A program made the position numbers and the translations under genes. A stretch of DNA of 64,000 nucleotides from Pseudodesulfovibrio sp. zrk46 (GTDB lineage Bacteria; Desulfobacterota; Desulfovibrionia; Desulfovibrionales; Desulfovibrionaceae): the NCBI RefSeq assembly GCF_012516435.1, contig NZ_CP051216.1, forward strand, positions 2,312,001 through 2,376,000. Reading direction: 5' to 3'. Every line of letters begins with the position of its first letter. Position 1 is the stretch's first letter. Below the pieces are notes generated by a model. The model had not been told where the DNA came from, made no database searches, and saw only the letters and a program-made list of their open reading frames with translations. Below, one piece after another: positions 1 to 64,000 of the stretch.

Positions 1-263
1 TCCACCTCCGGGGCCTTTTTCTTGACGGCGCGGAGCAGGGCAAGGCCGTTCATGCCGGGCATCTTGATATCCGTGAGGATGATGTCCGGGCGCGACTCCA
101 TGAAGGAGGCAAGGGCGGTTTCGCCGTTTTCCGCAGTGCGGACAGAGTATCCGAGGTCGGCGAGAAGCATCCCGAGCAGATCGCGGATATCTTCTTCGTC
201 GTCCACCAGTAATATTGTCATCCTTGCGCGGTCGTCTTCAGTGATGGCCTTGGCTGATTTCAT
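1..263 (-). CDS. Response regulator receiver-domain protein (3' part off the window)
   Basis: The minus-strand frame reads as a CheY-like receiver: an acidic cluster (VDDEED) near the start, the phospho-acceptor region DIILTDIKMPGMNG and helix residues typical of the fold. It is cut by the left window edge before the conserved Lys, so any output domain is unseen. Two in-frame starts exist: ATG at 263 and ATG at 221. The second puts the acidic cluster at the usual distance from the N terminus, but neither has a convincing ribosome binding site. It lies just downstream of another receiver protein read in the same direction, suggesting a shared phosphorelay. The partner kinase is not in view. 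Confidence 0.75.
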   Translation of the reverse strand, partial: MKSAKAITEDDRARMTILLVDDEEDIRDLLGMLLADLGYSVRTAENGETALASFMESRPDIILTDIKMPGMNGLALLRAVKKKAPEV

Positions 264-284
264 GGCAGAGTCGCTTTGCTAAGT

Positions 285-316
285 GGCCTGCGCACGGAAG
301 GTTCCGCACGCAGGCC
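285..316 (-). terminator. Hairpin between two receiver genes
   Basis: GGCCTGCG (285-292) pairs with CGCAGGCC (309-316) with a further GGAA/TTCC pairing inside. It lies directly after the stop of the receiver gene at 339-692. There is no T-run on the minus strand, so it may be an attenuating or stabilising hairpin rather than a full intrinsic terminator. Confidence 0.4.
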
Positions 317-338
317 GTTGTATGAACAGGATTGTCTG

Positions 339-692
339 TTAGCCGAGGATGGCCTGAACCTCTTTGAGGAGGTCGGCGTGTTCCACGGGTTTGGTCAGGA
401 CAGGGACGTCCTTGGACAGTGCCGGAGGACGGGGGCCGACGCCGCTGATGACGATGACCGGGGTGTCGCGCAGGGATTCTTCCTTGCGCAGCCCGGCATA
501 GAACAGGGTGCCGCCCTTTTCGGGCATGTCCATATCGAGGGTGATCAGGTCCGGCGTCTCGGCCTTGACCTTTTCGAGCCCTTCAGTGCCATTGAAGGCG
601 GTTACTGTCTCAAAATCGTTGTCCTGGAAGAACTCTTCAAGGAACTCGACGATGGCGGGATCGTCATCGATGATCAGTATTTTCTTGCTCAT
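339..692 (-). CDS. Single-domain response regulator (CheY-like)
   Basis: A 117-residue protein that is nothing but a receiver domain. It begins MSKKILIIDDDP, giving the acidic Mg-binding pocket; DLITLDMDMP carries the phospho-acceptor Asp near residue 51; VIVISGV supplies the Thr/Ser position; and LTKPVE carries the conserved Lys. The start at 692 is preferred because GAGGTG lies six bases upstream. The open frame continues further upstream, but that part does not look like protein. With no output domain it probably signals by protein-protein contact or passes phosphate on in a phosphorelay. The neighbouring receiver at 1-263 is a possible partner; the cognate kinase is unknown. Confidence 0.85.
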   Translation of the reverse strand: MSKKILIIDDDPAIVEFLEEFFQDNDFETVTAFNGTEGLEKVKAETPDLITLDMDMPEKGGTLFYAGLRKEESLRDTPVIVISGVGPRPPALSKDVPVLTKPVEHADLLKEVQAILG

Positions 693-901
693 AATGCACC
701 TCGCAAAGTGTGCCATGGGCCACAAGGGAGAAATGGCGCGAGATGAGTGACCTATGGCTGTGTTTGGCCCGCAGGCTTCCACTGGGGCCCATGCCGCAGG
801 GGCTAGTTCCATGCCCCCATTTCCACTGCGTGCACAGTGGAGCGGCATGGGCCGTCGCGGAGTCCTGGCAAGCACCAGAACAATTACGGGCTGTATCAGG
901 T

Positions 902-931
902 ACAGGGCGGAAGCAGAGGCTTCCGCCCTGT
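902..931 (-). terminator. Strong hairpin after the DUF1641 gene
   Basis: ACAGGGCGGAAGC (902-914) and GCTTCCGCCCTGT (919-931) form a perfect 13-bp stem with an AGAG loop, eight bases past the stop of the gene at 939. No clear T-run follows on the minus strand, so termination strength is uncertain. Confidence 0.55.
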
Positions 932-938
932 GTGATCG

Positions 939-1688
939 TTACTGCTTGGCTTCGGGCTTTTCGACTTCTTCAGACTTTTCGGACTCTTGGGTCTTTTCGC
1001 ACTTCAGGCCGCAGGGCTGAACTTCATCAACCTTGGGGACTTCCATGCCGATCTTGCCGAGGGTCTTGGTCATTTCGAGCATGATGCCAAGGCCGCGCTT
1101 GGCGTCCTTGTTGTTCATGCCCAGACCCATGCCGACGAGGCCCTTGGGCTCGACCTGAGTGAGGTCCAGTTCGGAGAACGCATTGGCTGCGCCTTCGACC
1201 ATCATACGGACCTTCGGGTCGCCCAGCTTCTCGAGCATGCCGACAAGGAAGACGAAGGAGTCGCCCATGTTGCGGATGTTCTCCACACCGTAGGTCTCGG
1301 CGACCTTGGCGCGGATCTCGATCATGGCGCGGTAGGTCTCGAAGACACCCTTCTGCTCCAGTTCGTCGAGGAACTCGATCAACTGCGGGACAGAGGAGTG
1401 CATCAGCGGCTCCACGGTCCTCCACAGGTCGATAATGTCTTCCATCTTGTCGAGCATGTAGGTCAGGTTCTTGAAGCTGACCATCAGCTTCTTGATGAAC
1501 GTGATCATGTCTTCCAGCTGGAAGCCGTGTTCGATGGAACCGAACTCGTTCATCAGGACCTTGAAGCCGTCGTGGAAGATCGGCGTCAGGTCGTGCATCA
1601 GCTCATCGGAGCCTTTCGCCTTCTCGGTCAGGTAGGCGATGTTCGCCTCCATGGCCTCAAGGCGTTCCAGAATTGCTTCATTACTCAT
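939..1688 (-). CDS. DUF1641 family protein
   Basis: A 249-residue, mostly helical, Met- and Leu-rich cytosolic protein. Its central part, roughly residues 50-190 (short helices followed by a Gly-rich GLVGMGLGMNNKDAKRG stretch), matches the DUF1641 family in my reading. Such proteins are often encoded beside sulfide:quinone-reductase-like flavoproteins or formate dehydrogenases, as here. The C-terminal tail is charged, rich in Glu, Lys and Ser, and has two Cys (PCGLKCE) that could bind metal or form a disulfide. It is the last gene of the minus-strand flavoprotein operon, 18 bases after the SQR-like gene. An accessory role for that flavoprotein is inferred; no biochemical function is established. 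Confidence 0.7.
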   Translation of the reverse strand: MSNEAILERLEAMEANIAYLTEKAKGSDELMHDLTPIFHDGFKVLMNEFGSIEHGFQLEDMITFIKKLMVSFKNLTYMLDKMEDIIDLWRTVEPLMHSSVPQLIEFLDELEQKGVFETYRAMIEIRAKVAETYGVENIRNMGDSFVFLVGMLEKLGDPKVRMMVEGAANAFSELDLTQVEPKGLVGMGLGMNNKDAKRGLGIMLEMTKTLGKIGMEVPKVDEVQPCGLKCEKTQESEKSEEVEKPEAKQ

Positions 1689-1706
1689 AATATCGCCTCC
1701 GACCGG

Positions 1707-2942
1707 TTATTTGCCTGCCATGTGGCGCATCTTACCTGCCATGAACATCTGGGACTCGAGCGGCAGCTCGTGACCCTTGAGCATCAGGTTGAAGTATGCC
1801 CACTTGAACATCATCTTGCCCCAGTAGTTCTGGTGGTTCTCACCAAGCAGGGCAAAGGGTCCGAGACCCGGGAACGGGTACTTACCCGGCAGCGGCTCGA
1901 CTTCGTAGTTGAAGTCGATGAGGTATGCCTTTTCGTAACCGGAGACGATGAAGCAGGTGGAGTGACCGTCGAACTCGGGACGGGCTTCCTGGCCATCCAT
2001 TTCGCGGAGCATGTTGTCCACGACGATGTCAGCCTGGTAGTGAGCAACGGAGCCGGCCTTGGAGGTCGGGCAGTTGGTGGCGTCACCGATGATGTACATG
2101 TTTTCGTACTGGGTGGACTTCAGGGTGTGCTTGTCGGTGTCCATGTAACCCATGGGGTCGGTGATACCGGAATCCATCAGCACCTGAGCACCGAAGTTCG
2201 GCGGAATGGCGACGAGCAGGTCGTAGGGGACTTCGTTGCCCATGACGTCTTCGATGACTTTCTTGCCAACGTTGACGTTGTCGATGGTGAAGTTCGGGGT
2301 GACGATGATATTTTTCTCTTCACAGACGCGACCGAGGATTTCTGCGGCCACGGGCTTGGTGAAGGCGCCGGTCAGCGGGGTGACCAGTTCGATCTCGATG
2401 TTGTCACGCACGCCGTTGACGGTGAAGAACCAGTCGGCGAGGTAGACGAACTCAAGCGGTGCAACAGGGCACTTGATGGGCATTTCAGCGATGTTCAGAA
2501 CAACGCGGCCTTCCTTCATGTACTTCCACTTCTTGAAGAGGGCTTCGGCACCGTCGGGGGTGTAGAAATCGTGGATGTCGCCGCGCCAGTCGTCCATCAT
2601 GCCTTCGATCTCGTCGGGCATGATGCGGCAACCGGTACCAACTACACACCAGTCGTATTCGTACTTGCCGTTCTGGGTGCTGACGACCTTCTTCTCGGGG
2701 TCGACGTTGGTGATGGTATCCTGAACAAAGTCGACGCCGTGCAGGAAGTCAGCCTTGGGCTTTTCGCAGTCATCAAGGGTGTAGATGCCAAAGGGAACGA
2801 ACAGCCAACCGGCCTGGTAGTGATGCTTCCAGTCACGGTCGATGACGGTGATTTTCCACTCTTTGGGATCGAGCTTCTCACGCATCTTCGTTGCGACCAT
2901 GGTTCCGCCGGCGCCAGCGCCGAGAATAACCAGTTTTTTCAT
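1707..2942 (-). CDS. Sulfide:quinone oxidoreductase-like FAD protein
   Basis: A 411-residue flavoprotein of the SQR/type II NADH dehydrogenase superfamily. LVILGAGAGGTM at the N terminus is the FAD-binding Rossmann motif, and NMYIIGDATNCP near residue 290 is the second FAD contact. Cys in IKCPVAP (about residue 160) and in DATNCP correspond to the redox Cys positions of SQRs. The C-terminal helix (GKMMFKWAYFNLML) is amphipathic and could dock on the membrane, as in SQRs. The likely reaction is oxidation of sulfide or a persulfide with electrons passed to menaquinone; the true substrate is not shown. It sits between a CoA-disulfide-reductase/rhodanese protein and a DUF1641 protein in one operon. 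Confidence 0.75.
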   Translation of the reverse strand: MKKLVILGAGAGGTMVATKMREKLDPKEWKITVIDRDWKHHYQAGWLFVPFGIYTLDDCEKPKADFLHGVDFVQDTITNVDPEKKVVSTQNGKYEYDWCVVGTGCRIMPDEIEGMMDDWRGDIHDFYTPDGAEALFKKWKYMKEGRVVLNIAEMPIKCPVAPLEFVYLADWFFTVNGVRDNIEIELVTPLTGAFTKPVAAEILGRVCEEKNIIVTPNFTIDNVNVGKKVIEDVMGNEVPYDLLVAIPPNFGAQVLMDSGITDPMGYMDTDKHTLKSTQYENMYIIGDATNCPTSKAGSVAHYQADIVVDNMLREMDGQEARPEFDGHSTCFIVSGYEKAYLIDFNYEVEPLPGKYPFPGLGPFALLGENHQNYWGKMMFKWAYFNLMLKGHELPLESQMFMAGKMRHMAGK

Positions 2943-3038
2943 GCTAGGACTCCTTTAAAATGTTGTATTAAAAGATACATTTCCGAGCTGCCATGGAACT
3001 TCGAGGCAGCCAATTTCCAGTGTTGGGAGAGTCGGGAA

Positions 3039-4661
3039 CTAGACCTCGACTCCAGACTGCTTCACCGCAGCCATGCCGCCGTCCACATTGACCACGTCTT
3101 CGTAGCCGGCGTGTTTGAGCACCACCTGCGCCTCGTAGGAACGGGTGCCGGTGTTGCACAAAAGTATGATTCTCTTGTCTCTCGGGACTTCATCGAGACG
3201 GCGGGCCAGTTCTCCCTGCGGGATGTGATTCCAGAACACGGGATGGCGATTGAGATACGGCTCGGCATTGCCCAGCTCGCGGCAGTCGAGGAAGAAGTCG
3301 TTGCCGGTTTCGCGCTCTGCCCACTGCTTCTCGAACTCCTCGGTGGAGATGCCTTCGTTGGTGCCCATCAGGATGTTGTCCGCCACGTTGGCCACGGTGT
3401 TGAGCACGTCCATGGCCGAGGCAAAGGGCGGTGAGTAGGCCACTTCCAGATTGGAGATGTCGTCAATGGTGGGCTGCTGCGGCAGCAGAGCTGCCACGGC
3501 GCTGATGCGTCCGCACAGGGCTTCACCCATGCGGCTCAAACCCTGAATGCCCAGCACCCGGCGGGTGGGGGCGTCAAAGACCAGCTCCAGCGTCATCAGT
3601 TCTGCGTCCGGCATGAAGTGGGCGCGGTCGAACTGGATGACCGTCGAACTCATGGGGGTAAACCCACAGTGGCGCGCTGCTTCCACGGACAGCCCGGCTC
3701 CGGCGACCGTAATATCGGTCAGCGGGATGGAGTAGGCGCTCACTGGAGTGAGCTGCGTTGCCTCGCTGCCTTCCAGCATGGCGGCCAGAATGTTGGCCTG
3801 ACGTACAGTCGTGGAGGCGACCTGAACGCCCGGCACCGGAGACTTGCACATCTCGCCGAGGAAGGAAGCACACTTGCCGCAAGCGAAGATGTTCGGGTCC
3901 TGTGTGCGCAGGAGCGCGTCAACGATAATGCCGTTCACATCGTCCGTTTCCAGCCCTGCCTCTGCGGCGAGGTAGGATACGGCCATGTTCGGCGTGGCAT
4001 TGACGATCCGGTCTGCTTCAAATTCGCCATTGTCGGTGATGGCGATGAGCGAGTCGTTTTTCGCTTCAATTTTCGTGAGGTGAGTGTCTTCGTGGAGCTT
4101 GACCCCGGATTCGGTGAGGTGATGCTTCACCATCCGGAACAGATTGTCAGAGAGCGGCGTGGTGTTGGTGCCGTCTTTCTGAATGATCATTTCGATTTCG
4201 CAGTTGCCTTGTCCGAGCAGTACGGACGCGGCCAGCAGCAGGTTGAGCCCGCTGCCCACCACTAGGTGCTTCCCCTTGGCGGGGATGAGGCGGACGGCAT
4301 CTGCCATGCTGCCCAGGCGAATAATCTTGGAGTAGTGATCGCCGGGCACCTCCAAGTCTGCCGGAGTAGAGCTGGAGGCGAAGACGAGCTTGTCGTACGC
4401 CATGAAGGACTCTGCGCCAGTGATGTCGTCACGGACATTGACCCGTTTGTTCTCTCTGTCCACGCCAATGGCGCGCAGGGTTTCAGGGAATTCGATGCCG
4501 CGACCGAGGTATCGCTCCATGGTCATGCAGGTGAATTCCGGCAACGGGTTGATCTCGGGGTAGAGAACAGTGGCCTTGGTGTCAGGATTGGAACGCAGAT
4601 ATTTGATCACGCCATTAAGGCCTGGTTCATCTGCTCCAATGAGTATGATCTGCTCTGACAT
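3039..4661 (-). CDS. CoA-disulfide-reductase-like flavoprotein with C-terminal rhodanese domain
   Basis: A 540-residue fusion. Residues about 1-440 resemble the NADH peroxidase/CoA-disulfide reductase class: a candidate active-site Cys45 (EFTCMTMERYLGRG), an NAD-binding segment (HLVVGSGLNLLLAA) and an FAD contact (NIFACGKCAS). The first dinucleotide motif is degenerate (IGADEPG rather than GxGxxG). Residues about 450-540 form a rhodanese domain with the catalytic loop LLCNTGTRSY, whose Cys can carry a persulfide. This architecture is known from polysulfide or CoA-persulfide reductases. With the SQR-like neighbour it suggests handling of sulfane sulfur at the cytoplasmic face; the substrate is inferred. 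Confidence 0.75.
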   Translation of the reverse strand: MSEQIILIGADEPGLNGVIKYLRSNPDTKATVLYPEINPLPEFTCMTMERYLGRGIEFPETLRAIGVDRENKRVNVRDDITGAESFMAYDKLVFASSSTPADLEVPGDHYSKIIRLGSMADAVRLIPAKGKHLVVGSGLNLLLAASVLLGQGNCEIEMIIQKDGTNTTPLSDNLFRMVKHHLTESGVKLHEDTHLTKIEAKNDSLIAITDNGEFEADRIVNATPNMAVSYLAAEAGLETDDVNGIIVDALLRTQDPNIFACGKCASFLGEMCKSPVPGVQVASTTVRQANILAAMLEGSEATQLTPVSAYSIPLTDITVAGAGLSVEAARHCGFTPMSSTVIQFDRAHFMPDAELMTLELVFDAPTRRVLGIQGLSRMGEALCGRISAVAALLPQQPTIDDISNLEVAYSPPFASAMDVLNTVANVADNILMGTNEGISTEEFEKQWAERETGNDFFLDCRELGNAEPYLNRHPVFWNHIPQGELARRLDEVPRDKRIILLCNTGTRSYEAQVVLKHAGYEDVVNVDGGMAAVKQSGVEV

Positions 4662-4697
4662 TACTGACTCCCTTGCGTGTGAGTTGTTGAGGTCGAA

Positions 4698-5015
4698 TCA
4701 AACGGTGAGCCCGTTCTGGTTCCAGAGAACCAATGACAGGGCTTCGTTTGCGGTGAGGAGTCGGGAAGAGGGTGCTTGACGGAAGCGGGGCGCGAAACGG
4801 GGCAACGTCTCGCCATGCCCGCTTTTGCCGTCATGCTTGCCGGTGTATGCGGTTCCAGCATTGTGTATCTCGCTGAGGGACTGGAGAAAGGAATGCGCTG
4901 GTTCCACCTTCGTTCCGGCATAGGAGTAGGGGGGCGTGAGGGGATATCGCCCGTCCCTAGGAAGGGTTTGAGTGGCTGACATGATGTCAGACCGGAAATT
5001 TTTGGAGCTCTTCAT
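4698..5015 (-). CDS. Hypothetical small protein at the head of the flavoprotein operon
   Basis: An open frame of up to 105 residues (alternative ATG at 4982) ending 36 bases before the rhodanese-fusion gene, on the same strand. The product is polar and low in hydrophobic residues, with no signal peptide, membrane segment or motif I recognise; the end ALSLVLWNQNGLTV is the most protein-like part. No good ribosome binding site precedes either start. It could instead be untranslated leader. I include it because of position and orientation only. Confidence 0.35.
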   Translation of the reverse strand: MKSSKNFRSDIMSATQTLPRDGRYPLTPPYSYAGTKVEPAHSFLQSLSEIHNAGTAYTGKHDGKSGHGETLPRFAPRFRQAPSSRLLTANEALSLVLWNQNGLTV

Positions 5016-5088
5016 GGGCTACCACCACTTGTTGTTGGAATCTTTCGACTCCGTATCCGCGATTGGGCCGATGAACTGCGCGGCCCTT

Positions 5089-5178
5089 TATCTGGATCTT
5101 TTTAATTTAGATTAAATCAATCCAGATTAAATCAATTCGGATCTGGTTAATCCGGATTGAACGAGTAGGGATTAACTT
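5089..5178. repeat. Phased 15-bp repeat array (candidate operator)
   Basis: Six units start every 15 bases at 5089, 5104, 5119, 5134, 5149 and 5164. The first ten bases of successive units read TATCTGGATC, AATTTAGATT, AATCCAGATT, AATTCGGATC, AATCCGGATT and AGTAGGGATT, so the consensus is close to AATCCGGATT, itself a palindrome. The array ends about 75 bases upstream of the minus-strand flavoprotein operon and follows the Rrf2-type regulator gene, so it most likely lies in the operon promoter. The binding protein is unknown. Confidence 0.6.
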
Positions 5179-5360
5179 GAAAAAACGAATTGTGTCAAGT
5201 GTGTGAATGAAGAAATATAGACAGTTAAATCAGAATGTTGAATCAAATGTGAAACAGATTGCATCTTTTTTCACATGGCTTCTTGACTTTTTTAGTCGGG
5301 ATTCCGCGTTTGGAATCAAAAAGAATGGAATAGAGAAAATGGTGGGGCCGGACAAAGAAA

Positions 5361-5393
5361 ATCGCCACCGTTTTGCGTGAAAACGGTGGCGAT
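5361..5393 (-). terminator. Terminator of the Rrf2-type regulator gene
   Basis: ATCGCCACCGTTTT (5361-5374) and AAAACGGTGGCGAT (5380-5393) are perfect 14-base complements around GCGTG. On the minus strand the stem is followed by TTTCTTTG, giving an intrinsic terminator 30 bases after the regulator stop. Confidence 0.8.
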
Positions 5394-5423
5394 CGAAATG
5401 GTCGTTTTGGGTGTTTAGGGAAA

Positions 5424-5849
5424 CTAGTCTTCGAGCGGAAGGCCGTCCGGATTGTTCATGAGGTCGGCCAGTGTGATGGAGTCGAGTTCCTTCTCAAGTA
5501 CGTGGGAAGCACGTTGCCAAACCTTGCGTGTCAGACAGATGGGGGACCGGTTGCACAGTCCTTCATCAGTAACGCAGTCTGTCAGGCTGATGCCGCCCTC
5601 CATAATGCGGACAACATCGCCCACGGAAATGGAGCCGGGGTCCTTATCAAGTATGTGGCCACCTGCGGCACCGCGCACTGATTTAATATACCCTGCCTTC
5701 TTGAGAGGTCTGAGAATCTGTTCAATGAACTGAACCGTGATTCCGGTAGACTCGGAAAGAAGGGTGGTGCGTTGCGGCTGGTCCGTCTCGCGCAGGGCGA
5801 GGTCCAGCAAAAGGCGTGTGGCGTAACGGGATCGTGCGGAAAGTTTCAT
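5424..5849 (-). CDS. Rrf2/IscR-family transcriptional regulator
   Basis: A 141-residue protein starting MKLSARSRYATRLLLDLA, the hallmark N terminus of the family. The winged helix includes the recognition region TGITVQFIEQILRPLKKAGYI and the wing VRGAAGGH. Three Cys in CVTDEGLCNRSPIC (CX6CX5C, about residues 92-105) match the spacing of the [2Fe-2S] ligands of IscR-like members, so it probably senses iron-sulfur status, redox or a sulfur/nitrogen oxide signal. It lies between an ABC importer terminator and the flavoprotein operon, all on the minus strand. Two inverted repeats upstream of its start suggest self-regulation; control of the downstream repeat array is possible but unproven. Confidence 0.85.
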   Translation of the reverse strand: MKLSARSRYATRLLLDLALRETDQPQRTTLLSESTGITVQFIEQILRPLKKAGYIKSVRGAAGGHILDKDPGSISVGDVVRIMEGGISLTDCVTDEGLCNRSPICLTRKVWQRASHVLEKELDSITLADLMNNPDGLPLED

Positions 5850-5878
5850 AGTCCTTTGGGAACCGGATTGTGGGTGAA

Positions 5879-5934
5879 GACAACAAATCCTGTTGTCGTT
5901 GAGGACCGCAACCTACTGCCTAGTTGATTAGGCA
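5879..5934 (-). promoter_or_regulatory. Two inverted repeats upstream of the Rrf2-type gene
   Basis: ACAACA-AATCC-TGTTGT (5880-5896, extended by one pair outward) and TGCCTA-GTTGAT-TAGGCA (5917-5934) are perfect inverted repeats 30 to 85 bases upstream of the regulator start. Position suggests operators for autoregulation. Their sequences differ from the 15-bp array at 5089-5178. Confidence 0.45.
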
Positions 5935-5994
5935 AAATCCGTCAAGGCGCTCCCGGAAAACAGACGATTCAATCTCTTTGTACGAAACAGGAAA

Positions 5995-6027
5995 AAGCCC
6001 TGCAATGATTAATTCACTGCAAGGCTT
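5995..6027 (-). terminator. Terminator of the peptide/nickel-type ABC operon
   Basis: AAGCCCTGCA (5995-6004) pairs with TGCAAGGCTT (6018-6027) with one mismatch. On the minus strand the stem is followed by TTTTTCC. It lies 70 bases past the last gene of the importer operon. Confidence 0.7.
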
Positions 6028-6097
6028 GATTATTCTTCAGGAGTCGAAAGAAATGTGCGCTTCAAATCACTGCATTTCAGGTCAGGCCAAGTGGTTG

Positions 6098-6742
6098 TTA
6101 CGCAGCAATTCGCACCACCTTCAGGTGTGTTTTCTTTTCGTTCTGGGGAGCAAATGTTTCGTCGATCCTGTCGGCAACCCGTCCAAGGAGATGGCGATCA
6201 TGGCTGATGGCGAGGATGCCGACGCCATTCTTTTGGGCCCAGTCAAGCACTGCATCCCAGACCATTGCCTGCGTGTTCGGGTCGAGCATGGCGGTCATTT
6301 CGTCGGCAATGAGGAAGCGCGTGGCCGGAGTCATTGCCCTTGCCAGTGCGAGGCGTTGCAGTTCGCCGCCTGAAAGTTCATGCGGAAAGCGGGACAGCCA
6401 GTGGGGCTCTATGTTGAGTCTGCGCAGCGTGGCCTCGTCCGGTTTGTACGCTTCAGCAATGGAATTACCGAGTTTCCAGCGGGGATTCAGTGCCGCCTCC
6501 GGGTGTTGAAAGAGTAGCTGGACCGGGCAAAATCCTGTTTTCGGCAGTGGTTGCCCCATGTAGGTGACACGGCCTTTTTGCGGGGTGAGGTAGTCAGCCA
6601 GAATCCTGGCCAGTGTGGATTTACCCTGCCCGCTGGGACCGGGCAGCCCAACGACTTCTCCGGGCTTGATGGTGAAGTTGAGGTTCTCGAATAGCCAGGG
6701 CGCGTTGTCGTATTTAAAGGACAGGGACTCGGCTTTAAGCAT
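6098..6742 (-). CDS. ABC transporter ATP-binding protein (DppF/NikE-like)
   Basis: A 214-residue nucleotide-binding subunit, short for this class because the usual C-terminal extension is minimal. Motifs: Walker A GPSGQGKST, Q-loop in LLFQHPEAALNPR (typical of Opp/Nik ATPases), signature LSGGELQR, Walker B FLIADEMTA and switch His in ISHDR. It overlaps the preceding ATPase gene by eight bases, so the two are probably co-translated and form the heterodimeric motor of the importer. Substrate is set by the binding protein at 9583-11178. Confidence 0.85.
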   Translation of the reverse strand: MLKAESLSFKYDNAPWLFENLNFTIKPGEVVGLPGPSGQGKSTLARILADYLTPQKGRVTYMGQPLPKTGFCPVQLLFQHPEAALNPRWKLGNSIAEAYKPDEATLRRLNIEPHWLSRFPHELSGGELQRLALARAMTPATRFLIADEMTAMLDPNTQAMVWDAVLDWAQKNGVGILAISHDRHLLGRVADRIDETFAPQNEKKTHLKVVRIAA

Positions 6743-7661
6743 GGCAGCACCTCACCTGATTGTCGCCAGTTTTGCGTAAATGTTGCGACTGCGTCTGGCA
6801 GTTGTCTGCCCGTTTGGGGCATCGTTCGCAGAAGACGCACCCTTCCAGACTCATGTCATTCAACGGCTGATTACCTTCCAGAAAGTAAAATCCGTTTTGC
6901 GGCAATGCGTTCCAGAGAGCTTGCGAATAAGGATGTTTGAGGCCGTCTGCGTTTCTGAAGCTCTTTGATGGAGCGATTTCAACAGTGGTCCCGGCATAAA
7001 TGACAGCGACCTTGTCCGCGATATCCACGGCAGCATCGATGTCATGGGTGATGAGCATGATCCCTTTGCCTGTGTCGGCCAGTTCTCTGAGATGGCGTAA
7101 TGACTGCTTGGCGACCATGGGGTCGAGGCCGGTCGTTGGTTCATCGGCTATGAGCAGGGAGGCGTCCCCGGCTGTGGCCGTAGCAGTAAGCACCCTGCGG
7201 GCCATGCCGCCTGATACTTGGAATGGGAACATGGTCTTGACCATTTCCTTCAATTGGTATCGTGAAAAGGCTTCATCTCTGCTCTTGGATGCGGTGCAGC
7301 AACATTTCCCGCTCAGGCGTGATGCCCGGTAGACCTGGCTGCCTACTCGAGAAAGCGGGTTCAGGTACGCAACGGACTGCGGAATGAGCGCTATGGACTT
7401 GCCGCGCAGTTTGCGAGAGCGGCGGTTGTCCAGAATGTCGCCGTTGAAGATCAATTCCCCTTGCCTGCGGGCATTGGGGGGCAGCAATCCCAGAATGGCA
7501 TGGGCAAGAAGGCTCTTGCCTGAGCCGCTGGATCCGACGACCGCTACAATCTCTCCTGCCTCGATATCCAGAGACAGATCCCGCACCGGACGGATGGTTT
7601 TCTTTCTCCAGTTGCCGTCGTAACGGCTGAACTCAATGGACAGGTTTCTGACGGACAGCAT
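6735..7661 (-). CDS. ABC transporter ATP-binding protein (DppD/NikD-like)
   Basis: A 308-residue ATPase starting MLSVRNLSIEF at 7661, with AGGAGT as ribosome binding site; the longer open frame upstream is not coding. Walker A GSSGSGKS, signature VSGGMARR and Walker B LLIADEPTTGLDP are all intact. The C-terminal oligopeptide-transporter domain (from about residue 230) ends with GCVFCERCPKRADNC, the Cys cluster usual in Opp/Dpp/Nik ATPases and thought to hold an iron-sulfur cluster. It pairs with the ATPase at 6098-6742 in one operon with two permeases and a binding protein. Confidence 0.85.
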   Translation of the reverse strand: MLSVRNLSIEFSRYDGNWRKKTIRPVRDLSLDIEAGEIVAVVGSSGSGKSLLAHAILGLLPPNARRQGELIFNGDILDNRRSRKLRGKSIALIPQSVAYLNPLSRVGSQVYRASRLSGKCCCTASKSRDEAFSRYQLKEMVKTMFPFQVSGGMARRVLTATATAGDASLLIADEPTTGLDPMVAKQSLRHLRELADTGKGIMLITHDIDAAVDIADKVAVIYAGTTVEIAPSKSFRNADGLKHPYSQALWNALPQNGFYFLEGNQPLNDMSLEGCVFCERCPKRADNCQTQSQHLRKTGDNQVRCCHA

Positions 7662-7663
7662 GG

Positions 7664-8536
7664 TTACTCCTGTCGTGTTTTGGGGTCGGTGACGGTGCGC
7701 AGGGTGTTGCCCATCACGTCGAAGAGCTTGACCGTAACGAGCAGGGAAACACCGGGCAGGATTGCCAGCCACCAGTATCCGGTCGAGAGATGGCGCATGG
7801 ATTCGGCCAGCAGGATGCCGATTGACGGGGTGTGCGGAGAGAGTCCGAACCCGAGGAAGGTCAATCCGGCCGCGTGCAGAATGGCGTGCGGGAAGAGCAG
7901 GATGAGGCCGATGGTGAACTGGGGGATGATGTGCGGCAGCATGTGCTTTCGCGCGATCCACCAGGAGGAACGCCCCAGCTTGCGGGACATTTGTACGTAC
8001 TCCGCATGCTTCAGTTGCAAAACTTCAGCGCGGATGATGCGCGCCAACCGGGTCCAGTGGGAGACGGCCACCGCAATGATGACGCCGGTTGCGCCACCAC
8101 CGCATGCGAACGACACCAGTATGAGCAGCACCAGGTGCGGAGTTGCCATGACAAGGTCGATGAGGGTGGATACCACGGCATCGGTTTTTGGTCCCATGGT
8201 GGCGGAAAGCGTACCGAGTACAACGGAAACGATGGAGCTGATGGTTGCCGCCAGCAGGCCGATGGTCAGACTGCGGCAGAGCCCCGTGACCGTTCGCACG
8301 AGCATGTCACGGCCCAGCCAATCCGTACCGAACGGGTAGGCGAGAGATGGGGCCAGTTTCTTGTTCATGAAGTCTACACTCAGCCCGGAGTCACCCATCA
8401 TGAAAGCTGCGGTGATGAGGACGGAGAAATAGATCAGGCACAGACCGAGCTTCCAAAGAACCCGTCCCCGTCCATCGAGGAGGCGAAGCCTGTCCAGCAC
8501 GGCGTATGTTTGCATGGAGAGAGTTGCAGTGCTCAT
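7664..8536 (-). CDS. ABC transporter permease (DppC/NikC-like)
   Basis: A 290-residue inner-membrane permease with several hydrophobic segments. It has the family's PFGTDWLGRDM motif after the first membrane segment and the cytoplasmic EAA loop (EYVQMSRKLGRSSWWIARKHMLP) that docks on the ATPases. The stop lies two bases from the start of the downstream ATPase, and its start overlaps the other permease gene by four bases, showing tight translational coupling. Confidence 0.85.
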   Translation of the reverse strand: MSTATLSMQTYAVLDRLRLLDGRGRVLWKLGLCLIYFSVLITAAFMMGDSGLSVDFMNKKLAPSLAYPFGTDWLGRDMLVRTVTGLCRSLTIGLLAATISSIVSVVLGTLSATMGPKTDAVVSTLIDLVMATPHLVLLILVSFACGGGATGVIIAVAVSHWTRLARIIRAEVLQLKHAEYVQMSRKLGRSSWWIARKHMLPHIIPQFTIGLILLFPHAILHAAGLTFLGFGLSPHTPSIGILLAESMRHLSTGYWWLAILPGVSLLVTVKLFDVMGNTLRTVTDPKTRQE

Positions 8537-9528
8537 TTTGCTTCCTCCGCGCCGATACGAATCCTGGGATCAAGAACCCCGTAGAGCATGTCGGCGATGA
8601 AGTTGCCCAGAAAGACAAAGATGGCGCTGAAGAGGGTGATTCCAAGCAGCAGCGGCACATCTCCGCGAATGCCCGCTTCAACCGTGGCCTTCCCCAATCC
8701 GGGATATGAGAATACCTGCTCGGCCAGAACGGAGCCGCCAAAGAGCTCGCCAAGAGAGGCGAACTGCAGGGTGATGGCCGGGAGCGCCACGTTGCGCAGG
8801 GCATGACGCCATGCGACGCCCGCCCGGGTTTCTCCCTGGGCAAAGGCGAACAGCGCGTATTCGCTGTTCATGGCGTCGACCATCTTTTCTCTGGTGTGCA
8901 GGGCAATCTGGGCAATACCGATGACGGAGAGGGTGGCTGCCGGGAGAATGAGGTGGTGGATGCGCTCCCAGATGGTTGCATCAGCGGGCGAGATGCCCGT
9001 GGGGGTGGCGCAGCAGATCGGCGTTATCCCGAGATAGACGGAAAAGATGGCGAGCAAGACGAGGCCCATCCAGAAGGAGGGCGTCGAAGCAAGGGTATAC
9101 GCATACAGCCGAATTCCGCGGTCGAGCCAGGAGTCCCGCTTCATGCCCGCGAGCACGCCGAGCACGAAGCCCAGCACACCGGAGATGAGCCATGCCGAGG
9201 CCATGAGCCAGAGCGAAGTCACGAAGCGCTTGCCGATGACCGCTGATACGGGCTCATTGAAAATAATGGATGTGCCGAGATCGCCTTGAAGGACGTTGCC
9301 TGCCCAAATGAAAAATCGCTCAGGTGCCGGTTTGTCCAGCCCCCAGCGATCGATAATAAGCTGCTCCTGTGCCGTGCTGATCTGCATGCGGTCTATGCCG
9401 ATATACGCAGACACGGGATCGAGCGGGGAAAGGGAAACGAGAGTGAAGGCCAGCACTGAGACAAGGGACAGTATCAGTGCAAGGCGGCCAGCCTTGCCGA
9501 GGAAAAAAGAGGATGAAATTGCGCTCAT
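8533..9528 (-). CDS. ABC transporter permease (DppB/NikB-like)
   Basis: A 331-residue permease partnering the DppC-like subunit. The N-terminal membrane segment is followed by LSPLDPVSAYIG, corresponding to the PGDP region of DppB/NikB, and the EAA-like loop reads FAQGETRAGVAWRHALRN. I chose the start at 9528 (MSAISS) because AAGGA lies five bases upstream; an ATG at 9543 is also in frame. A strong hairpin separates this gene from the binding-protein gene. Confidence 0.85.
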   Translation of the reverse strand: MSAISSSFFLGKAGRLALILSLVSVLAFTLVSLSPLDPVSAYIGIDRMQISTAQEQLIIDRWGLDKPAPERFFIWAGNVLQGDLGTSIIFNEPVSAVIGKRFVTSLWLMASAWLISGVLGFVLGVLAGMKRDSWLDRGIRLYAYTLASTPSFWMGLVLLAIFSVYLGITPICCATPTGISPADATIWERIHHLILPAATLSVIGIAQIALHTREKMVDAMNSEYALFAFAQGETRAGVAWRHALRNVALPAITLQFASLGELFGGSVLAEQVFSYPGLGKATVEAGIRGDVPLLLGITLFSAIFVFLGNFIADMLYGVLDPRIRIGAEEAK

Positions 9529-9542
9529 GGCTTTCCTTTGCA

Positions 9543-9570
9543 TGGCGGCGTGACCGAAGCCACGCCGCCA
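9543..9570 (-). terminator. Intra-operon hairpin between binding protein and permease genes
   Basis: TGGCGGCGTG (9543-9552) and CACGCCGCCA (9561-9570) form a perfect 10-bp stem with an 8-base loop right after the binding-protein stop. Such hairpins usually protect the upstream message so that the periplasmic protein is made in excess over the permeases. There is no T-run. Confidence 0.5.
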
Positions 9571-9582
9571 TAGAGGAGGTGA

Positions 9583-11178
9583 TTAGTCGACCCATGTCCA
9601 TTTGTGAATGTTTGCAGTGATAGGCCATCCATGTCCATGCGGTTCAACTTGAGAGGTCCCCACGTCGAGATGGGTGCTGATGAAGTAGGTGTGGTCGAGG
9701 TTGACCAGCCATGCCCACGGTGCGTCACCTTTGGCGTTGGAGCCTGTGGTGCCGTCCCACTGGGCTTTCTTCCAGTAATCCAGAGATTCTTCGTAGCTGG
9801 CAGCGGTGATCGCCTTGTCGAGGTAGCTGTCTACCGTGGCGTTTTTGTAGTAGCCGGCGTTGTTGTATCCGTCGCCTGCATGGTGACTGCTGTAGAGGTG
9901 GTATACCTCGATGGGATCATGGCTGCCCCAGCCGAAGACGATGACGTCGGAATGCATGCGTTGCTTGATTTCGTCCCAGCTGCGCTTGCCTTCAACGTTC
10001 GCCTTGATGCCGATGCCCTTGAGCATGTCGGCGCAGGCCAATGCCAGGTACTGACGGATAGCGCGAGTGGCAGGGTAGATGATGGTGAATTCTGCTTTGA
10101 TGCCATCCTTTTCAAGGATGCCGTCGCCGTCAGTGTCCTTCCAGCCTGCATCGGCGAGGATTTTGCGTGCAGCTTTCGGGTCGGCGTCGTTGATCTTGTT
10201 GGCGGAGTTGTCCCAGGGCAGACCGTCGCAGGCTCCGTAAGCAGGGCGGCCAAAGTCTTCCAGAATGCCGGATACCAGCAGTTTTCTGTCTACTGCGACA
10301 TTAATGGCTTTGCGGATTGCCGGGTCGGCTGTGACATTGTTGCCGATAGGCGCACCCGTGTCGGTCTTCTTTCCATTGACCGGAATAGTCGGGAACATGA
10401 GGCCACGGTTGTCTACGCTTTTGACGGCATGCATCTTCATGCCGGGGATGGTTTGCACAGCCAGAGCCTGGGGGACGACGACGGCATCGACTTTGCCCGC
10501 TTTGGCCGCAGCAAACGAGGTGTCCTCATCAGTGAAGAGGAAAACCAGACGTTTAAAGTGAGGCTTGCTGTCGTAATAATACGGATTGATCTCTGCAATC
10601 ATCTGCTGGCCTTCGTTCCATTCTATCATCTTGTAGGGGCCGGAGCCGATGGGATTGCGGGCATAGCCCGGGCCATGGGTGGCCTTGGGGACGATGCCGA
10701 GGCTGATGAAGCGGTTGATGAAGGTCGTGTCACGTTCCTTCAATTTGAATTCGATTTCGAAATCGTCGATGGCCTTGGCTGAGCTCATTTGAATGAGGTC
10801 TACCTTGCCGCCTGCGTTGGCTGCCGTATTGAAAGTGTATGCAACATCTTTCGCGGTCAAAGCGGTGCCGTCGGAAAATTTGGCGTCCTTGCGGATTGTG
10901 ACGCGCCAAGTAAGCCCGTCCTCTGAAAGCGAGTAGTTAGTGGCAAGATCCTTGACGATATTCAGGTTCTCGTCACGCTTGAGCAGCGTACTCTGGAAGA
11001 GGGGGCTTCCGTACCGACCCCAACCCAGAGTCGGGTCATAGCCGTCAGCTGGTTCTCCCTTGATGGCGAGGGTGAGTGAGTCTTTGGCAAATGCAGGTGA
11101 GCACATGAGTATGGCAAGGCATATCGAGCAAGAGACAATGATTAAGCGACTTGAGAAGAGTCGGTTGAATGGTAACAT
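9583..11178 (-). CDS. ABC transporter substrate-binding protein, family 5 (peptide/nickel type)
   Basis: A 531-residue periplasmic protein with an N-terminal signal (hydrophobic LIIVSCSICLAILMC, cleavage near AFA-KD). The SBP family 5 pattern is clear: an N-terminal lobe (GEPADGYDPTLGWGRYG; DGLTWRVTIRKDAKFSDG) and a later lobe (AIRKAINVAVDRKLLV). Family 5 members bind peptides, nickel or metallophore complexes. The His-containing end (VEPHGHGWPITANIHKW) and paired His (YSSHHAGDG) hint at a metal or metal-chelate ligand, but this is inference. It is the first gene of the importer operon and probably its most abundant product. Confidence 0.8.
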   Translation of the reverse strand: MLPFNRLFSSRLIIVSCSICLAILMCSPAFAKDSLTLAIKGEPADGYDPTLGWGRYGSPLFQSTLLKRDENLNIVKDLATNYSLSEDGLTWRVTIRKDAKFSDGTALTAKDVAYTFNTAANAGGKVDLIQMSSAKAIDDFEIEFKLKERDTTFINRFISLGIVPKATHGPGYARNPIGSGPYKMIEWNEGQQMIAEINPYYYDSKPHFKRLVFLFTDEDTSFAAAKAGKVDAVVVPQALAVQTIPGMKMHAVKSVDNRGLMFPTIPVNGKKTDTGAPIGNNVTADPAIRKAINVAVDRKLLVSGILEDFGRPAYGACDGLPWDNSANKINDADPKAARKILADAGWKDTDGDGILEKDGIKAEFTIIYPATRAIRQYLALACADMLKGIGIKANVEGKRSWDEIKQRMHSDVIVFGWGSHDPIEVYHLYSSHHAGDGYNNAGYYKNATVDSYLDKAITAASYEESLDYWKKAQWDGTTGSNAKGDAPWAWLVNLDHTYFISTHLDVGTSQVEPHGHGWPITANIHKWTWVD

Positions 11179-11330
11179 TTAGCCCTCCGTAAATACGAAT
11201 ATTGATTTGATTTGCGTCGAGTAGCACTAATCTAAAAAAAGTGTCAACAATGAGGTACGAAATTATTAGTCGTATTCGTGAAGAGGTGCGCCTTGCTTGA
11301 ATCAAGCTGGGGCTTGGAAGAAAGATAAAA

Positions 11331-11364
11331 AACAAGGGTTCAGCTCTGGAGCTGAACCCTTGTT
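11331..11364 (-). terminator. Terminator of the exported-protein gene
   Basis: AACAAGGGTTCAGCTC (11331-11346) and GAGCTGAACCCTTGTT (11349-11364) form a perfect 16-bp stem. On the minus strand it is followed by TTTTATCTTTC. The core AAGGGTT-AGCT/AGCT-AACCCTT recurs in other terminators of the window (24873, 34028, 46941). Confidence 0.8.
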
Positions 11365-11392
11365 TGATTGCTAGTACTAAGCGTTTGTCGAT

Positions 11393-12184
11393 CTAGTTGA
11401 ACAGGTCGCTGATGGTGCCCCGGATCGCGTCTTTGAGCTCATCTTTGGTGGCCTGTTTGGCGTCCTGGCCGATCTCGGCGGCGTCATCATCCAGTCCCAT
11501 GTCGCTGCCTTCAGCCTGCTGGGGAGGCTGTTGCATGGTGACCTGCTGGGCGCCGGACGGTAACTCATAGTATGAAGACTTGAGGTTCTTTACCTTGAGA
11601 CTGGAAAGGCGCATGGAATCACCGTAGCGGAGGACCCCGCCGTAACCCATCTTCTGGGCCTCTTCCAGCGAGTCGTCGAAAGCTTTGCTCTGGTTGTTGT
11701 TCATCCGGGTGGCCACGGCAATCCATCCGTTGGTGAGTTTCTTGAGATTGGAATGGCTGCACAGGACGATTTCATCCCGGCTTACGACCTTGCCGTCTTC
11801 AAAGACTACGGCTTTGTATACGGACCCGCTGTATCCGGCTACTTTTTCCGTCTTGCCGGTCTTTTCGTAACGGACGTCGTATTCGGGGGCGCTGTCTCCG
11901 CCGCCGAACATGCTTGTGAAGCCGCCGCCCATGCTATTCATCTGGGCCATGTCCATGACATGCCATTTGCCTTCGTCATCGCGGTTGACCGAGTACACCT
12001 TGTCGTCTTTCAGCAGCATGTAGCTGGTGGGCGAAGTGTCCATTCGAACGTGATTGGAATCGCGGGTGCATAGGGTCATCATATTGCCGTCAGAATATTT
12101 GTAAGTGGCAATGATGTCGGACCCTGCCTGCGCACAGACAGGCATGACCAGTGTCATGCAAATGAAAAACAGAAATTTACGCAT
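11393..12184 (-). CDS. Exported protein of unknown function (possibly DUF4412-like)
   Basis: A 263-residue protein starting MRKFLFFICMTLVMPVCAQA, a clear signal peptide cleaved after AQA. The start at 12184 is fixed by AGGAGGAG just upstream. The mature part alternates short strands (ATYKYSDGNMMTLCTRD, MLLKDDKVYSVNRD) with a Gly/Met-rich linker (MNSMGGGFTSMFGGGD), then a Gln/Pro stretch and an acidic helical tail. The strand pattern recalls periplasmic DUF4412-type proteins, but I am not sure. It is a single-gene unit with its own terminator. Confidence 0.65.
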   Translation of the reverse strand: MRKFLFFICMTLVMPVCAQAGSDIIATYKYSDGNMMTLCTRDSNHVRMDTSPTSYMLLKDDKVYSVNRDDEGKWHVMDMAQMNSMGGGFTSMFGGGDSAPEYDVRYEKTGKTEKVAGYSGSVYKAVVFEDGKVVSRDEIVLCSHSNLKKLTNGWIAVATRMNNNQSKAFDDSLEEAQKMGYGGVLRYGDSMRLSSLKVKNLKSSYYELPSGAQQVTMQQPPQQAEGSDMGLDDDAAEIGQDAKQATKDELKDAIRGTISDLFN

Positions 12185-12458
12185 ATCTCCTCCTCTTGTA
12201 ATTCCCCAATAGAGTGACCACCCCTCATGGACCACACATTAATGTATGCTTAGTAGCATCGTCACAGATTCTTGTCACATTAAATGTAGGAATCCCTATA
12301 CTGCTCCTCAATAACAGTGTTTTTGTCTTTCCATTCCATGCTATCTCATTACTATGTATGGGGTGGTTCGCATGCTTCGGCAGCGATGGTATGGATTTCA
12401 ACCAAGATTGTTGCGCCTTCCTCGCACTGGCTGTAAATACGCATGAGGAGAATCGGCT

Positions 12459-13859
12459 ATGAGAAAAATGATCGTGATTACGCGCGATGGAAGTCGTTCG
12501 GAAGAGATAGGCGACCTGCTCGACCAGGATGAGCATATCCTGACTGAGACCAGCACCAGTGCATCGGAGATCGATGACGATCGAGAGATAGACACGCTCT
12601 TTGTTGACGTGGATGCCTTGCTCGCGAAGGACAAGTCAATTGCGAAAGCGCTGGAAGGGTTGTGGTCTCACTATCCCTCTGCTGCCATCGTTGTCATGGC
12701 CGACGAAGATAACACCGGGGCCGCGGTCGATGCGGTCAAGGCGGGCGCTTTCGACTATCTTACCCATCCTATTGAGAAGGAAGAGCTTGATCTCGTCGTC
12801 GAGAAGGTGCGCGAGTCCGATGTGCTTCAGTCGGAGCTGGACTATCTGCGCGGTCAATTCTGGAACGAAGATTCTCTTGAGTACGTGGACACTCGCAGCA
12901 AGGCCATGCGGGATGTCTTTTTAAAGATCAGGCAGGTGGCAGGTACTCGCACAACCGTGCTGCTTACCGGCGAGACCGGAACCGGAAAAAGCCTGATCGC
13001 CAAGCTGATCCATGCCCACAGTAACCGCAAGGACATGCCGTTCATCAGTGTCCACTGTGGCGCCATCCCCGATACGCTCGTAGAGAGCGAACTCTTCGGG
13101 CATGAAAAAGGGGCCTTCACCGGGGCTGTGCGCCGTAAGCTGGGCAAATTCGAGCTGGCCCATGGCGGCACCATTTTTCTGGATGAGATCGGCACTGTCA
13201 GTCAGTCGGTGCAGGTAAAACTCCTCAACGTCATTCAGGAGCGGGTAATCCAGCGAGTGGGCGGCGAAAACGACATTCCAGTCGATGTGCGAATCATTGC
13301 CGCTACCAATGAGGATATGAAGCAACTGTGCGAGGAAGGAAAATTCCGGCGCGATCTGTTTTACCGGCTCAACGTCTTTCCTGTGCGAATCCCCTCCCTG
13401 CGAGAACGGTTGGAAGACATCCCCAGACTGTCAGAAGGGTTTATCCGGCAGTTCAATGGTCTACTCAATACGGAAATCAAAGGTCTCCATCCTCAGGTCC
13501 TTGATACCCTGCTGGAATACGAGTGGCCCGGCAACGTCCGTGAACTGGAGAATGTCATCGAGCGCGCCTGCATTCTTGAAACCGAGGAAGTATTGCACGC
13601 CGAGAGTTTTCCCCCTGATCTTATGGACACCCAGGGAGAAGTGGTGACATCTCCGGTTAAGACAGACTTGCCACTCAAAGAAGCGCGCCAGATCACGGTG
13701 GATAAATTCGAGAAGCAATATCTCTCCAGCCTGCTTGAACAATGCAACGGTGTCATCAAAACCACTGCCGAGAAGGCCGGTGTGACCACCCGGCAGTTGA
13801 ATAAATTGATGAATCGTCATGGACTTCAGAGGTCTGATTTCAAAAAGCGGAATCTTTAG
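12459..13859 (+). CDS. Sigma-54-dependent response regulator with atypical receiver
   Basis: A 466-residue NtrC-class activator: receiver (about 1-120), AAA+ domain (about 145-370) and Fis-type helix-turn-helix (about 425-462, KTTAEKAGVTTRQLNKLMNRHG). The AAA+ part is complete, with Walker A GETGTGKS, the sigma-54 contact GAFTGA, Walker B GGTIFLDEIG and arginine finger region FRRDLFYRLN. The receiver is unusual: the N-terminal acidic pair is absent (MIVITRDG), and the conserved Lys is replaced by His103 (DYLTHPIE), though Asp50 remains. It may not be switched by ordinary phosphorylation. Immediately downstream lie two palindromes and a sigma-54 promoter leading into the eleven-gene operon, which is its obvious target. 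Confidence 0.85.
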   Translation: MRKMIVITRDGSRSEEIGDLLDQDEHILTETSTSASEIDDDREIDTLFVDVDALLAKDKSIAKALEGLWSHYPSAAIVVMADEDNTGAAVDAVKAGAFDYLTHPIEKEELDLVVEKVRESDVLQSELDYLRGQFWNEDSLEYVDTRSKAMRDVFLKIRQVAGTRTTVLLTGETGTGKSLIAKLIHAHSNRKDMPFISVHCGAIPDTLVESELFGHEKGAFTGAVRRKLGKFELAHGGTIFLDEIGTVSQSVQVKLLNVIQERVIQRVGGENDIPVDVRIIAATNEDMKQLCEEGKFRRDLFYRLNVFPVRIPSLRERLEDIPRLSEGFIRQFNGLLNTEIKGLHPQVLDTLLEYEWPGNVRELENVIERACILETEEVLHAESFPPDLMDTQGEVVTSPVKTDLPLKEARQITVDKFEKQYLSSLLEQCNGVIKTTAEKAGVTTRQLNKLMNRHGLQRSDFKKRNL

Positions 13860-13879
13860 TTCTCTTTGATGGCATAGTG

Positions 13880-14022
13880 AGAACTATAAGTTCTTATTGC
13901 GACTTAACTATTTAAATTTATATTGTATTATTGTGATTATACCATGTCCCCGTAATTCGAATTTGCAGGGTGTGGGTGCGGTTTAGTTCTTCGCTTGTAG
14001 TCATTTCGGAACTTTAAGTTCT
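13880..14022 (+). promoter_or_regulatory. Two upstream activator sites (AGAACT-N3-AGTTCT palindromes)
   Basis: AGAACTATAAGTTCT at 13880-13894 is a perfect palindrome with a 3-base spacer. GGAACTTTAAGTTCT at 14008-14022 keeps GAACT/AGTTC. They lie about 200 and 70 bases upstream of a sigma-54 promoter, the normal placing for enhancer sites, and directly behind the gene for an NtrC-class activator. The whole 13860-14127 interval is A+T-rich and non-coding. Confidence 0.65.
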
Positions 14023-14076
14023 TACTTCGTAAATCGAATTTTTTAAAAACACAGCAATATCAACCACCTGCGCTTC

Positions 14077-14092
14077 TGGCACGTCCTATGCT
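14077..14092 (+). promoter_or_regulatory. Sigma-54 promoter of the RimK/GNAT/Pot operon
   Basis: TGGCACG-TCCT-ATGCT matches the sigma-54 consensus TGGCACG-N4-TTGCW at all but one base, with the GG and GC elements at exactly the required spacing. Expected transcription start is near 14103. An 8-bp stem TCTCGATT/AATCGAGA (14100-14107/14114-14121) then lies at the very 5' end of the message, just before the first start codon at 14128. Confidence 0.75.
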
Positions 14093-14127
14093 AAACGCCT
14101 CTCGATTTTTATTAATCGAGAAGTGAC

Positions 14128-14400
14128 ATGAAGCAAACCACCGAACTCAATCAAAGCTACAGAGAAACCATTCGCGGAATGGTTGTCCCTGCCAATTGGA
14201 ATGACCGGTTTCAAGTAACCGGTGTTCTTGTTGCGTGCCATGACGAGAGAGAGGTCAAGGTGGAGAATCTGGAGAGCTTCCCGAATTTGCAGGCACTCGC
14301 TCAGCAAGAGGCTGTGTTTACAGGCCTCGTTCGTAAGCAGGACGGAATGGAGTTCATCTTTTTGGAGGACTTCACACTGGTCAGCAGGGAGAGCGAGTAA
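14128..14400 (+). CDS. Small protein of unknown function, first of three related proteins
   Basis: A 90-residue cytosolic protein. RGMVVPANWNDRFQVTGVLVACHDEREVKVEN followed by a variable helix and GLVRKQDGMEFIFLEDFTL suggests a small beta-barrel with a helix, OB-like. The same layout (GQLIPADWN, then a Glu-rich strand, then IRVKNYTLED-like end) is seen in the protein at 15503-15778, and a shorter version in the exported protein at 14400-14927, so the three look like paralogues. Start ATG at 14128 lies about 25 bases after the expected transcription start. The stop overlaps the next start. Function unknown. Confidence 0.6.
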   Translation: MKQTTELNQSYRETIRGMVVPANWNDRFQVTGVLVACHDEREVKVENLESFPNLQALAQQEAVFTGLVRKQDGMEFIFLEDFTLVSRESE

Positions 14401-14927
14401 TGAATAAAATGACTGCCACTGCTTCTGTTTTTTGGGTGGTGGTGTTTTTGATGACGTTTGCCTTGCATGCTCTCGCCGAGGAGGCTCAAGACGCTCCTGT
14501 GTACATCAGGGGGTTGGTGGTCAGTTCAGGCAATGAACTGCTTATCAATGATGGTGCGCAGGATTTTATCCTCCTCGGTGTGGAGCCCTTCGATTACGAA
14601 GGGAAGATTTGCGAAGCATTCGGCGTGATTGGTTCTTTGGATGAGATGCCGACCATTAAAGTAAGAACCATCACGATTATCGCCGATGAATATCCCGACG
14701 ATGACCTCGTTGGAATGAATGGGAGGATCGGCTCCTCCCAGTTCGACTCTGCGCTTGTTGACCATGCGAATGATTGCCTCTTCGGCTCTGTTGGCATCAC
14801 CATGCTTCACCTGAGCAGATTAAGCCTCCCTATATGGGAAGGGAGCGGCATGCGGAAGAGAGGAAGGTGCGACAGACAAACTACTGCATGCCGCTTCCAA
14901 CATTCATCAAAGCTCAGGACTATATGA
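14400..14927 (+). CDS. Exported small protein related to its neighbours
   Basis: A 175-residue protein with a signal peptide (MNKMTATASVFWVVVFLMTFALHALA, cleavage near ALA-EE). The mature N-terminal part (YIRGLVVSSGNELLINDGAQDFILLGVEP ... IKVRTITIIADE) has the strand pattern of the small proteins at 14128 and 15503, so it may be their periplasmic counterpart. The last 60 residues look less protein-like (many Arg, Ser), and a frameshift or a late readthrough of a shorter gene cannot be excluded. However, its TGA overlaps the ATG of the GNAT gene (ATGA), which argues that the full frame is used. Confidence 0.55.
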   Translation: MNKMTATASVFWVVVFLMTFALHALAEEAQDAPVYIRGLVVSSGNELLINDGAQDFILLGVEPFDYEGKICEAFGVIGSLDEMPTIKVRTITIIADEYPDDDLVGMNGRIGSSQFDSALVDHANDCLFGSVGITMLHLSRLSLPIWEGSGMRKRGRCDRQTTACRFQHSSKLRTI

Positions 14928-15490
14928 TGGAAACAACGACAAATGAGATTTTTGAGCAGCACGAGATTCAGGAAGTGCGAATTGTCGCCGGTATAACGGC
15001 TGACGATGTTGAGACTTTTTTGAATATGGCTGCTGCGAGTGGTTTGTTCTCTTCGGATGCCATGATGACTGCTGAGGATATGGCATGGGACAGCGCATAT
15101 GGGGATGGTAACGAGTCTCACTCGTTTCTCAAGGCGGTGATCAACGACTCCGGCAGTGAGAAGGCGATCGCATTCATCTGCTTTGGTCCCATCCCTTATT
15201 GGCCAGGTAACTATGAGATGTATGCCATTGTCGTGGAGCCGCAATTTCAGCGACTCGGAATCGGCACTGCCTTGGTCTCGGAAATGTTCCGGCAAACCAC
15301 TGTGGAAACGGGCAACCGCGTCTACCTCGAAACAGGGACGGAGAAGAAATTCGAAAATGCCCGCCGTTTTTATGAGGCTAACGATTTCATTCAGCAAAAT
15401 CGGTACATCAAGCAATTCACACCTAACGATGGAGGCGTTGTCTACTGCTACGACATCACCTCCGACACGATTGGTGAGCAACCCCAATAA
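14924..15490 (+). CDS. GNAT-family N-acetyltransferase
   Basis: A 188-residue GNAT protein starting at ATG 14924 (AGGA upstream, coupled to the previous stop). The acetyl-CoA-binding core is clear: MYAIVVEPQFQRLGIGTALVSEM contains motif A with R/QxxGxG/A (QRLGIG), followed by the strand and helix EKKFENARRFYEANDF. It should transfer an acetyl group to an amine. Given the RimK-like ligase and polyamine transporter in the same operon, candidate acceptors are glutamyl peptides, polyamines or amino acids. Substrate cannot be read from the sequence. Confidence 0.8.
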   Translation: MMETTTNEIFEQHEIQEVRIVAGITADDVETFLNMAAASGLFSSDAMMTAEDMAWDSAYGDGNESHSFLKAVINDSGSEKAIAFICFGPIPYWPGNYEMYAIVVEPQFQRLGIGTALVSEMFRQTTVETGNRVYLETGTEKKFENARRFYEANDFIQQNRYIKQFTPNDGGVVYCYDITSDTIGEQPQ

Positions 15491-15502
15491 CCCGGAGGAA
15501 CC

Positions 15503-15778
15503 ATGGCTTTGGACATCTACGAAGACTCTCTCTATGGACAGCTGATTCCCGCGGACTGGAATAAGGAGACTGTTTCCAGCCTAATCCTTCTTGTGGACGG
15601 GGAAGAAGAATTCACCATTGAAAACAACGAAGAAGGTGAAGAGCTTTTGGATTACATCGATAGATGGATCACGGCAGAAGGCATCATCACCGAAACCGAC
15701 GAAGAATTGCGTATCAAGGTGCGCAACTACACACTTGAAGACGAGATGGACTACGAGGGTGACGATGCCTGGCAATAG
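15503..15778 (+). CDS. Small acidic protein, paralogue of the 14128 product
   Basis: A 91-residue, strongly acidic protein preceded by a good ribosome binding site (GGAGG). GQLIPADWNKETVSSLILLVDGEEEFTIEN parallels RGMVVPANWNDRFQVTGVLVACHDEREVKVEN of the protein at 14128, and the C-terminal halves also align (ITETDEELRIKVRNYTLED against VRKQDGMEFIFLEDFTL). Probably a small OB-like or beta-barrel domain. Having two copies in one operon flanking the GNAT gene suggests a structural or regulatory partner of the enzymes. Function unknown. Confidence 0.65.
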   Translation: MALDIYEDSLYGQLIPADWNKETVSSLILLVDGEEEFTIENNEEGEELLDYIDRWITAEGIITETDEELRIKVRNYTLEDEMDYEGDDAWQ

Positions 15779-15886
15779 CCTTGGTCGTAAACAGACTTTT
15801 TATCAGGGTTGTCCCAACAGGACGTCCTTTATTCCTTGCGTCGATTCCATGCGCAATTCTTTGGACACGACGTAAGGAGCCGACCA

Positions 15887-16366
15887 TTGAGTACTCAAAA
15901 GCAACCGAAAATGATCATCGGGTGGCGAGAGTGGGTCTCGCTGCCCGATTTTTGCGTTCCCGGCATCAAGGTCAAAGTCGACTCCGGGGCTGCGACCTCG
16001 GCGATACATGCCTTCGATATCGTTCCCTTCGAGCGTGATGGAGCACAATTCGTACGGTTCAACATTCATCCGCTTCAGGGGAGACACGATATCTCCATTC
16101 CCTGCGAAGCACCGCTTGTTGATCGGCGAAAAGTGACCAATTCCGGCGGGCAAAGTCAAAAAAGATTTGTGGTGAGAACCACTTTGGAGATTGTAGGGCG
16201 GCGATGGTCTATCGACCTGACCCTGACCAATCGGGACCAGATGAAGTTCCGCATGCTGCTTGGTCGCTCTGGCATGAGTCAAAGGCTCATCGTCGATCCG
16301 CAACTCTCCTATCAGGCAGGAAAATACAATTCAGCAACCTTTTACCCGACACTCTTCAACGAATGA
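15887..16366 (+). CDS. Retropepsin-like 'ATP-dependent zinc protease' family protein (RimK-associated)
   Basis: A 159-residue protein of the family annotated as putative ATP-dependent zinc protease, whose fold is that of pepsin-like aspartyl proteases. [15 protein letters not shown] carries the DSGA active-site signature (family D[ST]GA). The start is a TTG at 15887, chosen because AAGGAG lies eight bases before it; an ATG at 15809 is in frame but has no such site. The family is repeatedly found beside RimK-like ligases, as here: its stop overlaps the ATG of the ligase gene. A role in processing or limiting the ligase product is inferred. Confidence 0.75.
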
Positions 16367-17268
16367 AAATAGCTATCCTCTCTCGAAAACGGTCCCTGTA
16401 CTCCACTAACGCTCTGGTGGAGGCGGGCAAGGCAGCCGGGCATGACATGCGTGTCATCGATCCGCTTCGCTGCTACATGAACATCGCATCTCACAACCCC
16501 ATGATTCACTACAAGGGCGAAGACCTGTCGGATATTGATGCCGTCATTCCTCGTATTGGCGCTTCCGTCACCTTCTATGGAACAGCGGTTGTCCGCCAAT
16601 TCGAAATGATGGGCGTTTACAGCCTGAATGAATCCGTAGCCATTACCCGCTCCCGGGACAAGCTGCGCAGCATGCAGCTTCTTTCCCGCAGAGGCATCGG
16701 CCTGCCCGTCACGGGCTACGCCCACTCCACCAAGTTCACTGACGACCTCATCGAGATGGTCGGCGGTGCGCCGCTGGTGGTCAAGTTGCTGGAAGGCACT
16801 CAGGGAATCGGCGTGGTGCTCGCAGAAAACAATCAGGCCGCCAAAAGCGTCATCGAGGCGTTTCAGGGCGTCAAAGCCAACATCCTTGTGCAGGAATATA
16901 TTCGGGATGCCAAAGGGCGCGACATCCGTTGCCTCGTCATCGGCGGCAAGGTCATCGCCTCCATGCAGCGACAGGCAGCACCGGGAGAATTCCGCTCCAA
17001 TCTGCACCGTGGCGGCACTGCTTCCACTGTCCGCATCACCCCGGAGGAGCGCTCCACAGCCGTCCGCGCCGCCAAGATCATGGGATTGAACGTCTGCGGT
17101 GTCGACCTGCTCAGAACCAATCACGGTCCGGTGGTGATGGAGGTCAACTCCTCTCCCGGCCTTGAAGGTATTGAAAAAGTCACTGGCAAAAGCCTTTCCG
17201 GGAAAATCATCGACTTCATTGAAAAGAATGCCAAGCCGGGCAAGACCCAAACGCGCGGCAAAGGATAG
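16363..17268 (+). CDS. rimK: RimK-type ATP-grasp alpha-L-glutamate ligase
   Basis: A 301-residue ATP-grasp ligase, matching RimK length. Visible parts: N-terminal domain [22 protein letters not shown], the RimK signature [18 protein letters not shown]-binding loop [32 protein letters not shown], and the Mg ligands in [15 protein letters not shown]. RimK adds glutamates to ribosomal protein S6 in E. coli; homologues add amino acids to other carboxylates. The ATGA overlap with the protease gene shows co-translation. With a GNAT and transporter genes in one operon, a small acetylated glutamyl product is as plausible as S6 modification. An open frame further upstream is not needed. Confidence 0.85.
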
Positions 17269-17271
17269 ACC

Positions 17272-18351
17272 ATGGGTATCATCCGCCTCCTGCTCGCCAT
17301 CGCCGTTCTCAATTCGCACTTCACTTTTGTAGAAGTGCCCATTGTCGGCGGGCATGAGGCGGTACTTGCCTTCTTCGCCATTTCCGGATTCTACATGGCT
17401 CTGATTCTGGACACGAACTATGCATCAGCTAAAGGCTTTTACATGGGACGTTTCCTTTCGTTGTACCCCATGTATGTTTTGGCCCTGATCGTCAGCATCT
17501 CCTTGCTGACCACCTGGAACATTCACCCCATGATCGGAATGGACCAAATCCGTACCCTCTTGTCAGACCCCTTGTCTTTCTTCCTCATGCTGTGGACATC
17601 CGCCTGCGTGTTCGGACAAGAGTTGCTGTTCAGCTTAGCCGCTTCGCCTGACGGCGGGCTGCATTTCGTTACTGCCAGCAAGCACGGTATTTGGGCTCAC
17701 GCACCGCTGATTCAGGCATGGTCCCTTTCCTTGGAGATTCTGTTTTACGCGTTGGCTCCACTTCTTGTCCGGTTGAGCTCTCGCTCCTTGATTGGGCTCG
17801 TGGTCGCCAGCATCGCCGCCAAGCTGCTGATCATGAACAGCCCCTATGCGGACGTGGTGTTTTTCAAGCGGTTCTTCCCGATAGAGTTCTGGCTGTTCGG
17901 CAGCGGCATCCTTGCCTACAGATTCTATCGCACCCTTGCTCCCGGTCGCGAAGCAATCGACTACTTTGCATTCATCTTTGTGGTTGGATTCATCTTGGTC
18001 GTCGGCGATGTTGATGATGCCCTCAAACCTTTTGCGCTCCCCGTGGCGACTTTACTGGCGCTTCCTTTTGTTTTCAGAGCCTTCCAGGCGCTTCAATTTG
18101 ACAGAAACATGGGGAAGATCAGTTATCCATTTTATCTTCTTCATTTCAGCGTCATAGCCATTTTCGAGGAGTATTGGGAGGAGCCTTCGGGATGGCACAT
18201 CCTCGCGTTGACCCTGGTGGTCGCCACCCTCGTTCACCTCATCTTCAATCCGGGCATTGAACATTTCAAGCAAAGGATGCGCAGGCAAAAGCAGTCGTCT
18301 TTCGACGGCGAACTGGTTGTTCAGCCAGACATTTCAATCATCAAGCCATAA
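17272..18351 (+). CDS. Acyltransferase family 3 membrane protein
   Basis: A 359-residue integral membrane protein with about ten hydrophobic segments, of the acyltransferase 3 family (OafA/NodX type). Family features: IIRLLLAIAVLNSHF with the catalytic His in the first membrane helix, FFAISGFYMALIL, and FYMGRFLSLYPMYVLALIV with the conserved Arg. It would move an acetyl or other acyl group from cytoplasmic acyl-CoA to an extracytoplasmic acceptor. It starts four bases after the ligase stop. Acceptor unknown. Confidence 0.8.
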   Translation: MGIIRLLLAIAVLNSHFTFVEVPIVGGHEAVLAFFAISGFYMALILDTNYASAKGFYMGRFLSLYPMYVLALIVSISLLTTWNIHPMIGMDQIRTLLSDPLSFFLMLWTSACVFGQELLFSLAASPDGGLHFVTASKHGIWAHAPLIQAWSLSLEILFYALAPLLVRLSSRSLIGLVVASIAAKLLIMNSPYADVVFFKRFFPIEFWLFGSGILAYRFYRTLAPGREAIDYFAFIFVVGFILVVGDVDDALKPFALPVATLLALPFVFRAFQALQFDRNMGKISYPFYLLHFSVIAIFEEYWEEPSGWHILALTLVVATLVHLIFNPGIEHFKQRMRRQKQSSFDGELVVQPDISIIKP

Positions 18352-18358
18352 TTAAACA

Positions 18359-19474
18359 ATGAAAAATGTCATAACACTATCCAAAGTCAGCAAATCTTTC
18401 GATGGGGATGTCGCCATTGAAGATGTTTCCCTGTCCATAGCCGACGGTGAGTTTCTCACCCTGCTTGGACCGTCCGGTTGCGGCAAGACAACCGTTTTGC
18501 GGCTCATAGGTGGCTTTGAAGAATGCGACAATGGTGAGATCCATATTGACGACACTTCAGTGGCAGGCCAGCCTCCCGAAGCTCGGCCGGTGAACACCGT
18601 ATTTCAGAGTTACGCCTTATTTCCGCATATGAACGTGTATGACAACGTGGCCTTTGGCCTGCGAATTGCGGGAATATCCGAAGCGGAGATCGCCAGCGAA
18701 GTCCCCAAGGCGCTCCAGTTGGTGCGTCTTGAAAAGATGATTCGTCGCATGCCTTCGGAATTGTCTGGCGGTCAGCAGCAGCGTGTAGCCATTGCCCGTG
18801 CCATCGTGAACAAGCCACGCGTTCTCCTGCTGGATGAACCGCTTTCCGCGCTGGACTATCGCCTCCGCAAGGAGATGCAGAAGGAACTCAAGGAGCTGCA
18901 ACGCACCCTTGGTATCACCTTTGTCCTCGTCACCCACGATCAGGAAGAGGCATTCACCATGTCCGACAGGGTCGTGGTGATGAATGAGGGACGCATTGAA
19001 CAGATCGGTAGCCCCAAGGATGTCTACGAAGATCCTGCCAATCTTTACGTTGCCCGTTTCGTAGGTGAGATCAATGTGCTCAGCGGGATAATCACCGGAA
19101 TTGGCGAGACCAACTACAGCGCCGAGGTCGAGGGCGTGTCGGTCCTGGTCAAATCCAAACGGGATTTTGCAGTGGGGGACAAAATCCATGTCCTGCTGCG
19201 CCCGGAGGACTTTCGTGTCGAGGTGATGCGGGAGGTCAAAGACGACCCTGAGCTGGCAGAGAAGTTTTCCAAGGCAATGCTCAAAGGGACAGTGGATCGC
19301 ACCTTCTACAAAGGTGCCACTTATGACGTGGACATCACCTTGGATGATGGCAAGAAAATTCTTGTTTCGGAGTTCTTCGACGAGGATGCCGAGAACCTCT
19401 ATTTTCATGCTGGAGACAAAGTTGCCGTAGGCTGGTTTGAAGGCTGGGAGGTGGTGCTGCCCTATGAAGGATAG
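18359..19474 (+). CDS. potA: Spermidine/putrescine ABC transporter ATPase
   Basis: A 371-residue ATPase of the PotA type: Walker A GPSGCGKTT, Q-loop VFQSYALFPHMNVYDN, signature LSGGQQQRVAIA, Walker B VLLLDEPLSALD, then a C-terminal TOBE regulatory domain from about residue 240. Order and family of the three following genes fix it as the motor of a PotABCD importer. It starts eight bases after the acyltransferase gene without an obvious Shine-Dalgarno site and so may depend on coupling. Confidence 0.85.
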   Translation: MKNVITLSKVSKSFDGDVAIEDVSLSIADGEFLTLLGPSGCGKTTVLRLIGGFEECDNGEIHIDDTSVAGQPPEARPVNTVFQSYALFPHMNVYDNVAFGLRIAGISEAEIASEVPKALQLVRLEKMIRRMPSELSGGQQQRVAIARAIVNKPRVLLLDEPLSALDYRLRKEMQKELKELQRTLGITFVLVTHDQEEAFTMSDRVVVMNEGRIEQIGSPKDVYEDPANLYVARFVGEINVLSGIITGIGETNYSAEVEGVSVLVKSKRDFAVGDKIHVLLRPEDFRVEVMREVKDDPELAEKFSKAMLKGTVDRTFYKGATYDVDITLDDGKKILVSEFFDEDAENLYFHAGDKVAVGWFEGWEVVLPYEG

Positions 19475-20318
19475 CCGCTTGTTCAAACGGTTCATCATCG
19501 GGGGTGTTCTCGGGTGGATGACATTATTCGGCGCCATCCCCACGTTTCTGCTTGTGGGGGTCAGCTTCCTGAGTCGTCACCCTGACAACCTCGTTGAGCC
19601 AACGTTTTCACTGACCAGCTATATGCGGTTGTTGGAGCCGGAACTGGGAGCCATGGTTCTCCATTCCCTGTTCCTTGCAGCAACAGCCACATTGCTTTGC
19701 CTGCTCATCGGCTATCCGTTTGCCTACATCTCTGCTCGTGCGATCAAGCGCTACTCCAGACTCATGCTTCTGCTGGTCATGATCCCGTTCTGGACCAACA
19801 GCCTCATCCGCACGTACGCCATGGTCGCGGTCCTCAAGGCTGACGGAATCCTGAGCAAGACGTTGCTGTTTCTTGGTATCATCGATGCGCCCTTGAAGAT
19901 CATGTACACTCAGACGGCGATCTTCATCGGACTCATCTATACCTTGCTGCCGTTCATGATTCTGCCGCTGTATGCAGCCATCGAGAAAATCGACGGCAAG
20001 CTTGTTGAGGCGTCCCGCGACCTCGGCGCGAGCAAGTGGACGACGTTCCGCAAGATCACCATACCGCTGTCCATGCCGGGCATCGTGTCCGGTTGCATGC
20101 TGGTGTTCCTGCCTGCGCTGGGCATGTTCTACATCCCGGACATTCTTGGCGGTGCGCGTACCATGCTGCTGGGCAACTACATCCGGGACCAGTTCCTCGC
20201 GACCCGCGATCTTCCCATGGGAGCAGCCGCATCCATTGCCATGACGTTGATCATGGGCTGCATGCTGGTCCTGTACTACCGGAGCGTCCGCCGATCCGGC
20301 AGGAGGGCAAGGCTGTGA
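19464..20318 (+). CDS. potB: Spermidine/putrescine ABC transporter permease PotB
   Basis: A 284-residue permease with six hydrophobic segments and the EAA loop VEASRDLGASKWTTFRKITIPLSMPG, which contacts PotA. The start ATG at 19464 lies inside the end of potA (11-base overlap). The stop overlaps the potC start. It belongs to the PotB/PotH group by position and by motifs (PFWTNSLIRTYAM). Confidence 0.85.
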   Translation: MKDSRLFKRFIIGGVLGWMTLFGAIPTFLLVGVSFLSRHPDNLVEPTFSLTSYMRLLEPELGAMVLHSLFLAATATLLCLLIGYPFAYISARAIKRYSRLMLLLVMIPFWTNSLIRTYAMVAVLKADGILSKTLLFLGIIDAPLKIMYTQTAIFIGLIYTLLPFMILPLYAAIEKIDGKLVEASRDLGASKWTTFRKITIPLSMPGIVSGCMLVFLPALGMFYIPDILGGARTMLLGNYIRDQFLATRDLPMGAAASIAMTLIMGCMLVLYYRSVRRSGRRARL

Positions 20319-21082
20319 TGAAACTCCTCAAATCAGCATATGTGGGATTGGTCTACCTGTTCCTCTACCTTCCGCTGGTTGTCATGGCGGTCTATTCCTT
20401 CAATGCTTCGAAATACTCGCTGTCATGGAAGGGCTTCACCCTGAAGTGGTATGGCAAACTTTTGAGTAACACGACGTTGCTCGACGCAGCGGTTCGCTCC
20501 ATGACCATCGCGGTGGTGTCGGCCACGGTCGCCTGTCTCATCGGCACTCTCGGTGCCTTCATGCTGCACCAGTACCGATTCAAAGGAAGAAGGGCGGTCT
20601 TTGGCGGTGTGTTCGTCATGATGATGTCTCCTGACATCGTCATCGCCATTTCGCTGCTTGTCCTCTTTCTCGGAGCCGGTTTTACCTTGGGATTCTGGAC
20701 GCTGCTCATGGGGCACGTCACCCTCTGCGTGCCGTTCGTGATCGCGACGGTTTATTCCCGTTTCAGAGGGTTCGACCGATCCGTGGTCGAAGCTGCCCGC
20801 GACCTGGGGGCGAGTGAATACCAAGTATTCCGAAAGGTCGTCATTCCCATGGCGATGCCCGGTCTCATGGCGGGCTGGCTGCTCAGCTTCACCCTTTCTC
20901 TGGACGACGTCATCATCAGCTTTTTCACGACGGGGCCGACTTATGAGGTGTTGCCCCTTCGTATCTATTCAATGGTCCGTCTTGGAATCAAACCCGATGT
21001 CAACGCGCTCAGCGTGGTGATGATCGGAATCACAGTGGTCGCTGTCATCCTGTCCCGGCGACTGCTCAAGGAGAAACGATAA
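20318..21082 (+). CDS. potC: Spermidine/putrescine ABC transporter permease PotC
   Basis: A 254-residue permease, second membrane subunit of the importer. It starts MKLLKSAYVGLVYLFLYLPL (GGAGGG upstream) and has YSFNASKYSLSWKGFTLKWY, typical of PotC/PotI, plus the EAA loop VEAARDLGASEYQVFRKVVIPMAMPG. Start and stop each overlap the neighbouring genes by one base. Confidence 0.85.
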   Translation: MKLLKSAYVGLVYLFLYLPLVVMAVYSFNASKYSLSWKGFTLKWYGKLLSNTTLLDAAVRSMTIAVVSATVACLIGTLGAFMLHQYRFKGRRAVFGGVFVMMMSPDIVIAISLLVLFLGAGFTLGFWTLLMGHVTLCVPFVIATVYSRFRGFDRSVVEAARDLGASEYQVFRKVVIPMAMPGLMAGWLLSFTLSLDDVIISFFTTGPTYEVLPLRIYSMVRLGIKPDVNALSVVMIGITVVAVILSRRLLKEKR

Positions 21083-22110
21083 TGAAAAAAACTCTGTTGG
21101 CCTTTGTTCTTGTGCTGCTTTGCGCTCTGCCTTCCTTTGCCGGAAGCGGCGAACTGTATCTCTACATCTGGTCCGAATACATTCCGGATGAAGTCGTTGA
21201 GAACTTCACCAGGGAAACCGGCATCAAGGTCCACCTGTCCACTTACGACAGCAACGAGGCCATGTACGCCAAGATCAAGCTGGCTGGCGAGGGCTACGAC
21301 CTCATCGTTCCTTCTTCCGATTATGTCAGTCTCATGCGGCAGCAGGGGCTTCTTCTTCCGTTGGAGAAAGGCAAGCTGCCTAACTTCGCCAACCTTGCTC
21401 CCCAGTTCGTGAACCAGTCCTTTGATCCGGACAATGCCTTTTCCATTCCCTATATGTGGGGTTCCACTTCCATCACGGTCAACACCGGCATGCTCGGCAA
21501 CAGTGCTGTTACTTCCATTGCTGACCTGTGGAAACCGGAGATGAAAGGCAGACTGCTGTTGCCCAATGAACCGCGCGAGGCTTTCGCTCTTGCCCTGAAG
21601 AAGCTGGGATACTCTGTCAACGAAACCGACCCTGCACACCTTGAAGAGGCATATCAGGAACTCAAGAAGTTGATCCCGATGGTGCGTGTGTTTGATTCTG
21701 ATTCCCCCAAGCAGGCATTGCTTGCAGGTGAGGTTCTGATCGGGGTGGTCTGGAACGGTGAAGCGTTCATCGTCAACGAGGAGAACCCCGACTTCCAGTA
21801 CATTTATCCGCCCGAAGGGTTCAACCTGTGGGTAGACTCCTTGTGCATTCCCAAGGGGGCGAAAAATGTTGATGAAGCTCACGCATTCCTGAATTACCTG
21901 ATGCGTCCCGATGTCGCCGCGGCCATCAGTACCGAGATGGGCTACTCGACTCCCAACGCCAAGGCTATGGAGTTGATTCCGGAAAATGTTCGGAATAATC
22001 CCATCGTCTATCCGTCCGAAGAAGATATGGCCCGTGGGGAGTTTCAGGATTATCTCGGTGAAGCCATGAAGCTGTATGATGACTATTGGGTGAAGCTGAA
22101 GACTCAGTAA
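21082..22110 (+). CDS. potD: Spermidine/putrescine-binding periplasmic protein
   Basis: A 342-residue binding protein with signal peptide MKKTLLAFVLVLLCALPSFA-GS. It follows the PotD/PotF pattern: LYLYIWSEYIPDEVVENFTRETGIKV near the mature N terminus, YDLIVPSSDYV, and a late WVDSLCIPKGAKN region. It would capture polyamines (or a related cationic or amino-acid-like ligand) in the periplasm for PotABC. Last gene of the sigma-54 operon, followed by a terminator. Confidence 0.85.
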   Translation: MKKTLLAFVLVLLCALPSFAGSGELYLYIWSEYIPDEVVENFTRETGIKVHLSTYDSNEAMYAKIKLAGEGYDLIVPSSDYVSLMRQQGLLLPLEKGKLPNFANLAPQFVNQSFDPDNAFSIPYMWGSTSITVNTGMLGNSAVTSIADLWKPEMKGRLLLPNEPREAFALALKKLGYSVNETDPAHLEEAYQELKKLIPMVRVFDSDSPKQALLAGEVLIGVVWNGEAFIVNEENPDFQYIYPPEGFNLWVDSLCIPKGAKNVDEAHAFLNYLMRPDVAAAISTEMGYSTPNAKAMELIPENVRNNPIVYPSEEDMARGEFQDYLGEAMKLYDDYWVKLKTQ

Positions 22111-22117
22111 CGTAATC

Positions 22118-22148
22118 AAGCCACGGTGCATGTCCTGCGCCGTGGCTT
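22118..22148 (+). terminator. Terminator of the RimK/GNAT/Pot operon
   Basis: AAGCCACGG (22118-22126) pairs with CCGTGGCTT (22140-22148), followed by GTTTTC. It lies eight bases after the potD stop and closes the plus-strand run that began at 14128. Confidence 0.75.
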
Positions 22149-22179
22149 GTTTTCTGTGGAGTACAAGCTCCAAATTTCT

Positions 22180-24732
22180 TTAATCTTCCGATGCCCTTTC
22201 TACTCGGTTTCGACCGTTCGCCTTAGCTCTATAGAGAGCTGTATCTGCGGCTTTAATGAGTTCTTCCAGCGAACTGAGAGATTCAGAGAATTCCGCTACG
22301 CCAAGGCTGACAGTAAAATCAATCTCTTGGCTGTCGGAGATCCTCGCTTTCCCTTGTTCGATAGCTGTCCGAATCTTTTCGGCAACAAGAAGACCTGAAT
22401 CAAGGTTGGTCTCTGGCAAGGCCACCGCAAACTCCTCACCGCCGATACGTCCAAGAATATCAATCTCTCTCAAATTGTTCGTTGAGATATTGGCAATCTC
22501 TTTCAATACGATATCGCCCACGTCGTGACCATATGTGTCGTTGACGGATTTGAACTTGTCGACATCGAACATGACAAACGAGAAGGGGGCCTGATAACGA
22601 CGACACCGTTCCACTTCATGCTCGGCCATTTCCATGAAATGACGTCGATTGTTGAGACCTGTCAAAGAATCTGTCGTGGCTAACAAGCGCAATTGTTCTT
22701 GTGTATTGCGAGATTCCGTTACGTCCCAATTGACGCCAGTCATGTAGGTGGTTTTGTCCTCAATTTCCTGTCGAGTCAGTGCTGCGGCCTTGATGTACCG
22801 CACCTCGTTATTGGGGAGGACGATTCTGAACTCACATTCCCAAGTGGTCGCATTCTCCACCGCACTGATGAGTGATCCTTCCGCGTGTTCAAGGTCGTCT
22901 GGATGAACCCGGTTTTTCCAAGATTCGAATAATCCACCGAATTCCCCACGCTGTATGTCGTATAGTGAGTACATCTGTTCATCCCAGACAACGGTGTTGT
23001 CTGTCACATTCCATTCCCAGACACCAATTTGGCCAGCCTGGGAGGCGAGGCTCAGACGATCCGAGTAGGCTCTCAGTTCCTGCTCGGCGAGTTTTCTTTC
23101 TGTGATGTCCCTCAGTGTCCCAACGGCATAGAATTCACCGCTCAGTGCAAATGAGGCGACTGACCGTTCAACAGGGATGAGGCTGCCATCTTTTCTTATG
23201 GCCATGAATTCGGAAACAGAGCCAACAACCGGCCCTTGTCCTGTGTGAGCAAAATGTTTCAGGCCTTTCCACGCCATGTCTCTTTCTTCGTCGGGAGCAA
23301 TCAGGAGGTGGAGCTTTTGGCCCAGGGCTTCTTCCTGAGACCATCCAAACATTTTCTCCGCAGCCAGGCTCCAGAATAAAACCTTGTCTTCAGAGTTGAT
23401 CATGACCAAAGCGTCGTGGGATGCTTCTGACATGGCACGAAGTTGTTCTTCGTTCGCTTTGGAGGCTTGTTCCGCCAGAACTCGATCGGTAATGTCCAAC
23501 ACTGTCCCGCGGGATATGACCGGGTTGCCTTTGCGGTCACACTGGATGCTGCCACGTTCCTGGACGTGTCGAACAGTTCCGCCTCGCCTGACAATGCGGT
23601 GGTCAACGGCGTATCCACCACAGCTTTCCTGACTCTTTTGAAACTCTCCCATTACCATTTCCTGGTCGTCAGGATGCACCACTGAGACAAAGAGGTCCAA
23701 AGAGGGCGTCACTTCATCAGGGGCAAGACCAAAGATACGAAACACCTCTTCTGACCACCACAGTTCGTTGTTTTGGTGGTTGAGTTCCCAGCTTCCGAGG
23801 TGAGCCATGGATTGGGAGATGCTCAGGTTCTGTTGTGCTTGAGCGATCTGCGCATTTCGCGTTTCTGCTCTGTAAAGGTAGAATCCTGCTACCAAGAAGA
23901 GCAGAGCAAGAATACTATGGATTACAAATGAGTAAGGATGCGATGAAGCCCATCCTTCAACGGGTTTTCCTGCTATGACCCAGCTGCCTGCCGGGAAAAC
24001 TATGCGCATCGTGACCGCTTTTTCATGGGGAGCGAATAATTCTTTTCTCCCGTTGAATACGGCGCCATGTTCTCCCTTGCCGTTTACTCCACGAATTGCA
24101 AGTTCGAGGTTTGTGTTGGAAAATCCGGTCCTTTCAAAAAGACGATCAACATCGATAACGGATGATACGATGCCCCAGAGTTTCTTGCTGTTGTTTTCGT
24201 AGATAAACACCGGGGCTCTTCCAATGAGGCCCATGCCTCCCTGGACGAGTTTCAACGGGCCGGCCACAACCATTTCTCCGGTTATGGCAACCTGTTTTAC
24301 TTGATCCCACTGGCTCTCAAGTTCTCGGTAGTTGACGCCCAGAATCGCTTCATTGCCCTCGAGTGGGTAAACGTAGGTCATGATGAAGTTCGGGGCGGCG
24401 CCGATGTTTTTCAATAGGTCAGCTTTTTCCAATATCCTTTGGGCATAGTCGGCAAAACTTTTTTCATTCAGATCGGGGGTGACGGAGATGAAGCTGCTTG
24501 CTCCCTGAACAACGAGTAAGTTTGAAGTGATCTCTTTTTCCAGCTCTGCCCGAATCGTCGAGAGTCGGAGCGAGACGTCCAAAATCTGATCATTCCTGTA
24601 CTGCCGTTGGAGTTGATACTGGATGAATACATCGACAGCCAACGCCAACAGGAGAAGTAGCAGTAGATGGATAATCGTCTTTTTGGGCATAGGGTATCTC
24701 TGGATAGTGTTAATGATTGCTCTATCAGGCAT
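22180..24732 (-). CDS. Membrane diguanylate cyclase with CHASE and PAS domains
   Basis: An 850-residue sensor. A first membrane segment (about residues 20-38) precedes a periplasmic CHASE domain (about 55-260, ending with a second membrane helix near 272-290). Then come three PAS/PAC modules (about 310-430, 440-560, 565-690) and a GGEEF domain (about 695-845). The GGEEF core is intact (RIGGEEFAVALPETN; also NDTYGHDVGDIVLKE), so it should make c-di-GMP. No EAL domain is present. The start is uncertain: ATG at 24690 (MPKKTIIH) puts the membrane helix at the N terminus, while 24732 is the longest. Neither has a clear ribosome binding site. Single gene, convergent with the pot operon. Confidence 0.8.
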   Translation of the reverse strand: MPDRAIINTIQRYPMPKKTIIHLLLLLLLALAVDVFIQYQLQRQYRNDQILDVSLRLSTIRAELEKEITSNLLVVQGASSFISVTPDLNEKSFADYAQRILEKADLLKNIGAAPNFIMTYVYPLEGNEAILGVNYRELESQWDQVKQVAITGEMVVAGPLKLVQGGMGLIGRAPVFIYENNSKKLWGIVSSVIDVDRLFERTGFSNTNLELAIRGVNGKGEHGAVFNGRKELFAPHEKAVTMRIVFPAGSWVIAGKPVEGWASSHPYSFVIHSILALLFLVAGFYLYRAETRNAQIAQAQQNLSISQSMAHLGSWELNHQNNELWWSEEVFRIFGLAPDEVTPSLDLFVSVVHPDDQEMVMGEFQKSQESCGGYAVDHRIVRRGGTVRHVQERGSIQCDRKGNPVISRGTVLDITDRVLAEQASKANEEQLRAMSEASHDALVMINSEDKVLFWSLAAEKMFGWSQEEALGQKLHLLIAPDEERDMAWKGLKHFAHTGQGPVVGSVSEFMAIRKDGSLIPVERSVASFALSGEFYAVGTLRDITERKLAEQELRAYSDRLSLASQAGQIGVWEWNVTDNTVVWDEQMYSLYDIQRGEFGGLFESWKNRVHPDDLEHAEGSLISAVENATTWECEFRIVLPNNEVRYIKAAALTRQEIEDKTTYMTGVNWDVTESRNTQEQLRLLATTDSLTGLNNRRHFMEMAEHEVERCRRYQAPFSFVMFDVDKFKSVNDTYGHDVGDIVLKEIANISTNNLREIDILGRIGGEEFAVALPETNLDSGLLVAEKIRTAIEQGKARISDSQEIDFTVSLGVAEFSESLSSLEELIKAADTALYRAKANGRNRVERASED

Positions 24733-24872
24733 ACCCTATATATCAAAAAAACAGCAAGTAATCCAAGTTATATAGTGCTGCATTGGCTGTGTTCGAGTGT
24801 CGTGGCCCAATCATTGCCCTCTACCTCAGGTGGAAATCCACGTTTGAAGAGAGTCGAAAACGGACAACAAAA

Positions 24873-24900
24873 AAGGGTTTAGCTTGTCAGCTAAACCCTT
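24873..24900 (-). terminator. Terminator of the glycogen operon
   Basis: AAGGGTTTAGCT (24873-24884) and AGCTAAACCCTT (24889-24900) are perfect 12-base complements. On the minus strand the stem runs into TTTTTTGTTG. It lies 110 bases past the stop of the synthase/phosphorylase gene. Confidence 0.8.
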
Positions 24901-25010
24901 GATTTTGGTTGAATCGAGGATGATCTTTATATCCCCAAAGAAGTGGCTGTCTGTGTGTGCCGTGAACACATACCAATGACAAGCGTCAGGATTTCAGGGC
25001 CATAATGGGA

Positions 25011-28000
25011 TCAACTCCATCGGATGAGTCGGCTTTCGCACTTGCAGACGAGTCCATGATGAACGGGAATAACCCTCACGCCGTAGCGAACAGGACCGGA
25101 TACATTCGGTGAGTATTCTGCCTTGAATTGCAGGATGGTGCCTTCGGTGTGCTTCAGTTTCATGGGGATGCTGTCCAGAACCTTTTCTTCGTCCGGGGTG
25201 GCGGCCACGAACTCGACGAGCAGTTCTTCTTCCTGAAGCTGGCCTTTATCGACTTTTGCGGTGACGGTCAGCTTGCTGCCGAGCTTGAATACATCGCCAA
25301 TGATGCCATCCACATGGACTTCCTTGATGGTAACCGTGGAAAAACGGCCCGGGATGCGCTTGCGCCATTCTCCGATTTCCTGAGACAGGACGTAGTTGTT
25401 TTTGGTGCGGCGGTTGGAGAGTTCTATGGCCGGGAGATACATGTCTTCAATGTAATCGTGAACCATTCGATGCGTGCCGTATTGCCTGAAGGCGGTCTTC
25501 ATGGATTCCTTCATGCGTGCGACCCATGCGTGGGGAATGCCATTCCCGTCGCGGTCGTAAAACTCGGGAACCACCTTGGTCTCCAATGTCTCATAGAGAT
25601 TGTCCGCGTCCACGATGTCCTGATTGACCTGGCTCTCATACACCAGCCCACTGCCCACGGCCCAGCCGTTCTTGCCGTCAAAGGCTTCATCCCACCAGCC
25701 GTCGAGGATGGAACAGTTGGGCACGCCGTTGACCGCAGCCTTCATGCCGCTGGTGCCGCTGGCTTCCATGAGCCGTGTCGGGTTGTTGAGCCAGACATCC
25801 GCACCGGATACAAGCAGGCGCGCCAGTCGTATGTCGAAGCTCTCCAGGAAGATGACTTTGCCAAGGAAGTCGTCCTGCTTGGCAAGGCGACAGATAAGAT
25901 TGATATATCCGGCACCAATGGTGTCGGCGGGGTGCGACTTGCCTGCGAAGATGATGTTTACCGGCCTGTCTGCGTGACACAGTATCTCCTTGATCCGTTG
26001 AAGATTGTGGAAGATCAGGGTGGGGCGTTTGTACGCCGTGCAGCGTCGGGCAAAGCACAGGGAGAGGTGGTCGGCGTGCAGGTTGTCGAGAAACGCATTG
26101 AGTCGGTTGGGCGGCTCGCCTTCGCGCTTCCACTGCTTCGTAATGGAGCGGCGCACTTCATCGTAGAGCCGATGCTTGAGCGCAACATGACTCTCCCAGA
26201 GGCGCCGGTCGTCGATGTTGTCCAGGCAATTCCAGTCTGTTTCGCCCAGCAGTTCATGATGGACGGCCGTGTTGCAGGTGGTCTCGATGTCGTGGCGGAT
26301 TCGTTCGTCGAGCCATGAGGTGACGTGCACCCCGTTGGTGACGTGTCCGACCGGCACTTCGCCCAGCAGGAAACCACGCCACAGGTCCATCCACATGCGC
26401 CGGGACACGTCGCCGTGCAGCTTGCTGACACCGTTTCTGATGCAGGAGAGTTGAAGGGCGAGTACGGTCATGTTCAAATGGTCGGCCTCTTCGGAGTAGA
26501 TGTGGCCGAGGTTCCACAAGGCGTCCCAAGGAACACCCATCTCTTCGGCGTAGCCGCGGAAGTAGTTCTCCACGAGATGCCTTTCAAAGCGTTCGTTACC
26601 CGCAGGGACAGGTGTGTGCATGGTGAAGACCGTGGACCCGCGCACGATCTCCTTGGCCGTGGCAAAGTCCACCCCGTCGATGAGCATGAGGTGACGAATG
26701 CGTTCGAACAGCAGGAAGGCGGAATGGCCTTCGTTGAGATGATAGATCGAGGGCTCGATATTCAGGGCCTTGAGCAGGCGCACGCCACCCACGCCCAGTA
26801 TTATTTCCTGTTCGATCCGGCCGGTTGAGGACGGTTCATACAACCGCGAGCAAATGTCTCTGTCAGTGCGGGAGTTCTCAACGATATCCGTATCAAGCAG
26901 GTAGAGCTTGGCCCGCCCGACATGCACTTCCCATATCTGGGCGAAGACCGTACGTCCCGGCAGGTCCACGGTGACGAGGATCTTCTCTGTCTCGTCGTTT
27001 TGCAGCGGGGTGATGGGCATGGTTGCGAAGTCGTTCTGGTGGTATTCCACAACCTGTTCGCCATTGCCGTTGATCTTTTGGTGGAAGTATCCCTGCTTGT
27101 ACAGCAGTGAGATGCCGACAAACGGCAGGTTCAGGTCACTGGCGGATTTGATGTGGTCGCCCGAGAGAAGACCGAGGCCACCAGAGTAGATGGGGATGGA
27201 TTCATGCAGGCCGAATTCCATGGAGAAATAGGAGACAGGGTTGTTCCATGTAATCCCTTTGATGTTGGCGTCAGCCTGTTTCGCCATATAGGCATCGAAG
27301 CGTTCGAGGACGCTGGAGACCCGTCCCATGAAATCGATATCGCCTGAAAGCTGATTGAGGCGGTCGCGGTCCATGGTGTCGAGGAAAAGGACAGGATTGT
27401 GTTCGGATTCCTTCCACTTTTCAGCGTCCATCCATTCAAACAATTCCTGCGTGTCACGGTGCCAAACCCACCAGAGGTTGTTGGCCAGTTCCCGGAGCCG
27501 GGCCAGTGCCTGGGGCAGTTCGGTGACGACCATGAATGAGCGCAGCCGTGGATGCGTCGTGTTGACGCCGGTGAAAGATATCTCCTTGCCGGGGGCAGCA
27601 GCCATGCGCTGTACTCCCGCTATGCGCTCAGTGCGGATGTCGGCAGCGTTTTTATAGGACTCGACGTAGCGAGGATAGAAGTGTTCCCACGTCGCTTCCT
27701 CGGCTATCTTTCTTGCCTCTGCACTGCGATGCGCGCGTTCCTTGTCAGACCATCTGGTGAACTCTCCAAGGAATCGCGTCAGGTTTTCACGTGCCTTGTC
27801 ATAGTTGTCTTCCAGCCGGTTGATGACCTTGACGCCGGCATGCCCGTCGGGATGCTTCTCCATGACCCACTGGCCGAAACCAGCGCGGTCGGCGGTGACG
27901 GTGGGGACTGCAAAGGCCGCGCTCTCCATGGGGGTGTATCCCCATGGCTCGTAAAAGGACGGGAACACCGTCAGGTCCATGCCTGCGAGGGCGTCGTAGT

Positions 28001-29249
28001 ATTCAAGGTTCAGGATGCCGTCACTGCCGTCCAGATACACGGGAATGAAGATGACGCAGCACCGCTTTTCAGGAGAATTGTCCAGTCTCTTTTCCCGGCA
28101 TTTGTTCACGATGGGATCCTGTTCGGCATTGAACAGCTGGTGGGTCGAAATCCCGGCAAATTTCTCGAGCGTTTTCTCTTCCTTCAGACGTCTTCGCGCT
28201 TCGTCACTGAAACCGGCGTAGCCGCATGAGACGAGCAGGAAGGTGACCACGGTAACGTCGTTGTCTGATGCGGCCAGTTGATCATTTACCTCGGCCATGC
28301 TGTCGATCAGCAGGTCGATGCCTTTGTTGTGAAATTCGTATCGTCCACTGGTCGCCACCAGCAGAGTCTTTTCAGGGTTGAGCTCGCGGTCAAGAAAGCG
28401 TTCGGCGAGATCAATGAGCGCTTTGCGTGCCGTTTCACGCGTCTTTGCCACCGCGCCCGGTTCTGCAAAGCCTTCGAGGTTGAAGCCGTTGACCGTGACC
28501 ACATCCGGATTGGTGCCGAGGAGGTTGGACGCTTCTCGGCGGGTGATGTTGGAGACCGTGGTGAAGCAGTCCGCTTCCCGGGCTGAAACGGATTCCATGG
28601 AGTGCTTGGCCGTGACCCCGAAGAGCTTGGCTTCCTGTGTCGGCTCGATTTCATCCAGCCTGTCGTAGATATCCACTCCGGAGCCGGACATGGCTCGCCC
28701 AAGCATGGTGGCATGGGTGGTCATGACCGTGGACACACCGGGAGCATGCTTCTTGAGATACAACACGCCAGCGCCACACATCCATTCATGGAAATGGGCG
28801 AAGACATCGGCCAACTCTTCGAGGTCGTCGTGCATCTCCTTGATGGACATGGCAGCCGCGGTGCTGAACAGGACCGGTTCGATGTAGTCCCAGCCTCCGG
28901 CCATGGAGTCTACGCCGAAATCGTTCCAGAGCTGAAAGAGGAGCTTGTCATGGGCCGGGATGGCATTCTGGAAACCGATAAGCCATGCCCACGGCTGGCC
29001 GGGGATGTCCCAGCGGCCCACTGCAGAATCGATCCCTTTGCTTTTCAGCCGTTCCAGAGTGGGGACGATCTCCTTTGGCGGATCGCACGGTTTGAAGCCG
29101 GGGTTGCGGTCGAGAAGCGGCCCGACTGCCACATATCGGCCGTCAAAGGTCTCCATGGCCTGTGCAGCTTTACTACTGATAACGGTGTGGATACCGCCCA
29201 CCTTGTTGCAGACTTCCCATGAAACTTCGAAGAGCCAGCTGGTTTCCAT
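25011..29249 (-). CDS. Fused glycogen synthase (GT3-like) and alpha-glucan phosphorylase (GT35)
   Basis: A 1412-residue protein with two opposite activities on one chain. The N-terminal half (about 1-560) begins LFEVSWEVCNKVGGIHTVI, the donor-binding start of eukaryote-like GT3 glycogen synthases, and has the late motif FPSFYEPWGYTPMESAAF. The second half (about 570-1412) starts with the DUF3417 entry domain of archaeal-type glucan phosphorylases (LANNLWWVWHRDTQELF) and carries the PLP region EASGTSGMKAAVNG. So one polypeptide could extend glucan from nucleotide-glucose and release glucose-1-phosphate. Last gene of the glycogen operon, 14 bases after the GH57 gene. Fusions of this kind are known in Desulfovibrio relatives, as I recall. 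Confidence 0.85.
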   Translation of the reverse strand: METSWLFEVSWEVCNKVGGIHTVISSKAAQAMETFDGRYVAVGPLLDRNPGFKPCDPPKEIVPTLERLKSKGIDSAVGRWDIPGQPWAWLIGFQNAIPAHDKLLFQLWNDFGVDSMAGGWDYIEPVLFSTAAAMSIKEMHDDLEELADVFAHFHEWMCGAGVLYLKKHAPGVSTVMTTHATMLGRAMSGSGVDIYDRLDEIEPTQEAKLFGVTAKHSMESVSAREADCFTTVSNITRREASNLLGTNPDVVTVNGFNLEGFAEPGAVAKTRETARKALIDLAERFLDRELNPEKTLLVATSGRYEFHNKGIDLLIDSMAEVNDQLAASDNDVTVVTFLLVSCGYAGFSDEARRRLKEEKTLEKFAGISTHQLFNAEQDPIVNKCREKRLDNSPEKRCCVIFIPVYLDGSDGILNLEYYDALAGMDLTVFPSFYEPWGYTPMESAAFAVPTVTADRAGFGQWVMEKHPDGHAGVKVINRLEDNYDKARENLTRFLGEFTRWSDKERAHRSAEARKIAEEATWEHFYPRYVESYKNAADIRTERIAGVQRMAAAPGKEISFTGVNTTHPRLRSFMVVTELPQALARLRELANNLWWVWHRDTQELFEWMDAEKWKESEHNPVLFLDTMDRDRLNQLSGDIDFMGRVSSVLERFDAYMAKQADANIKGITWNNPVSYFSMEFGLHESIPIYSGGLGLLSGDHIKSASDLNLPFVGISLLYKQGYFHQKINGNGEQVVEYHQNDFATMPITPLQNDETEKILVTVDLPGRTVFAQIWEVHVGRAKLYLLDTDIVENSRTDRDICSRLYEPSSTGRIEQEIILGVGGVRLLKALNIEPSIYHLNEGHSAFLLFERIRHLMLIDGVDFATAKEIVRGSTVFTMHTPVPAGNERFERHLVENYFRGYAEEMGVPWDALWNLGHIYSEEADHLNMTVLALQLSCIRNGVSKLHGDVSRRMWMDLWRGFLLGEVPVGHVTNGVHVTSWLDERIRHDIETTCNTAVHHELLGETDWNCLDNIDDRRLWESHVALKHRLYDEVRRSITKQWKREGEPPNRLNAFLDNLHADHLSLCFARRCTAYKRPTLIFHNLQRIKEILCHADRPVNIIFAGKSHPADTIGAGYINLICRLAKQDDFLGKVIFLESFDIRLARLLVSGADVWLNNPTRLMEASGTSGMKAAVNGVPNCSILDGWWDEAFDGKNGWAVGSGLVYESQVNQDIVDADNLYETLETKVVPEFYDRDGNGIPHAWVARMKESMKTAFRQYGTHRMVHDYIEDMYLPAIELSNRRTKNNYVLSQEIGEWRKRIPGRFSTVTIKEVHVDGIIGDVFKLGSKLTVTAKVDKGQLQEEELLVEFVAATPDEEKVLDSIPMKLKHTEGTILQFKAEYSPNVSGPVRYGVRVIPVHHGLVCKCESRLIRWS

Positions 29250-29263
29250 TTCAAATCTCCTGT

Positions 29264-30463
29264 TTAGGATGTGGTCCGTTCGTAGCCGACCCTGAGGGCC
29301 AGATCATTGAGGGCGTTCATGTATGTGATGAACGCCTGATGCGGGGTGTCGTAGGGATTGAAATACTTGTGAACATCGCCGTCGGAAAACCACTTGGTAC
29401 ACATGTAGTAGAAGTGGTCGCTCGTGAGCATTTCCCGCCATGTGGCGATAATGTCGTCATCTTGAGAGTCGAGGATCCGCTTTTCAAGGGCGTAGGCCAA
29501 CTCCGCCGCCTGATCCTGCATGGGGTTGCCGAGCCAGGCTGTTACGTCACGTTCAAGGTCTGCCCAGGAGGTGAAGAAAGGTACGTCGAGTTGGGCAAGC
29601 GGGTCGAGTCGGCCAGCAGCCTCTGCCGGGGTTTCAAAGGCGAAATCGTGGTGCGAGAGAATGGACCGGGGCAGGCTGCGGAAGAAATTGAAGATACCGG
29701 TGTCTTCCCACTGATGCTCGCCGATGGTCTCGTAGTCCATGAACAGGTTGACCACCTCTCCGCTTCCGGCAATGGCGTGTACCCAGTCGGCGAATTTGTC
29801 CGTGGTTACGGGCCATTCATCCCATTGTTGATTCGAGAAGCGAAACGCCACGTCATCCGAGAGGCGGTAGTTCTTGAGCAGCGCCTTGAGCTTTGAGCAA
29901 CCCGCGGGTTGGTACACGAAGTTGGGGGAGCGCCAGCCGAGCACCTGATCCGCGCCTTCGGCCAAAACGACCTTGTAACCCATCTTCTCGATCTCAAGGG
30001 CGAGGTCGTTGTTGTAGATGAGTTCCGTGTTGCGGAAGGTTACGGGTTTGGAGCCGAAGAACTCTTCGAGGATTTTTCCGTGCATCTTCACCTGACGACG
30101 GAACTCTTCCTTGGAGAAGAGGAAGGCAAGGGAGTGATAGTGTGTCTCACCGATGAACTCCACACAGCCCGTGTCTGCGAGGTCTCGGAATGAGTCGAGA
30201 ACTTCGGGGCAGAACTCCTGAAATTGCTCCATGGCGACACCGGTGATGGCGTAGGAGATGCGGAAGGCGCCTTTGAATTCATTGATCAGGTCGAGCATCA
30301 TCCTGTTGGCAGGGAGATAGCACTTCTGCGCCACTTTAAGCAGGATGTCGCGGTTGGCTGCTTCATCCCGGTAGTGGTGTCTTCTTCCCATGTCGAAGAA
30401 CGTGTACCCCTGATCGAGGCGCATGGGCTGATGCACCTGAAAATAGAAGCAGACGGAGATCAT
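29264..30463 (-). CDS. Glycoside hydrolase family 57 (alpha-amylase type)
   Basis: A 399-residue cytosolic GH57 enzyme. Family landmarks: the N-terminal VCFYFQVHQPMRL, GETHYHSLAFLF, the nucleophile Glu in FRNTELIYNN (about residue 145) and the acid/base Asp in LFMDYETIGEHQ (about residue 244). GH57 members of this length act as alpha-amylases on internal glucan. Its start overlaps the stop of the GT4 gene by four bases, so it belongs to the glycogen operon. Branching activity is a less likely alternative. Confidence 0.85.
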   Translation of the reverse strand: MISVCFYFQVHQPMRLDQGYTFFDMGRRHHYRDEAANRDILLKVAQKCYLPANRMMLDLINEFKGAFRISYAITGVAMEQFQEFCPEVLDSFRDLADTGCVEFIGETHYHSLAFLFSKEEFRRQVKMHGKILEEFFGSKPVTFRNTELIYNNDLALEIEKMGYKVVLAEGADQVLGWRSPNFVYQPAGCSKLKALLKNYRLSDDVAFRFSNQQWDEWPVTTDKFADWVHAIAGSGEVVNLFMDYETIGEHQWEDTGIFNFFRSLPRSILSHHDFAFETPAEAAGRLDPLAQLDVPFFTSWADLERDVTAWLGNPMQDQAAELAYALEKRILDSQDDDIIATWREMLTSDHFYYMCTKWFSDGDVHKYFNPYDTPHQAFITYMNALNDLALRVGYERTTS

Positions 30464-31746
30464 GCCGCACCTCCCATGAGCTGGTTATATACGTGGAGAA
30501 CGTGTTCGGCGGCGTGCTCCCATTGCACCTTTTTCAGCGTATGGCGGCCGCTGAGCTTGAGCATGGCGGCCCGGTCATCGTTATCGAGAATATCCAGTAT
30601 TTCATGTGCGAGGCGATCCACGTCCCAGAAGTCGATCTTGACTGCGTTCTCCATTATCTCGGCAACGCCGGACTGCTTGGATACGATGGACGGCACGTCG
30701 TAGACCATGGCCTCGAGTGGCGTGATGCCAAACGGCTCGGTGACACTGGGCATGACGTAGAGGTCGCTCATGGCATATATGCGCTCAACGTCCATGCCGC
30801 GCACAAAGCCAAGGAAATGGAACTTGTCGGCAATACGCAACTCGGCCATTCGTTCCACCATTCTGGGGAACATGTCTCCGGAACCCGCCATGGCGAACCT
30901 GATATTAGGGCTCTTTTCCAGCACTTTGGCAGCGGCCTCTATGAAATAGTCGGGCCCTTTCTGGAATGTGATCCGTCCCAGAAAGAGAACCAGCTTTTCC
31001 TTGAAGGGCTTCTCGATGCGCATCTGCTTCAGGCGGCGCTCTTTGGACACCGCGTTGTGCACCACCGTGATCTTGGATGGATCGATGGAATATCGCCTGA
31101 CGATGGTGTCCTTGGTGAAGTGACTCACGGCGATGATACGGTCCGCGGCCTCAAACCCGGCCCGCTCGATGTCGTACACCCGCTGGTTGACGTGTTCGCC
31201 GCTTCGGTCGAATTCAAGGGCATGGGCGTGGACCACCAGAGGCTTGCCCGACGCACGTTTGGCCTCAATCCCGGCCGGGGCGGTCATCCAGTCGTGGGCG
31301 TGGATCACGTCGAACTTCTCGTGCCGCGCCATGTGTCCGGCAACAAGGCTGTATCGGACGATCTCGGCCATGAGGTTGTCGCCGTAGCCGCCAGCAAAGT
31401 CATTGTCCAACTGGCCCAGAATATCTTCGGCTGAAATCAGCTCATTGCGCTCGAGAAGATGGATGTATTCCTTCTCAGTGAGATAGGGGCGCAAAGGAGA
31501 CAGTACCTCCAGAACCGAGACGCGCTCCTGCAGTTCAAGGATTTCCCTGATGCCGACACTTGCACGGACACGATTGGCGCCTAGAAGGCTCAAGTGTCCT
31601 GCCTCTTCATTGGAGTCGAGTCGGGGAAGTACGAACAGTATGTCGGTCCCGTGGTGTGCCAGCCCCTTTGTCAGGCCAAGACAGGCCGTACCGAGGCCAC
31701 CGGATATGTATGGAGGGAATTCCCATCCGAACATGAGTACCCGCAT
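30460..31746 (-). CDS. Glycosyltransferase family 4 (glycogen-operon type)
   Basis: A 428-residue GT-B enzyme starting MRVLMFGWEFPPYISGGLGTA at 31746; the longer open frame is not used. The acceptor-side Gly-rich motif (SGGLGTACLGL), the hinge FLGRITFQKGPDYFIEAA and the donor-binding end SVTEPFGITPLEAM with its Glu pair are all present. It probably transfers glucose from a nucleotide sugar to a glucan or primer, in support of the synthase/phosphorylase fusion. It lies two bases after the debranching-enzyme gene. Confidence 0.8.
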   Translation of the reverse strand: MRVLMFGWEFPPYISGGLGTACLGLTKGLAHHGTDILFVLPRLDSNEEAGHLSLLGANRVRASVGIREILELQERVSVLEVLSPLRPYLTEKEYIHLLERNELISAEDILGQLDNDFAGGYGDNLMAEIVRYSLVAGHMARHEKFDVIHAHDWMTAPAGIEAKRASGKPLVVHAHALEFDRSGEHVNQRVYDIERAGFEAADRIIAVSHFTKDTIVRRYSIDPSKITVVHNAVSKERRLKQMRIEKPFKEKLVLFLGRITFQKGPDYFIEAAAKVLEKSPNIRFAMAGSGDMFPRMVERMAELRIADKFHFLGFVRGMDVERIYAMSDLYVMPSVTEPFGITPLEAMVYDVPSIVSKQSGVAEIMENAVKIDFWDVDRLAHEILDILDNDDRAAMLKLSGRHTLKKVQWEHAAEHVLHVYNQLMGGAA

Positions 31747-31748
31747 GG

Positions 31749-33704
31749 TTATTTGCCCCCCAGAATCTTGTTCAGGCGAATCGCTTCGGCAACGCTCCAT
31801 GCCTGTGCGATGGTCCCCTTGGGGAGATGCGGATGATTGCCGGTATACAACTCGGGAACGGATGCAATGCCGAACTCTTCCGGGAACGACCGCAGGATAG
31901 GCTTGAAGTATTTGCACAGGAAGGCCTTGGTGCCGCTCTTGTCCTCAGCCTGTCGGAGCAATGCCTCGCCGAAGTGTCCGGCCAGCCATGGCCAGACCAT
32001 GCCCTGATGGTACGCCGAATCGCGCTCGTCGGAATCCCCTCGATAGAATGGTGAGTAGAGTGGGCTCCTCGGGGAGAGCGTGCGCAGGCCATAAGGCGTC
32101 AACAGATGAGATTGGATCGTACTGATGACCGCCCGCATCTGCTCGATATTCAGCATGGTGTGCGGCATGGACACAGCAAAGATCTGATTCGGTCTGATGC
32201 TGTGATCCTGACCGTGGCCGTTGACCACGTCGCTCAGGCAGTTGTCCTTTTGGTTCCAGAACTGGTCGATGAAATTGCCAGCCAATGTGTCGGCAGCGTG
32301 CCGGGCACGGGGGTAAAGCTCGTCCTTTTCGGGTAGTAACTCCATGAGGAAGCAGAGGGCGTTATACCACATGGCGTTGATTTCCACCGCTGCCCCGTGT
32401 CTGGGAGTGACGGGCCCGCCGTACGCCTGCGCATCCATCCATGTGAGCTGGGTGTGCTCGTTTCCGGCATAGAGAAGGCCGTTTTCACCAATGCCGCAGA
32501 GCGGAACGCGTCCATCGAGGTGCGCCGTGACAATGCTCCTAAGGGCCGGGAGGATGTGATCCAATACGAATTGCTTGCTCCCCTTGGCTTTCAGGTATTC
32601 CTGCACCGCCCAGAAAAACCACAGAGAGGCATCCACGGAGTTGTAGGCCAGGTGGTCTGAGCGTTGGTCGAGATAGTTGGGGAGAAGGCCGTCTCTTTCG
32701 AGCTTGGCATAGGCTGCAAGGACCTCCTCACCGAACTCCCGTCGTCCTGCATGAAAGGTCAGACCGGGAAGGGCGATCATGGTGTCCCGCCCCCATTCGC
32801 CGAACCAGTGGTATCCTGCCACCACAGAGGCGAAATCCGAAGCGTTTCGGATGAGGAACTGGTCCGAGAAATATTTGAGCCAACGGACACTCTTGCTTCT
32901 GTCCTTGCAGGCTGCGAATGCTTCTTCGCGTCGTTCCACTTCCTTCTTTCTCAGCCGTTCAAGGTTGCCGAGAGGTTCGGTGGAAGCAGCGAAGATAATG
33001 GGCTTGCCCTTTCTGAGTGTCGTCTCAAACATGCCGGGGCAGAACAGGTCTTCCTGATAGTCAAAGCCCCTGTCTCGCTCCATGAGGTGCTCCACGTTCA
33101 GGGACCACTTGGGGCCGGGGAAAAACTCCGAGTTTCTGTTGGTGGCCATGTAGAGTGGGGGCATGCCCTCGTACGGCTGGATTTTTCGTCCGTTCTTCTC
33201 CGGATACGACTTGGGACGAAGGAACATGTTCTCCCGGGTCAGGGTGTGGATGTCCCGATAGGCCAGTAAGGGGCGGATACGGAGGAGGGGTTTTACTTTG
33301 CCTTCCAAAAGCTCATAGCAAAGCAGGGTGGTGTTCTTGCCGCGTACCATCATCATGGACTTGCGGATGACTGCGTCACCTATCCGATATGTAATGGACG
33401 GATACAGGCCTTGCTCAAACTCCTCCACAAACTGATGACCTGTGGGGTGGTAAACCCCCGGATACTTGTTGGTGGAAAGGTTGAATTCGAGGTCTTCATG
33501 AACCAGCGACGCTTCCACTTTCGAAAGCAGTACGAATTTGCCTCGCGGTTCCTTGAGGGAAGCGATGAGAAGTCCATGGTACTTTCGCGTGTGGCAGTTG
33601 ATGACCGTGCTTGATGCATAGCCACCTATGCCGTTGGTATCGAGCCATTCTCTTCGAGTTGCCGTCTCGGTGTTGACGCACTCTTCCCTAGGAATATGAA
33701 TCAT
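31749..33704 (-). CDS. Amylo-alpha-1,6-glucosidase (glycogen debranching enzyme)
   Basis: A 651-residue debranching enzyme of the archaeal/bacterial GDE type. The N-terminal substrate-binding domain reads REWLDTNGIGGYASSTV and HTRKYHGLLIASL. The C-terminal (alpha/alpha)6 barrel includes WFGEWGRDTMIALPGL (catalytic Asp region), QRSDHLAYNSVDASLWFFWAVQEY and WPWLAGHFGEALL. It removes alpha-1,6 branches left by the phosphorylase. First gene of the minus-strand glycogen operon, so transcription should start upstream of 33704. Confidence 0.85.
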   Translation of the reverse strand: MIHIPREECVNTETATRREWLDTNGIGGYASSTVINCHTRKYHGLLIASLKEPRGKFVLLSKVEASLVHEDLEFNLSTNKYPGVYHPTGHQFVEEFEQGLYPSITYRIGDAVIRKSMMMVRGKNTTLLCYELLEGKVKPLLRIRPLLAYRDIHTLTRENMFLRPKSYPEKNGRKIQPYEGMPPLYMATNRNSEFFPGPKWSLNVEHLMERDRGFDYQEDLFCPGMFETTLRKGKPIIFAASTEPLGNLERLRKKEVERREEAFAACKDRSKSVRWLKYFSDQFLIRNASDFASVVAGYHWFGEWGRDTMIALPGLTFHAGRREFGEEVLAAYAKLERDGLLPNYLDQRSDHLAYNSVDASLWFFWAVQEYLKAKGSKQFVLDHILPALRSIVTAHLDGRVPLCGIGENGLLYAGNEHTQLTWMDAQAYGGPVTPRHGAAVEINAMWYNALCFLMELLPEKDELYPRARHAADTLAGNFIDQFWNQKDNCLSDVVNGHGQDHSIRPNQIFAVSMPHTMLNIEQMRAVISTIQSHLLTPYGLRTLSPRSPLYSPFYRGDSDERDSAYHQGMVWPWLAGHFGEALLRQAEDKSGTKAFLCKYFKPILRSFPEEFGIASVPELYTGNHPHLPKGTIAQAWSVAEAIRLNKILGGK

Positions 33705-33785
33705 GATTCACCACCATTTAGAGTAAGAAAACAACGTAGAAATGCGCAAGAGAAAGGAATTCTCTATGATTGCTATAGAAAGGAA

Positions 33786-33825
33786 AACATCCCCTATTGC
33801 AAGTGAAAAGTGCAACGGGGATGTT
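33786..33825. promoter_or_regulatory. Hairpin in the leader region of the glycogen operon
   Basis: AACATCCCC-TA-TTGCA (33786-33801) pairs with TGCAA-C-GGGGATGTT (33811-33825) around a 9-base loop. It lies 80 to 120 bases upstream of the debranching-enzyme start and might be a 5' leader element or an operator. The rest of the 33705-34189 interval is A+T-rich and holds only this hairpin, a terminator and a tRNA fragment. Confidence 0.4.
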
Positions 33826-34027
33826 ATAATTTTGCGACGGTTCGATTTGGGGAAAATTCTCGGCTTAGAAGAGGGAAAGGCAAGGTGTTATAATACAGAG
33901 TACTTTTAGCATGGTATGCACAGAATTGTTGTCGAGGATGCTATCCATATTCGACAATTTGTAGGGCCAAAATAAACCTGACAATTGCCCCACCCAACGT
34001 GACCAAGAGTAATGAAAACAACAAAAA

Positions 34028-34054
34028 AAGGGTCTAGCTTTACACTAGACCCTT
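34028..34054 (-). terminator. Terminator beside the outer tRNA-Thr fragment
   Basis: AAGGGTCTAG (34028-34037) and CTAGACCCTT (34045-34054), preceded on the plus strand by seven A, so U-rich on the minus transcript. It terminates the ABC operon at 34190-37648. Flanks and first half are nearly identical to the terminator behind the intact tRNA-Thr (46941-46967). Confidence 0.75.
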
Positions 34055-34063
34055 GATTTCGTT

Positions 34064-34093
34064 TGGAGCCGGAAATCGGAGTTGAAGCGACGA
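34064..34093 (-). repeat. tRNA-Thr 3'-end fragment (candidate attachment-site scar)
   Basis: Thirty bases match the 3' end (including CCA) of the intact tRNA-Thr gene at 46976 with one mismatch (34087), after which similarity stops. The neighbouring terminator is also shared, so the duplicated block is roughly 70 bases. It marks the outer border of the accessory region. Confidence 0.7.
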
Positions 34094-34189
34094 ACCGCTG
34101 AGCTGTCCTGCAAAACGGGTTTCGTTTGTACGTTGGGGGGAAGGGGCATACTGCCCATCCCAATTCTCAATAATGTATTGTTTTGATTG

Positions 34190-35197
34190 CTAGTGGATGT
34201 TTGCTTTGGCTTTTTCCATGAAGGAATTGTCCACAGTTTCATTCATTGGGATTGGGGCCCGAAGTACGCCGTTGGCTACGCAGAAATCGATGACCGCCCT
34301 GTAGCCTTCCTCGGTGTAGATGCCGTCTGTTGACCAGACTTTTCGCAGGACGCTGATGAGACCTGCATCGATATTGCGGCCAGGGAACATCGGGGCAACG
34401 GCTTTAGCTATTTCCGCATCGGTGTGGGAGAGCTGCCAGAGGATGCCCTTATATACCGCATTGGAAAAAGCCTGTACGATTTCGGGGTGTTCTTTGATGT
34501 AGTCGTCACGCACCTGTACGGACATGGCCTGGTATTTCTCCGAGCCATACACTTCCTTGTGTTTCGCTGGGTTGGTAGCGTCGAGGATGATGCGGCCACC
34601 CATTTCTTGTATCTGTTTGAAGCGAGTGGCGCGTACGTACGCACCATCGATCTGGCCTCTGTTGATGGCCACCAGTTCTGCACCGTATTCGAGGCTGGCA
34701 AACGTGACTTCCTTGTCCGGGTCTACCCCTGCGTTGCGCAGGATGGTCTTGACGAAAAAGTAGGGTGCGGAGCCGGGCATGCCTGCAAAGACGACTTTGC
34801 CCTTGAAGTCGGCTGCGCTGGTCAGTTCGGGGCGGCTGACAAAAGTATAGGGTTGGCTGTCCAGAGTCGTCATGATGACTTTGCTGGACTGTCCTTTTTC
34901 GTGGGCCATAAGTACCGGCTCGAAACCGATGATACAGAATTCTGCGTCGCCGTTCAGGAGTCCCATGAGGGCCAGCGGACCATCCTTGTAGGTGATAAAT
35001 TCGGGGGCCAGCCCTTCTTCTTCAAAAAAACCAAGAGTCTGAGCCAGGTGAACCGGCAGCCAGCCTTCGCTACGGGCGCACTCAGCAAAAACAACTTTGG
35101 TCAGTTTCTTGTTGGCTTGTGCGCCGGTTGCAAATCCGATCATGATCACCATGGTCAGCATAGCGACCAGACAGACCTGAATACTTCTCCTCAACAT
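34190..35197 (-). CDS. ABC transporter substrate-binding protein (NMT1/TauA type)
   Basis: A 335-residue periplasmic protein with signal peptide (hydrophobic core LVAMLTMVIMIGFATG, cleavage near AQA-NK). The fold is that of the TauA/SsuA/NMT1 class: WLPVHLAQTLGFFEEEGLAPEF, GDAEFCIIGFEP and DFKGKVVFAGMPGSAPYFF. These bind sulfonates, pyrimidine precursors of thiamine, nitrate, or other small organics. Last gene of a three-gene importer; the ligand cannot be inferred. The ATPase of this system has an odd DUF169 domain. Confidence 0.8.
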   Translation of the reverse strand: MLRRSIQVCLVAMLTMVIMIGFATGAQANKKLTKVVFAECARSEGWLPVHLAQTLGFFEEEGLAPEFITYKDGPLALMGLLNGDAEFCIIGFEPVLMAHEKGQSSKVIMTTLDSQPYTFVSRPELTSAADFKGKVVFAGMPGSAPYFFVKTILRNAGVDPDKEVTFASLEYGAELVAINRGQIDGAYVRATRFKQIQEMGGRIILDATNPAKHKEVYGSEKYQAMSVQVRDDYIKEHPEIVQAFSNAVYKGILWQLSHTDAEIAKAVAPMFPGRNIDAGLISVLRKVWSTDGIYTEEGYRAVIDFCVANGVLRAPIPMNETVDNSFMEKAKANIH

Positions 35198-35226
35198 TGT
35201 TTTCCTCCGGTAAAGATTATGTGTTG

Positions 35227-36006
35227 TTAGAAATTATCCGGCCGCCAACGCAGCAGCCTTTTTTCGCACATGCGAAGTCCTTTGTTCAGAACAAGGCCGA
35301 TGAGCAGCAGCGCCAGGATACAGGACATGACGCGCTCGATCTGATAGGTGGTGGTGGCGTATTGAATCATCCACCCCAACCCTGCGCTGGCTCCCATGTA
35401 TTCGCCGACGATTGCCCCAATGAGGGACGCGCCGATGCCCCCACGGATTCCGGTCAGAACCCAGGGGACGCATGAAGGTAGCGTGACCTTGAAAAATATT
35501 TGATGCCGGTTGGCGCCCATAAGCTGCACCGTGGCGATGATGTCAGGGTTAATGTTGCGAATGCCGGAATAGGTGCTGAAAAAGACGAGGTAGAAGACGA
35601 GAAGCGCGGACAGGAATATCTTGGATTCCATTCCAAGGCCGAACCAGAGAATGAATATGGGTGCCAGTGCAAGCTTGGGGATGCCGTATAGAGCTGTGAT
35701 GATAGGTTCAAACAGGTCGGCGAGACGTTTCGTCTTGCCGAGGGCTACCCCACAAATGATGCCGGCGATGGTTCCGAAAAAGAGACCGAAGAGCGCTTCC
35801 TGAAGGGTGGTGAGCAAATGGGGAAGTATGTCTCCGCTTGTCACGAAGTGGTAGAAATCCGAGGCGATGACCGTGGGCTGGCTTGCGTAAAAGGTGTTGA
35901 TGAATTTTGTCCGCGTGGCGACTTCCCATATGACGAGAAGTGCTGACACCATGCCCAGGATATAGAGCCTGTTCCGCAGGTCGTCATTGAGGCGAAAGTT
36001 AGGCAT
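35227..36006 (-). CDS. ABC transporter permease (SsuC/TauC type)
   Basis: A 259-residue permease starting MPNFRLNDDLRNRLY at 36006 behind GGGGGAG; the longer open frame upstream is antisense to the ATPase gene. Six hydrophobic segments, with the EAA loop IIATVQLMGANRHQIFFKVTLPSCVPWVLTG that docks on the ATPase. It overlaps the ATPase gene by eight bases, so the genes are coupled. Confidence 0.85.
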   Translation of the reverse strand: MPNFRLNDDLRNRLYILGMVSALLVIWEVATRTKFINTFYASQPTVIASDFYHFVTSGDILPHLLTTLQEALFGLFFGTIAGIICGVALGKTKRLADLFEPIITALYGIPKLALAPIFILWFGLGMESKIFLSALLVFYLVFFSTYSGIRNINPDIIATVQLMGANRHQIFFKVTLPSCVPWVLTGIRGGIGASLIGAIVGEYMGASAGLGWMIQYATTTYQIERVMSCILALLLIGLVLNKGLRMCEKRLLRWRPDNF

Positions 36007-37648
36007 GTTCTCCCCCTTGGGATTCGTTGAGAACCTCGGCGCTGAGGTCCTGCCAGATGCGTTTGTGGATGGAAACGAATTCATCGGTAAACTTGCTTTC
36101 GACCACCGAACGGGGGCGGGGCAGAGGGATGTCGTACTCAGCCTTGATTGTGGCAGGCCTGCCGGAAAAGAGAATGACTCGGTCGGATAAGGTGATAGCT
36201 TCCCCCAGGTCGTGGGTAACCATGACGATGGTCTTTTTGTGTTCGAGCCAGAGCGTGAGAATGTCCTGCTCCAGGGCATCACGGGTCTGTACATCGAGGC
36301 CCACGAACGGCTCGTCCATGAAAATGACGTCCGGATCGTAGGCCAGGGCGCGGATGACCGATGCTCGCTGTTTCATGCCACCGGATAGTTCGAAGGGGTA
36401 GCTGTTGGCGAATTCGAGCAGTCCGACCTGTTCCATGAGTCTGTCGGCGGTCCTGTGGCGTTCCCTTGTTGGCACCTTGCGGATTTCCAGTCCCAATTCC
36501 ACATTCTTGCGGACTGTGCGCCAAGGGAGCAGGGTGTCCGCCTGCGAGATGAATCCAAGGTTCAGTCCGTTTTGCGGTCTGCTGCCGGGCAGGGAAATGG
36601 TGCCAGAGTCAGGCGCATATCGTCCTGCCATGAGATTGAGCAGGGTGCTTTTTCCGCATCCGCTGGGGCCGACAAAGGTCAGGAACTCCTGCTCATGGAC
36701 TTCAAGGGAGACCGTATCAAGCACCTTGATGGAGGAACCGGATTGCTGGGTGTGGCTTTTGGAAACAGAGTGAACCTTGATGGCTATACGTTGTGATTTT
36801 GGTGTCGGATCGGGGTTGGGGGAAGGGGGAAGCGAAGAGTCGGGGACAGTTTTTTTCGGTGATTGGTAGTAGGCCGTTCCTTTTGTGATGCCCAGATCAA
36901 ATCCCATGGCTTGGGCCCGGTCGATGATGATGTCCTTGTTTGCATCCGATTCAGCCGCATTGATCGTTTTTAGTACGCCGTCAGTTATTGAGGCCAGTGA
37001 CGCGGCGGGTATGCCCACTCCGAGTTCGTTGTCATCCCAGGCGCTGATGTACCGGGTGTTGGAGCAGAGGAGTGACACGTTGGGCTCGCCTGTCAGATAC
37101 GGGTGTACCGTCAGTTCCGCACAGAGTCCCTGCTGCCCCATACTTCGCATGGAGTCGATGGGGCCGTTTTCATGAATGTACCCTTGAACAAGGCGCATCG
37201 ATTGATTTGGGTTGCATATGGCGATGACTACATGAGGCGCATGGGAGCAGTCGGACAAAGGCTCCATGGACACGCCGTGGATTTGCCTGTCCATTATGCT
37301 GACGACGGCGGAGGTCTTTCGGGCGCATTCCAAGTCCTTGTAGAGGCCAAGTGACATGTATCTTTGGCCGGATCGAAACTCCTCGTTGACAGGCTCGAGG
37401 CCGAGCGCTCGCTTAGCGCCGGGGCAGGAAATCTCCTCGAATCCTGCCTTTCTGGAAAGGCCGCTACTGGCCATTCTGACGAGTGAACAATATGTAAGGG
37501 GTTTCCGGGTAAGATTGGCGTCACTTTGTTCGAACGAATCCCGGGAAAAATGGAAGGTGACGCCTACGAGTTGTCTGGTCAGTCCTAGGCTGCAACTCAG
37601 CTGTTTATCGAGTACTTGAAGGCCTGTTTCGTTCGGGGAGTGGTGCAT
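35999..37648 (-). CDS. Fusion of a DUF169 domain and an SsuB/TauB-type ABC ATPase
   Basis: About 549 residues from ATG 37648; the frame stays open to a GTG at 37702. The first ~270 residues look like DUF169: LGLTRQLVGVTF, PLTYCSLVRMASSG, FEEISCPGAKRALGLEP, GVSMEPLSDCSHAPHVVIAICNPNQSMRL, and late Cys. A Pro/Ser linker leads to the ATPase (about 300-545) with Walker A GPSGCGKST, signature ELSGGMKQR, Walker B VIFMDEPFVGLD and switch His HD. DUF169 has no settled function. Its fusion to a transport ATPase suggests that it senses or binds the imported ligand. It is the first gene of the importer operon, in the segment bounded by tRNA-Thr fragments. Confidence 0.75.
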   Translation of the reverse strand: MHHSPNETGLQVLDKQLSCSLGLTRQLVGVTFHFSRDSFEQSDANLTRKPLTYCSLVRMASSGLSRKAGFEEISCPGAKRALGLEPVNEEFRSGQRYMSLGLYKDLECARKTSAVVSIMDRQIHGVSMEPLSDCSHAPHVVIAICNPNQSMRLVQGYIHENGPIDSMRSMGQQGLCAELTVHPYLTGEPNVSLLCSNTRYISAWDDNELGVGIPAASLASITDGVLKTINAAESDANKDIIIDRAQAMGFDLGITKGTAYYQSPKKTVPDSSLPPSPNPDPTPKSQRIAIKVHSVSKSHTQQSGSSIKVLDTVSLEVHEQEFLTFVGPSGCGKSTLLNLMAGRYAPDSGTISLPGSRPQNGLNLGFISQADTLLPWRTVRKNVELGLEIRKVPTRERHRTADRLMEQVGLLEFANSYPFELSGGMKQRASVIRALAYDPDVIFMDEPFVGLDVQTRDALEQDILTLWLEHKKTIVMVTHDLGEAITLSDRVILFSGRPATIKAEYDIPLPRPRSVVESKFTDEFVSIHKRIWQDLSAEVLNESQGGEHA

Positions 37649-37985
37649 GGAAATACCTACACAGAGGGTTGAATGGGCCATGTCCGTCGTCTGTAGTGTC
37701 ACAATTTCTGCGAGACGGATTGGTGCGGTTTCTTGGTAATGTTGTTAAATCTAAAATATTAAAAACACTATATTTTATTAACTTTTGAATTTAGCAATAG
37801 TCCAATTTAAAAAACTGATTTTATCTATAGTATAAATAGAAACTATCTATATATAGATTGATGTGAACACGGAACTCTCGTTTTGAGGCAAGTACTATAA
37901 TCCCATCATGGAATGTGAATATTCTTATCCAATTAGGGTATTCCCTTGTCTTCAATTTGTATCAGCACACACCAAGGCACAAAAA

Positions 37986-38012
37986 AAGCGCTTACGATAA
38001 TCGTAAGCGCTT
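37986..38012 (-). terminator. Hairpin terminator in the 37.7-38.4 kb non-coding stretch
   Basis: AAGCGCTTACGAT (37986-37998) and ATCGTAAGCGCTT (38000-38012), a perfect stem with AAAAA before it on the plus strand, hence U-rich on the minus transcript. The following GATTCCGTTGAAGCC weakly resembles the base of the tRNA-Thr 3' end. The rest of 37649-38000 is very A+T-rich with no gene visible and probably holds the importer promoter. Confidence 0.65.
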
Positions 38013-38110
38013 GATTCCGTTGAAGCCAAAGAGACTACTAATAAAATGCTCAATATATTCTATTTCTACCCCATAGGGAGTGTTTTTTATGAGGCATCTT
38101 AATAAGAAAA

Positions 38111-38140
38111 GCCTCACATTGCGGTAACGCATTGTGAGGC
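38111..38140 (-). terminator. Terminator between the sigma-54 activator gene and the ABC segment
   Basis: GCCTCACATTGCG (38111-38123) and CGCATTGTGAGGC (38128-38140) pair with one mismatch; AAAA precedes on the plus strand. It occupies the same position relative to the tRNA fragment as the terminators at 34028 and 46941. Confidence 0.7.
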
Positions 38141-38152
38141 TAGACTATTCCG

Positions 38153-38197
38153 TGGAGCCGGAAATCGGAGTTGAACCGACGACCTACTGGTTACGAA
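38153..38197 (-). repeat. tRNA-Thr 3'-half fragment (candidate attachment-site scar)
   Basis: Forty-five bases match the intact tRNA-Thr(CGT) gene from its CCA end through the T arm, variable loop and into the anticodon loop, with a single mismatch at 38190. Beyond 38197 the match stops, so the 5' half is missing and this is not a working tRNA. It divides the accessory region into two segments. Confidence 0.8.
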
Positions 38198-38400
38198 GAG
38201 TTTTAAATTATTTACTCTTTATTACAGGTGGTTAGCTTTTTTTGAGGAGTGGGCTGAGTGCCCTCATAAGGGCCGTATTTGTTTAAAAAATAATAATAAG
38301 CCCGTAGTTGATGTGATGGCCTTTCATAATACAATAATGCTTGCTTGTAGCTCTATATGTCGCCTTCATCTGAGCCCTTCAATATCTCTCCGTACCTGTG

Positions 38401-39930
38401 TTAGGTGGCCTTCTTGCCAAACGGTATTTGGAGCTTTCGCATTTTATTTCGCAGGGTGCTTGGATTGACTCCAAGGATGTCTGCTGCGCCATCAGGGCCG
38501 CTCACTTTCCCATTGGTTTGAGATAATATTTTCCTGATATGAGTGGATACAACGGTATCTAGGCTACGGGGCTCTTTCGATGTGTAAGAAGCCCCGTTGG
38601 TTGTGGGCATACCAATCATGAATTCTTCAAAAGACAATGGGCCAGTTGGGTTCAGAATTAGTGCGCGCTCGACTATGTTCTCCAACTCTCTGACATTGCC
38701 TGGCCAGTGGTACTCTAGCAGGTAATTGATTGCCCCAGGCTTCAAAGTTGGGATTGTGGAGAGTTTCAAATCCTTGGATTTCTGATTAATGAAATGTTGG
38801 ACTAGTGCAGGGATGTCAGTCTTCCGCTCACGGAGTGGCGGAACCATGAGTGGGAATACATTGAGACGGAACCACAGATCCTCCCGAAAGAGATTTTCTT
38901 TGATCATTTCTTCCAAGTTTCTGTGTGTGGCAGCGATTATTCGGATATCTAGCGGGATGGATTTAACGCCTCCTACGCGTTCTATTTCCCGATTTTGAAT
39001 TACTGACAGCAGACGAACTTGGGCCTGCAATGGCAGTTCTCCGATTTCATCAAGGAATATGGTGCCACCATTTGCTCTTTCAAAGCGTCCACGCTTCTGG
39101 GCAAGTGCGCCTGTGAATGCTCCTTTTTCATGACCGAACAGTTCGCTGTCTATCAACGTATCGGGGATGGCCCCGCAGTTGACGGATATGAACGGCCCCT
39201 TGCTGCGGGATGACGCAGAATGAATGTAGTGGGCCAAGACATCCTTACCGGTTCCTGTTTCGCCAAGAAGCAAAACCGGACTGTCCAGAGAAGCTACTTG
39301 CTGTGCGCGCATCATCACTTGCTTTAATCCGAAGTTGGCTCCAACGATTTCGTCACCGGACAATCGACGCAATTCTCCCTGAAGATAGCGGTTGTCGTCT
39401 GTAAGCAAGTCTTTGAGCTTAATGACTTCTCTATGCTTCATGGCGTTCGACAGGGCAATGGCAAATGGTTCTCGTACAGAGGCGAGTTGCTCTTTATGGT
39501 CTTCGGTTAATCTCTTTTCGCCTTGTGATATAACGACAAGCGAACCTAGCATTTGAGGATCGGATTCGAGGATCAGAACGACTACTGATGTCGCCTTCAT
39601 GTCATGGAAGTTGAGGAGTTCGTCTGCAACTTTCTCTGAGTGCGGATCCTCTAACAGGAACGCCTTGGGGCCCTCATACAGAGTCTCCTTAGCTTCTGCC
39701 TGAGCTTCTTTGGAAAGAGGTGTCAGTGTGTCTACTGCTTCTCCACCAGCTTCAGTCGCCATAGCGAGAGTGCGCATCGAACCATAGTAGTTGTCCACAT
39801 GTTCAAGAACCAGGACGTCTACAGGCATTACATCCCGAAGAAATGTAAACGTCGAAAATAATGCTTCTTCGATTTTGAGACTTCCACATATTCTCAGAGT
39901 GACTTCTCGAAAGAATGTATTCCTGTCCAT
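38401..39930 (-). CDS. Sigma-54-dependent activator with GAF sensor domain
   Basis: A 509-residue regulator of the NorR/FhlA kind: N-terminal GAF domain (about 1-170), AAA+ domain (about 190-415) and Fis-type helix-turn-helix at the end (GAADILGVNPSTLRNKMRKLQIP). Walker A GETGTGKD, sigma-54 contact GAFTGA, Walker B GGTIFLDEIG and LFREDLWFRLN are intact. With no receiver it is probably activated by a small molecule or gas bound by the GAF domain. It is divergent from the 40150 operon; upstream motifs at 39978-40010 recur before the 46549 operon, so both are likely targets. Confidence 0.85.
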   Translation of the reverse strand: MDRNTFFREVTLRICGSLKIEEALFSTFTFLRDVMPVDVLVLEHVDNYYGSMRTLAMATEAGGEAVDTLTPLSKEAQAEAKETLYEGPKAFLLEDPHSEKVADELLNFHDMKATSVVVLILESDPQMLGSLVVISQGEKRLTEDHKEQLASVREPFAIALSNAMKHREVIKLKDLLTDDNRYLQGELRRLSGDEIVGANFGLKQVMMRAQQVASLDSPVLLLGETGTGKDVLAHYIHSASSRSKGPFISVNCGAIPDTLIDSELFGHEKGAFTGALAQKRGRFERANGGTIFLDEIGELPLQAQVRLLSVIQNREIERVGGVKSIPLDIRIIAATHRNLEEMIKENLFREDLWFRLNVFPLMVPPLRERKTDIPALVQHFINQKSKDLKLSTIPTLKPGAINYLLEYHWPGNVRELENIVERALILNPTGPLSFEEFMIGMPTTNGASYTSKEPRSLDTVVSTHIRKILSQTNGKVSGPDGAADILGVNPSTLRNKMRKLQIPFGKKAT

Positions 39931-39977
39931 TACGTTAAGTCCTTTTGAGGGTTATATTACTAGGGGTAACTGTATTG

Positions 39978-40010
39978 TGTCGTATCTGGCAATTTGTTTT
40001 GTCGTATATG
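39978..40010. promoter_or_regulatory. Repeated activator motif upstream of the 40150 operon
   Basis: TGTCGTATCTGGC (39978-39990) and TGTCGTATATG (40000-40010) start 22 bases apart, two helical turns. The first differs at only two positions from TGTCTTATTTGGC in the inverted repeat at 46656-46703. They sit 60-100 bases upstream of a sigma-54 promoter and 50-80 bases upstream of the divergent activator gene, so they could serve activation and autoregulation. Confidence 0.6.
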
Positions 40011-40064
40011 AAGTCTTGAAAATGCAGCTTGCTTATAACATATTAAAATAAAATGAGTAATGTT

Positions 40065-40080
40065 TGGCATGATGCTCGCT
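40065..40080 (+). promoter_or_regulatory. Sigma-54 promoter of the methyltransferase/radical-SAM operon
   Basis: TGGCATG-ATGC-TCGCT has the GG and GC elements at the exact sigma-54 spacing, with TCGC at the -12 box as in the other island promoter (46594-46609). It lies 70 bases before the ATG at 40150. Confidence 0.6.
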
Positions 40081-40149
40081 AGTTAAAGATCAGTAGTAAC
40101 AACTGATCCTTTAAAATAAATGCGAAAAATTGCGGAGAGATTATCGGTT

Positions 40150-40806
40150 ATGAATAAAACGACAAACCCGTGGTTGACCATACCGGCTTCTGATTATGAA
40201 AAACATATGGCATTGCCTGAGGTGGCTCAATCTCAGGCCTTGAGCTCATTAATGTCCTCGACTTTGAAAGAATTTGCTCCAACCTCATTGGCAGTAATAG
40301 GATGTGCCACTGGCAATGGGTTTGAGCATATTGATACAGTAACCGCTCAAAGAGTTGTTGGAGTCGATATCAATCCTGATTATCTGAGAATCCTTTCCTC
40401 CCGATTTTCTGATACTATTTCTTCTCTTGAGCTTCATCATGCTGATATATCGAAGCCTGAGTTCAGCATGAAACCTGTATCAATGGTGCTGGCAGCACTT
40501 GTTTTCGAATATGTGGACGTTCATGTCGCGTTACAAAACATAAAAGAGAGCATTCTTGATTATGGGACTCTCGTTGTCGTTCTTCAGGAACCAAAGCCTC
40601 AATTCGCACCCGTTACTCCTACTCCCTTTAGGAGTCTTGAGCGTTTGTCCCCGATCATGAATCTAATCGACCCCATAGCTTTTTCAAATCTGTGCAAGGA
40701 GAAAAGGCTAATTGAAATAGGCCAAGATCGGATATTTCTAAAAAGTGGAAAGTCTTTTTGGGTCGGTTCATACCGGAGTTTCCCAAAAGAGAGTTGCAAC
40801 CCATAA
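40150..40806 (+). CDS. Class I SAM-dependent methyltransferase
   Basis: A 218-residue protein. LAVIGCATGNGFEHID is motif I (SAM-binding Gly loop, here GCATGNG), VVGVDINPDYLRIL gives the acidic ribose contact and LHHADISKP follows as motif III. No Cys cluster or membrane segment is seen. ATG at 40150 has GGAGAG upstream. The acceptor is unknown. It is the first gene of a two-gene unit behind a sigma-54 promoter, and its codons are more A+T-rich than those of the window's core genes. Confidence 0.75.
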   Translation: MNKTTNPWLTIPASDYEKHMALPEVAQSQALSSLMSSTLKEFAPTSLAVIGCATGNGFEHIDTVTAQRVVGVDINPDYLRILSSRFSDTISSLELHHADISKPEFSMKPVSMVLAALVFEYVDVHVALQNIKESILDYGTLVVVLQEPKPQFAPVTPTPFRSLERLSPIMNLIDPIAFSNLCKEKRLIEIGQDRIFLKSGKSFWVGSYRSFPKESCNP

Positions 40807-40826
40807 TTCGAGACATGAGGTGCATT

Positions 40827-41618
40827 ATGCAAATTACAGCTCACGACTCCAAAACAATTCTTACACCATGCACGCTGAAGGGGCATGAGTATCAAATCGA
40901 TCCATATATCGGTTGTGCTCACCTTTGTCATTATTGCTATGCATTGAATGATGCCAAAACAGATTGGGCCAAAGAGATAATGGTTCATGCAGATCTTGAA
41001 GGCGTGCTTTCCGAAGAGTTGAAAGGGCTTTCTCCACAAAGTGTTTACATGGGGTGGAAAACAGATCCGTATCAACCGTGTGAGGCAGAGCTTCGTCAAA
41101 CAAGAAAGACACTTGAAATGCTTGCAGCAAGAGGTCTCTCTGCCAGCATTCTGACGAAGTCTGATCTCATCTTGCGGGATTTGGATATTTTGCAAACCAT
41201 GGAATCCGCATCGGTTAGTTTCTCGTTAGCTTTTGAGGATGACTCAGTACGAGACTTGTTCGAAGGTGGAACGATGTCCACCGAAGCCAGGATGCATGCA
41301 TTGCGGGAGTGCAAGAAAGCCGGACTGAGAACATCAGCAATGATTTGTCCTGTCATCCCATATATCACCAGCCCTTTGCCGCTGATCGAGTCTGTAAAAG
41401 ATAGCGTCGACAAGGTTTGGGTGTACGGGCTCAGCATCCTCAATGAGTCAGATTTGAACTGGCAAAATACAAGTCGGATTATACAAAAAAATTATCCTCA
41501 GCAGTATGAGACGGTAAAGGCTGCCGTCTTTGATCGGGAGCATCACTACTGGGCACAATTGCGAAAGAAGTTGAGCGCTTACTCCACATGTGACTTCGAA
41601 TTCTCAATTCATTTTTAA
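40827..41618 (+). CDS. Radical SAM protein (SplB-like family)
   Basis: A 263-residue protein starting at ATG 40827, chosen for the GAGGTG six bases upstream; ATG 40815 is also in frame. CAHLCHYCY near residue 30 is the CX3CX2C cluster motif that binds [4Fe-4S] and SAM. DPYIGCAHLCHYCYALN and VYMGWKTDPYQPCE are characteristic of the family annotated as spore photoproduct lyase-like. It probably generates a 5'-deoxyadenosyl radical. Substrate is unknown; there is no evidence for DNA repair here. The convergent methyltransferase gene ends seven bases away. Confidence 0.75.
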   Translation: MQITAHDSKTILTPCTLKGHEYQIDPYIGCAHLCHYCYALNDAKTDWAKEIMVHADLEGVLSEELKGLSPQSVYMGWKTDPYQPCEAELRQTRKTLEMLAARGLSASILTKSDLILRDLDILQTMESASVSFSLAFEDDSVRDLFEGGTMSTEARMHALRECKKAGLRTSAMICPVIPYITSPLPLIESVKDSVDKVWVYGLSILNESDLNWQNTSRIIQKNYPQQYETVKAAVFDREHHYWAQLRKKLSAYSTCDFEFSIHF

Positions 41619-41625
41619 GGATGGG

Positions 41626-42243
41626 TCATTTCACTCCAACAACACAGTATTGGGATGGATCTTTGGTTGACTGATGCGTCGTTGTTGAAACAAAGCCGGC
41701 TTGGAGAAGCATCTGCTCTACTCTCGCAGGTGAAACAGTGTCGAATATTTGCATGTCCAAAGGCAGGGTGTCCATCCTAGTCTTGTCCATGAAGGCAAGA
41801 ACGACCTTGCCCCCTGGTTTAAGAAGGGAGTGGATCTGCAAGCTTGTCGCAGCCTGATCTTTCCAAAAGTAGATCGTGTTGGCGGAGCATATCGTGTCGT
41901 ATGATTCCGCACTCGAATTCATGTTTTCAAAATTCCCGTGGGTGAGCCGAACACAACCGCTCTTGATGTGTCGTTTGTTTCTTTTTTGGGCAACGTCCAA
42001 CATGGCATCGGAGAAATCGATGCCATGGATTACTCCGTTGCCGATCTTGTCGGCCATACTTTTGATGACTGTGCCAGTCCCGAATCCGATCTCAAGAATG
42101 GTTTGACCTTTTTGGGCGTCAACAACTTCATCCATTAGCTCATTAACCACTGCGTTGCCTTTGTCGAATATCAATCGGGAGACGAATCTCCCGAACAGTC
42201 CCGAAGGTTTGCGGGCTTGCTTTGAATAGAAATATTTTAACAT
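41626..42243 (-). CDS. Class I SAM-dependent methyltransferase (UbiE-like)
   Basis: A 205-residue enzyme with ILEIGFGTGTVIKSMA (motif I), IHGIDFSDAMLDVA (acidic loop) and LLKPGGKVVLAF (post-motif). The N-terminal region (SKQARKPSGLFGRFVSRLI) is basic and may contact membrane or a hydrophobic substrate. It is the last gene of the nine-gene minus-strand operon of the island. Acceptor unknown: small molecules, lipids or metalloids are possible. Confidence 0.75.
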   Translation of the reverse strand: MLKYFYSKQARKPSGLFGRFVSRLIFDKGNAVVNELMDEVVDAQKGQTILEIGFGTGTVIKSMADKIGNGVIHGIDFSDAMLDVAQKRNKRHIKSGCVRLTHGNFENMNSSAESYDTICSANTIYFWKDQAATSLQIHSLLKPGGKVVLAFMDKTRMDTLPLDMQIFDTVSPARVEQMLLQAGFVSTTTHQSTKDPSQYCVVGVK

Positions 42244-42285
42244 GATTCTTCTCCTTATTATTCAGAAGAATTGAATTAGCTATGG

Positions 42286-42879
42286 TCATAGGCCATCCGA
42301 AACACGATTGGTCAGGTTGCTTTTTATGCGTACCACATAAGCATCAACGACAAAAACAAGGGAAACAAGTTGTTGCCCCATGAGAATGAAGTATCCTTCC
42401 AGTCCCATTAATGCGGCGCAGCTTATGTTTCCCAACATCAGCCAAGGGTACCCATGTTGGGAATTGCGTGCCATCAGATAGGTTCCGATGAGAAAACCCG
42501 AAGCTATTCCCAACTCCAGGAATTGGCTGATATTCGTTATTCCGCCATATTCATGGATACTCAGCCCGAGTCCTGCGAAGATAGAAAATTTAGCTAACAT
42601 GTTGAGCCATTTGGGTTCAGTCCCATCGCCTCTTGCTGCCAATATCAAACCAGAAATCATCGCCGGAGCTCCACCAGATTCTATGGCTGCGGCAATCCAG
42701 TCGCGTTCCGAAACAAAGATGAACACCCAGGCGGGGAGTCCTGTCAGGTATACAATCCAGGATCTCACCCGCCAGCCATTTTGTTTCGCTGTTCCAGATG
42801 CCCTTTCCACTTTTGAGAAGCAGATCTTGTTGAGGAGGTAAAAAAGGCCTCCCCAAATCTGGAGCAAGGTGTCAGCCAT
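42286..42879 (-). CDS. Multi-pass membrane protein of unknown function
   Basis: A 197-residue protein with about six hydrophobic segments (WIVYLTGLPAWVFIFV; APAMISGLILAA; LAKFSIFAGLGLSI; FLELGIASGFLIGTYL; LMLGNISCAALMGL; LVSLVFVVDAYV). I see no catalytic motif. The size and helix layout recall PnuC-like small transporters, but the match is weak. It sits between the DGC protein and the methyltransferase genes in the island operon. Confidence 0.6.
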   Translation of the reverse strand: MADTLLQIWGGLFYLLNKICFSKVERASGTAKQNGWRVRSWIVYLTGLPAWVFIFVSERDWIAAAIESGGAPAMISGLILAARGDGTEPKWLNMLAKFSIFAGLGLSIHEYGGITNISQFLELGIASGFLIGTYLMARNSQHGYPWLMLGNISCAALMGLEGYFILMGQQLVSLVFVVDAYVVRIKSNLTNRVSDGL

Positions 42880-42897
42880 GACTTGTCCCCTGCATGG

Positions 42898-43272
42898 CTA
42901 GACGCGATCTAGCATTACGTTCACGACTTTTTTTATGTTGTTTTCTGTTGCCGGTGTCGTTCCTTTAGTCATTTCAAGGTCGGTCAACTGAAGGTGCTCA
43001 AATTCGGTGAAACCAGCATCTTGGAGAGTCTTCTTGGCGCAATTTAATGGGCAGCCGTCGATGACAATAAGTTTATCCGCCGCTTTGATGGTATTCATGA
43101 TGTTGGATACTTTGCCTCCGACACCAGCGAGGCAGAACATTTTGGCCGTGCCTGTGCGGGCGAGTTCTCGAGCCGCCTGGTCGGTCACCTCACCAACATC
43201 AGCTGCACCAGAGCATGAAAAAACAAGAGTTGAGGTTTGGGAAGAATCGCAAGTGGAAGTGCAGTTGGACAT
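42898..43272 (-). CDS. DGC-domain putative zinc-binding protein
   Basis: A 124-residue protein matching the family of putative zinc-binding proteins with a DGC motif. LVFSCSGAADVGEVTDQAARELA, MFCLAGVGG and LIVIDGCPLNCAKKTL supply the conserved Cys (four in the core, plus two near the N terminus, NCTSTC). It probably binds a metal or forms a persulfide. Members often sit beside redox or metal-handling genes; the function is not established. Here it is flanked by a membrane protein and a VOC protein. Confidence 0.75.
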   Translation of the reverse strand: MSNCTSTCDSSQTSTLVFSCSGAADVGEVTDQAARELARTGTAKMFCLAGVGGKVSNIMNTIKAADKLIVIDGCPLNCAKKTLQDAGFTEFEHLQLTDLEMTKGTTPATENNIKKVVNVMLDRV

Positions 43273-43293
43273 GGAATCTCCTTATATTTTGAA

Positions 43294-43815
43294 TTAGCCT
43301 ACGTAATGTGGTGAAACCAGCTCAAAGAGGTTGTCGTCTGGGCCCTTGAATAAGGCAAAGTCATAGCCGTCATTGGTTAATACGTCGGTGATGAACTCGA
43401 TGCCTTTGGCTTCGAATGCTTCTTTGGCAGTCGCTGCGTCGTGTACCTTGAAGGCGACTATTGGGCGTTTCATATATTCTGCGTAAGGGCTGTCTGGCCC
43501 AATAGCTTCAAGGAAAAGCTCTTCGTCCAATTTGAACATGTCCCGATCTGCAGTTGAGGCCTCCAGACCAAGGATGTTGCCGAAGAAGTTTCGTGCTTCT
43601 TCAGAGTTGCCTGTGCCGTATCCGATCCAACAGATACCGTGAATTCGAGGGGTCTTGGCATGGGGATGCTGATCTGCCTGAGATTGGGTCATGTAGCCAA
43701 ATTGCTTGCGGCAGATGCCGCCGATCGTTTTGGCATAGCTGTTGTCTCTGGGTAGCCTATTTAAGCATTCGCTTCTTATGGCTCGAGAGATGTTTGCAAA
43801 CGTAAAGGCAATCAT
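43294..43815 (-). CDS. VOC (glyoxalase/bleomycin-resistance fold) protein
   Basis: The domain from about residue 57 follows the VOC beta-alpha-beta-beta-beta pattern: IHGICWIGYGTGNSEEARNFFGNILGL, then IVAFKVHDAATAKEAFEAKGIEF and DFALFKGPDDNLFELVSP with the usual metal-ligand Glu near the end. A single VOC module implies a homodimer. The N-terminal 41 residues before MTQSQAD (ATG 43692) are uncertain; the start at 43815 has GGAG upstream and is therefore kept. Substrate unknown. Confidence 0.7.
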   Translation of the reverse strand: MIAFTFANISRAIRSECLNRLPRDNSYAKTIGGICRKQFGYMTQSQADQHPHAKTPRIHGICWIGYGTGNSEEARNFFGNILGLEASTADRDMFKLDEELFLEAIGPDSPYAEYMKRPIVAFKVHDAATAKEAFEAKGIEFITDVLTNDGYDFALFKGPDDNLFELVSPHYVG

Positions 43816-43828
43816 GGTGCGTCTCCGT

Positions 43829-44032
43829 TTATTGAGCGTTTTCGCTACTACTGATTGTTGGATTATTCATTTCTGCCTTCCAAGGATCGTAAATCATTGG
43901 TTCAAGCCATGCCCCATACACCCAGGGGAACAGGACAAAGACTAAGATCAAGAGCGTTGCGAGAACGGTAAGGGACAACCGCATTTCCTTCTTTTCTGTC
44001 TTGGGATCACCATGAATCTTGACGCTGCTCAT
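43829..44032 (-). CDS. Small single-pass membrane protein
   Basis: A 67-residue protein with one membrane segment (LTVLATLLILVFVLFPWVYGAW, about residues 20-41) between a charged N-terminal part and a short polar tail. A strong AAGGAG site six bases before the ATG supports translation. It may be a subunit or anchor for an island-encoded enzyme. No family recognised. Confidence 0.6.
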   Translation of the reverse strand: MSSVKIHGDPKTEKKEMRLSLTVLATLLILVFVLFPWVYGAWLEPMIYDPWKAEMNNPTISSSENAQ

Positions 44033-44077
44033 TTGTATCTCCTTGTGGTTGAAAACATCGTAATGATGAGTTGCTTT

Positions 44078-45292
44078 TTAGATCACAACACAAGCCAGTC
44101 CCCATGCTCCAACTAGAAGGCCGATAGCTGTTTTGGGGTATGGGGAAACTAGTTGTCGGCTGAGCCACCAACTGATCAAAACGCCTGAGACGGCGGCTAT
44201 CAGAAACTTGAAGAAGTATGGGACTGGCAAACCTATGGCCAGGAATTGCACGCCGATAACAAAGAGCATGTGCAACAGGTAAATGTCATAGGAGCTTCTA
44301 CTCAGGCTTCTGGATACTCGTCCTTGTGAATTCCACCATAACTGTGTGCCTTTGATCAGCGTGCCGAGCCAGCTGAGGGCGGCCACGGAGCGTACTGCTC
44401 CTGTCGCAACTGCAAGGCCCAATGGTGCAGGACCTGTGTTTTCCATGATCCCCTTACTGATGAAGATGAGCATCGCGAAAGAGAGGATTCCCATGGTCAA
44501 CCAAACTCCAAACGGGAGAGGGAATTTGCCTGAAGAAAACCAGTTCTGGGTCGAGGCCCATGTGCCGAGGAAGAACAGGGTGAGGTAGAGTCCAATTCTG
44601 CTTGGTTGGACCATGAAAATTCCGCTGCATTTCAGCCAGCTCCAAACGGGAATGATCAGATTAATACCTGTCACTGTGAGCATGGCTATCACTCCAGCAA
44701 CAAGCATGGCCGTCATGATACTTCGACTGGACTGGTCGGGCATTTTTCCTTGGAGCAATTTCGGACTGATTTTGACGATCACTGCATAGAGAATGAAAAA
44801 CATCAGAAGCAAGGTCAGGAACCACAAATGCCAAACGGAGTAATCGTTGATGTGGGCGATGCCTATCTCGGGTGAGTCGAACAGTACAACTTCTGGGGTC
44901 ATTGCGTTCTTCAGCTGGTACCACCACATTGAAAAGAATCCTTTGGGGGACTCTGTTCGTCCGAAGTAGCCGAGGTAGGAGAGGTAGGGAACGAAGAACA
45001 ATCCCAGCATAATGAATGGAATTCCCAAACGTTTCAGCTTTCTGAAAACGAATCTTTTGGTGCCGTGCCGTTTGATGGAGGAGGGGGAGAAATATCCTGC
45101 AATGAAAAATAATGTGGGCATGCAAAAGATATCGAAGAACATGATGAGGAAGGTGTAGAAAAGCGGCTTTGGAAATTCTTGGGCCGGCCACCAGGGAATG
45201 ATGATGGCGTATGCGCATGCCGCGTGAAGAATTACAACCATCAGAATGATGAGCGTTCTGATATTGTCTAGAAATAGCAGTCTGTTGTGCAT
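44078..45292 (-). CDS. Acyltransferase family 3 membrane protein
   Basis: A 404-residue protein with about ten membrane helices. It begins RLLFLDNIRTLIILMVVILHAACAYA, including the conserved catalytic His in the first helix (VILHAA), and has FFIAGYFSP and KRFVFRKLKRLGIPF with conserved Arg. It would acylate an extracytoplasmic or lipid-linked acceptor. It resembles the glucan-modification/OafA group more than its counterpart at 17272. Part of the nine-gene island operon. Confidence 0.75.
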   Translation of the reverse strand: MHNRLLFLDNIRTLIILMVVILHAACAYAIIIPWWPAQEFPKPLFYTFLIMFFDIFCMPTLFFIAGYFSPSSIKRHGTKRFVFRKLKRLGIPFIMLGLFFVPYLSYLGYFGRTESPKGFFSMWWYQLKNAMTPEVVLFDSPEIGIAHINDYSVWHLWFLTLLLMFFILYAVIVKISPKLLQGKMPDQSSRSIMTAMLVAGVIAMLTVTGINLIIPVWSWLKCSGIFMVQPSRIGLYLTLFFLGTWASTQNWFSSGKFPLPFGVWLTMGILSFAMLIFISKGIMENTGPAPLGLAVATGAVRSVAALSWLGTLIKGTQLWWNSQGRVSRSLSRSSYDIYLLHMLFVIGVQFLAIGLPVPYFFKFLIAAVSGVLISWWLSRQLVSPYPKTAIGLLVGAWGLACVVI

Positions 45293-45373
45293 TGCTTGTT
45301 ACCTCGAGACAGTTGGTTGTGTGAGAGTGGGCACCCCACAGGTGCTGCAAGGTGCCCTAGGGGAGGGGAGTAT

Positions 45374-45976
45374 CTACTTCTGACCGCAGATGTCGGTTGC
45401 CAAATCCTGAGCCAGTTGTTCGTAGTCGATCATTCGCTGATCGTGGCCAGGAATCGCTTCAGGCTGAATCCAGAGCTGGGTGCATTCCAACCAGTGGCAG
45501 TCGTGAATGCCAGTATCGCGCATAATGATGGTGCACTTGTCGAAAAGCGCCTTGTATGTACCGGCGGGGGCAGCCTGAGTTTGAATGAGCACGAACTTCT
45601 TTCCAGGAGCAAAGCGTCCGTAAACAGGGTTTTCGAAGTCCGCATAGAATTCGGGCTTCACGTTGCTGAACAGCATTCTGTCCGCGAACAGCTTGAGGAT
45701 GCCGCTCATGTCATCAAGGTAGACTGGGGTGGCCCAAACGATGACATCTGCCCAGTGATGATCTTCAAGCACCTTGGTGAAGTCGTCTTTGAGGACACAA
45801 TGCCCGGCTTCAAAACACTTAGCGCAGGACTGACAACCACGAATGTCCCGCATGTCGTTTAGAATGTGTGTGCGAACCTCATTGCCATTACTTGTGGCTG
45901 CAGTGCCAAAGGCGTTAGCAATAGTAGAGGTTGTTCCGTTTATCCTTGGACTTCCATTTATGATAAGAATGTTCAT
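45374..45976 (-). CDS. Flavodoxin-fold NAD(P)H-dependent reductase, iron-sulfur flavoprotein type
   Basis: A 200-residue flavoprotein. ILIINGSPRINGTTSTIANAF is the FMN phosphate loop, and VIVWATPVYLDDMSGILKLFADRM the second FMN contact. Between them GCQSCAKCFEAGHC is a compact CX2CX2CX5C cluster, as in iron-sulfur flavoproteins (Isf) that hold a [4Fe-4S] centre. It should shuttle electrons between a ferredoxin or NAD(P)H and an unknown acceptor. A small hairpin (45329-45357) follows its stop. Confidence 0.75.
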   Translation of the reverse strand: MNILIINGSPRINGTTSTIANAFGTAATSNGNEVRTHILNDMRDIRGCQSCAKCFEAGHCVLKDDFTKVLEDHHWADVIVWATPVYLDDMSGILKLFADRMLFSNVKPEFYADFENPVYGRFAPGKKFVLIQTQAAPAGTYKALFDKCTIIMRDTGIHDCHWLECTQLWIQPEAIPGHDQRMIDYEQLAQDLATDICGQK

Positions 45977-45986
45977 TATGTTGCTC

Positions 45987-46226
45987 CTAGTGTGCGGTTG
46001 TAATTAGGTTTGCATTGTCCAAAATTGGTAGCCTCTGGCTGAGTGAATCGGAGGAATGTTTGTTGACTTCATCAGTTCCCGGTCTTGCTTTGGATTTACG
46101 GGGCGTGTCGTCTCGATTGGAGCCAAAGCTGATGAATGCAACGAGTACTGATAAGAGGATGAGAAAAATGATCACAGCACATTGTCTCTCCCCGTAGCCG
46201 TTGTCGTCGGGTAATGTTGTCTTCAT
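45987..46226 (-). CDS. Small membrane protein
   Basis: A 79-residue protein with one hydrophobic segment (CAVIIFLILLSVLVAFISFG, about residues 17-36) and a polar, Ser/Arg-rich tail. GGAGG seven bases before the ATG supports it as a real gene. It lies 10 bases before the flavoprotein gene. No family recognised. Confidence 0.55.
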   Translation of the reverse strand: MKTTLPDDNGYGERQCAVIIFLILLSVLVAFISFGSNRDDTPRKSKARPGTDEVNKHSSDSLSQRLPILDNANLITTAH

Positions 46227-46261
46227 GGCAGCCTCCGTTCTTCTGGCGTTTGGAAATGGAC

Positions 46262-46549
46262 CTAGTCACCCCATTCCCATTCAACCCAACAAGTGTGATC
46301 CACTAAGCCGAATGATTTAAGTGAAGCGGCAAGGCGTACTCCTAGAGATGATGCGCTTCTGGTGTTGGAACCAACTTCTCGTGTAAGTTGGATACAAACA
46401 TCGGATTCGAGTGTTGAGTTCCAATAGAAGGACACTTCTACTCCATCTGAATCTTTGCTGATTTCCTTAGCCAGCCCCTGCATAAGCGATTCAAAATCAG
46501 CTCTGTCGTTTTCAGCCACCCGAAGAATGATGTTTTCCAGCAATCGCAC
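46262..46549 (-). CDS. Small hypothetical protein, first gene of the island operon
   Basis: A 95-residue soluble protein, probably starting at GTG 46549 with AAGGA six bases upstream. Pattern: ENIILRVAENDRADFESLMQGLAKEI, VEVSFYWNSTLES, SLGVRLAASLKSFGLVDHTCWVEWEWGD, i.e. alternating strands and helices, possibly a small ferredoxin-like fold. Not recognised. It is 45 bases downstream of the sigma-54 promoter at 46594-46609. Confidence 0.55.
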   Translation of the reverse strand: MRLLENIILRVAENDRADFESLMQGLAKEISKDSDGVEVSFYWNSTLESDVCIQLTREVGSNTRSASSLGVRLAASLKSFGLVDHTCWVEWEWGD

Positions 46550-46593
46550 AGTGTTTCCTTGGGTTGATTGTTGCCGTTGGTTGCACTGTATAA

Positions 46594-46609
46594 GGCGAGA
46601 AGTGTGCCA
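46594..46609 (-). promoter_or_regulatory. Sigma-54 promoter of the nine-gene island operon
   Basis: Read on the minus strand: TGGCACA-CTTC-TCGCC, with the GG and GC dinucleotides exactly 12 bases apart as required. The -24 box is perfect; the -12 box (TCGC) is the same variant as at 40065-40080. Confidence 0.6.
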
Positions 46610-46655
46610 AATATTAAAAAGAGTGAAATCAGATGGTTACGGCTATGGATAATAA

Positions 46656-46703
46656 AAAATATGTCTTATTTGGCAGTTTTATTCGCCAAATAAGACATAT
46701 TTT
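46656..46703. promoter_or_regulatory. Perfect 19-bp inverted repeat, activator site of the island operon
   Basis: The arms 46656-46674 and 46685-46703 are exact complements (core TGTCTTATTTGGC) with a 10-base spacer. The centre lies about 80 bases upstream of the sigma-54 promoter at 46594-46609. The core matches the motif at 39978-39990. The remaining part of 46704-46940 shows no gene; it holds a direct repeat TTGTCCCAAA near 46900-46920. Confidence 0.65.
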
Positions 46704-46940
46704 GATGAGTGACATAAACACTATGGCAGAGCACGGATTCGCGCTTTGATTGCCTCATTATCTGTTTACTCAATGAGGTGTGCCTGTGAATTGGATAATA
46801 ATTTGGATATGTTGTTAGCTTTGGGTGGCATGCATGATCTAACTGCTTTTCGATTTTACCGGCTTGCGAATAGTCCTATGAGCGTGCGTGGCATTTGATT
46901 GTCCCAAATTTGTCCCAAAAACTATGCAGGGCAACAAAAA

Positions 46941-46967
46941 AAGGGTCTAGCTTAAAGCTAAACCCTT
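46941..46967 (-). terminator. Terminator of tRNA-Thr
   Basis: AAGGGTCTAGCTT and AAGCTAAACCCTT pair with one mismatch, with A7 before them on the plus strand (U-run on the minus transcript). It lies nine bases past the tRNA 3' end. Confidence 0.75.
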
Positions 46968-46975
46968 AATTTCGT

Positions 46976-47051
<76 letters not shown>

Positions 47052-47222
47052 GAAACGGGAGGTGATTTTTATACCAGTGTGGGGAGGGTGGTCAAGGGAA
47101 AATGCGTGGGGAGAAGTGGTAAGGATATAATAGGCTGGTGTTTCAAAGGCAGAATGTGTAACTACTTTAAGCAAGAGTATTTTTTTTAGCGGTCGGGTCA
47201 TTGGAATGCCCGGGGCGGGGGA

Positions 47223-50200
47223 GTGGGCCGAGTGTATCGTGTTTCGTCCATAGGCAAGCTGAGTCTGGTCAGGATGGTCGTGGTTTCATGGCTGTCCATT
47301 TTGCTGGTGGGCGGCTTTTGGGCCTCGTGGGTGTATTTGGATTTTCAGGAAGAATCCGATCAACTGCGATCCGACTATTTTGCAGAACGAAAGACTCTGG
47401 TTTTACAGGAAGTTCAGAAGGCTTTTGCTCTGGTAGATCAGATCCGTCATGAGGAGATGACTGATCTGGTGGAAGGCGTGCGGAGTCGTGCCGAGCGTGT
47501 TTCCGGGTTGATAGACGCGTTGTCGCGTGATGGACTTCCCCCCTCAAGTATTTCACGGGCTGTCATGAACATGGCGCGCTCTGGAAGCGCGCATCGGGGC
47601 GATCTGTTGGTCGAACTGGCTGACAATGGCAAGACGCTTCTACTGTTGGACTACTATCCCAAAGGCTTGGACATCGATTATCTTATGAAGTCCTTGGTCG
47701 GGCTTCACTTCGGGGAACGTCGTGTCGTGATTTCCATGGACGATGGCACGGTGTTCACCTTTATGCTGACTGTTCGACAGTCGGAGTCGCCTGCCATGCG
47801 TATTGTCTCCGGTGCCTGCATGGAAATTGCGGAGATGGAGGTGCGTCAACGCGTTGTGACAGAGCTGGAAGAGATCACTTATGGTGAAGAAGGGTACCTG
47901 TTCGGCGGCACCTGGAGTGGTGTCTCCATGATCGGCCCCGCCAAAGGCAAGAAACTGTGGAACGTGACTGACAGTAACGGTGTTCTTATCGTTCAGGAGC
48001 TGGTTGCGGCAGCCAAGCGGGGGGGCGGATATGTCAGCTATGTCATGCCGCGGTTTAACGGCAAACGGCAGTCCCCGAAGATCAGCTTTGTCATGCCCAT
48101 CCTTGACTGGAAGTGGTACATCGGAGCCGGGGTTTATGTTGATGATGTTGAAGTCATTATCGACCAGAACCGAATGCTTCTGAAAGACAAGATGATCTCT
48201 CGTGGAGGGATTGTATTCGTCGTCCTCTTGCTGCTCAGTATTCTGGCGTATGCTGCTTCCATTCGTTTTGCCCACAATCTACAGGACACTATCCGGTCAT
48301 TTACCGATGTCTGGAACAGGGCCTCTTCCACTGGTGATTTCGTAAACCCAGAAGAACTCAGATACAGCGAATTCAAGGCTTTGGCCGAAGCAGCCAATCA
48401 GATGGTGGCGGATCGCCGTGCGGCCGAAGTGCTGTTGGCTGATCGGGTGGCCCAGTTCAAAACACTGGCGGCAAACCTGCCGGGAGTTGTCTATCAGTGC
48501 ACGATGGATGGCGAAAGGGATGTTACATTCATCAGTGATTCCGTGTTTTCATTAACGGGCTATCCTGCCTCAGATTTCATGGAACGGAAGCGTTCCTTCC
48601 TTTCCCTTATCCATGCTGACGACGTCAGTTGGGTGAATGAGGTCCTCTGGGCTGACGCCAAACATGGCCGTCCATACTCCCTTGAATACAGATTGATGTG
48701 CGAGGATGGCGGTACGCGATGGGTGTATGATCGTGGACAGGCCCGTACGGGTAAAAATAGCGGTGAGTTGACCCTCGATGGGGTGATTATTGATGTGACG
48801 GAGCGTCGCAAGGCCGAGCAGGACCGCTATGCGCACATCCATTTCCTGGAAACCATGGAGCGCGTCGACAGGGACATCCGTCGCCGTGGAAATCTCGACA
48901 CCATGCTCCATGAGGTCATGGAGACCGTGAGAAAGGCGTTTGACGTTGAGCGTAGCTGGCTCTCGACCCCATGTGATCCCAAGACCACGCATGTTCGCAT
49001 CATGGTTGAAACCACGGGAGCTGACGATGATGTCAGGTCCATGGATGGTGAAACTGTTGCCGTGAACGACGATATGCGCAGTGTTTTTGCGGCCGCATTG
49101 TCCAGCACCGGACCTGTGGGGTTCAGCCCCGAAGGGGAGCATCCGGTTCCCCCCACGGCTGTAGAGAAATTCAACGTGAAGTCCATGATGGTGGTGCCGC
49201 TCTATCCCCGGATAGGCGATCCATGGCTCATGGGCGTGCAGCAGATTTCCAAAAGCAGAGAATGGAGCGACGATGACTTTCGTCTGTTCAAGGAAGTGGG
49301 GCGCAGGATTTCGGACGCCTTGAGCAACCAACTCATGAACCGGGAACTCGAAGAGAGTGAGGAGTGGTTCAGGACGGTGACCGAGCAGTCCTCCCTTGGC
49401 ATCTGTGTCGTGCAGGATTATGAGGTCAAGTTTGCCAATCAGGCGTATTGCGATATTTTTGAGACATCCATAGAAGATATGATGGCATTGCCGCCCAAGG
49501 GCTTCATGCGATTCGTCCATCCGGACGATCAGGCCATGCTTATGGAGCAGGCGCACAAGAAACAGACCGGGGCAAGGGACGCCATTGAGACCTATACGTG
49601 GCGCGCCATTACCACTACGGGCAAGATCAAGTGGGTGGAGATTCACTCCAAGACTGTCAACATGGCAGGCCTCCCGGCCGACCTAATTTGCCTTCTCGAT
49701 ATCACGGAGATGCGCCGTTACAGGAACGAGCTGGAGCAGTTGGTAGATGAACGTACCGCCGTGCTTGAACGTCAGGCCACAGAGCTGCAGGAGGCCAATG
49801 CCCGTTTGTTCCGGCTCGATGATATCAAGAGTTCATTTCTGACCATGGTCTCCTACGACCTGCAATCTCCACATGATCTGGAGCGGGAGGATTTGAGCAC
49901 TCTCATCAATGAATTTACGGCGTACTCCGGCATCCTGGCCGGGACAATGGAGTGGCATGATCGTCGTATCGATGCTGGCGATCTGATCACCGGAGCCGTG
50001 GATGCCAGCCGCTACCTGTTGGATGGAAAGGCCGGCATTGATATCGCCCTTGAGCTGCCGGACTATCTGCCTGACCTGAGGGTGGACGAAGCCATGGTGA
50101 AGCAGTTGCTCAAGACGTTGTTGGATAATGCCATTCGAAGCATGGAAGCTGGAGTCGTGACAGTCTCTGTTGAGAGCCCGGATAAGCGTGAGGTGCGGAT

Positions 50201-50423
50201 AACCGTATCTGATACGGGGCATGGCATTCCAGCGAGTGCTTTGGAAGATATTTTCGAGCCGTTTCATCAGTTGCCGCAGGAATCCGATTCTGCGTTCCGT
50301 GGTTCCGGTCTTGGGTTGGCCATGGCAAAGGCTATCATCACCCGTTACGGTGGCTCCATCACCGTTGAATCCACCTTGGGCAGCGGCAGCTCGTTCGTCG
50401 TGTCGTTTCCCGGCATCAAGTAA
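47223..50423 (+). CDS. Cache/PAS/GAF sensor histidine kinase with degenerate H-box
   Basis: A 1066-residue membrane sensor. First membrane helix near 17-37, periplasmic Cache domain to about 310 (YGEEGYLFGGTWSG; WKWYIGAGVYVDD), second helix about 325-343, then PAS (about 410-530), GAF (about 545-700), PAS (about 715-830), a coiled coil and an HATPase domain (about 935-1066: N-box LLDNAIRSM, G1 VSDTGHGIP, G2 GSGLGLAMAKAI). The H-box reads FLTMVSYDLQSPHDL, with Tyr878 where kinases have the phospho-accepting His. GTG 47223 or 47232 is the start. It lies just beyond the tRNA-Thr gene, outside the island. Confidence 0.8.
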   Translation: MGRVYRVSSIGKLSLVRMVVVSWLSILLVGGFWASWVYLDFQEESDQLRSDYFAERKTLVLQEVQKAFALVDQIRHEEMTDLVEGVRSRAERVSGLIDALSRDGLPPSSISRAVMNMARSGSAHRGDLLVELADNGKTLLLLDYYPKGLDIDYLMKSLVGLHFGERRVVISMDDGTVFTFMLTVRQSESPAMRIVSGACMEIAEMEVRQRVVTELEEITYGEEGYLFGGTWSGVSMIGPAKGKKLWNVTDSNGVLIVQELVAAAKRGGGYVSYVMPRFNGKRQSPKISFVMPILDWKWYIGAGVYVDDVEVIIDQNRMLLKDKMISRGGIVFVVLLLLSILAYAASIRFAHNLQDTIRSFTDVWNRASSTGDFVNPEELRYSEFKALAEAANQMVADRRAAEVLLADRVAQFKTLAANLPGVVYQCTMDGERDVTFISDSVFSLTGYPASDFMERKRSFLSLIHADDVSWVNEVLWADAKHGRPYSLEYRLMCEDGGTRWVYDRGQARTGKNSGELTLDGVIIDVTERRKAEQDRYAHIHFLETMERVDRDIRRRGNLDTMLHEVMETVRKAFDVERSWLSTPCDPKTTHVRIMVETTGADDDVRSMDGETVAVNDDMRSVFAAALSSTGPVGFSPEGEHPVPPTAVEKFNVKSMMVVPLYPRIGDPWLMGVQQISKSREWSDDDFRLFKEVGRRISDALSNQLMNRELEESEEWFRTVTEQSSLGICVVQDYEVKFANQAYCDIFETSIEDMMALPPKGFMRFVHPDDQAMLMEQAHKKQTGARDAIETYTWRAITTTGKIKWVEIHSKTVNMAGLPADLICLLDITEMRRYRNELEQLVDERTAVLERQATELQEANARLFRLDDIKSSFLTMVSYDLQSPHDLEREDLSTLINEFTAYSGILAGTMEWHDRRIDAGDLITGAVDASRYLLDGKAGIDIALELPDYLPDLRVDEAMVKQLLKTLLDNAIRSMEAGVVTVSVESPDKREVRITVSDTGHGIPASALEDIFEPFHQLPQESDSAFRGSGLGLAMAKAIITRYGGSITVESTLGSGSSFVVSFPGIK

Positions 50424-50663
50424 TTCCCTTTCATAAAACGGCTGTCTTGGCCCGATCCTTGTAACTCTAGTCTTCAATAGCTGGGCTGGGAAGACAGACA
50501 AGGTGATGGTTGGCCGATGAATCGGCCGGAATCCTGCGGCATTATAGGGGGTTGGAGTTCCCGCGCTGCAAATGGACCGGTCGTGGAGGCCTCGCCGTGA
50601 TGGACATAATTGTTCACCTGGGACCGCGGCAATGTTCAAATTTGTCATGAACGCGGAGGGCAT

Positions 50664-51083
50664 GTGGCCCGAGAAGCCAGTCATGCTGCCATAAGACAGC
50701 ACTCCATATTCGTCTATGGAACCCTGAAAAAGGGGTTCCCCAATCACTATTTTCTTCAGGATGCCGAGTTCGTCGGGTTGGCCAAGACCGTGGAGCGGTA
50801 TGGGCTGTATGTGGACGAATTCCCCTCGGTGTATCAGCGGGACTCGGTGAGTTCCATTCAGGGCGAGGTGTACCGTATCGACACCGATACATTACGCCGT
50901 CTTGATATGCTGGAGGGCCATCCCCGGTTTTATCAGCGCCAGGAAGTTCGGGTGCGTCTTCAATCCGGTGAAAAGATTTCCGCTTGGATGTATTTCTATC
51001 CGGAGCGGGGGCACCGGCTGGTGTCGGGAGGAGAGTTCTGTCTCTCCACCGAGCCGGGGCGAGAACATCCCGGAGATGGGTGA
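50664..51083 (+). CDS. Gamma-glutamylcyclotransferase-family protein
   Basis: A 139-residue protein of the GGCT/AIG2 fold. SIFVYGTLKKGFPNHYFL is the N-terminal substrate-binding signature YGTLxxG, and GEVYRIDTDTLRRLDMLEGHP includes the usual (L)DxxEG region with the acid residue. The start is a GTG at 50664 with GGAGGG four bases upstream; no ATG fits. Family members cyclise gamma-glutamyl amines to 5-oxoproline, but many have unknown substrates. It is followed by an MBL-fold hydrolase gene. Confidence 0.75.
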   Translation: MAREASHAAIRQHSIFVYGTLKKGFPNHYFLQDAEFVGLAKTVERYGLYVDEFPSVYQRDSVSSIQGEVYRIDTDTLRRLDMLEGHPRFYQRQEVRVRLQSGEKISAWMYFYPERGHRLVSGGEFCLSTEPGREHPGDG

Positions 51084-51141
51084 GCGGGACACAGACAGCT
51101 GCTTCTGATATGAATGGGTAAACGTAACCCATGGAGCCGAT

Positions 51142-51879
51142 ATGGATATATCCATCACCTATATTCATCACAGTTGTTTTGTTCTCAAGACGCCCGCCCG
51201 GGCATATCTTTTTGATTATCCCAATGTATCCCATCTGCCGGACGGGGCCGAGGCCCTTGTTCGCGAGCAGGTGCGCGACACCGATCTGTTCGTGCTGATC
51301 TCCCATAGCCACGACGATCATCTCAACGACGATATGGTTACCATGGCGGCCACTGCTTCGAGCGTGCATTACATCTACCCCGATGATGTGCCGGATATGC
51401 GTCCCGGCGTTATCCCCGAAGATGCAGACGGCATTATGGTCGAGCCGGATGAAACCTACGAATACAACGGCCTCACAGTTGAAACTCTCATGTCCAATGA
51501 TCTGGGCGTGGCCTATCTGGTGGATGCCGACGGTTTCCGTTTCTATTACGGCGGCGATCTTGCCAAATGGATATGGAAGACGGCCTCGGCGCAGGAGGCT
51601 GCGTTCACGGCCAACTTTTTCAAGGAGGCCATGGACCGGGTGCGGGATTTCAAGCCGCATGTGGTCTTCTCCAATGTGGACAAGCGGCTGGAAAATCTGG
51701 GTGGAGGCGTGGAGGCCTACCGCCAGACAGGGGCAGAGGTGTTTGTTCCCATGCATACCTTTGGCGAAACGGATTGGCTGCCCGATTTCCGGACCATGGT
51801 GGGTGAGGAGACGTCTCAGTTGTTTATTTATGAAGGGCCGGGAGATGGGATTTCTCTTTCGGTCAGTGTTGAGGAATAA
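51142..51879 (+). CDS. MBL-fold metal-dependent hydrolase
   Basis: A 245-residue metallo-beta-lactamase-fold protein. ITYIHHSCFVLKTPARAYLFDYP starts the first sheet, HSHDDHLND is the metal-binding HxHxDH-like motif, and YYGGDLAKW and VPMHTFGE supply later ligands. The layout resembles the L-ascorbate-6-phosphate lactonase-like (UlaG/YtnP) branch. The substrate is not evident. A terminator follows, so it probably ends the short unit that began at 50664. Confidence 0.75.
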   Translation: MDISITYIHHSCFVLKTPARAYLFDYPNVSHLPDGAEALVREQVRDTDLFVLISHSHDDHLNDDMVTMAATASSVHYIYPDDVPDMRPGVIPEDADGIMVEPDETYEYNGLTVETLMSNDLGVAYLVDADGFRFYYGGDLAKWIWKTASAQEAAFTANFFKEAMDRVRDFKPHVVFSNVDKRLENLGGGVEAYRQTGAEVFVPMHTFGETDWLPDFRTMVGEETSQLFIYEGPGDGISLSVSVEE

Positions 51880-51936
51880 AAAATCCCATAAAATCAGCAT
51901 AATTTAACTTGCCGTTACGACACGGAATGGTCAAAA

Positions 51937-51962
51937 AAAGGGGAGCCGAAGGGCTGCCCTTT
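51937..51962 (+). terminator. Terminator of the MBL-fold hydrolase gene
   Basis: AAAGGGGAGCC (51937-51947) and GGCTGCCCTTT (51952-51962) pair with one mismatch around GAAG. GACTCATTTTTCG follows. Confidence 0.6.
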
Positions 51963-52058
51963 GACTCATTTTTCGTGCCTTTCAATTTGCGACCACATAC
52001 CACCTTTGCTATGAGGAACAGATTGAAACCAAAAGAATATCCGTTTTCAGGAGAAATC

Positions 52059-54347
52059 ATGTCCATTCGCCTGTGCCGTTTTATCGCCGCCGCTGTTCTC
52101 ATCTGCTTGTTGACCGCACCTTCCGCCATGGCCGTATCCGGGGCCGCCGCGATGCTGGTTACGGGGGCGTCTTCCGAGAAAAAAGGCAGCGAAGTAGTTC
52201 TTCCAGAGAACGCTACGCCGGAGCAGGTGAAGGGAATCCTCGCGGGCATGAGCGACGAACAGGTTCGGCGGATTCTCATTACCGAACTGCAGAAAGAAAC
52301 CGTTGCGCCTGCCGCTGTAGATGAGCCGCAGGGCGTGGCCGGAGCAGTCTTCAAAGCTAAGGATTTTCTCCAGAAGGTGAGGACTCGGCTGTCTGATCTG
52401 TTTACAGGCTCCTCCTCCGCTCCCAGACTCCTGCCCGATGCGCTCCGGAGCGCATTTACCGGAAAGGGCGTTCATCCCCCCGGGCATCTGCTGCTGGGCC
52501 TTGTCGTTATCTCCATCATGTGGATCGCGTCCGGTTATCTGGTGACCTACCTGTACGACAAGCTGCGCGTCCGAATTGAAGATGTTGCCGAGAACGCATC
52601 GGTTCCAGCAAAGATCGGCAGGCTGTTGGCCCGCGCCGCCTTTGATTTCATGGCGGTCACTACTATGACCATCATTACGCTCATTCCGTACCTGCTCATA
52701 TTCAATGAACCGGCCAAAGGGCGTCCGGTCATCTTTGCGTGGCTCGGCGCTATGGTCATTGTCGAGGTGGTTCGCGCCGTGACCCGGATGATTCTGGCTC
52801 CGAAAGTCCCGGCATTGCGTTTCCTTCCAATGACGGATGAGACTGCGCAGTACATCAATAAGTGGGTGTTGCGTCTCGTCTGGGTCGTAGCTCTCGGGAC
52901 CATCACGAGCAGTCTGGTGCGGATGACGCATGGCAGTGAACTCGTTTTTCTCCTGATTCTTGCTATCACCGGTTTCATTGTTGCCTGCGCCATTTCTTTA
53001 CTCGCTCTGTGGAACAGCCGCCGGGTGGCAGATTCCATTCGCAGGGCAACGTCGGAAGACTCTCTGCGCCATCAACTGGCCGGGTCCTGGCATGTGGGTG
53101 TTATCTGCTACGCCATGTTCTTTTGGGCTTTCTGGGTCGTGGCCCTGCTAGTCTTCGGGCAGGAAGCCATGATGACCGGCGTCATCACACTCCTTATTCT
53201 TCCCGGCTATCTGCTGGCCGATTGGGGCACACAACGCCTTGTGGCATTCGCTGCCAATCTGGCTGACGTTCCCTTGGACGAGGCCGAGAATGTGGAAAAG
53301 GATGGCAAACGGTCCATTACGAAATTTCAGCGGTTCCTGTCTGTTGGTTTCCGCTTTCTGGTTGCCGCAGCCACCGTGTTCATTCTGCTCCGCTCGTGGG
53401 GTATCGATATCTGGTTCGGTCGTGCATTGGTCAGCTCCGGTATCGATATTCTGCTGACGCTGGTCCTTGCCTATATCTTCTGGGTCTTCATCTCCAACTA
53501 CATCGAGAAGAAGCTCAAAGAGAAGCAGGGCGATCATGATGGCGGGCATGGCGACGGCGAAGGCGGCGGTGGTCCCGGTGGTGACCGTTTCTCGACCCTG
53601 TTGCAATTGGTCAAGAAGTTCATCTTTGCGGCCATTACGGTCATTACCGTGTTGATCATCCTCTCCTCCATGGGCGTGGATATCGGACCGCTTATCGCTG
53701 GTGCGTCGGTATTTGGTATCGCTATCGGTTTCGGCGCGCAGACACTAGTCAAGGATATCATCTCCGGCATCTTCTTTCTGATGGACGATGCCTTCCGCGT
53801 CGGCGACTACATCATCGTAGGCAGCGCGCGAGGTCAGGTCGAAGCGATTTCCGTGCGTTCTTTCAAACTCCGCCACCATTTGGGGCCGCTCTATACAATC
53901 CCGTTCGGCTCCATCAAGGAAATCCAGAACATGACCCGCGACTGGGCTATCATGAAGCTGCAGTATCTGGTGCCGTTCGATACGGACATTCAGCAGGTCA
54001 AGAAGATCATTAAGAAGATCAACAAGGAAATCCGCTCCGTTCCGGAGTTGAACGAGTTCATGCTGGACGACATCAAGAGCCAGGGCGTCAAGGCCATGGA
54101 AGAATACGGCATGCGTATGCGCGTGAAGTTCATGACCAAGCCCGGCGGACAGTTCACCCTGCGTAAACTGGTGCTTGCCAAGATGCGCAAGGAATTCGCT
54201 GAGGCTGGCATCGAGTTCGCCAAGCCGCGTGTCTCGGTCCATATGTCCCGTGATGAAGAGCTGACTCCCGAGCAGGAGGCGCAGGTGGCCGCCGCTGCTT
54301 CCAAGGCTCTGGACAAGAAAGAGAAGGGTGAGAAGAAAGAAGGGTAA
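52059..54347 (+). CDS. Large MscS-family mechanosensitive channel
   Basis: A 762-residue protein with a signal peptide (RLCRFIAAAVLICLLTAPSAMA). The start at 52059 has CAGGAGAA upstream. The N-terminal periplasmic part (to about 150) is followed by several membrane segments. The conserved MscS pore and beta domain are near the C-terminal third: ASVFGIAIGFGAQTLVKDIISGIFFLMDDAFRVGDYI, then KLRHHLGPLYTIPFGSIKEIQNMTRDW. A Gly/Asp/His-rich loop (GDHDGGHGDGEGGGGPGGD) precedes the pore helix. It would release solutes on hypo-osmotic shock. Single-gene unit with terminator. Confidence 0.85.
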   Translation: MSIRLCRFIAAAVLICLLTAPSAMAVSGAAAMLVTGASSEKKGSEVVLPENATPEQVKGILAGMSDEQVRRILITELQKETVAPAAVDEPQGVAGAVFKAKDFLQKVRTRLSDLFTGSSSAPRLLPDALRSAFTGKGVHPPGHLLLGLVVISIMWIASGYLVTYLYDKLRVRIEDVAENASVPAKIGRLLARAAFDFMAVTTMTIITLIPYLLIFNEPAKGRPVIFAWLGAMVIVEVVRAVTRMILAPKVPALRFLPMTDETAQYINKWVLRLVWVVALGTITSSLVRMTHGSELVFLLILAITGFIVACAISLLALWNSRRVADSIRRATSEDSLRHQLAGSWHVGVICYAMFFWAFWVVALLVFGQEAMMTGVITLLILPGYLLADWGTQRLVAFAANLADVPLDEAENVEKDGKRSITKFQRFLSVGFRFLVAAATVFILLRSWGIDIWFGRALVSSGIDILLTLVLAYIFWVFISNYIEKKLKEKQGDHDGGHGDGEGGGGPGGDRFSTLLQLVKKFIFAAITVITVLIILSSMGVDIGPLIAGASVFGIAIGFGAQTLVKDIISGIFFLMDDAFRVGDYIIVGSARGQVEAISVRSFKLRHHLGPLYTIPFGSIKEIQNMTRDWAIMKLQYLVPFDTDIQQVKKIIKKINKEIRSVPELNEFMLDDIKSQGVKAMEEYGMRMRVKFMTKPGGQFTLRKLVLAKMRKEFAEAGIEFAKPRVSVHMSRDEELTPEQEAQVAAAASKALDKKEKGEKKEG

Positions 54348-54358
54348 CAATCCTGTGT

Positions 54359-54384
54359 AGGGGCGATTCACAATGATTGCCCCT
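54359..54384 (+). terminator. Terminator of the MscS-family gene
   Basis: AGGGGC (54359-54364) pairs with GCCCCT (54379-54384), with partial inner pairing. TATTTTTCCC follows. It lies 11 bases past the stop. Confidence 0.6.
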
Positions 54385-54530
54385 TATTTTTCCCTTTATC
54401 ATCAATTGGGCTGCTGTATGGCGGTCTTTTCACTGATTCCATTTCCGCATGTCTCATGCCCTTGTTCCGACCCCGGTTTCGGGTTAGGGTCTCTAGGTCA
54501 TTTCAACCTCTACAAAGTCGGGAGTCGACC

Positions 54531-56642
54531 TTGAGCACCAAGGAACAACTGCACGCCTTTTTTTATCCTGAAACCGTGGCCGTTATCGGCGCGTCTGCTT
54601 CACCCGGAAAGGTGGGGCATACCATCGTCTCCAACATGATCGGAGCCGGTTACAAGGGTAAACTATTTCCCGTGAACCCCAAGGCCACCGAGATCGAAGG
54701 TCTCAAGGTGGTCAACGATATCGCAGACCTGCCCCGCGGCCTTGATTTGGCCGTGGTCTCCGTGCCGCGCGATTACGTCATCCCGTCGCTGGAGGCGCTG
54801 GGCGAGATCGGTGCCAAGTCCGCCATTGTCATTACTGCCGGATTCAAGGAAGTGGGCAAGGAAGGCTATGACGTCGAGCAGGGCATCATCAAAGTCTGCG
54901 AAAAGCACGGCATGGCGCTGCTCGGTCCCAACTGTCTGGGCATGATGAACACGGCCGTGGGCGTGAACGCCTCCTTTGCCGCTGGTCAGCCCAATCCCGG
55001 CTCCATCGCATTTTTCTCTCAGTCCGGTGCGCTCTGTGTGGCCATTCTGGACTGGGCCCTTGGTGAGAATATCGGTTTCTCCAAGTTCGTCAGTCTCGGC
55101 AACAAGGCGCTCCTGAGCGAGGCCGAGATGCTCGACTACCTGAATAAGGACGACGACACCAAGGTCATCCTCGGCTACATCGAGAACGTGGAACATGGTG
55201 ATTCCTTTCTCAAGGCCGCTCGAAAGACCTGCCTGAACAAGCCCGTCATCATGATCAAGTCCGGCACCACTGCTGCCGGTGCCAAGGCTGCATCCTCCCA
55301 TACCGGTGCCATTGCCGGGTCGGATCAGACCTACACCGCTGCCTTCCACCAGTCCGGCGTCATTCGCGTGGGCGACGTGGCGTCGCTCTTCAATCTGGCG
55401 CAGGCCTTTTCCAATCAGCCCCTGCCCAAGGGGCCGAATCTTGCCGTGGTGACCAACTCCGGTGGCCCCGGCATCCTCACGGCCGATACGGCGGATCGCT
55501 CCAGCCTGACCATGGCGGCTCTGTCTCAGAAGACCATTCAGAAGCTGCAGGAATTTCTCCCCAGTTATGCAGCGTTCTACAACCCGGTGGATATCATCGG
55601 TGATGCAGACGCAGAGCGATATCGTCGTACGCTTGATGTGGTTGCCGAGGACCCCATGGTTCATTCCGTTCTGGCAATGCTCACTCCTACGGCTGCCGTG
55701 GAGATCGAGGAAACGGCCGAGGCCGTCATCCGCACGGCGCGCAAATGCGGCAAGCCGGTCTTTGCCTGTTTCATGGGTAAGCGGCGCATTGCCAAGGCGC
55801 GCAGAATGCTCATGGAGGCTGGCATCCCTTGCTACGCATTCCCCGAGCCTGCCGTTCGGTCCATTGAAGCCATGTATGAATTTTATCTGTGGAAGAATCG
55901 TCCCGAAGCCAGGTACGCCGAGGTGAAGGGCGATGTTGACCGCGCCATGAAGGTCATCAAGGCACACGAGAAGCGGCGGGAGCTAGAGATCGTGGAGTTT
56001 GAGGCGCAGGAAGTGCTCAAGGCATACGGCCTGCCCACGCCCAAGACCGTGTTGGCCCGTTCGTCCGACGAGGCTGTGGCCGCCGCCGAAGAATTCGGCT
56101 ATCCCGTGGTCCTCAAGATCGCTTCACCTCACATTTCCCACAAATCCGACGTGGGCGGCGTCAAGGTGAATCTTCAGAATGCCACCGAGGTCATGGAGAC
56201 ATTCAAGTCTATCACCGCCCGCGCCCAGCGCATGCGCCAGGAGGCCTATATTGCAGGTTGTCTGGTGCAGGAAATGGCCCCTCCGGGCGTCAAGGAAGTC
56301 ATCATTGGCTTCAAACGGGACGAACAGTTCGGTCCCATGCTGATGTTCGGTCTGGGCGGTATCTATGTCGAGATCATGAAGGACATCTCCTTCAAACTGG
56401 CCCCGCTGTCACGACAGGACGCCTTTGAGATCGTGCGCGAGATCAAGTCCTACATGCTCCTCAAGGGCATCAAGGGCGAGCAGCCTGTAAACTTTGAGGC
56501 GCTGGAAGAGATCATCATGACCATGTCTCAGTTGGCCCTCGATCTCCCGCAGGTATGGGAGGCCGAGTTCAACCCTGTACTGGTCAACCACGAACGGGCC
56601 ATCGTCGCGGATGTGCGAATGACGATTCGGCTCAAAGATTAG
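54531..56642 (+). CDS. Acetyl/acyl-CoA synthetase (NDP-forming), fused alpha and beta subunits
   Basis: A 703-residue enzyme, probably starting at TTG 54531 (GGGAG upstream; the residues before it do not fit the family). The CoA-binding domain (ETVAVIGASASPGKVGHTIVSNM) and ligase domains occupy the first ~460 residues, with phospho-His in SSHTGAIAG. The ATP-grasp part (about 490-703) has SDVGGVKVNL, VQEMAPPGVKEVIIGFKRD and GLGGIYVEIMKD. It interconverts acetyl-CoA (or another acyl-CoA), ADP and phosphate with the acid and ATP, allowing substrate-level energy gain during organic acid oxidation. Confidence 0.85.
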   Translation: MSTKEQLHAFFYPETVAVIGASASPGKVGHTIVSNMIGAGYKGKLFPVNPKATEIEGLKVVNDIADLPRGLDLAVVSVPRDYVIPSLEALGEIGAKSAIVITAGFKEVGKEGYDVEQGIIKVCEKHGMALLGPNCLGMMNTAVGVNASFAAGQPNPGSIAFFSQSGALCVAILDWALGENIGFSKFVSLGNKALLSEAEMLDYLNKDDDTKVILGYIENVEHGDSFLKAARKTCLNKPVIMIKSGTTAAGAKAASSHTGAIAGSDQTYTAAFHQSGVIRVGDVASLFNLAQAFSNQPLPKGPNLAVVTNSGGPGILTADTADRSSLTMAALSQKTIQKLQEFLPSYAAFYNPVDIIGDADAERYRRTLDVVAEDPMVHSVLAMLTPTAAVEIEETAEAVIRTARKCGKPVFACFMGKRRIAKARRMLMEAGIPCYAFPEPAVRSIEAMYEFYLWKNRPEARYAEVKGDVDRAMKVIKAHEKRRELEIVEFEAQEVLKAYGLPTPKTVLARSSDEAVAAAEEFGYPVVLKIASPHISHKSDVGGVKVNLQNATEVMETFKSITARAQRMRQEAYIAGCLVQEMAPPGVKEVIIGFKRDEQFGPMLMFGLGGIYVEIMKDISFKLAPLSRQDAFEIVREIKSYMLLKGIKGEQPVNFEALEEIIMTMSQLALDLPQVWEAEFNPVLVNHERAIVADVRMTIRLKD

Positions 56643-56654
56643 CGAGACAATAGG

Positions 56655-56671
56655 AAGGCCGCCCGGGTGGG
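56655..56671. repeat. 17-bp direct repeat, left copy
   Basis: AAGGCCGCCCGGGTGGG, identical to 57103-57119. The right copy is half of a working terminator hairpin; the left copy lacks the closing half. Together they flank the A+T-rich gene at 56699-57076. Confidence 0.75.
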
Positions 56672-56698
56672 ATTAGAGGGGGGCGTCGAGATACGCTG

Positions 56699-57076
56699 GT
56701 GAAGATTCAAGCTATTAAATGGCTATCAAGAGATGCTGAAGAAGCGTCGATCCTAGTGTCCGACGGAAAGTATTCTTGTTGGTGCTTTTGTCATCCATGT
56801 TCTGCCCAAATTGGTGACATTGTTTCTGAGCTTTATACCCTTGATGCAAAGAGATGTATGGCTGCGCCCGGAACCGCGCCTTATATAACCAAGCATTCTG
56901 TCGGAGATGGTCATGACTTATGTGGGCATCTTTTTAATAAAGAAAATTCAATTATATCTATAGGTGATATTCTCGTCGAAATCGATGCCGATGTGCCTGG
57001 GGATATAGTTGAAGGTGATATAGTTGAATTTTCTTGTGGGAGAATCGATGCTTGGATTGAGCGTAAGTCAGATTGA
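56699..57076 (+). CDS. Hypothetical A+T-rich gene between direct repeats
   Basis: A 125-residue soluble protein, start GTG 56699 without a good ribosome binding site. It has Cys-rich CWCFCHPC and CGHLF segments that might bind a metal, and a GDIVEGDIVEF repeat near the end. No family recognised. Base composition is clearly more A+T-rich than the neighbouring genes, and the gene is framed by 17-bp direct repeats that split the terminator of the acyl-CoA synthetase gene, so it looks like a recent insertion. Confidence 0.5.
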   Translation: MKIQAIKWLSRDAEEASILVSDGKYSCWCFCHPCSAQIGDIVSELYTLDAKRCMAAPGTAPYITKHSVGDGHDLCGHLFNKENSIISIGDILVEIDADVPGDIVEGDIVEFSCGRIDAWIERKSD

Positions 57077-57097
57077 TCTGCCCCACAAAGAGTAATT

Positions 57098-57131
57098 AAA
57101 AAAAGGCCGCCCGGGTGGGCGGCCTTTTTTT
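57098..57131. terminator. Bidirectional terminator, including the right 17-bp repeat
   Basis: GGCCGCCC (57105-57112) and GGGCGGCC (57117-57124) around GGGT, with seven A before and a T7 run after. It serves the plus-strand gene(s) on the left and the minus-strand tautomerase gene, whose stop codon lies in the T-run. The segment 57103-57119 is the right copy of the 17-bp repeat. Confidence 0.85.
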
Positions 57132-57327
57132 ATTTCTTTCTCAGATCGGTGACGCTTTCTCCGCCGATCCCCCAGTTGTCAGTGTCCACCTCGTCGATGA
57201 TGACGAAGGTGGTCTTTTTGTTCTTGCCAAGGACATCGTGGAGGAGGTCGGTCACACCCTCGATGAGCTGCTTCTTTTGCTCTGCGGTGGCGCCTTCCTT
57301 GGTGATCCGAATATTGACGAATGGCAT
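57130..57327 (-). CDS. 4-Oxalocrotonate tautomerase-family protein
   Basis: A 65-residue protein beginning MPFVNIRITKEGATAEQKKQLIEGVTDLL; after Met removal Pro1 is the catalytic base of the tautomerase family. VIIDEVDTDNWGIGGESV matches the family's C-terminal strand. Small homologues form hexamers. The substrate is unknown. It lies 12 bases after the histidine kinase gene on the same strand. Confidence 0.85.
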   Translation of the reverse strand: MPFVNIRITKEGATAEQKKQLIEGVTDLLHDVLGKNKKTTFVIIDEVDTDNWGIGGESVTDLRKK

Positions 57328-57339
57328 GAAGTCTCCTTG

Positions 57340-58755
57340 TCAGTTGCTGTCAGCGGGGTAGGGCAGGTCAACAGTGATGAGCGTACCGCTGTCTTCGGAA
57401 GTTGTCATGGAAATCGTGCCGCCCATGGTGTTGACGATGAGGCTGGCCGAATAGGTGCCGAGGCCGGTGCCTCCCTGCTTGTTGTGGGTGGCAAACTTGT
57501 CAAAGAATGTGTCCCGGATTTCCTTGGGAACAGCTGCGGGGTTGTGAAAGGTGATGTGGGCGTTGTTGTCCTCTCCGGCCAATGAAAGCGTGACACGGTC
57601 CCCCGGCCAAGACGCTTCTATGGCGTTTTTTAGCAGATTGGAGACCAAAGAGTAGAACAGCGTCTCATCGACTGGAAAGGGAAACTCGTTCTTTTCGTTT
57701 AGCGAGCCCTCTTGGACCGAAAGGATGACTTCCACATTGCGAGACTCCGCGAGGCTGGAAAGGGCCTTTAGGGAGCGGCGGATGAGAATAAGGATGTTGG
57801 TCTTCCTTGGCAGGTACTCGTAGTGGCCCCGCTCCATTTTGTAGAGGTCGAGGCTACGGTTGACCATCTCCATGGACGTATTGGCGGCCAGGCGGATGTC
57901 AGCGGTCATGGTGCGTTGTTCGTCATTGAGTTCGGTGAACTGTTCTAGGTATTCCACTCCGTTCAATATGGATATGAGTGGCGTCTTGATATCGTGGCGG
58001 GTGATCTGCTCCACTTCGCGACGTAGCTCCTTTGCCACTTTCCGGTCGCGTCGAAGGAAGATTTCCCTGCGGAGCAGCAGAGCCGCAGCAAGAAGCAGGC
58101 TCAAAGACAGGGCGGTCATGGCAATATTTGAATAAAGGAGCAGGTCGTCCAGACGGTGCTTTCTCTGGGTAACATCATAATACATTTCAAAGGCACCGAG
58201 GAATCGGTCGCCACTCATAGAGGGGACATATGTTTCAACCACATCCAGATGGAATGTATCTCCCTCTTCATCTCTCGTCCCCTGTGAGACGAGCTTGGAG
58301 TAGGGGATTCCCTTGGCCACCTTTTCATGGAAAAAATCGCTCTCCAGTTTGCTCCCGATATCAGCAGATTTGCTGGAGTAGATGACAGTGCCATCGGGGG
58401 CGAACACACGAATTTTAAGCATCCCGAAGTCATTTTCGAGCTTGAAGATGTTGCCGTAAAAACGGTGCGTGAGTCGTTCCGGCTTCAGTTCAGAGTGTCT
58501 GAGTGCCGGGGGAAGAATATAGGCGCCCAGGCGATTGGCGTCCTTCTCGGCCCCTTTGATCAATACTTCGGTGAAAGCGGGAAAAATGAACAGAATGTTG
58601 GCAAGCGGGAGTAGGAGCGCCAGCAGGAGCATGGTGAACAGCGTAGCCAGGAATGTTCTTCCCCGACGGGAGCCGAAGCTGTCGAGAAAGACTTCCCAAA
58701 GGGTAGGGGCTGTTACAGAGGAGTCTTCCTTTCTGTATGCGCTGGTGCCGTTCAT
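57340..58755 (-). CDS. Membrane sensor histidine kinase
   Basis: About 471 residues from ATG 58755 (a TTG at 58782 is in frame; neither has an ideal ribosome binding site). Membrane helices near residues 35-55 and 205-225 enclose a periplasmic sensor domain. The DHp helix reads VEQITRHDIKTPLISILNGVEYL, with the phospho-accepting His in RHDIKTP. The ATPase domain has N-box LLKNAIEAS and GTGLGTYSASLI. No receiver or PAS domain is seen. Its response regulator is not adjacent; the neighbour is a tautomerase gene. Confidence 0.8.
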   Translation of the reverse strand: MNGTSAYRKEDSSVTAPTLWEVFLDSFGSRRGRTFLATLFTMLLLALLLPLANILFIFPAFTEVLIKGAEKDANRLGAYILPPALRHSELKPERLTHRFYGNIFKLENDFGMLKIRVFAPDGTVIYSSKSADIGSKLESDFFHEKVAKGIPYSKLVSQGTRDEEGDTFHLDVVETYVPSMSGDRFLGAFEMYYDVTQRKHRLDDLLLYSNIAMTALSLSLLLAAALLLRREIFLRRDRKVAKELRREVEQITRHDIKTPLISILNGVEYLEQFTELNDEQRTMTADIRLAANTSMEMVNRSLDLYKMERGHYEYLPRKTNILILIRRSLKALSSLAESRNVEVILSVQEGSLNEKNEFPFPVDETLFYSLVSNLLKNAIEASWPGDRVTLSLAGEDNNAHITFHNPAAVPKEIRDTFFDKFATHNKQGGTGLGTYSASLIVNTMGGTISMTTSEDSGTLITVDLPYPADSN

Positions 58756-59060
58756 GTCCTGGGAGCCTCGCTTGTGCGCCAATTCTGCGTTGTTTTATTG
58801 CAGGATAGCAGAACAGTGTCTTTTGGCAACAGCGTTAGTTTGAAGGGTGATTGTGTGTTGAAAGAGGGAACAGTAATTCCCTACTAAATTGATATGTGAA
58901 TAGGAAAAAAAGTGAGAAAAGATTTCGTAGAATATTTAACTAAGCGCGTAAAAATAGGGCTGGAAACAGCCAAAATAGAAGGTGTTTTTAAAGAAGTGCT
59001 GAGATTTAAGAAAGTTGATGAATAAAACGATATTCCGAAAGGGGGTTGACGTTGATTGGA

Positions 59061-59120
59061 TGGTTGTATACCAGTTCGGTAGACAATCATTCCTACCAAA
59101 CTGGTAGGGATCGCGCGTTC
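59061..59120. other. tRNA-like remnant or inverted repeat upstream of hmcA
   Basis: CAGTTCGGTAGA recalls a D loop and GCGTTCGAAT a T loop, but acceptor and T stems do not pair, so this is not a working tRNA. The segment also contains the inverted repeat TACCAGTTCGGTAG/CTACCAAACTGGTA (59069-59082/59093-59106, one mismatch), which could be an operator. Apart from this and the leader structure at 59402, I see nothing definite in 58756-59506. Confidence 0.3.
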
Positions 59121-59401
59121 GAATACGACGCAAGCTAAAATCGCCCGTATTTGCGGGTTTTATGTAGGAAACAGACATTCGGTTTCGAGGGGTAATGAAG
59201 CCGGAAGTCAGGGGCTTCTTGCATATTCTGGCTTGCGGAGGGGCAAACTTCGCTTGCGTGTTGTCTGTTGTATCTGGATGAACAGTCTCATGTGTTCTGT
59301 GTGAACGCTCCCAGTGTGGAGTGTTCTATAAGTATATATGCGGCCGGACATCTGAATGAGGGGCATGTTGCACCACGTCTAGTGGCGTTTTGTGTTGCGT
59401 A

Positions 59402-59459
59402 CAATCATCCCGGCTCCCGCGTGGCGGGAGGGTCCGCCCTGCGGGAAGGGGGATGATTG
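59402..59459 (+). promoter_or_regulatory. Three-way-junction-like leader structure of the hmc operon
   Basis: CAATCATCCC (59402-59411) pairs with GGGATGATTG (59450-59459). Inside are two hairpins, CTCCCGC-GTG-GCGGGAG (59414-59430) and CCGC-CCT-GCGG. The structure ends 47 bases before the hmcA start codon and would be in the 5' leader. Confidence 0.45.
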
Positions 59460-59506
59460 GCGTACTTAGGTGCAAAGTATTCCACCAACTTATTAAGGAA
59501 TGCGTT

Positions 59507-61090
59507 ATGGAGAAAGGAAGACGACTGCTTTTTTGGGCTGGAATCCTTTTCGTGTTCGCTGCGACATCGATTGTATGTCTGGAAGCTCAGGGACTTGAGG
59601 CACAGGCCAAGGCCGCCTCTGAAGCCCGAGTAGACATCGTAAAAATCGATACGCTGGCCAAGTTCGAAAAGCTTGAACTGCCCGAGGTGACTTTCTATCA
59701 CGATCAGCACACCGACGCTCTCGCCAAGCAGGGCAAGGACTGTGCATCGTGTCACGAGAAAGACGCCGATGGAAAACTTTCGATCAAGTTCAAGCGTCTG
59801 GCTGATGACGACGCCGACAAGATCAAGCTCATTTACCACGAAAACTGTATTGGTTGTCACCAGGATATGGTGGCTGCCGGACAGAAGACCGGTCCCCTGG
59901 ACGGCCAGTGCCGCTCCTGTCACACCGCCAAGCCCACTGAAAGCGATTGGATGGCAATCGACATGGACAAGTCTCTCCACTACCGCCACGTTGTGGCTTC
60001 CGGTGGCGACGACAAGTGTCAGACCTGTCACCATCAGTTCGACAAGAACAAGATGGAACTGGTCGCCGACAAGGGTAAGGAACAGAACTGCCGCAACTGC
60101 CACGGCGCCGAGCCGCGCGTTGTCAACGAAAAGCTGACCGTCCGCTCCTACGATGAGGCCGCCCACGCCAAGTGTGTGACCTGTCACGTGGACGTTACCG
60201 CTGCCAAGAAGAACTCCGGTCCCGCCAAGTGTGCTGGCTGTCACGCCGCCGCAGATCAGGCCAAGATCAAGGAATTCAAAGATGTGCCCCGCCTGAAGCG
60301 TGGCCAGCCCGATGTTACCCTGCTGGTTGCCGTCAAGAACGACAAGGCACAGGCCAACATTGGTCCCGTTCCCTTTGATCACAAAGCTCACGAACAGTAC
60401 ATGGATGACTGCCGCGCCTGCCACGTAGGCAAAGGCACCATGGACGGCAAGTTCTTTGAGCTGGCTGGCGACATGCACCTGAAGTCCAACATGGAAGGTT
60501 GCATCGGTTGTCACACCGCCAAGCAGGAAGAAAAAGCCGTTTGCGCCGGTTGTCACGCCATGATGGCTGAAACCAAGGCTCCTTCCAAGGAATCCTGTGC
60601 CAAGTGTCACGTCGAGTCCCTGGCGACTCTGTACGTCGACGGCAAGGCTCCTGAGAAGGAAGTCATGATGGCTGCTGCTTCCTCCGCTCTCGCCGAGCGC
60701 AATATGGAAGTCATGACCATCGCCGACTCCGACATCCCGGAAGAAGTGATCATCGGTTCCCTCTCCGACAAGTTCGAAGCCTCCAAGCTCCCCCATCGCA
60801 AGATCGTCAAGCGTCTTCTCGCTGACATGAAGGGTGACAAGATGGCTGGTTACTTCCACGGACAGGACGCCCTGATGTGTGCTGGTTGCCACCACAACAG
60901 CCCGATCTCCAAGACCCCGCCCAAGTGCGGAAGCTGTCACAACAAGCCGTTTGATCCGGCTCGTCCCGACATGCCCGGTCTGAAGGCTGCCTACCACGGC
61001 CAGTGCATGGGTTGTCACACCGCCATGAAGCTCGAGAAGCCGTCCAACACGACGTGCAACGACGCTGAAGGCTGTCACAAGAAGAAGTAA
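59507..61090 (+). CDS. hmcA: High-molecular-weight multihaem cytochrome c HmcA
   Basis: A 527-residue periplasmic cytochrome starting MEKGRRLLFWAG at 59507 (AAGGA upstream) with a signal peptide ending near LEAQA. I count fourteen CXXCH haem sites spread from residue 81 to 505, plus a C-terminal CNDAEGCH (CX5CH). HmcA of D. vulgaris has sixteen haems, so one fewer or an altered site is indicated here. Bis-His coordination is likely for most. It accepts electrons from periplasmic hydrogenase/cytochrome c3 and passes them to the membrane subunits HmcB-F, linking periplasm and cytoplasm. Confidence 0.9.
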   Translation: MEKGRRLLFWAGILFVFAATSIVCLEAQGLEAQAKAASEARVDIVKIDTLAKFEKLELPEVTFYHDQHTDALAKQGKDCASCHEKDADGKLSIKFKRLADDDADKIKLIYHENCIGCHQDMVAAGQKTGPLDGQCRSCHTAKPTESDWMAIDMDKSLHYRHVVASGGDDKCQTCHHQFDKNKMELVADKGKEQNCRNCHGAEPRVVNEKLTVRSYDEAAHAKCVTCHVDVTAAKKNSGPAKCAGCHAAADQAKIKEFKDVPRLKRGQPDVTLLVAVKNDKAQANIGPVPFDHKAHEQYMDDCRACHVGKGTMDGKFFELAGDMHLKSNMEGCIGCHTAKQEEKAVCAGCHAMMAETKAPSKESCAKCHVESLATLYVDGKAPEKEVMMAAASSALAERNMEVMTIADSDIPEEVIIGSLSDKFEASKLPHRKIVKRLLADMKGDKMAGYFHGQDALMCAGCHHNSPISKTPPKCGSCHNKPFDPARPDMPGLKAAYHGQCMGCHTAMKLEKPSNTTCNDAEGCHKKK

Positions 61091-61110
61091 TCCGAACCTA
61101 GGAGTCATCC

Positions 61111-62193
61111 ATGAAACGTAGAAACTTCCTCGGCCTGATGGGAGCAGCCGGCCTTTCTGCCGCGCTTCCGACAAAGGCTCAAGCCGCTGGAAATGTTCAC
61201 TTCGACGGATATCCGGGAAGCAAGGGCGTGCTCTTTGACGCCACCCGCTGCATCGGATGCCGCAAATGTGAAATGGGTTGTAATGAGATCAACGGCCTGG
61301 CCAAGCCGGAAAAGCCGTTCACCGATCTCTCTGTCCTCGATACGGATCGCCGTACCGAGAACGATGCCTATACTGTAGTTAATAAGTACGAACAGCCCGA
61401 CGGCGGTTCCGTGTTCAGAAAGATCCAGTGCATGCACTGCCTGGAACCTTCCTGCGCATCCGCCTGCTTTGTTCGTGCATTCAAGAAGCAGCCCTCCGGC
61501 GCCGTCACCTACGACGAGTCCGTCTGTGTCGGCTGTCGTTACTGCATGGTCGCATGTCCCTTCGAGATTCCGACCTACACTTACAATGATCCCATCACCC
61601 CGAAGGTCATCAAGTGTCACCTGTGTGAGCCTCACATCTCCACTGGCAAGGCTGATGTCCCCGGCTGTGTTGGCAAGTGCCCCAAAGAGGCACTGATCTA
61701 CGGTGAGCGCGACGAACTGATCAAGATCGCCCGCCGCCGTATTGACGCCAACCCGAACAAGTACGTGGATCACGTCTATGGCGTAGATGAAGTCGGCGGT
61801 ACCAGCTGGCTCTACATCTCCGGTACTCCGTTCTCCCAGATCGGCATGCGCGAAGACCTCGGTACCACCTCCGGTCCCGAGCTGAACTCTTCCGCTCTGT
61901 CCGTCGTTGCCATGGTTCCCGCCCTGTGGCCCCTGCTCCTCGCAGGCGTCTACGGTATCACCCAGCGCTCCGACAAGATCGCCCAGAACGAGAAGGCCGA
62001 TGCCGTCGCCGAGGCCATTGCTGAAACGCAGGCCAAGGCTGACGACAACATGAAGGCCGCCATGGAACGCGCTGCCAAGACGCAGGAAAACGTCGTGAAG
62101 CGCGAAGTTGACAAAGCCGTCAAGGAAGCCCTGGAAGCTGCTGCCAAGGAAGCTGAAGGTGGCGACGGTGAAAAGGAAGAGGAGGGCGCATAA
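61111..62193 (+). CDS. hmcB: HmcB, exported [4Fe-4S] ferredoxin-type subunit
   Basis: A 360-residue protein with a Tat signal ([25 protein letters not shown]). Four Cys clusters follow the DMSO-reductase-B-like pattern: [38 protein letters not shown] and CHLCEP...CVGKCPKEA, for four [4Fe-4S] centres. A single membrane segment ([22 protein letters not shown], about residues 262-283) anchors it, followed by an Ala/Glu/Lys-rich helical tail that may be a coiled coil. It bridges HmcA and the NrfD-like HmcC. Starts 20 bases after hmcA. Confidence 0.9.
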
Positions 62194-63366
62194 ATGACTA
62201 CTGAAGCCCAGACCAAACCTGGCCTGATGACGCCTTTTAACGTCATCGCCGGTATCATCCTCCTGGTCGGTGCCATTCTTACCGTTTGGCGTTTCGGCTG
62301 GGGTCTTGGTGCCGTCACCAACCTCGATAATAACAACCCCTGGGGCATCTGGATCGGTTTCGATCTGCTCTGCGGTGTTGCTCTGGCTGCCGGTGGTTAC
62401 GTAACCTCCTCCGCAGTCTACCTGTTTGGCATGAAGAAACACCACGCCGCTGTGCGCCCGGCCATTCTGACCGCGTTCCTCGGCTACCTCTTCGTTGTCA
62501 TCGCACTCCAGTACGACCTCGGTCGCCCCTGGCGCCTGCCTTATCCCTTCATTGAGTTCGGTACTACCTCCATGCTCTTCGAAGTGGGTCTGTGTGTCGC
62601 ACTGTACCTGACTGTACTGTTCCTCGAGTTCTCTCCGGCCGCTCTTGAATACTTCGGCCAGAAGCGACTGCGGAACATGATTCACAAGTGCACCATTGCA
62701 CTGACCGTGTTCGGTGTGGTTCTGTCCACCCTGCACCAGTCCTCTCTGGGCGCGCTGTACATCATCGCTCCCAGCAAGCTGCACCCCCTGTGGTATTCCG
62801 CCTACCTGCCGACCTACTTCTTCGTCAGCTCCGCTGCTGCCGGTATGTCCATGGTCATGCTTGAAGGCTGGATGTCCCACAAATCCCGCATCCTGACTGG
62901 CGTCATGAGCGACGAGTACAACAATCAGTCCGCTGATCTGTACTACGGCTTTGCCAAGGGTGCTGCCTGGGTGCTGATGGGCTACTTCTTCATCAAGGTC
63001 ATCGGCATCGCCGCTGACGATGAGTGGCACCTGCTTGCTACCGGTTGGGGACAGTGGTTCCTGTTCGAGCTTCTCGGCTTCGTGCTGCTGCCGTCCTTCC
63101 TGTACGCCATCGGCGCTCGCGAGAAGAACCTCAAGCTGATCAAGTGGACCGCACTGCTGACCGTTCTGGGCATCGTCCTGAACCGTCTGAATGTCTCCCT
63201 GATCGCATACAACTATCACTTGCCTTCCGAGTTGCGTTACTTCCCGAGCTGGCAGGAGATTTTTGTCACCCTGTTCGTGTGCACCGCACTCGTCGTAACC
63301 TTCAAGTTCATCTCCAGTAAGACGCCGATCTTCTACGATCACCCGGATTACAAGGATGAGCACTAG
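62194..63366 (+). CDS. hmcC: HmcC, NrfD-type integral membrane subunit
   Basis: A 390-residue multi-pass protein of the NrfD/PsrC family, which handles quinone without haem. Sequence marks include GAVTNLDNNNPWGIWIGFDLLCGVALAAGGY near the N terminus, LQYDLGRPWRLPYPF and NRLNVSLIAYNYH late. It starts on the base after the hmcB stop (TAAATG), a coupled junction. It anchors HmcB and probably exchanges electrons with menaquinone. Confidence 0.9.
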   Translation: MTTEAQTKPGLMTPFNVIAGIILLVGAILTVWRFGWGLGAVTNLDNNNPWGIWIGFDLLCGVALAAGGYVTSSAVYLFGMKKHHAAVRPAILTAFLGYLFVVIALQYDLGRPWRLPYPFIEFGTTSMLFEVGLCVALYLTVLFLEFSPAALEYFGQKRLRNMIHKCTIALTVFGVVLSTLHQSSLGALYIIAPSKLHPLWYSAYLPTYFFVSSAAAGMSMVMLEGWMSHKSRILTGVMSDEYNNQSADLYYGFAKGAAWVLMGYFFIKVIGIAADDEWHLLATGWGQWFLFELLGFVLLPSFLYAIGAREKNLKLIKWTALLTVLGIVLNRLNVSLIAYNYHLPSELRYFPSWQEIFVTLFVCTALVVTFKFISSKTPIFYDHPDYKDEH

Positions 63367-63385
63367 TCTCTAGGAGGACGAGAAA

Positions 63386-63517
63386 ATGGAACATTCGATC
63401 TTCACTCTGCAGGACTTCCTGCTCGCCACCAAGGGATGGGTCTACCTCCTGATGGGTTCGGCACTGGTCGTCTTTGTAGCCTACTGGAAATTCCTGTTCA
63501 GCAGGGACAAAGACTAA
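63386..63517 (+). CDS. hmcD: HmcD, small membrane subunit
   Basis: A 43-residue protein with one membrane helix (WVYLLMGSALVVFVAYWKFLF) starting MEHSIFTLQDFL behind AGGAGG. Size and position between the NrfD-like and cytochrome-b-like genes match HmcD of the Desulfovibrio hmc operon. Its function is probably structural. Confidence 0.8.
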   Translation: MEHSIFTLQDFLLATKGWVYLLMGSALVVFVAYWKFLFSRDKD

Positions 63518-63542
63518 CGGTCAGCATACGAGGAGTTGAACC

Positions 63543-64000
63543 ATGTATGAACTGTTAACGGGACCCATGCTGTGGCTGGCATTTGCCATCGCCGCTGTCG
63601 GCCTGGTCACCCGCACTATATTCTACATCAAAGGCCTGGACTGGAAGCTGGACCGTGTCGCTTACGGCGCACATCCCGCTGCCGGTGCCAAGGGAGCTAT
63701 TCGCTCCATTCTGGCATTCCTTATTCCCTTCGGTAACCATAGCTGGAGGGCAAAACCCGGATTCACGATTCTCTTTTTCGTGTTCCACATCGGTCTGCTC
63801 GGCGTGCCTCTCTTCCTGGAAGGCCACGCAATCATCCTGATGGAGCGCTTCGGCATTGCCTGGCCCACCATCTCCATGGCTGCAGCAGACTTCTGGACCG
63901 TGGCCATGCTGGTCGCTGCCATGTGCATCGCCATCCGCCGCGTCATCCTGCCCGAGGTCCGCATCATCACCGATGCCAAGGACTGGTTTGTCCTGCTGGT
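63543..64000 (+). CDS. hmcE: HmcE, cytochrome-b-like membrane subunit (3' end off the window)
   Basis: The first ~152 residues are in view: MYELLTGPMLWLAFAIAAVGLVTRTIFYI, then LAFLIPFGNHSWRAKPGFTILFFVFHIGLLGVPLFL and a third helix with His-containing loops. The pattern matches HmcE and the gamma subunit of nitrate reductase, which bind haem b. It is cut by the right window edge; hmcF, the soluble Fe-S subunit, would be expected next. Confidence 0.85.
   Translation, partial: MYELLTGPMLWLAFAIAAVGLVTRTIFYIKGLDWKLDRVAYGAHPAAGAKGAIRSILAFLIPFGNHSWRAKPGFTILFFVFHIGLLGVPLFLEGHAIILMERFGIAWPTISMAAADFWTVAMLVAAMCIAIRRVILPEVRIITDAKDWFVLL

Follow-up and report, generated by a model that had tools for sequence, protein, structure and literature searches.

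The alpha-L-glutamate ligase RimK is usually regarded as a ribosome-modification enzyme, with ribosomal protein S6 as its classical target. ATP-grasp ligation is combined with GNAT chemistry in the N-acetylglutaminylglutamine amide (NAGGN) systems, and N-acetylaspartylglutamate chemistry also employs a RimK-family ligase and a GNAT, together with an aspartoacylase. In Pseudomonas, RimABK acts on the ribosome (PMC11957791; PMC7343187), and RimB stimulates the synthesis of free poly-alpha-glutamate by RimK (PMC11957791, whose authors also point out RpsF proteins without a terminal glutamate); some Pseudomonas also lack rimA (PMC12239564). A retropepsin and an ATP-grasp protein likewise occur in rloABC of Pseudomonas aeruginosa, which is tied to osmotic stress (PMC12239564). 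The ablA-ablB pair encodes lysine 2,3-aminomutase and beta-lysine acetyltransferase, and its osmolyte role in Pelobacter carbinolicus was inferred by the authors of that study (PMC3543383).

Here we describe an operon in a 64,000-nucleotide stretch of the genome of the sulfate reducer Pseudodesulfovibrio sp. zrk46 (the window; Table 1). Its RimB-RimK pair is not new: it is the known Pseudomonas pair, with which it shares an adjacent retropepsin and alpha-glutamate ligase, a RimK that passes its equivalog model (cut-off 331 bits) and the D[ST]G motif of RimB (DSG in the window, DTG in eight orthologues, rimK adjoining). It differs from Pseudomonas RimABK in several respects: a Pfam scan of 10 proteins revealed no RimA-type EAL domain, S6 has no glutamate tail, the protease falls below the RimB equivalog cut-off (137.2 bits against 200, PF05618 being matched), and the pair is preceded by a sigma-54 activator gene and accompanied by GNAT, s-family, Pot and acyltransferase genes. 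RloA, unlike the window retropepsin, is secreted and accompanies a transglutaminase-like membrane protein (PMC12239564), and the window protein scores lower on the three Rlo models (68.8, 53.4 and 48.5 bits) than on RimB (137.2). With the NAGGN systems, the analogy drawn in an earlier note on this DNA, the operon shares an ATP-grasp ligase and GNAT chemistry; RimK falls short of the NAGGN synthetase model (TIGR03103; 54.5 bits, cut-off 569), and Pfam and NCBI model scans of the operon genes revealed no asparagine-synthetase-like partner.

Operon architecture

Eleven plus-strand open reading frames occupy 14128-22110 of the window, each of which, with the starts chosen here, stays in frame up to the one stop codon at its end. 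The intergenic spacings are, in order, -1, -4, 12, 108, -4, 3, 7, -11, -1 and -1 nt; as these are mostly overlaps or a few nucleotides, the 108 nt between s3 and rimB form the only real gap. The near-contiguous run of eleven genes that the earlier note had described is thereby confirmed. The terminator that it placed at the operon end corresponds to a terminator-like stem after potD, found by a scan that is weak alone (12 sites versus 8.4 expected in shuffles). The domain names RimK, retropepsin/RimB type, GNAT, acyltransferase-3 and Pot also hold, with the reservation that the protease and PotD (372 bits, cut-off 582) fall below their equivalog cut-offs; PotC passes the spermidine/putrescine model at 394.1 bits (cut-off 326), and the potA and potB products were compared with Pfam alone. 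The rimB gene starts at a TTG codon with AAGGAG upstream. A second terminator-like hairpin, inside its coding start, has a stability above that of synonymous recodings, and its synonymous conservation is unsurpassed within rimB, equalled by the interval one codon on.

Table 1. Coordinates of genes and predicted signals, numbered from the first nucleotide of the window.
Feature	Position	Strand	Basis or remark
Sigma-54 enhancer-binding activator (EBP), 466 aa	12459..13859	+	PF00158 1.6e-69; GAFTGA in translation
Upstream activator dyad 1 (candidate), GAACTATAAGTTC	13881..13893	.	in register in relatives
Upstream activator dyad 2 (candidate), GAACTTTAAGTTC	14009..14021	.	128 bp from dyad 1
-24/-12 sigma-54 promoter (predicted), TGGCACGTCCTATGCT	14077..14092	+	68 bp downstream of dyad 2
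s1, small acidic protein, s-family, 90 aa	14128..14400	+	related to s3; no Pfam match
s2, s-family-like, N-terminal hydrophobic signal-peptide-like stretch, 175 aa	14400..14927	+	similar to s3 over 51 aa
GNAT acetyltransferase, 188 aa	14924..15490 (start 14924 or 14927)	+	PF00583 2.2e-10
s3, small acidic protein, 91 aa, predicted OB-like barrel	15503..15778	+	structure model
rimB-like retropepsin, 159 aa	15887..16366	+	PF05618 5e-36; NF052261; DSG motif
Terminator-like hairpin, 14-bp stem then T's, inside rimB coding start	15917..15949	+	terminator scan, alignment
rimK, alpha-L-glutamate ligase, 301 aa	16363..17268	+	NF007764 462.6 bits
Membrane acyltransferase-3, 359 aa	17272..18351	+	PF01757 1.8e-15
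potA, ABC ATPase, 371 aa	18359..19474	+	PF00005, TOBE_2
potB, permease, 284 aa	19464..20318	+	PF00528 4.1e-18
potC, permease, 254 aa	20318..21082	+	NF007047; start chosen by overlap with potB stop
potD, substrate-binding protein, 342 aa	21082..22110	+	NF007048
Terminator-like stem, 14 bp, then TTTT, downstream of potD	22117..22149	+	terminator scan

In a comparison among 12 proteins, s1 and s3 matched with E 7e-6 (they could also be aligned) and s2 resembled s3 with E 1.4e-4; the signal peptide of s2 was judged by eye. The s3 model (pLDDT 77, pTM 0.62) has the order b1-b2-b3-a-b4-b5, and its best match in a fold search is weak (E 7.6e-3, TM 0.52), which we count against the reading favoured below.

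A conserved activator and promoter arrangement

The activator combines a degenerate receiver-like N-terminus, from which several phosphorylation residues are absent, with an AAA+ domain carrying GAFTGA and a putative Fis-type C-terminus (HTH_8 20.4 bits, below the cut-off of 22; aligned in 23 orthologues). Between its gene and s1, two exact copies of GAACTNNNAGTTC begin at 13881 and 14009. We compared the window with 23 relatives, these 24 core loci having been chosen by GNAT, so that all contain it by selection. Two palindromes 125-134 bp apart, followed 64-70 bp beyond by a -24/-12 element, occur in 23 of them (the window and 22 of the relatives; L097 fails on the -24/-12 pattern) and in none of 4800 shuffles. 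Of 22 further loci from the family and phylum, 15 have a dyad after the EBP gene and, 64-70 bp beyond it, a sigma-54-like element, against two of 4400 shuffles; the absence of this arrangement from the other seven counts against our favoured reading. In the tree, the window activator forms a clade (100/100) with 40 of the 43 EBP rows from s-linked loci (38 distinct genes), and none of its 26 own-genome paralogues falls inside. Of 20 phylum loci from 18 genomes, 11 (in 11 genomes) carry an s-family gene downstream of an EBP gene and co-oriented with it, nine times within about 0.5 kb.

Comparative sequence thus shows an activator gene directly upstream, two putative binding palindromes about 126 bp apart and a predicted -24/-12 element at fixed distances, and also that s-family proteins go with this activator across the phylum. 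The grouping of the activator with EBPs of loci bearing the same small-protein family is well supported, as is the operon architecture, and the promoter arrangement, together with the gene order shared with two relatives (below), is more than chance. The proposal of a single sigma-54 unit with its own activator is borne out to this extent, and by these predicted features the operon belongs to a phylum-wide sigma-54 regulon of stress type. The Desulfovibrionales sigma-54 one-component regulons likewise place an EBP beside a conserved sigma-54 promoter with a binding motif (Kazakov et al., 2015; PMC4641369); the main text of that study contains no mention of aminomutase, acetyltransferase, spermidine, polyamine, SET domain, GNAT or ATP-grasp.

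Mosaic cargo and an aminomutase-ligase cassette

The activator and s3 are constant in the 24 core loci; s1 is present in 18 and s2 in eight. The remaining cargo is variable: RimB/RimK occurs in nine loci, PotABCD and the acyltransferase in 10 each and a SET-domain gene in 11, in many combinations. Pfam confirmed one representative SET-domain gene, and the one in L087 is degenerate. All eleven window genes recur in identical order in two relatives, L062 and L063. The idea that the eleven genes form one fixed pathway, PotABCD and acyltransferase included, is not supported, the cargo varying around activator, GNAT and s3. On the adjacency check proposed in the earlier note, Pot and ligase genes are neighbours in six of the 24 core loci (six of the nine with rimBK); at 18 rimK loci outside the core no Pot operon was close by, although a PotA-like ATPase lies at a distance in L074 and L075.

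In L201 and L202, a KamA aminomutase and two ATP-grasp ligases sit between s2 and GNAT, giving EBP-s1-s2-KamA-Ddl-Ddl-GNAT-s3 as against EBP-s1-s2-GNAT-s3-rimB-rimK in the window. KamA-Ddl-Ddl-GNAT also occurs near an EBP or s gene in L184, L185, L186, L188, L215 and L222, and L205 and L209 have KamA and the ligases with no GNAT hit. As in ablA-ablB, a KamA-family aminomutase is thus paired with a GNAT, here beside such an activator; the relatives differ in adding two D-Ala-D-Ala-ligase-like ATP-grasp proteins, and the window in having no KamA-type aminomutase among its operon proteins in Pfam and NCBI model scans. KamA scores under the AblA cut-off (463 versus 525). Among seven upstream regions of kamA, dyad and element stand at the right distance only in L215, where the arrangement is complete; dyads lacking such an element are found in L185 and L188, and L184 shows a single dyad, with two mismatches, and no element. 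In L186, L209 and L222 there is an element but no dyad at that distance. The evidence that this regulator controls KamA is therefore thin, which tells against the favoured reading.

This mosaic raises the question of whether the cargo shares anything beyond its promoter. The activator and small proteins could constitute a stress switch to which unrelated useful genes hitched one by one, and the many cargo combinations are consistent with this, as are the terminator-like stem directly after s3 in L094 and L095, the kinase or PAS-LuxR genes (by eye) next in L092, L093, L095 and L097, and, in L205, the genes that separate EBP from s genes and by eye resemble GroES and GroEL. The cargo is non-random, however: ligase plus GNAT recurs in two unrelated versions, and L062 and L063 retain the entire window order. 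We consider a shared promoter without a shared pathway somewhat unlikely.

RimK, S6 and the translation machinery

Ribosomal protein S6 ends in -KFMTVKLAA in the genome of the window and in -VKLAA in each of the nine Pseudodesulfovibrio with rimK that were examined. A terminal glutamate occurs in none of the 30 genomes checked, 18 of which carry rimK. These tails bear on an alternative in which the operon modifies proteins or ribosomes, with RimK glutamylating, RimB trimming, GNAT acetylating and, in relatives, SET methylating proteins of the translation machinery, while polyamines imported by PotABCD stabilise ribosomes. RimK passes the S6-type ligase model, RimB is the nearest family of the protease, and Pseudomonas RimABK acts on the ribosome; GNAT weakly resembles RimI (31.7 bits, cut-off 86.4), and the SET-domain genes and the chaperonin-like genes of L205 would also fit. 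The S6 tails, the lack of an EAL domain noted above, and KamA with two ligases beside the same activator, which points to small molecules, argue against it, and we regard protein modification as unlikely.

A pathway in which PotABCD imports spermidine or putrescine for acetylation by GNAT or glutamylation by RimK, as detoxification or to make an osmolyte, is highly improbable: PotC passes its model, the genome yielded just one further PotD homologue, at 30% identity, and GNAT matches the spermidine acetyltransferase PaiA very weakly (17.9 bits, cut-off 250), but 14 of the 24 GNAT-selected core loci lack pot genes, rimK and pot are found apart, the best solved relative of the core GNAT profile (2r7h, 3.3e-21, also best for the L201 GNAT) is not named as a polyamine enzyme, and the glutamyl-polyamine product once suggested found nothing of its own in support.

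A possible acetylated solute

We tentatively favour, as a possibility rather than a probability, a stress regulon that makes an N-acetylated amino-acid or oligo-glutamyl solute, in which RimB/RimK would replace the aminomutase-ligase cassette. The acetylated amino-acid or glutamyl product of the earlier note gains support from the aminomutase and two ATP-grasp ligases between s2 and GNAT in relatives, and from an S6, the classical RimK target, without an acidic tail; the product itself stays inferred. Also in favour are the second rimB-rimK pair of the genome, which adjoins an AspA/AstE-type deacylase and two MscS-type channels, the best solved relative, 2r7h, that the core GNAT profile has in common with the L201 GNAT, and the Pseudomonas results cited above on RimB-stimulated synthesis of free poly-alpha-glutamate and on RpsF proteins lacking a terminal glutamate. 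On the other side stand the S6-type score of RimK, S6 tails outside Pseudodesulfovibrio with glutamates near, not at, the end (e.g. -AEEA) whether rimK is present or not, the SET-domain genes, which suit protein modification more than solute synthesis, Pot genes with the core but without rimBK in L083, L084, L085 and L088, and a core that works without RimBK, since these are missing from 15 of the 24 loci.

The activator, sensing stress directly or via a partner, would bind the two dyads and drive a single long transcript. Enzymatically, the regulon would serve amino-acid ligation combined with N-acetylation, carried out in relatives by KamA, two ATP-grasp ligases and GNAT; in the window, where nothing lies between s2 and GNAT, RimB-RimK behind s3 may fill the role. 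RimK would attach glutamates to a small acceptor through alpha bonds, or produce short poly-glutamate chains, with RimB limiting chain length and stimulating RimK. Acetylation of the amino end by GNAT would yield an anionic protective solute. Polyamine brought in by PotABCD may provide its counter-charge or act as a co-protectant, and the acyltransferase may modify the envelope.

A bolder version, which we think doubtful, is that this is an undescribed phylum-wide sigma-54 stress regulon with a new small OB-like family as constant output and interchangeable amino-acid-ligating cassettes. In Pseudodesulfovibrio, RimB-RimK would have turned from ribosome modifier to maker of an N-acetylated alpha-glutamyl osmolyte balanced by imported polyamine, by analogy a bacterial counterpart of N-acetylaspartylglutamate chemistry.

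Implications

No description of the regulon appeared among the literature matches listed, as judged from titles and abstract openings. The comparison outlines a regulon partly conserved across a bacterial phylum, with a likely binding site, in which regulator and small proteins, the latter unmatched in Pfam, stay fixed while the cargo around them is exchanged. In Pseudodesulfovibrio, the textbook RimK target lacks the modifiable residue in nine of nine rimK-bearing genomes examined, yet rimB-rimK stands behind a dedicated sigma-54 promoter, and this makes the other job of RimK directly testable. The marine sulfate reducer Desulfovibrio hydrothermalis is reported to accumulate glutamate under pressure (PMC4162548), and the operon may offer a route to the compatible solutes of marine sulfate reducers.

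Gene content of the operon and its relatives

An operon of eleven plus-strand genes, as proposed in the earlier note, is borne out by the genes, the short gaps between them and a terminator-like stem (14 bp) downstream of potD. Behind the gene for the activator, a sigma-54 enhancer-binding protein (EBP), the order is s1, s2, GNAT, s3, rimB-like, rimK, acyltransferase, potA, potB, potC and potD, where s1 to s3 are small proteins of one family, and the successive intergenic distances are -1, -4, 12, 108, -4, 3, 7, -11, -1 and -1 nt. RimK scores 462.6 bits on the curated S6-ligase model, above the cut-off of 331; the protease is closest to the RimB model, yet its 137.2 bits fall below the cut-off of 200. 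No Rfam family was found at gathering score in 11300-23000 of the window.

Coordinates of features in the window and in other loci (L numbers)
Feature	Location	Strand	Remarks
280-aa ORF	window 11393-12235	minus	divergent from activator gene; signal-peptide-like stretch (by eye); Pfam search without match
Activator gene	window 12459-13859		on the plus strand; followed by the eleven genes
Terminator-like hairpin	window 15917-15949		in the coding start of rimB; 14-bp stem, then T's
CHASE-PAS-GGDEF protein	window 22180-24732	minus	convergent with potD
Second rimB-rimK pair	L003 6197-10911		window's genome, C1, about 506-511 kb
Decayed-looking core	L199 9593-10561		genome G192; activator and GNAT match in short stretches, s3 in full
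Extra s3 copy	L160 10001-10917		next gene codes for a small membrane protein, similar by eye to a manganese efflux protein
Chaperonin-like genes	L205 4311-10074		GroES- and GroEL-like genes between activator and three s-family genes, with KamA and several ATP-grasp genes after these

Among 199 sampled family genomes, rimK-type genes (E <=1e-60) occur in 25 and GNAT relatives (E <=1e-12) in 34. The GNAT matches served to pick 24 core loci, in which activator, GNAT and s3 form the core; these loci are kin, not independent samples, and the count leaves aside one more core-like locus (G093:C4) and the decayed core of G192. Genes of the relatives were called automatically, and part of the domain names were assigned by eye. 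Activator and s3 are each present in all 24 loci, s1 in 18 and s2 in eight. The cargo comprises rimB-rimK (nine loci), the acyltransferase (ten), three or four pot genes (ten) and a SET-domain gene (11, including a degenerate copy in L087; PF00856 was verified for one representative). In L064, L065, L066 and L068 the SET gene separates s3 from rimB, at the site of the 108-nt gap in the window. At four other core loci (L092, L093, L095, L097) the cargo position after s3 holds genes that by eye are PAS-LuxR-like or multi-PAS hybrid kinase-like.

Such mosaic cargo favours the view that these genes merely share a promoter and have no common pathway, which we consider rather unlikely.

Promoter, activator and a hairpin within rimB

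Between activator and s1, the window carries two exact GAACTNNNAGTTC dyads and a -24/-12 element. The same arrangement, a dyad pair 125-134 bp apart (<=2 mismatches accepted) with the element 64-70 bp past the second dyad, was found in 23 of 24 loci (the window plus 23 relatives) and in none of 4800 shuffled sequences; L097 alone fails, on the -24/-12 element. Exact GAACTNTNAGTTC occurs six times in the window's genome, twice at this promoter. With one mismatch it occurs 31 times forward and 26 times reverse, fewer than the 43 and 48 of a backward-pattern control, so that by this pattern alone no wider regulon is found across that genome.

The receiver-like domain of the activator has, in most orthologues, R-D at the place of the receivers' acid pair, and M and H instead of the usual T/S and K; the domain is mostly absent in L092 and L093. 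The activator may sense directly or via a partner.

The hairpin at the start of rimB recurs in L062-L068. Random recodings that kept the amino acids were as stable in <=0.6% of trials for eight close operon copies, in 1.5% for L096 and in 3-98% for those 14 non-core copies whose motif was readable (the codon usage of the window's genes was applied to every copy); four non-core copies have no such motif. Across the eight copies, which are related, the codons of the hairpin have a synonymous identity of 0.835 versus 0.46 elsewhere, and the hairpin ranks top of 148 windows, tied with that one codon on. We infer a putative attenuator, which could uncouple expression of the cargo from that of the core.

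The small proteins and a wider regulon

The three s proteins are mutually similar (E 7e-6 and 1.4e-4 when 12 proteins were compared with one another), and at several loci s1-type ORFs are also matched by the s3 profile. None has a Pfam family at E 0.01, searches of PHROGs with all three and a SET protein gave a best E of 0.11, and the best PDB match to the s3 sequence (E 0.49) was unrelated. The structure model of s3 (b1-b2-b3-a-b4-b5, pLDDT 77) gave best Foldseek matches to chains of lysyl-tRNA synthetase, CST, RPA, mitochondrial SSB and PriB (best E 7.6e-3), which we take to be OB folds; s3 is thus predicted to be OB-like. A C-terminal D-x-W is invariant in 24 of 24 s3 sequences.

Relatives of the s3 profile, built from rows of the 24 core loci, occur in 49 of 199 family genomes (E <=1e-5), among them some sources of profile rows, and in 19 of 395 phylum genomes (E <=1e-4), the window's own included; s3 itself as a query of the genome collection gave six loci. 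All 18 other phylum genomes with a match were read, at 20 loci. In 11 of these the s gene lies downstream of a same-strand EBP, at about 0.5 kb or less in nine, 1.2-1.3 kb in L214 and 2.6 kb in L205; in L222 the two genes are divergent. Of the 23 core relatives, 14 entered a tree of 70 EBP rows, from which matches <150 bits or <300 aa were dropped and in which two row pairs are identical genes. In this tree the window's activator groups with 40 of 43 rows from loci with an s-family gene (38 distinct genes) at support 100/100, and none of its 26 same-genome paralogues falls inside this clade. Outside it fall L190 and two rows that each represent the second EBP at its locus, L220_1 and L088_1. 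Downstream of the EBP, 15 of 22 further loci have a dyad with a sigma-54-like element 64-70 bp beyond it, versus 2 of 4400 shuffles; the arrangement is missing in L184, L188, L210, L213, L214, L218 and L221. We regard the regulatory architecture by itself as highly probable. Extra lone s3 copies occur in L160, L200 and L203, with no activator match nearby.

An alternative ligase cassette

Loci L201 and L202 are arranged EBP-s1-s2-KamA-Ddl-Ddl-GNAT-s3: s2 and GNAT are separated there by an aminomutase of the KamA family and a pair of ATP-grasp proteins resembling D-Ala-D-Ala ligase (Ddl). The aminomutase scores 312 bits on TIGR00238 (cut-off 199) and 463 on the AblA model, below its cut-off of 525. 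For both the core GNAT profile (3.3e-21) and the L201 GNAT (1.4e-28), the best solved relative is 2r7h. KamA-Ddl-Ddl and a GNAT also lie close to an EBP or s gene in L184, L185, L186, L188, L215 and L222; L205 and L209 have KamA and ligases with no GNAT match, L219 has ligases alone, L092 and L093 have KamA alongside the core, and L210 and L213 just a weak ligase-like match (24-26%). KamA was thus counted in 6 of 20 further family loci and 4 of 20 phylum loci, many of which are short contigs. Iyer and colleagues reportedly surveyed the neighbourhoods of ATP-grasp amidoligases in 2009.

Only one of seven regions before kamA (L215) has the full dyad-plus-element arrangement, the other six having dyads or element, never both at the required distance. 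This slightly weakens our preferred reading, a stress-type regulon making a solute, and slightly strengthens that of a shared promoter.

Targets of RimK and interpretation

Protein modification is favoured by RimK itself, by a weak RimI likeness of the GNAT, by the SET genes and by the chaperonin-like genes of L205. S6 glutamylation as the default reading is set back by S6 tails without terminal glutamate: none of 30 genomes read, 18 of them with rimK (18 of the 25 rimK-bearing family genomes), has S6 ending in glutamate. In the window's genus S6 ends in AA in 17 of 17 genomes examined and in VKLAA in 15, including all nine with rimK; in 13 genomes outside the genus S6 has glutamates near the C-terminal end, irrespective of rimK. 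According to PMC11957791 on Pseudomonas, some RpsF proteins lack a terminal glutamate, and RimK synthesizes free poly-alpha-glutamate, stimulated by RimB. We judge protein modification unlikely.

The second rimB-rimK pair of the window's genome (rimK 82% identical) has two MscS-type channels on its flanks, together with an AspA/AstE-type deacylase, and these neighbours may hint at osmotic physiology; no dyads were found in the 250 bp read upstream of its rimB. The order rimB-rimK-aspA recurs in L067, L070, L071, L073, L074 and L096.

The 29 rimK matches comprise nine in cores, 18 read outside them, one beside a core (a second copy in G129) and one contig-end fragment; no Pot operon lay close to rimK at the 18 outside loci, and a polyamine pathway seems very improbable. 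None of the papers among the matches listed describes this gene set in its title or abstract start. The D. hydrothermalis pressure paper (PMC4162548) and the D. piezophilus genome paper do not mention aminomutase, acetyltransferase, spermidine or polyamine in their main texts, the latter also lacking RimK, and the terms looked for are absent from PMC3559428.

We tentatively favour, at somewhat less than even chances, a stress-type sigma-54 regulon whose enzymes would ligate and acetylate amino acids. RimB-RimK would then be one of its cassettes, and a protective anionic solute its probable product.
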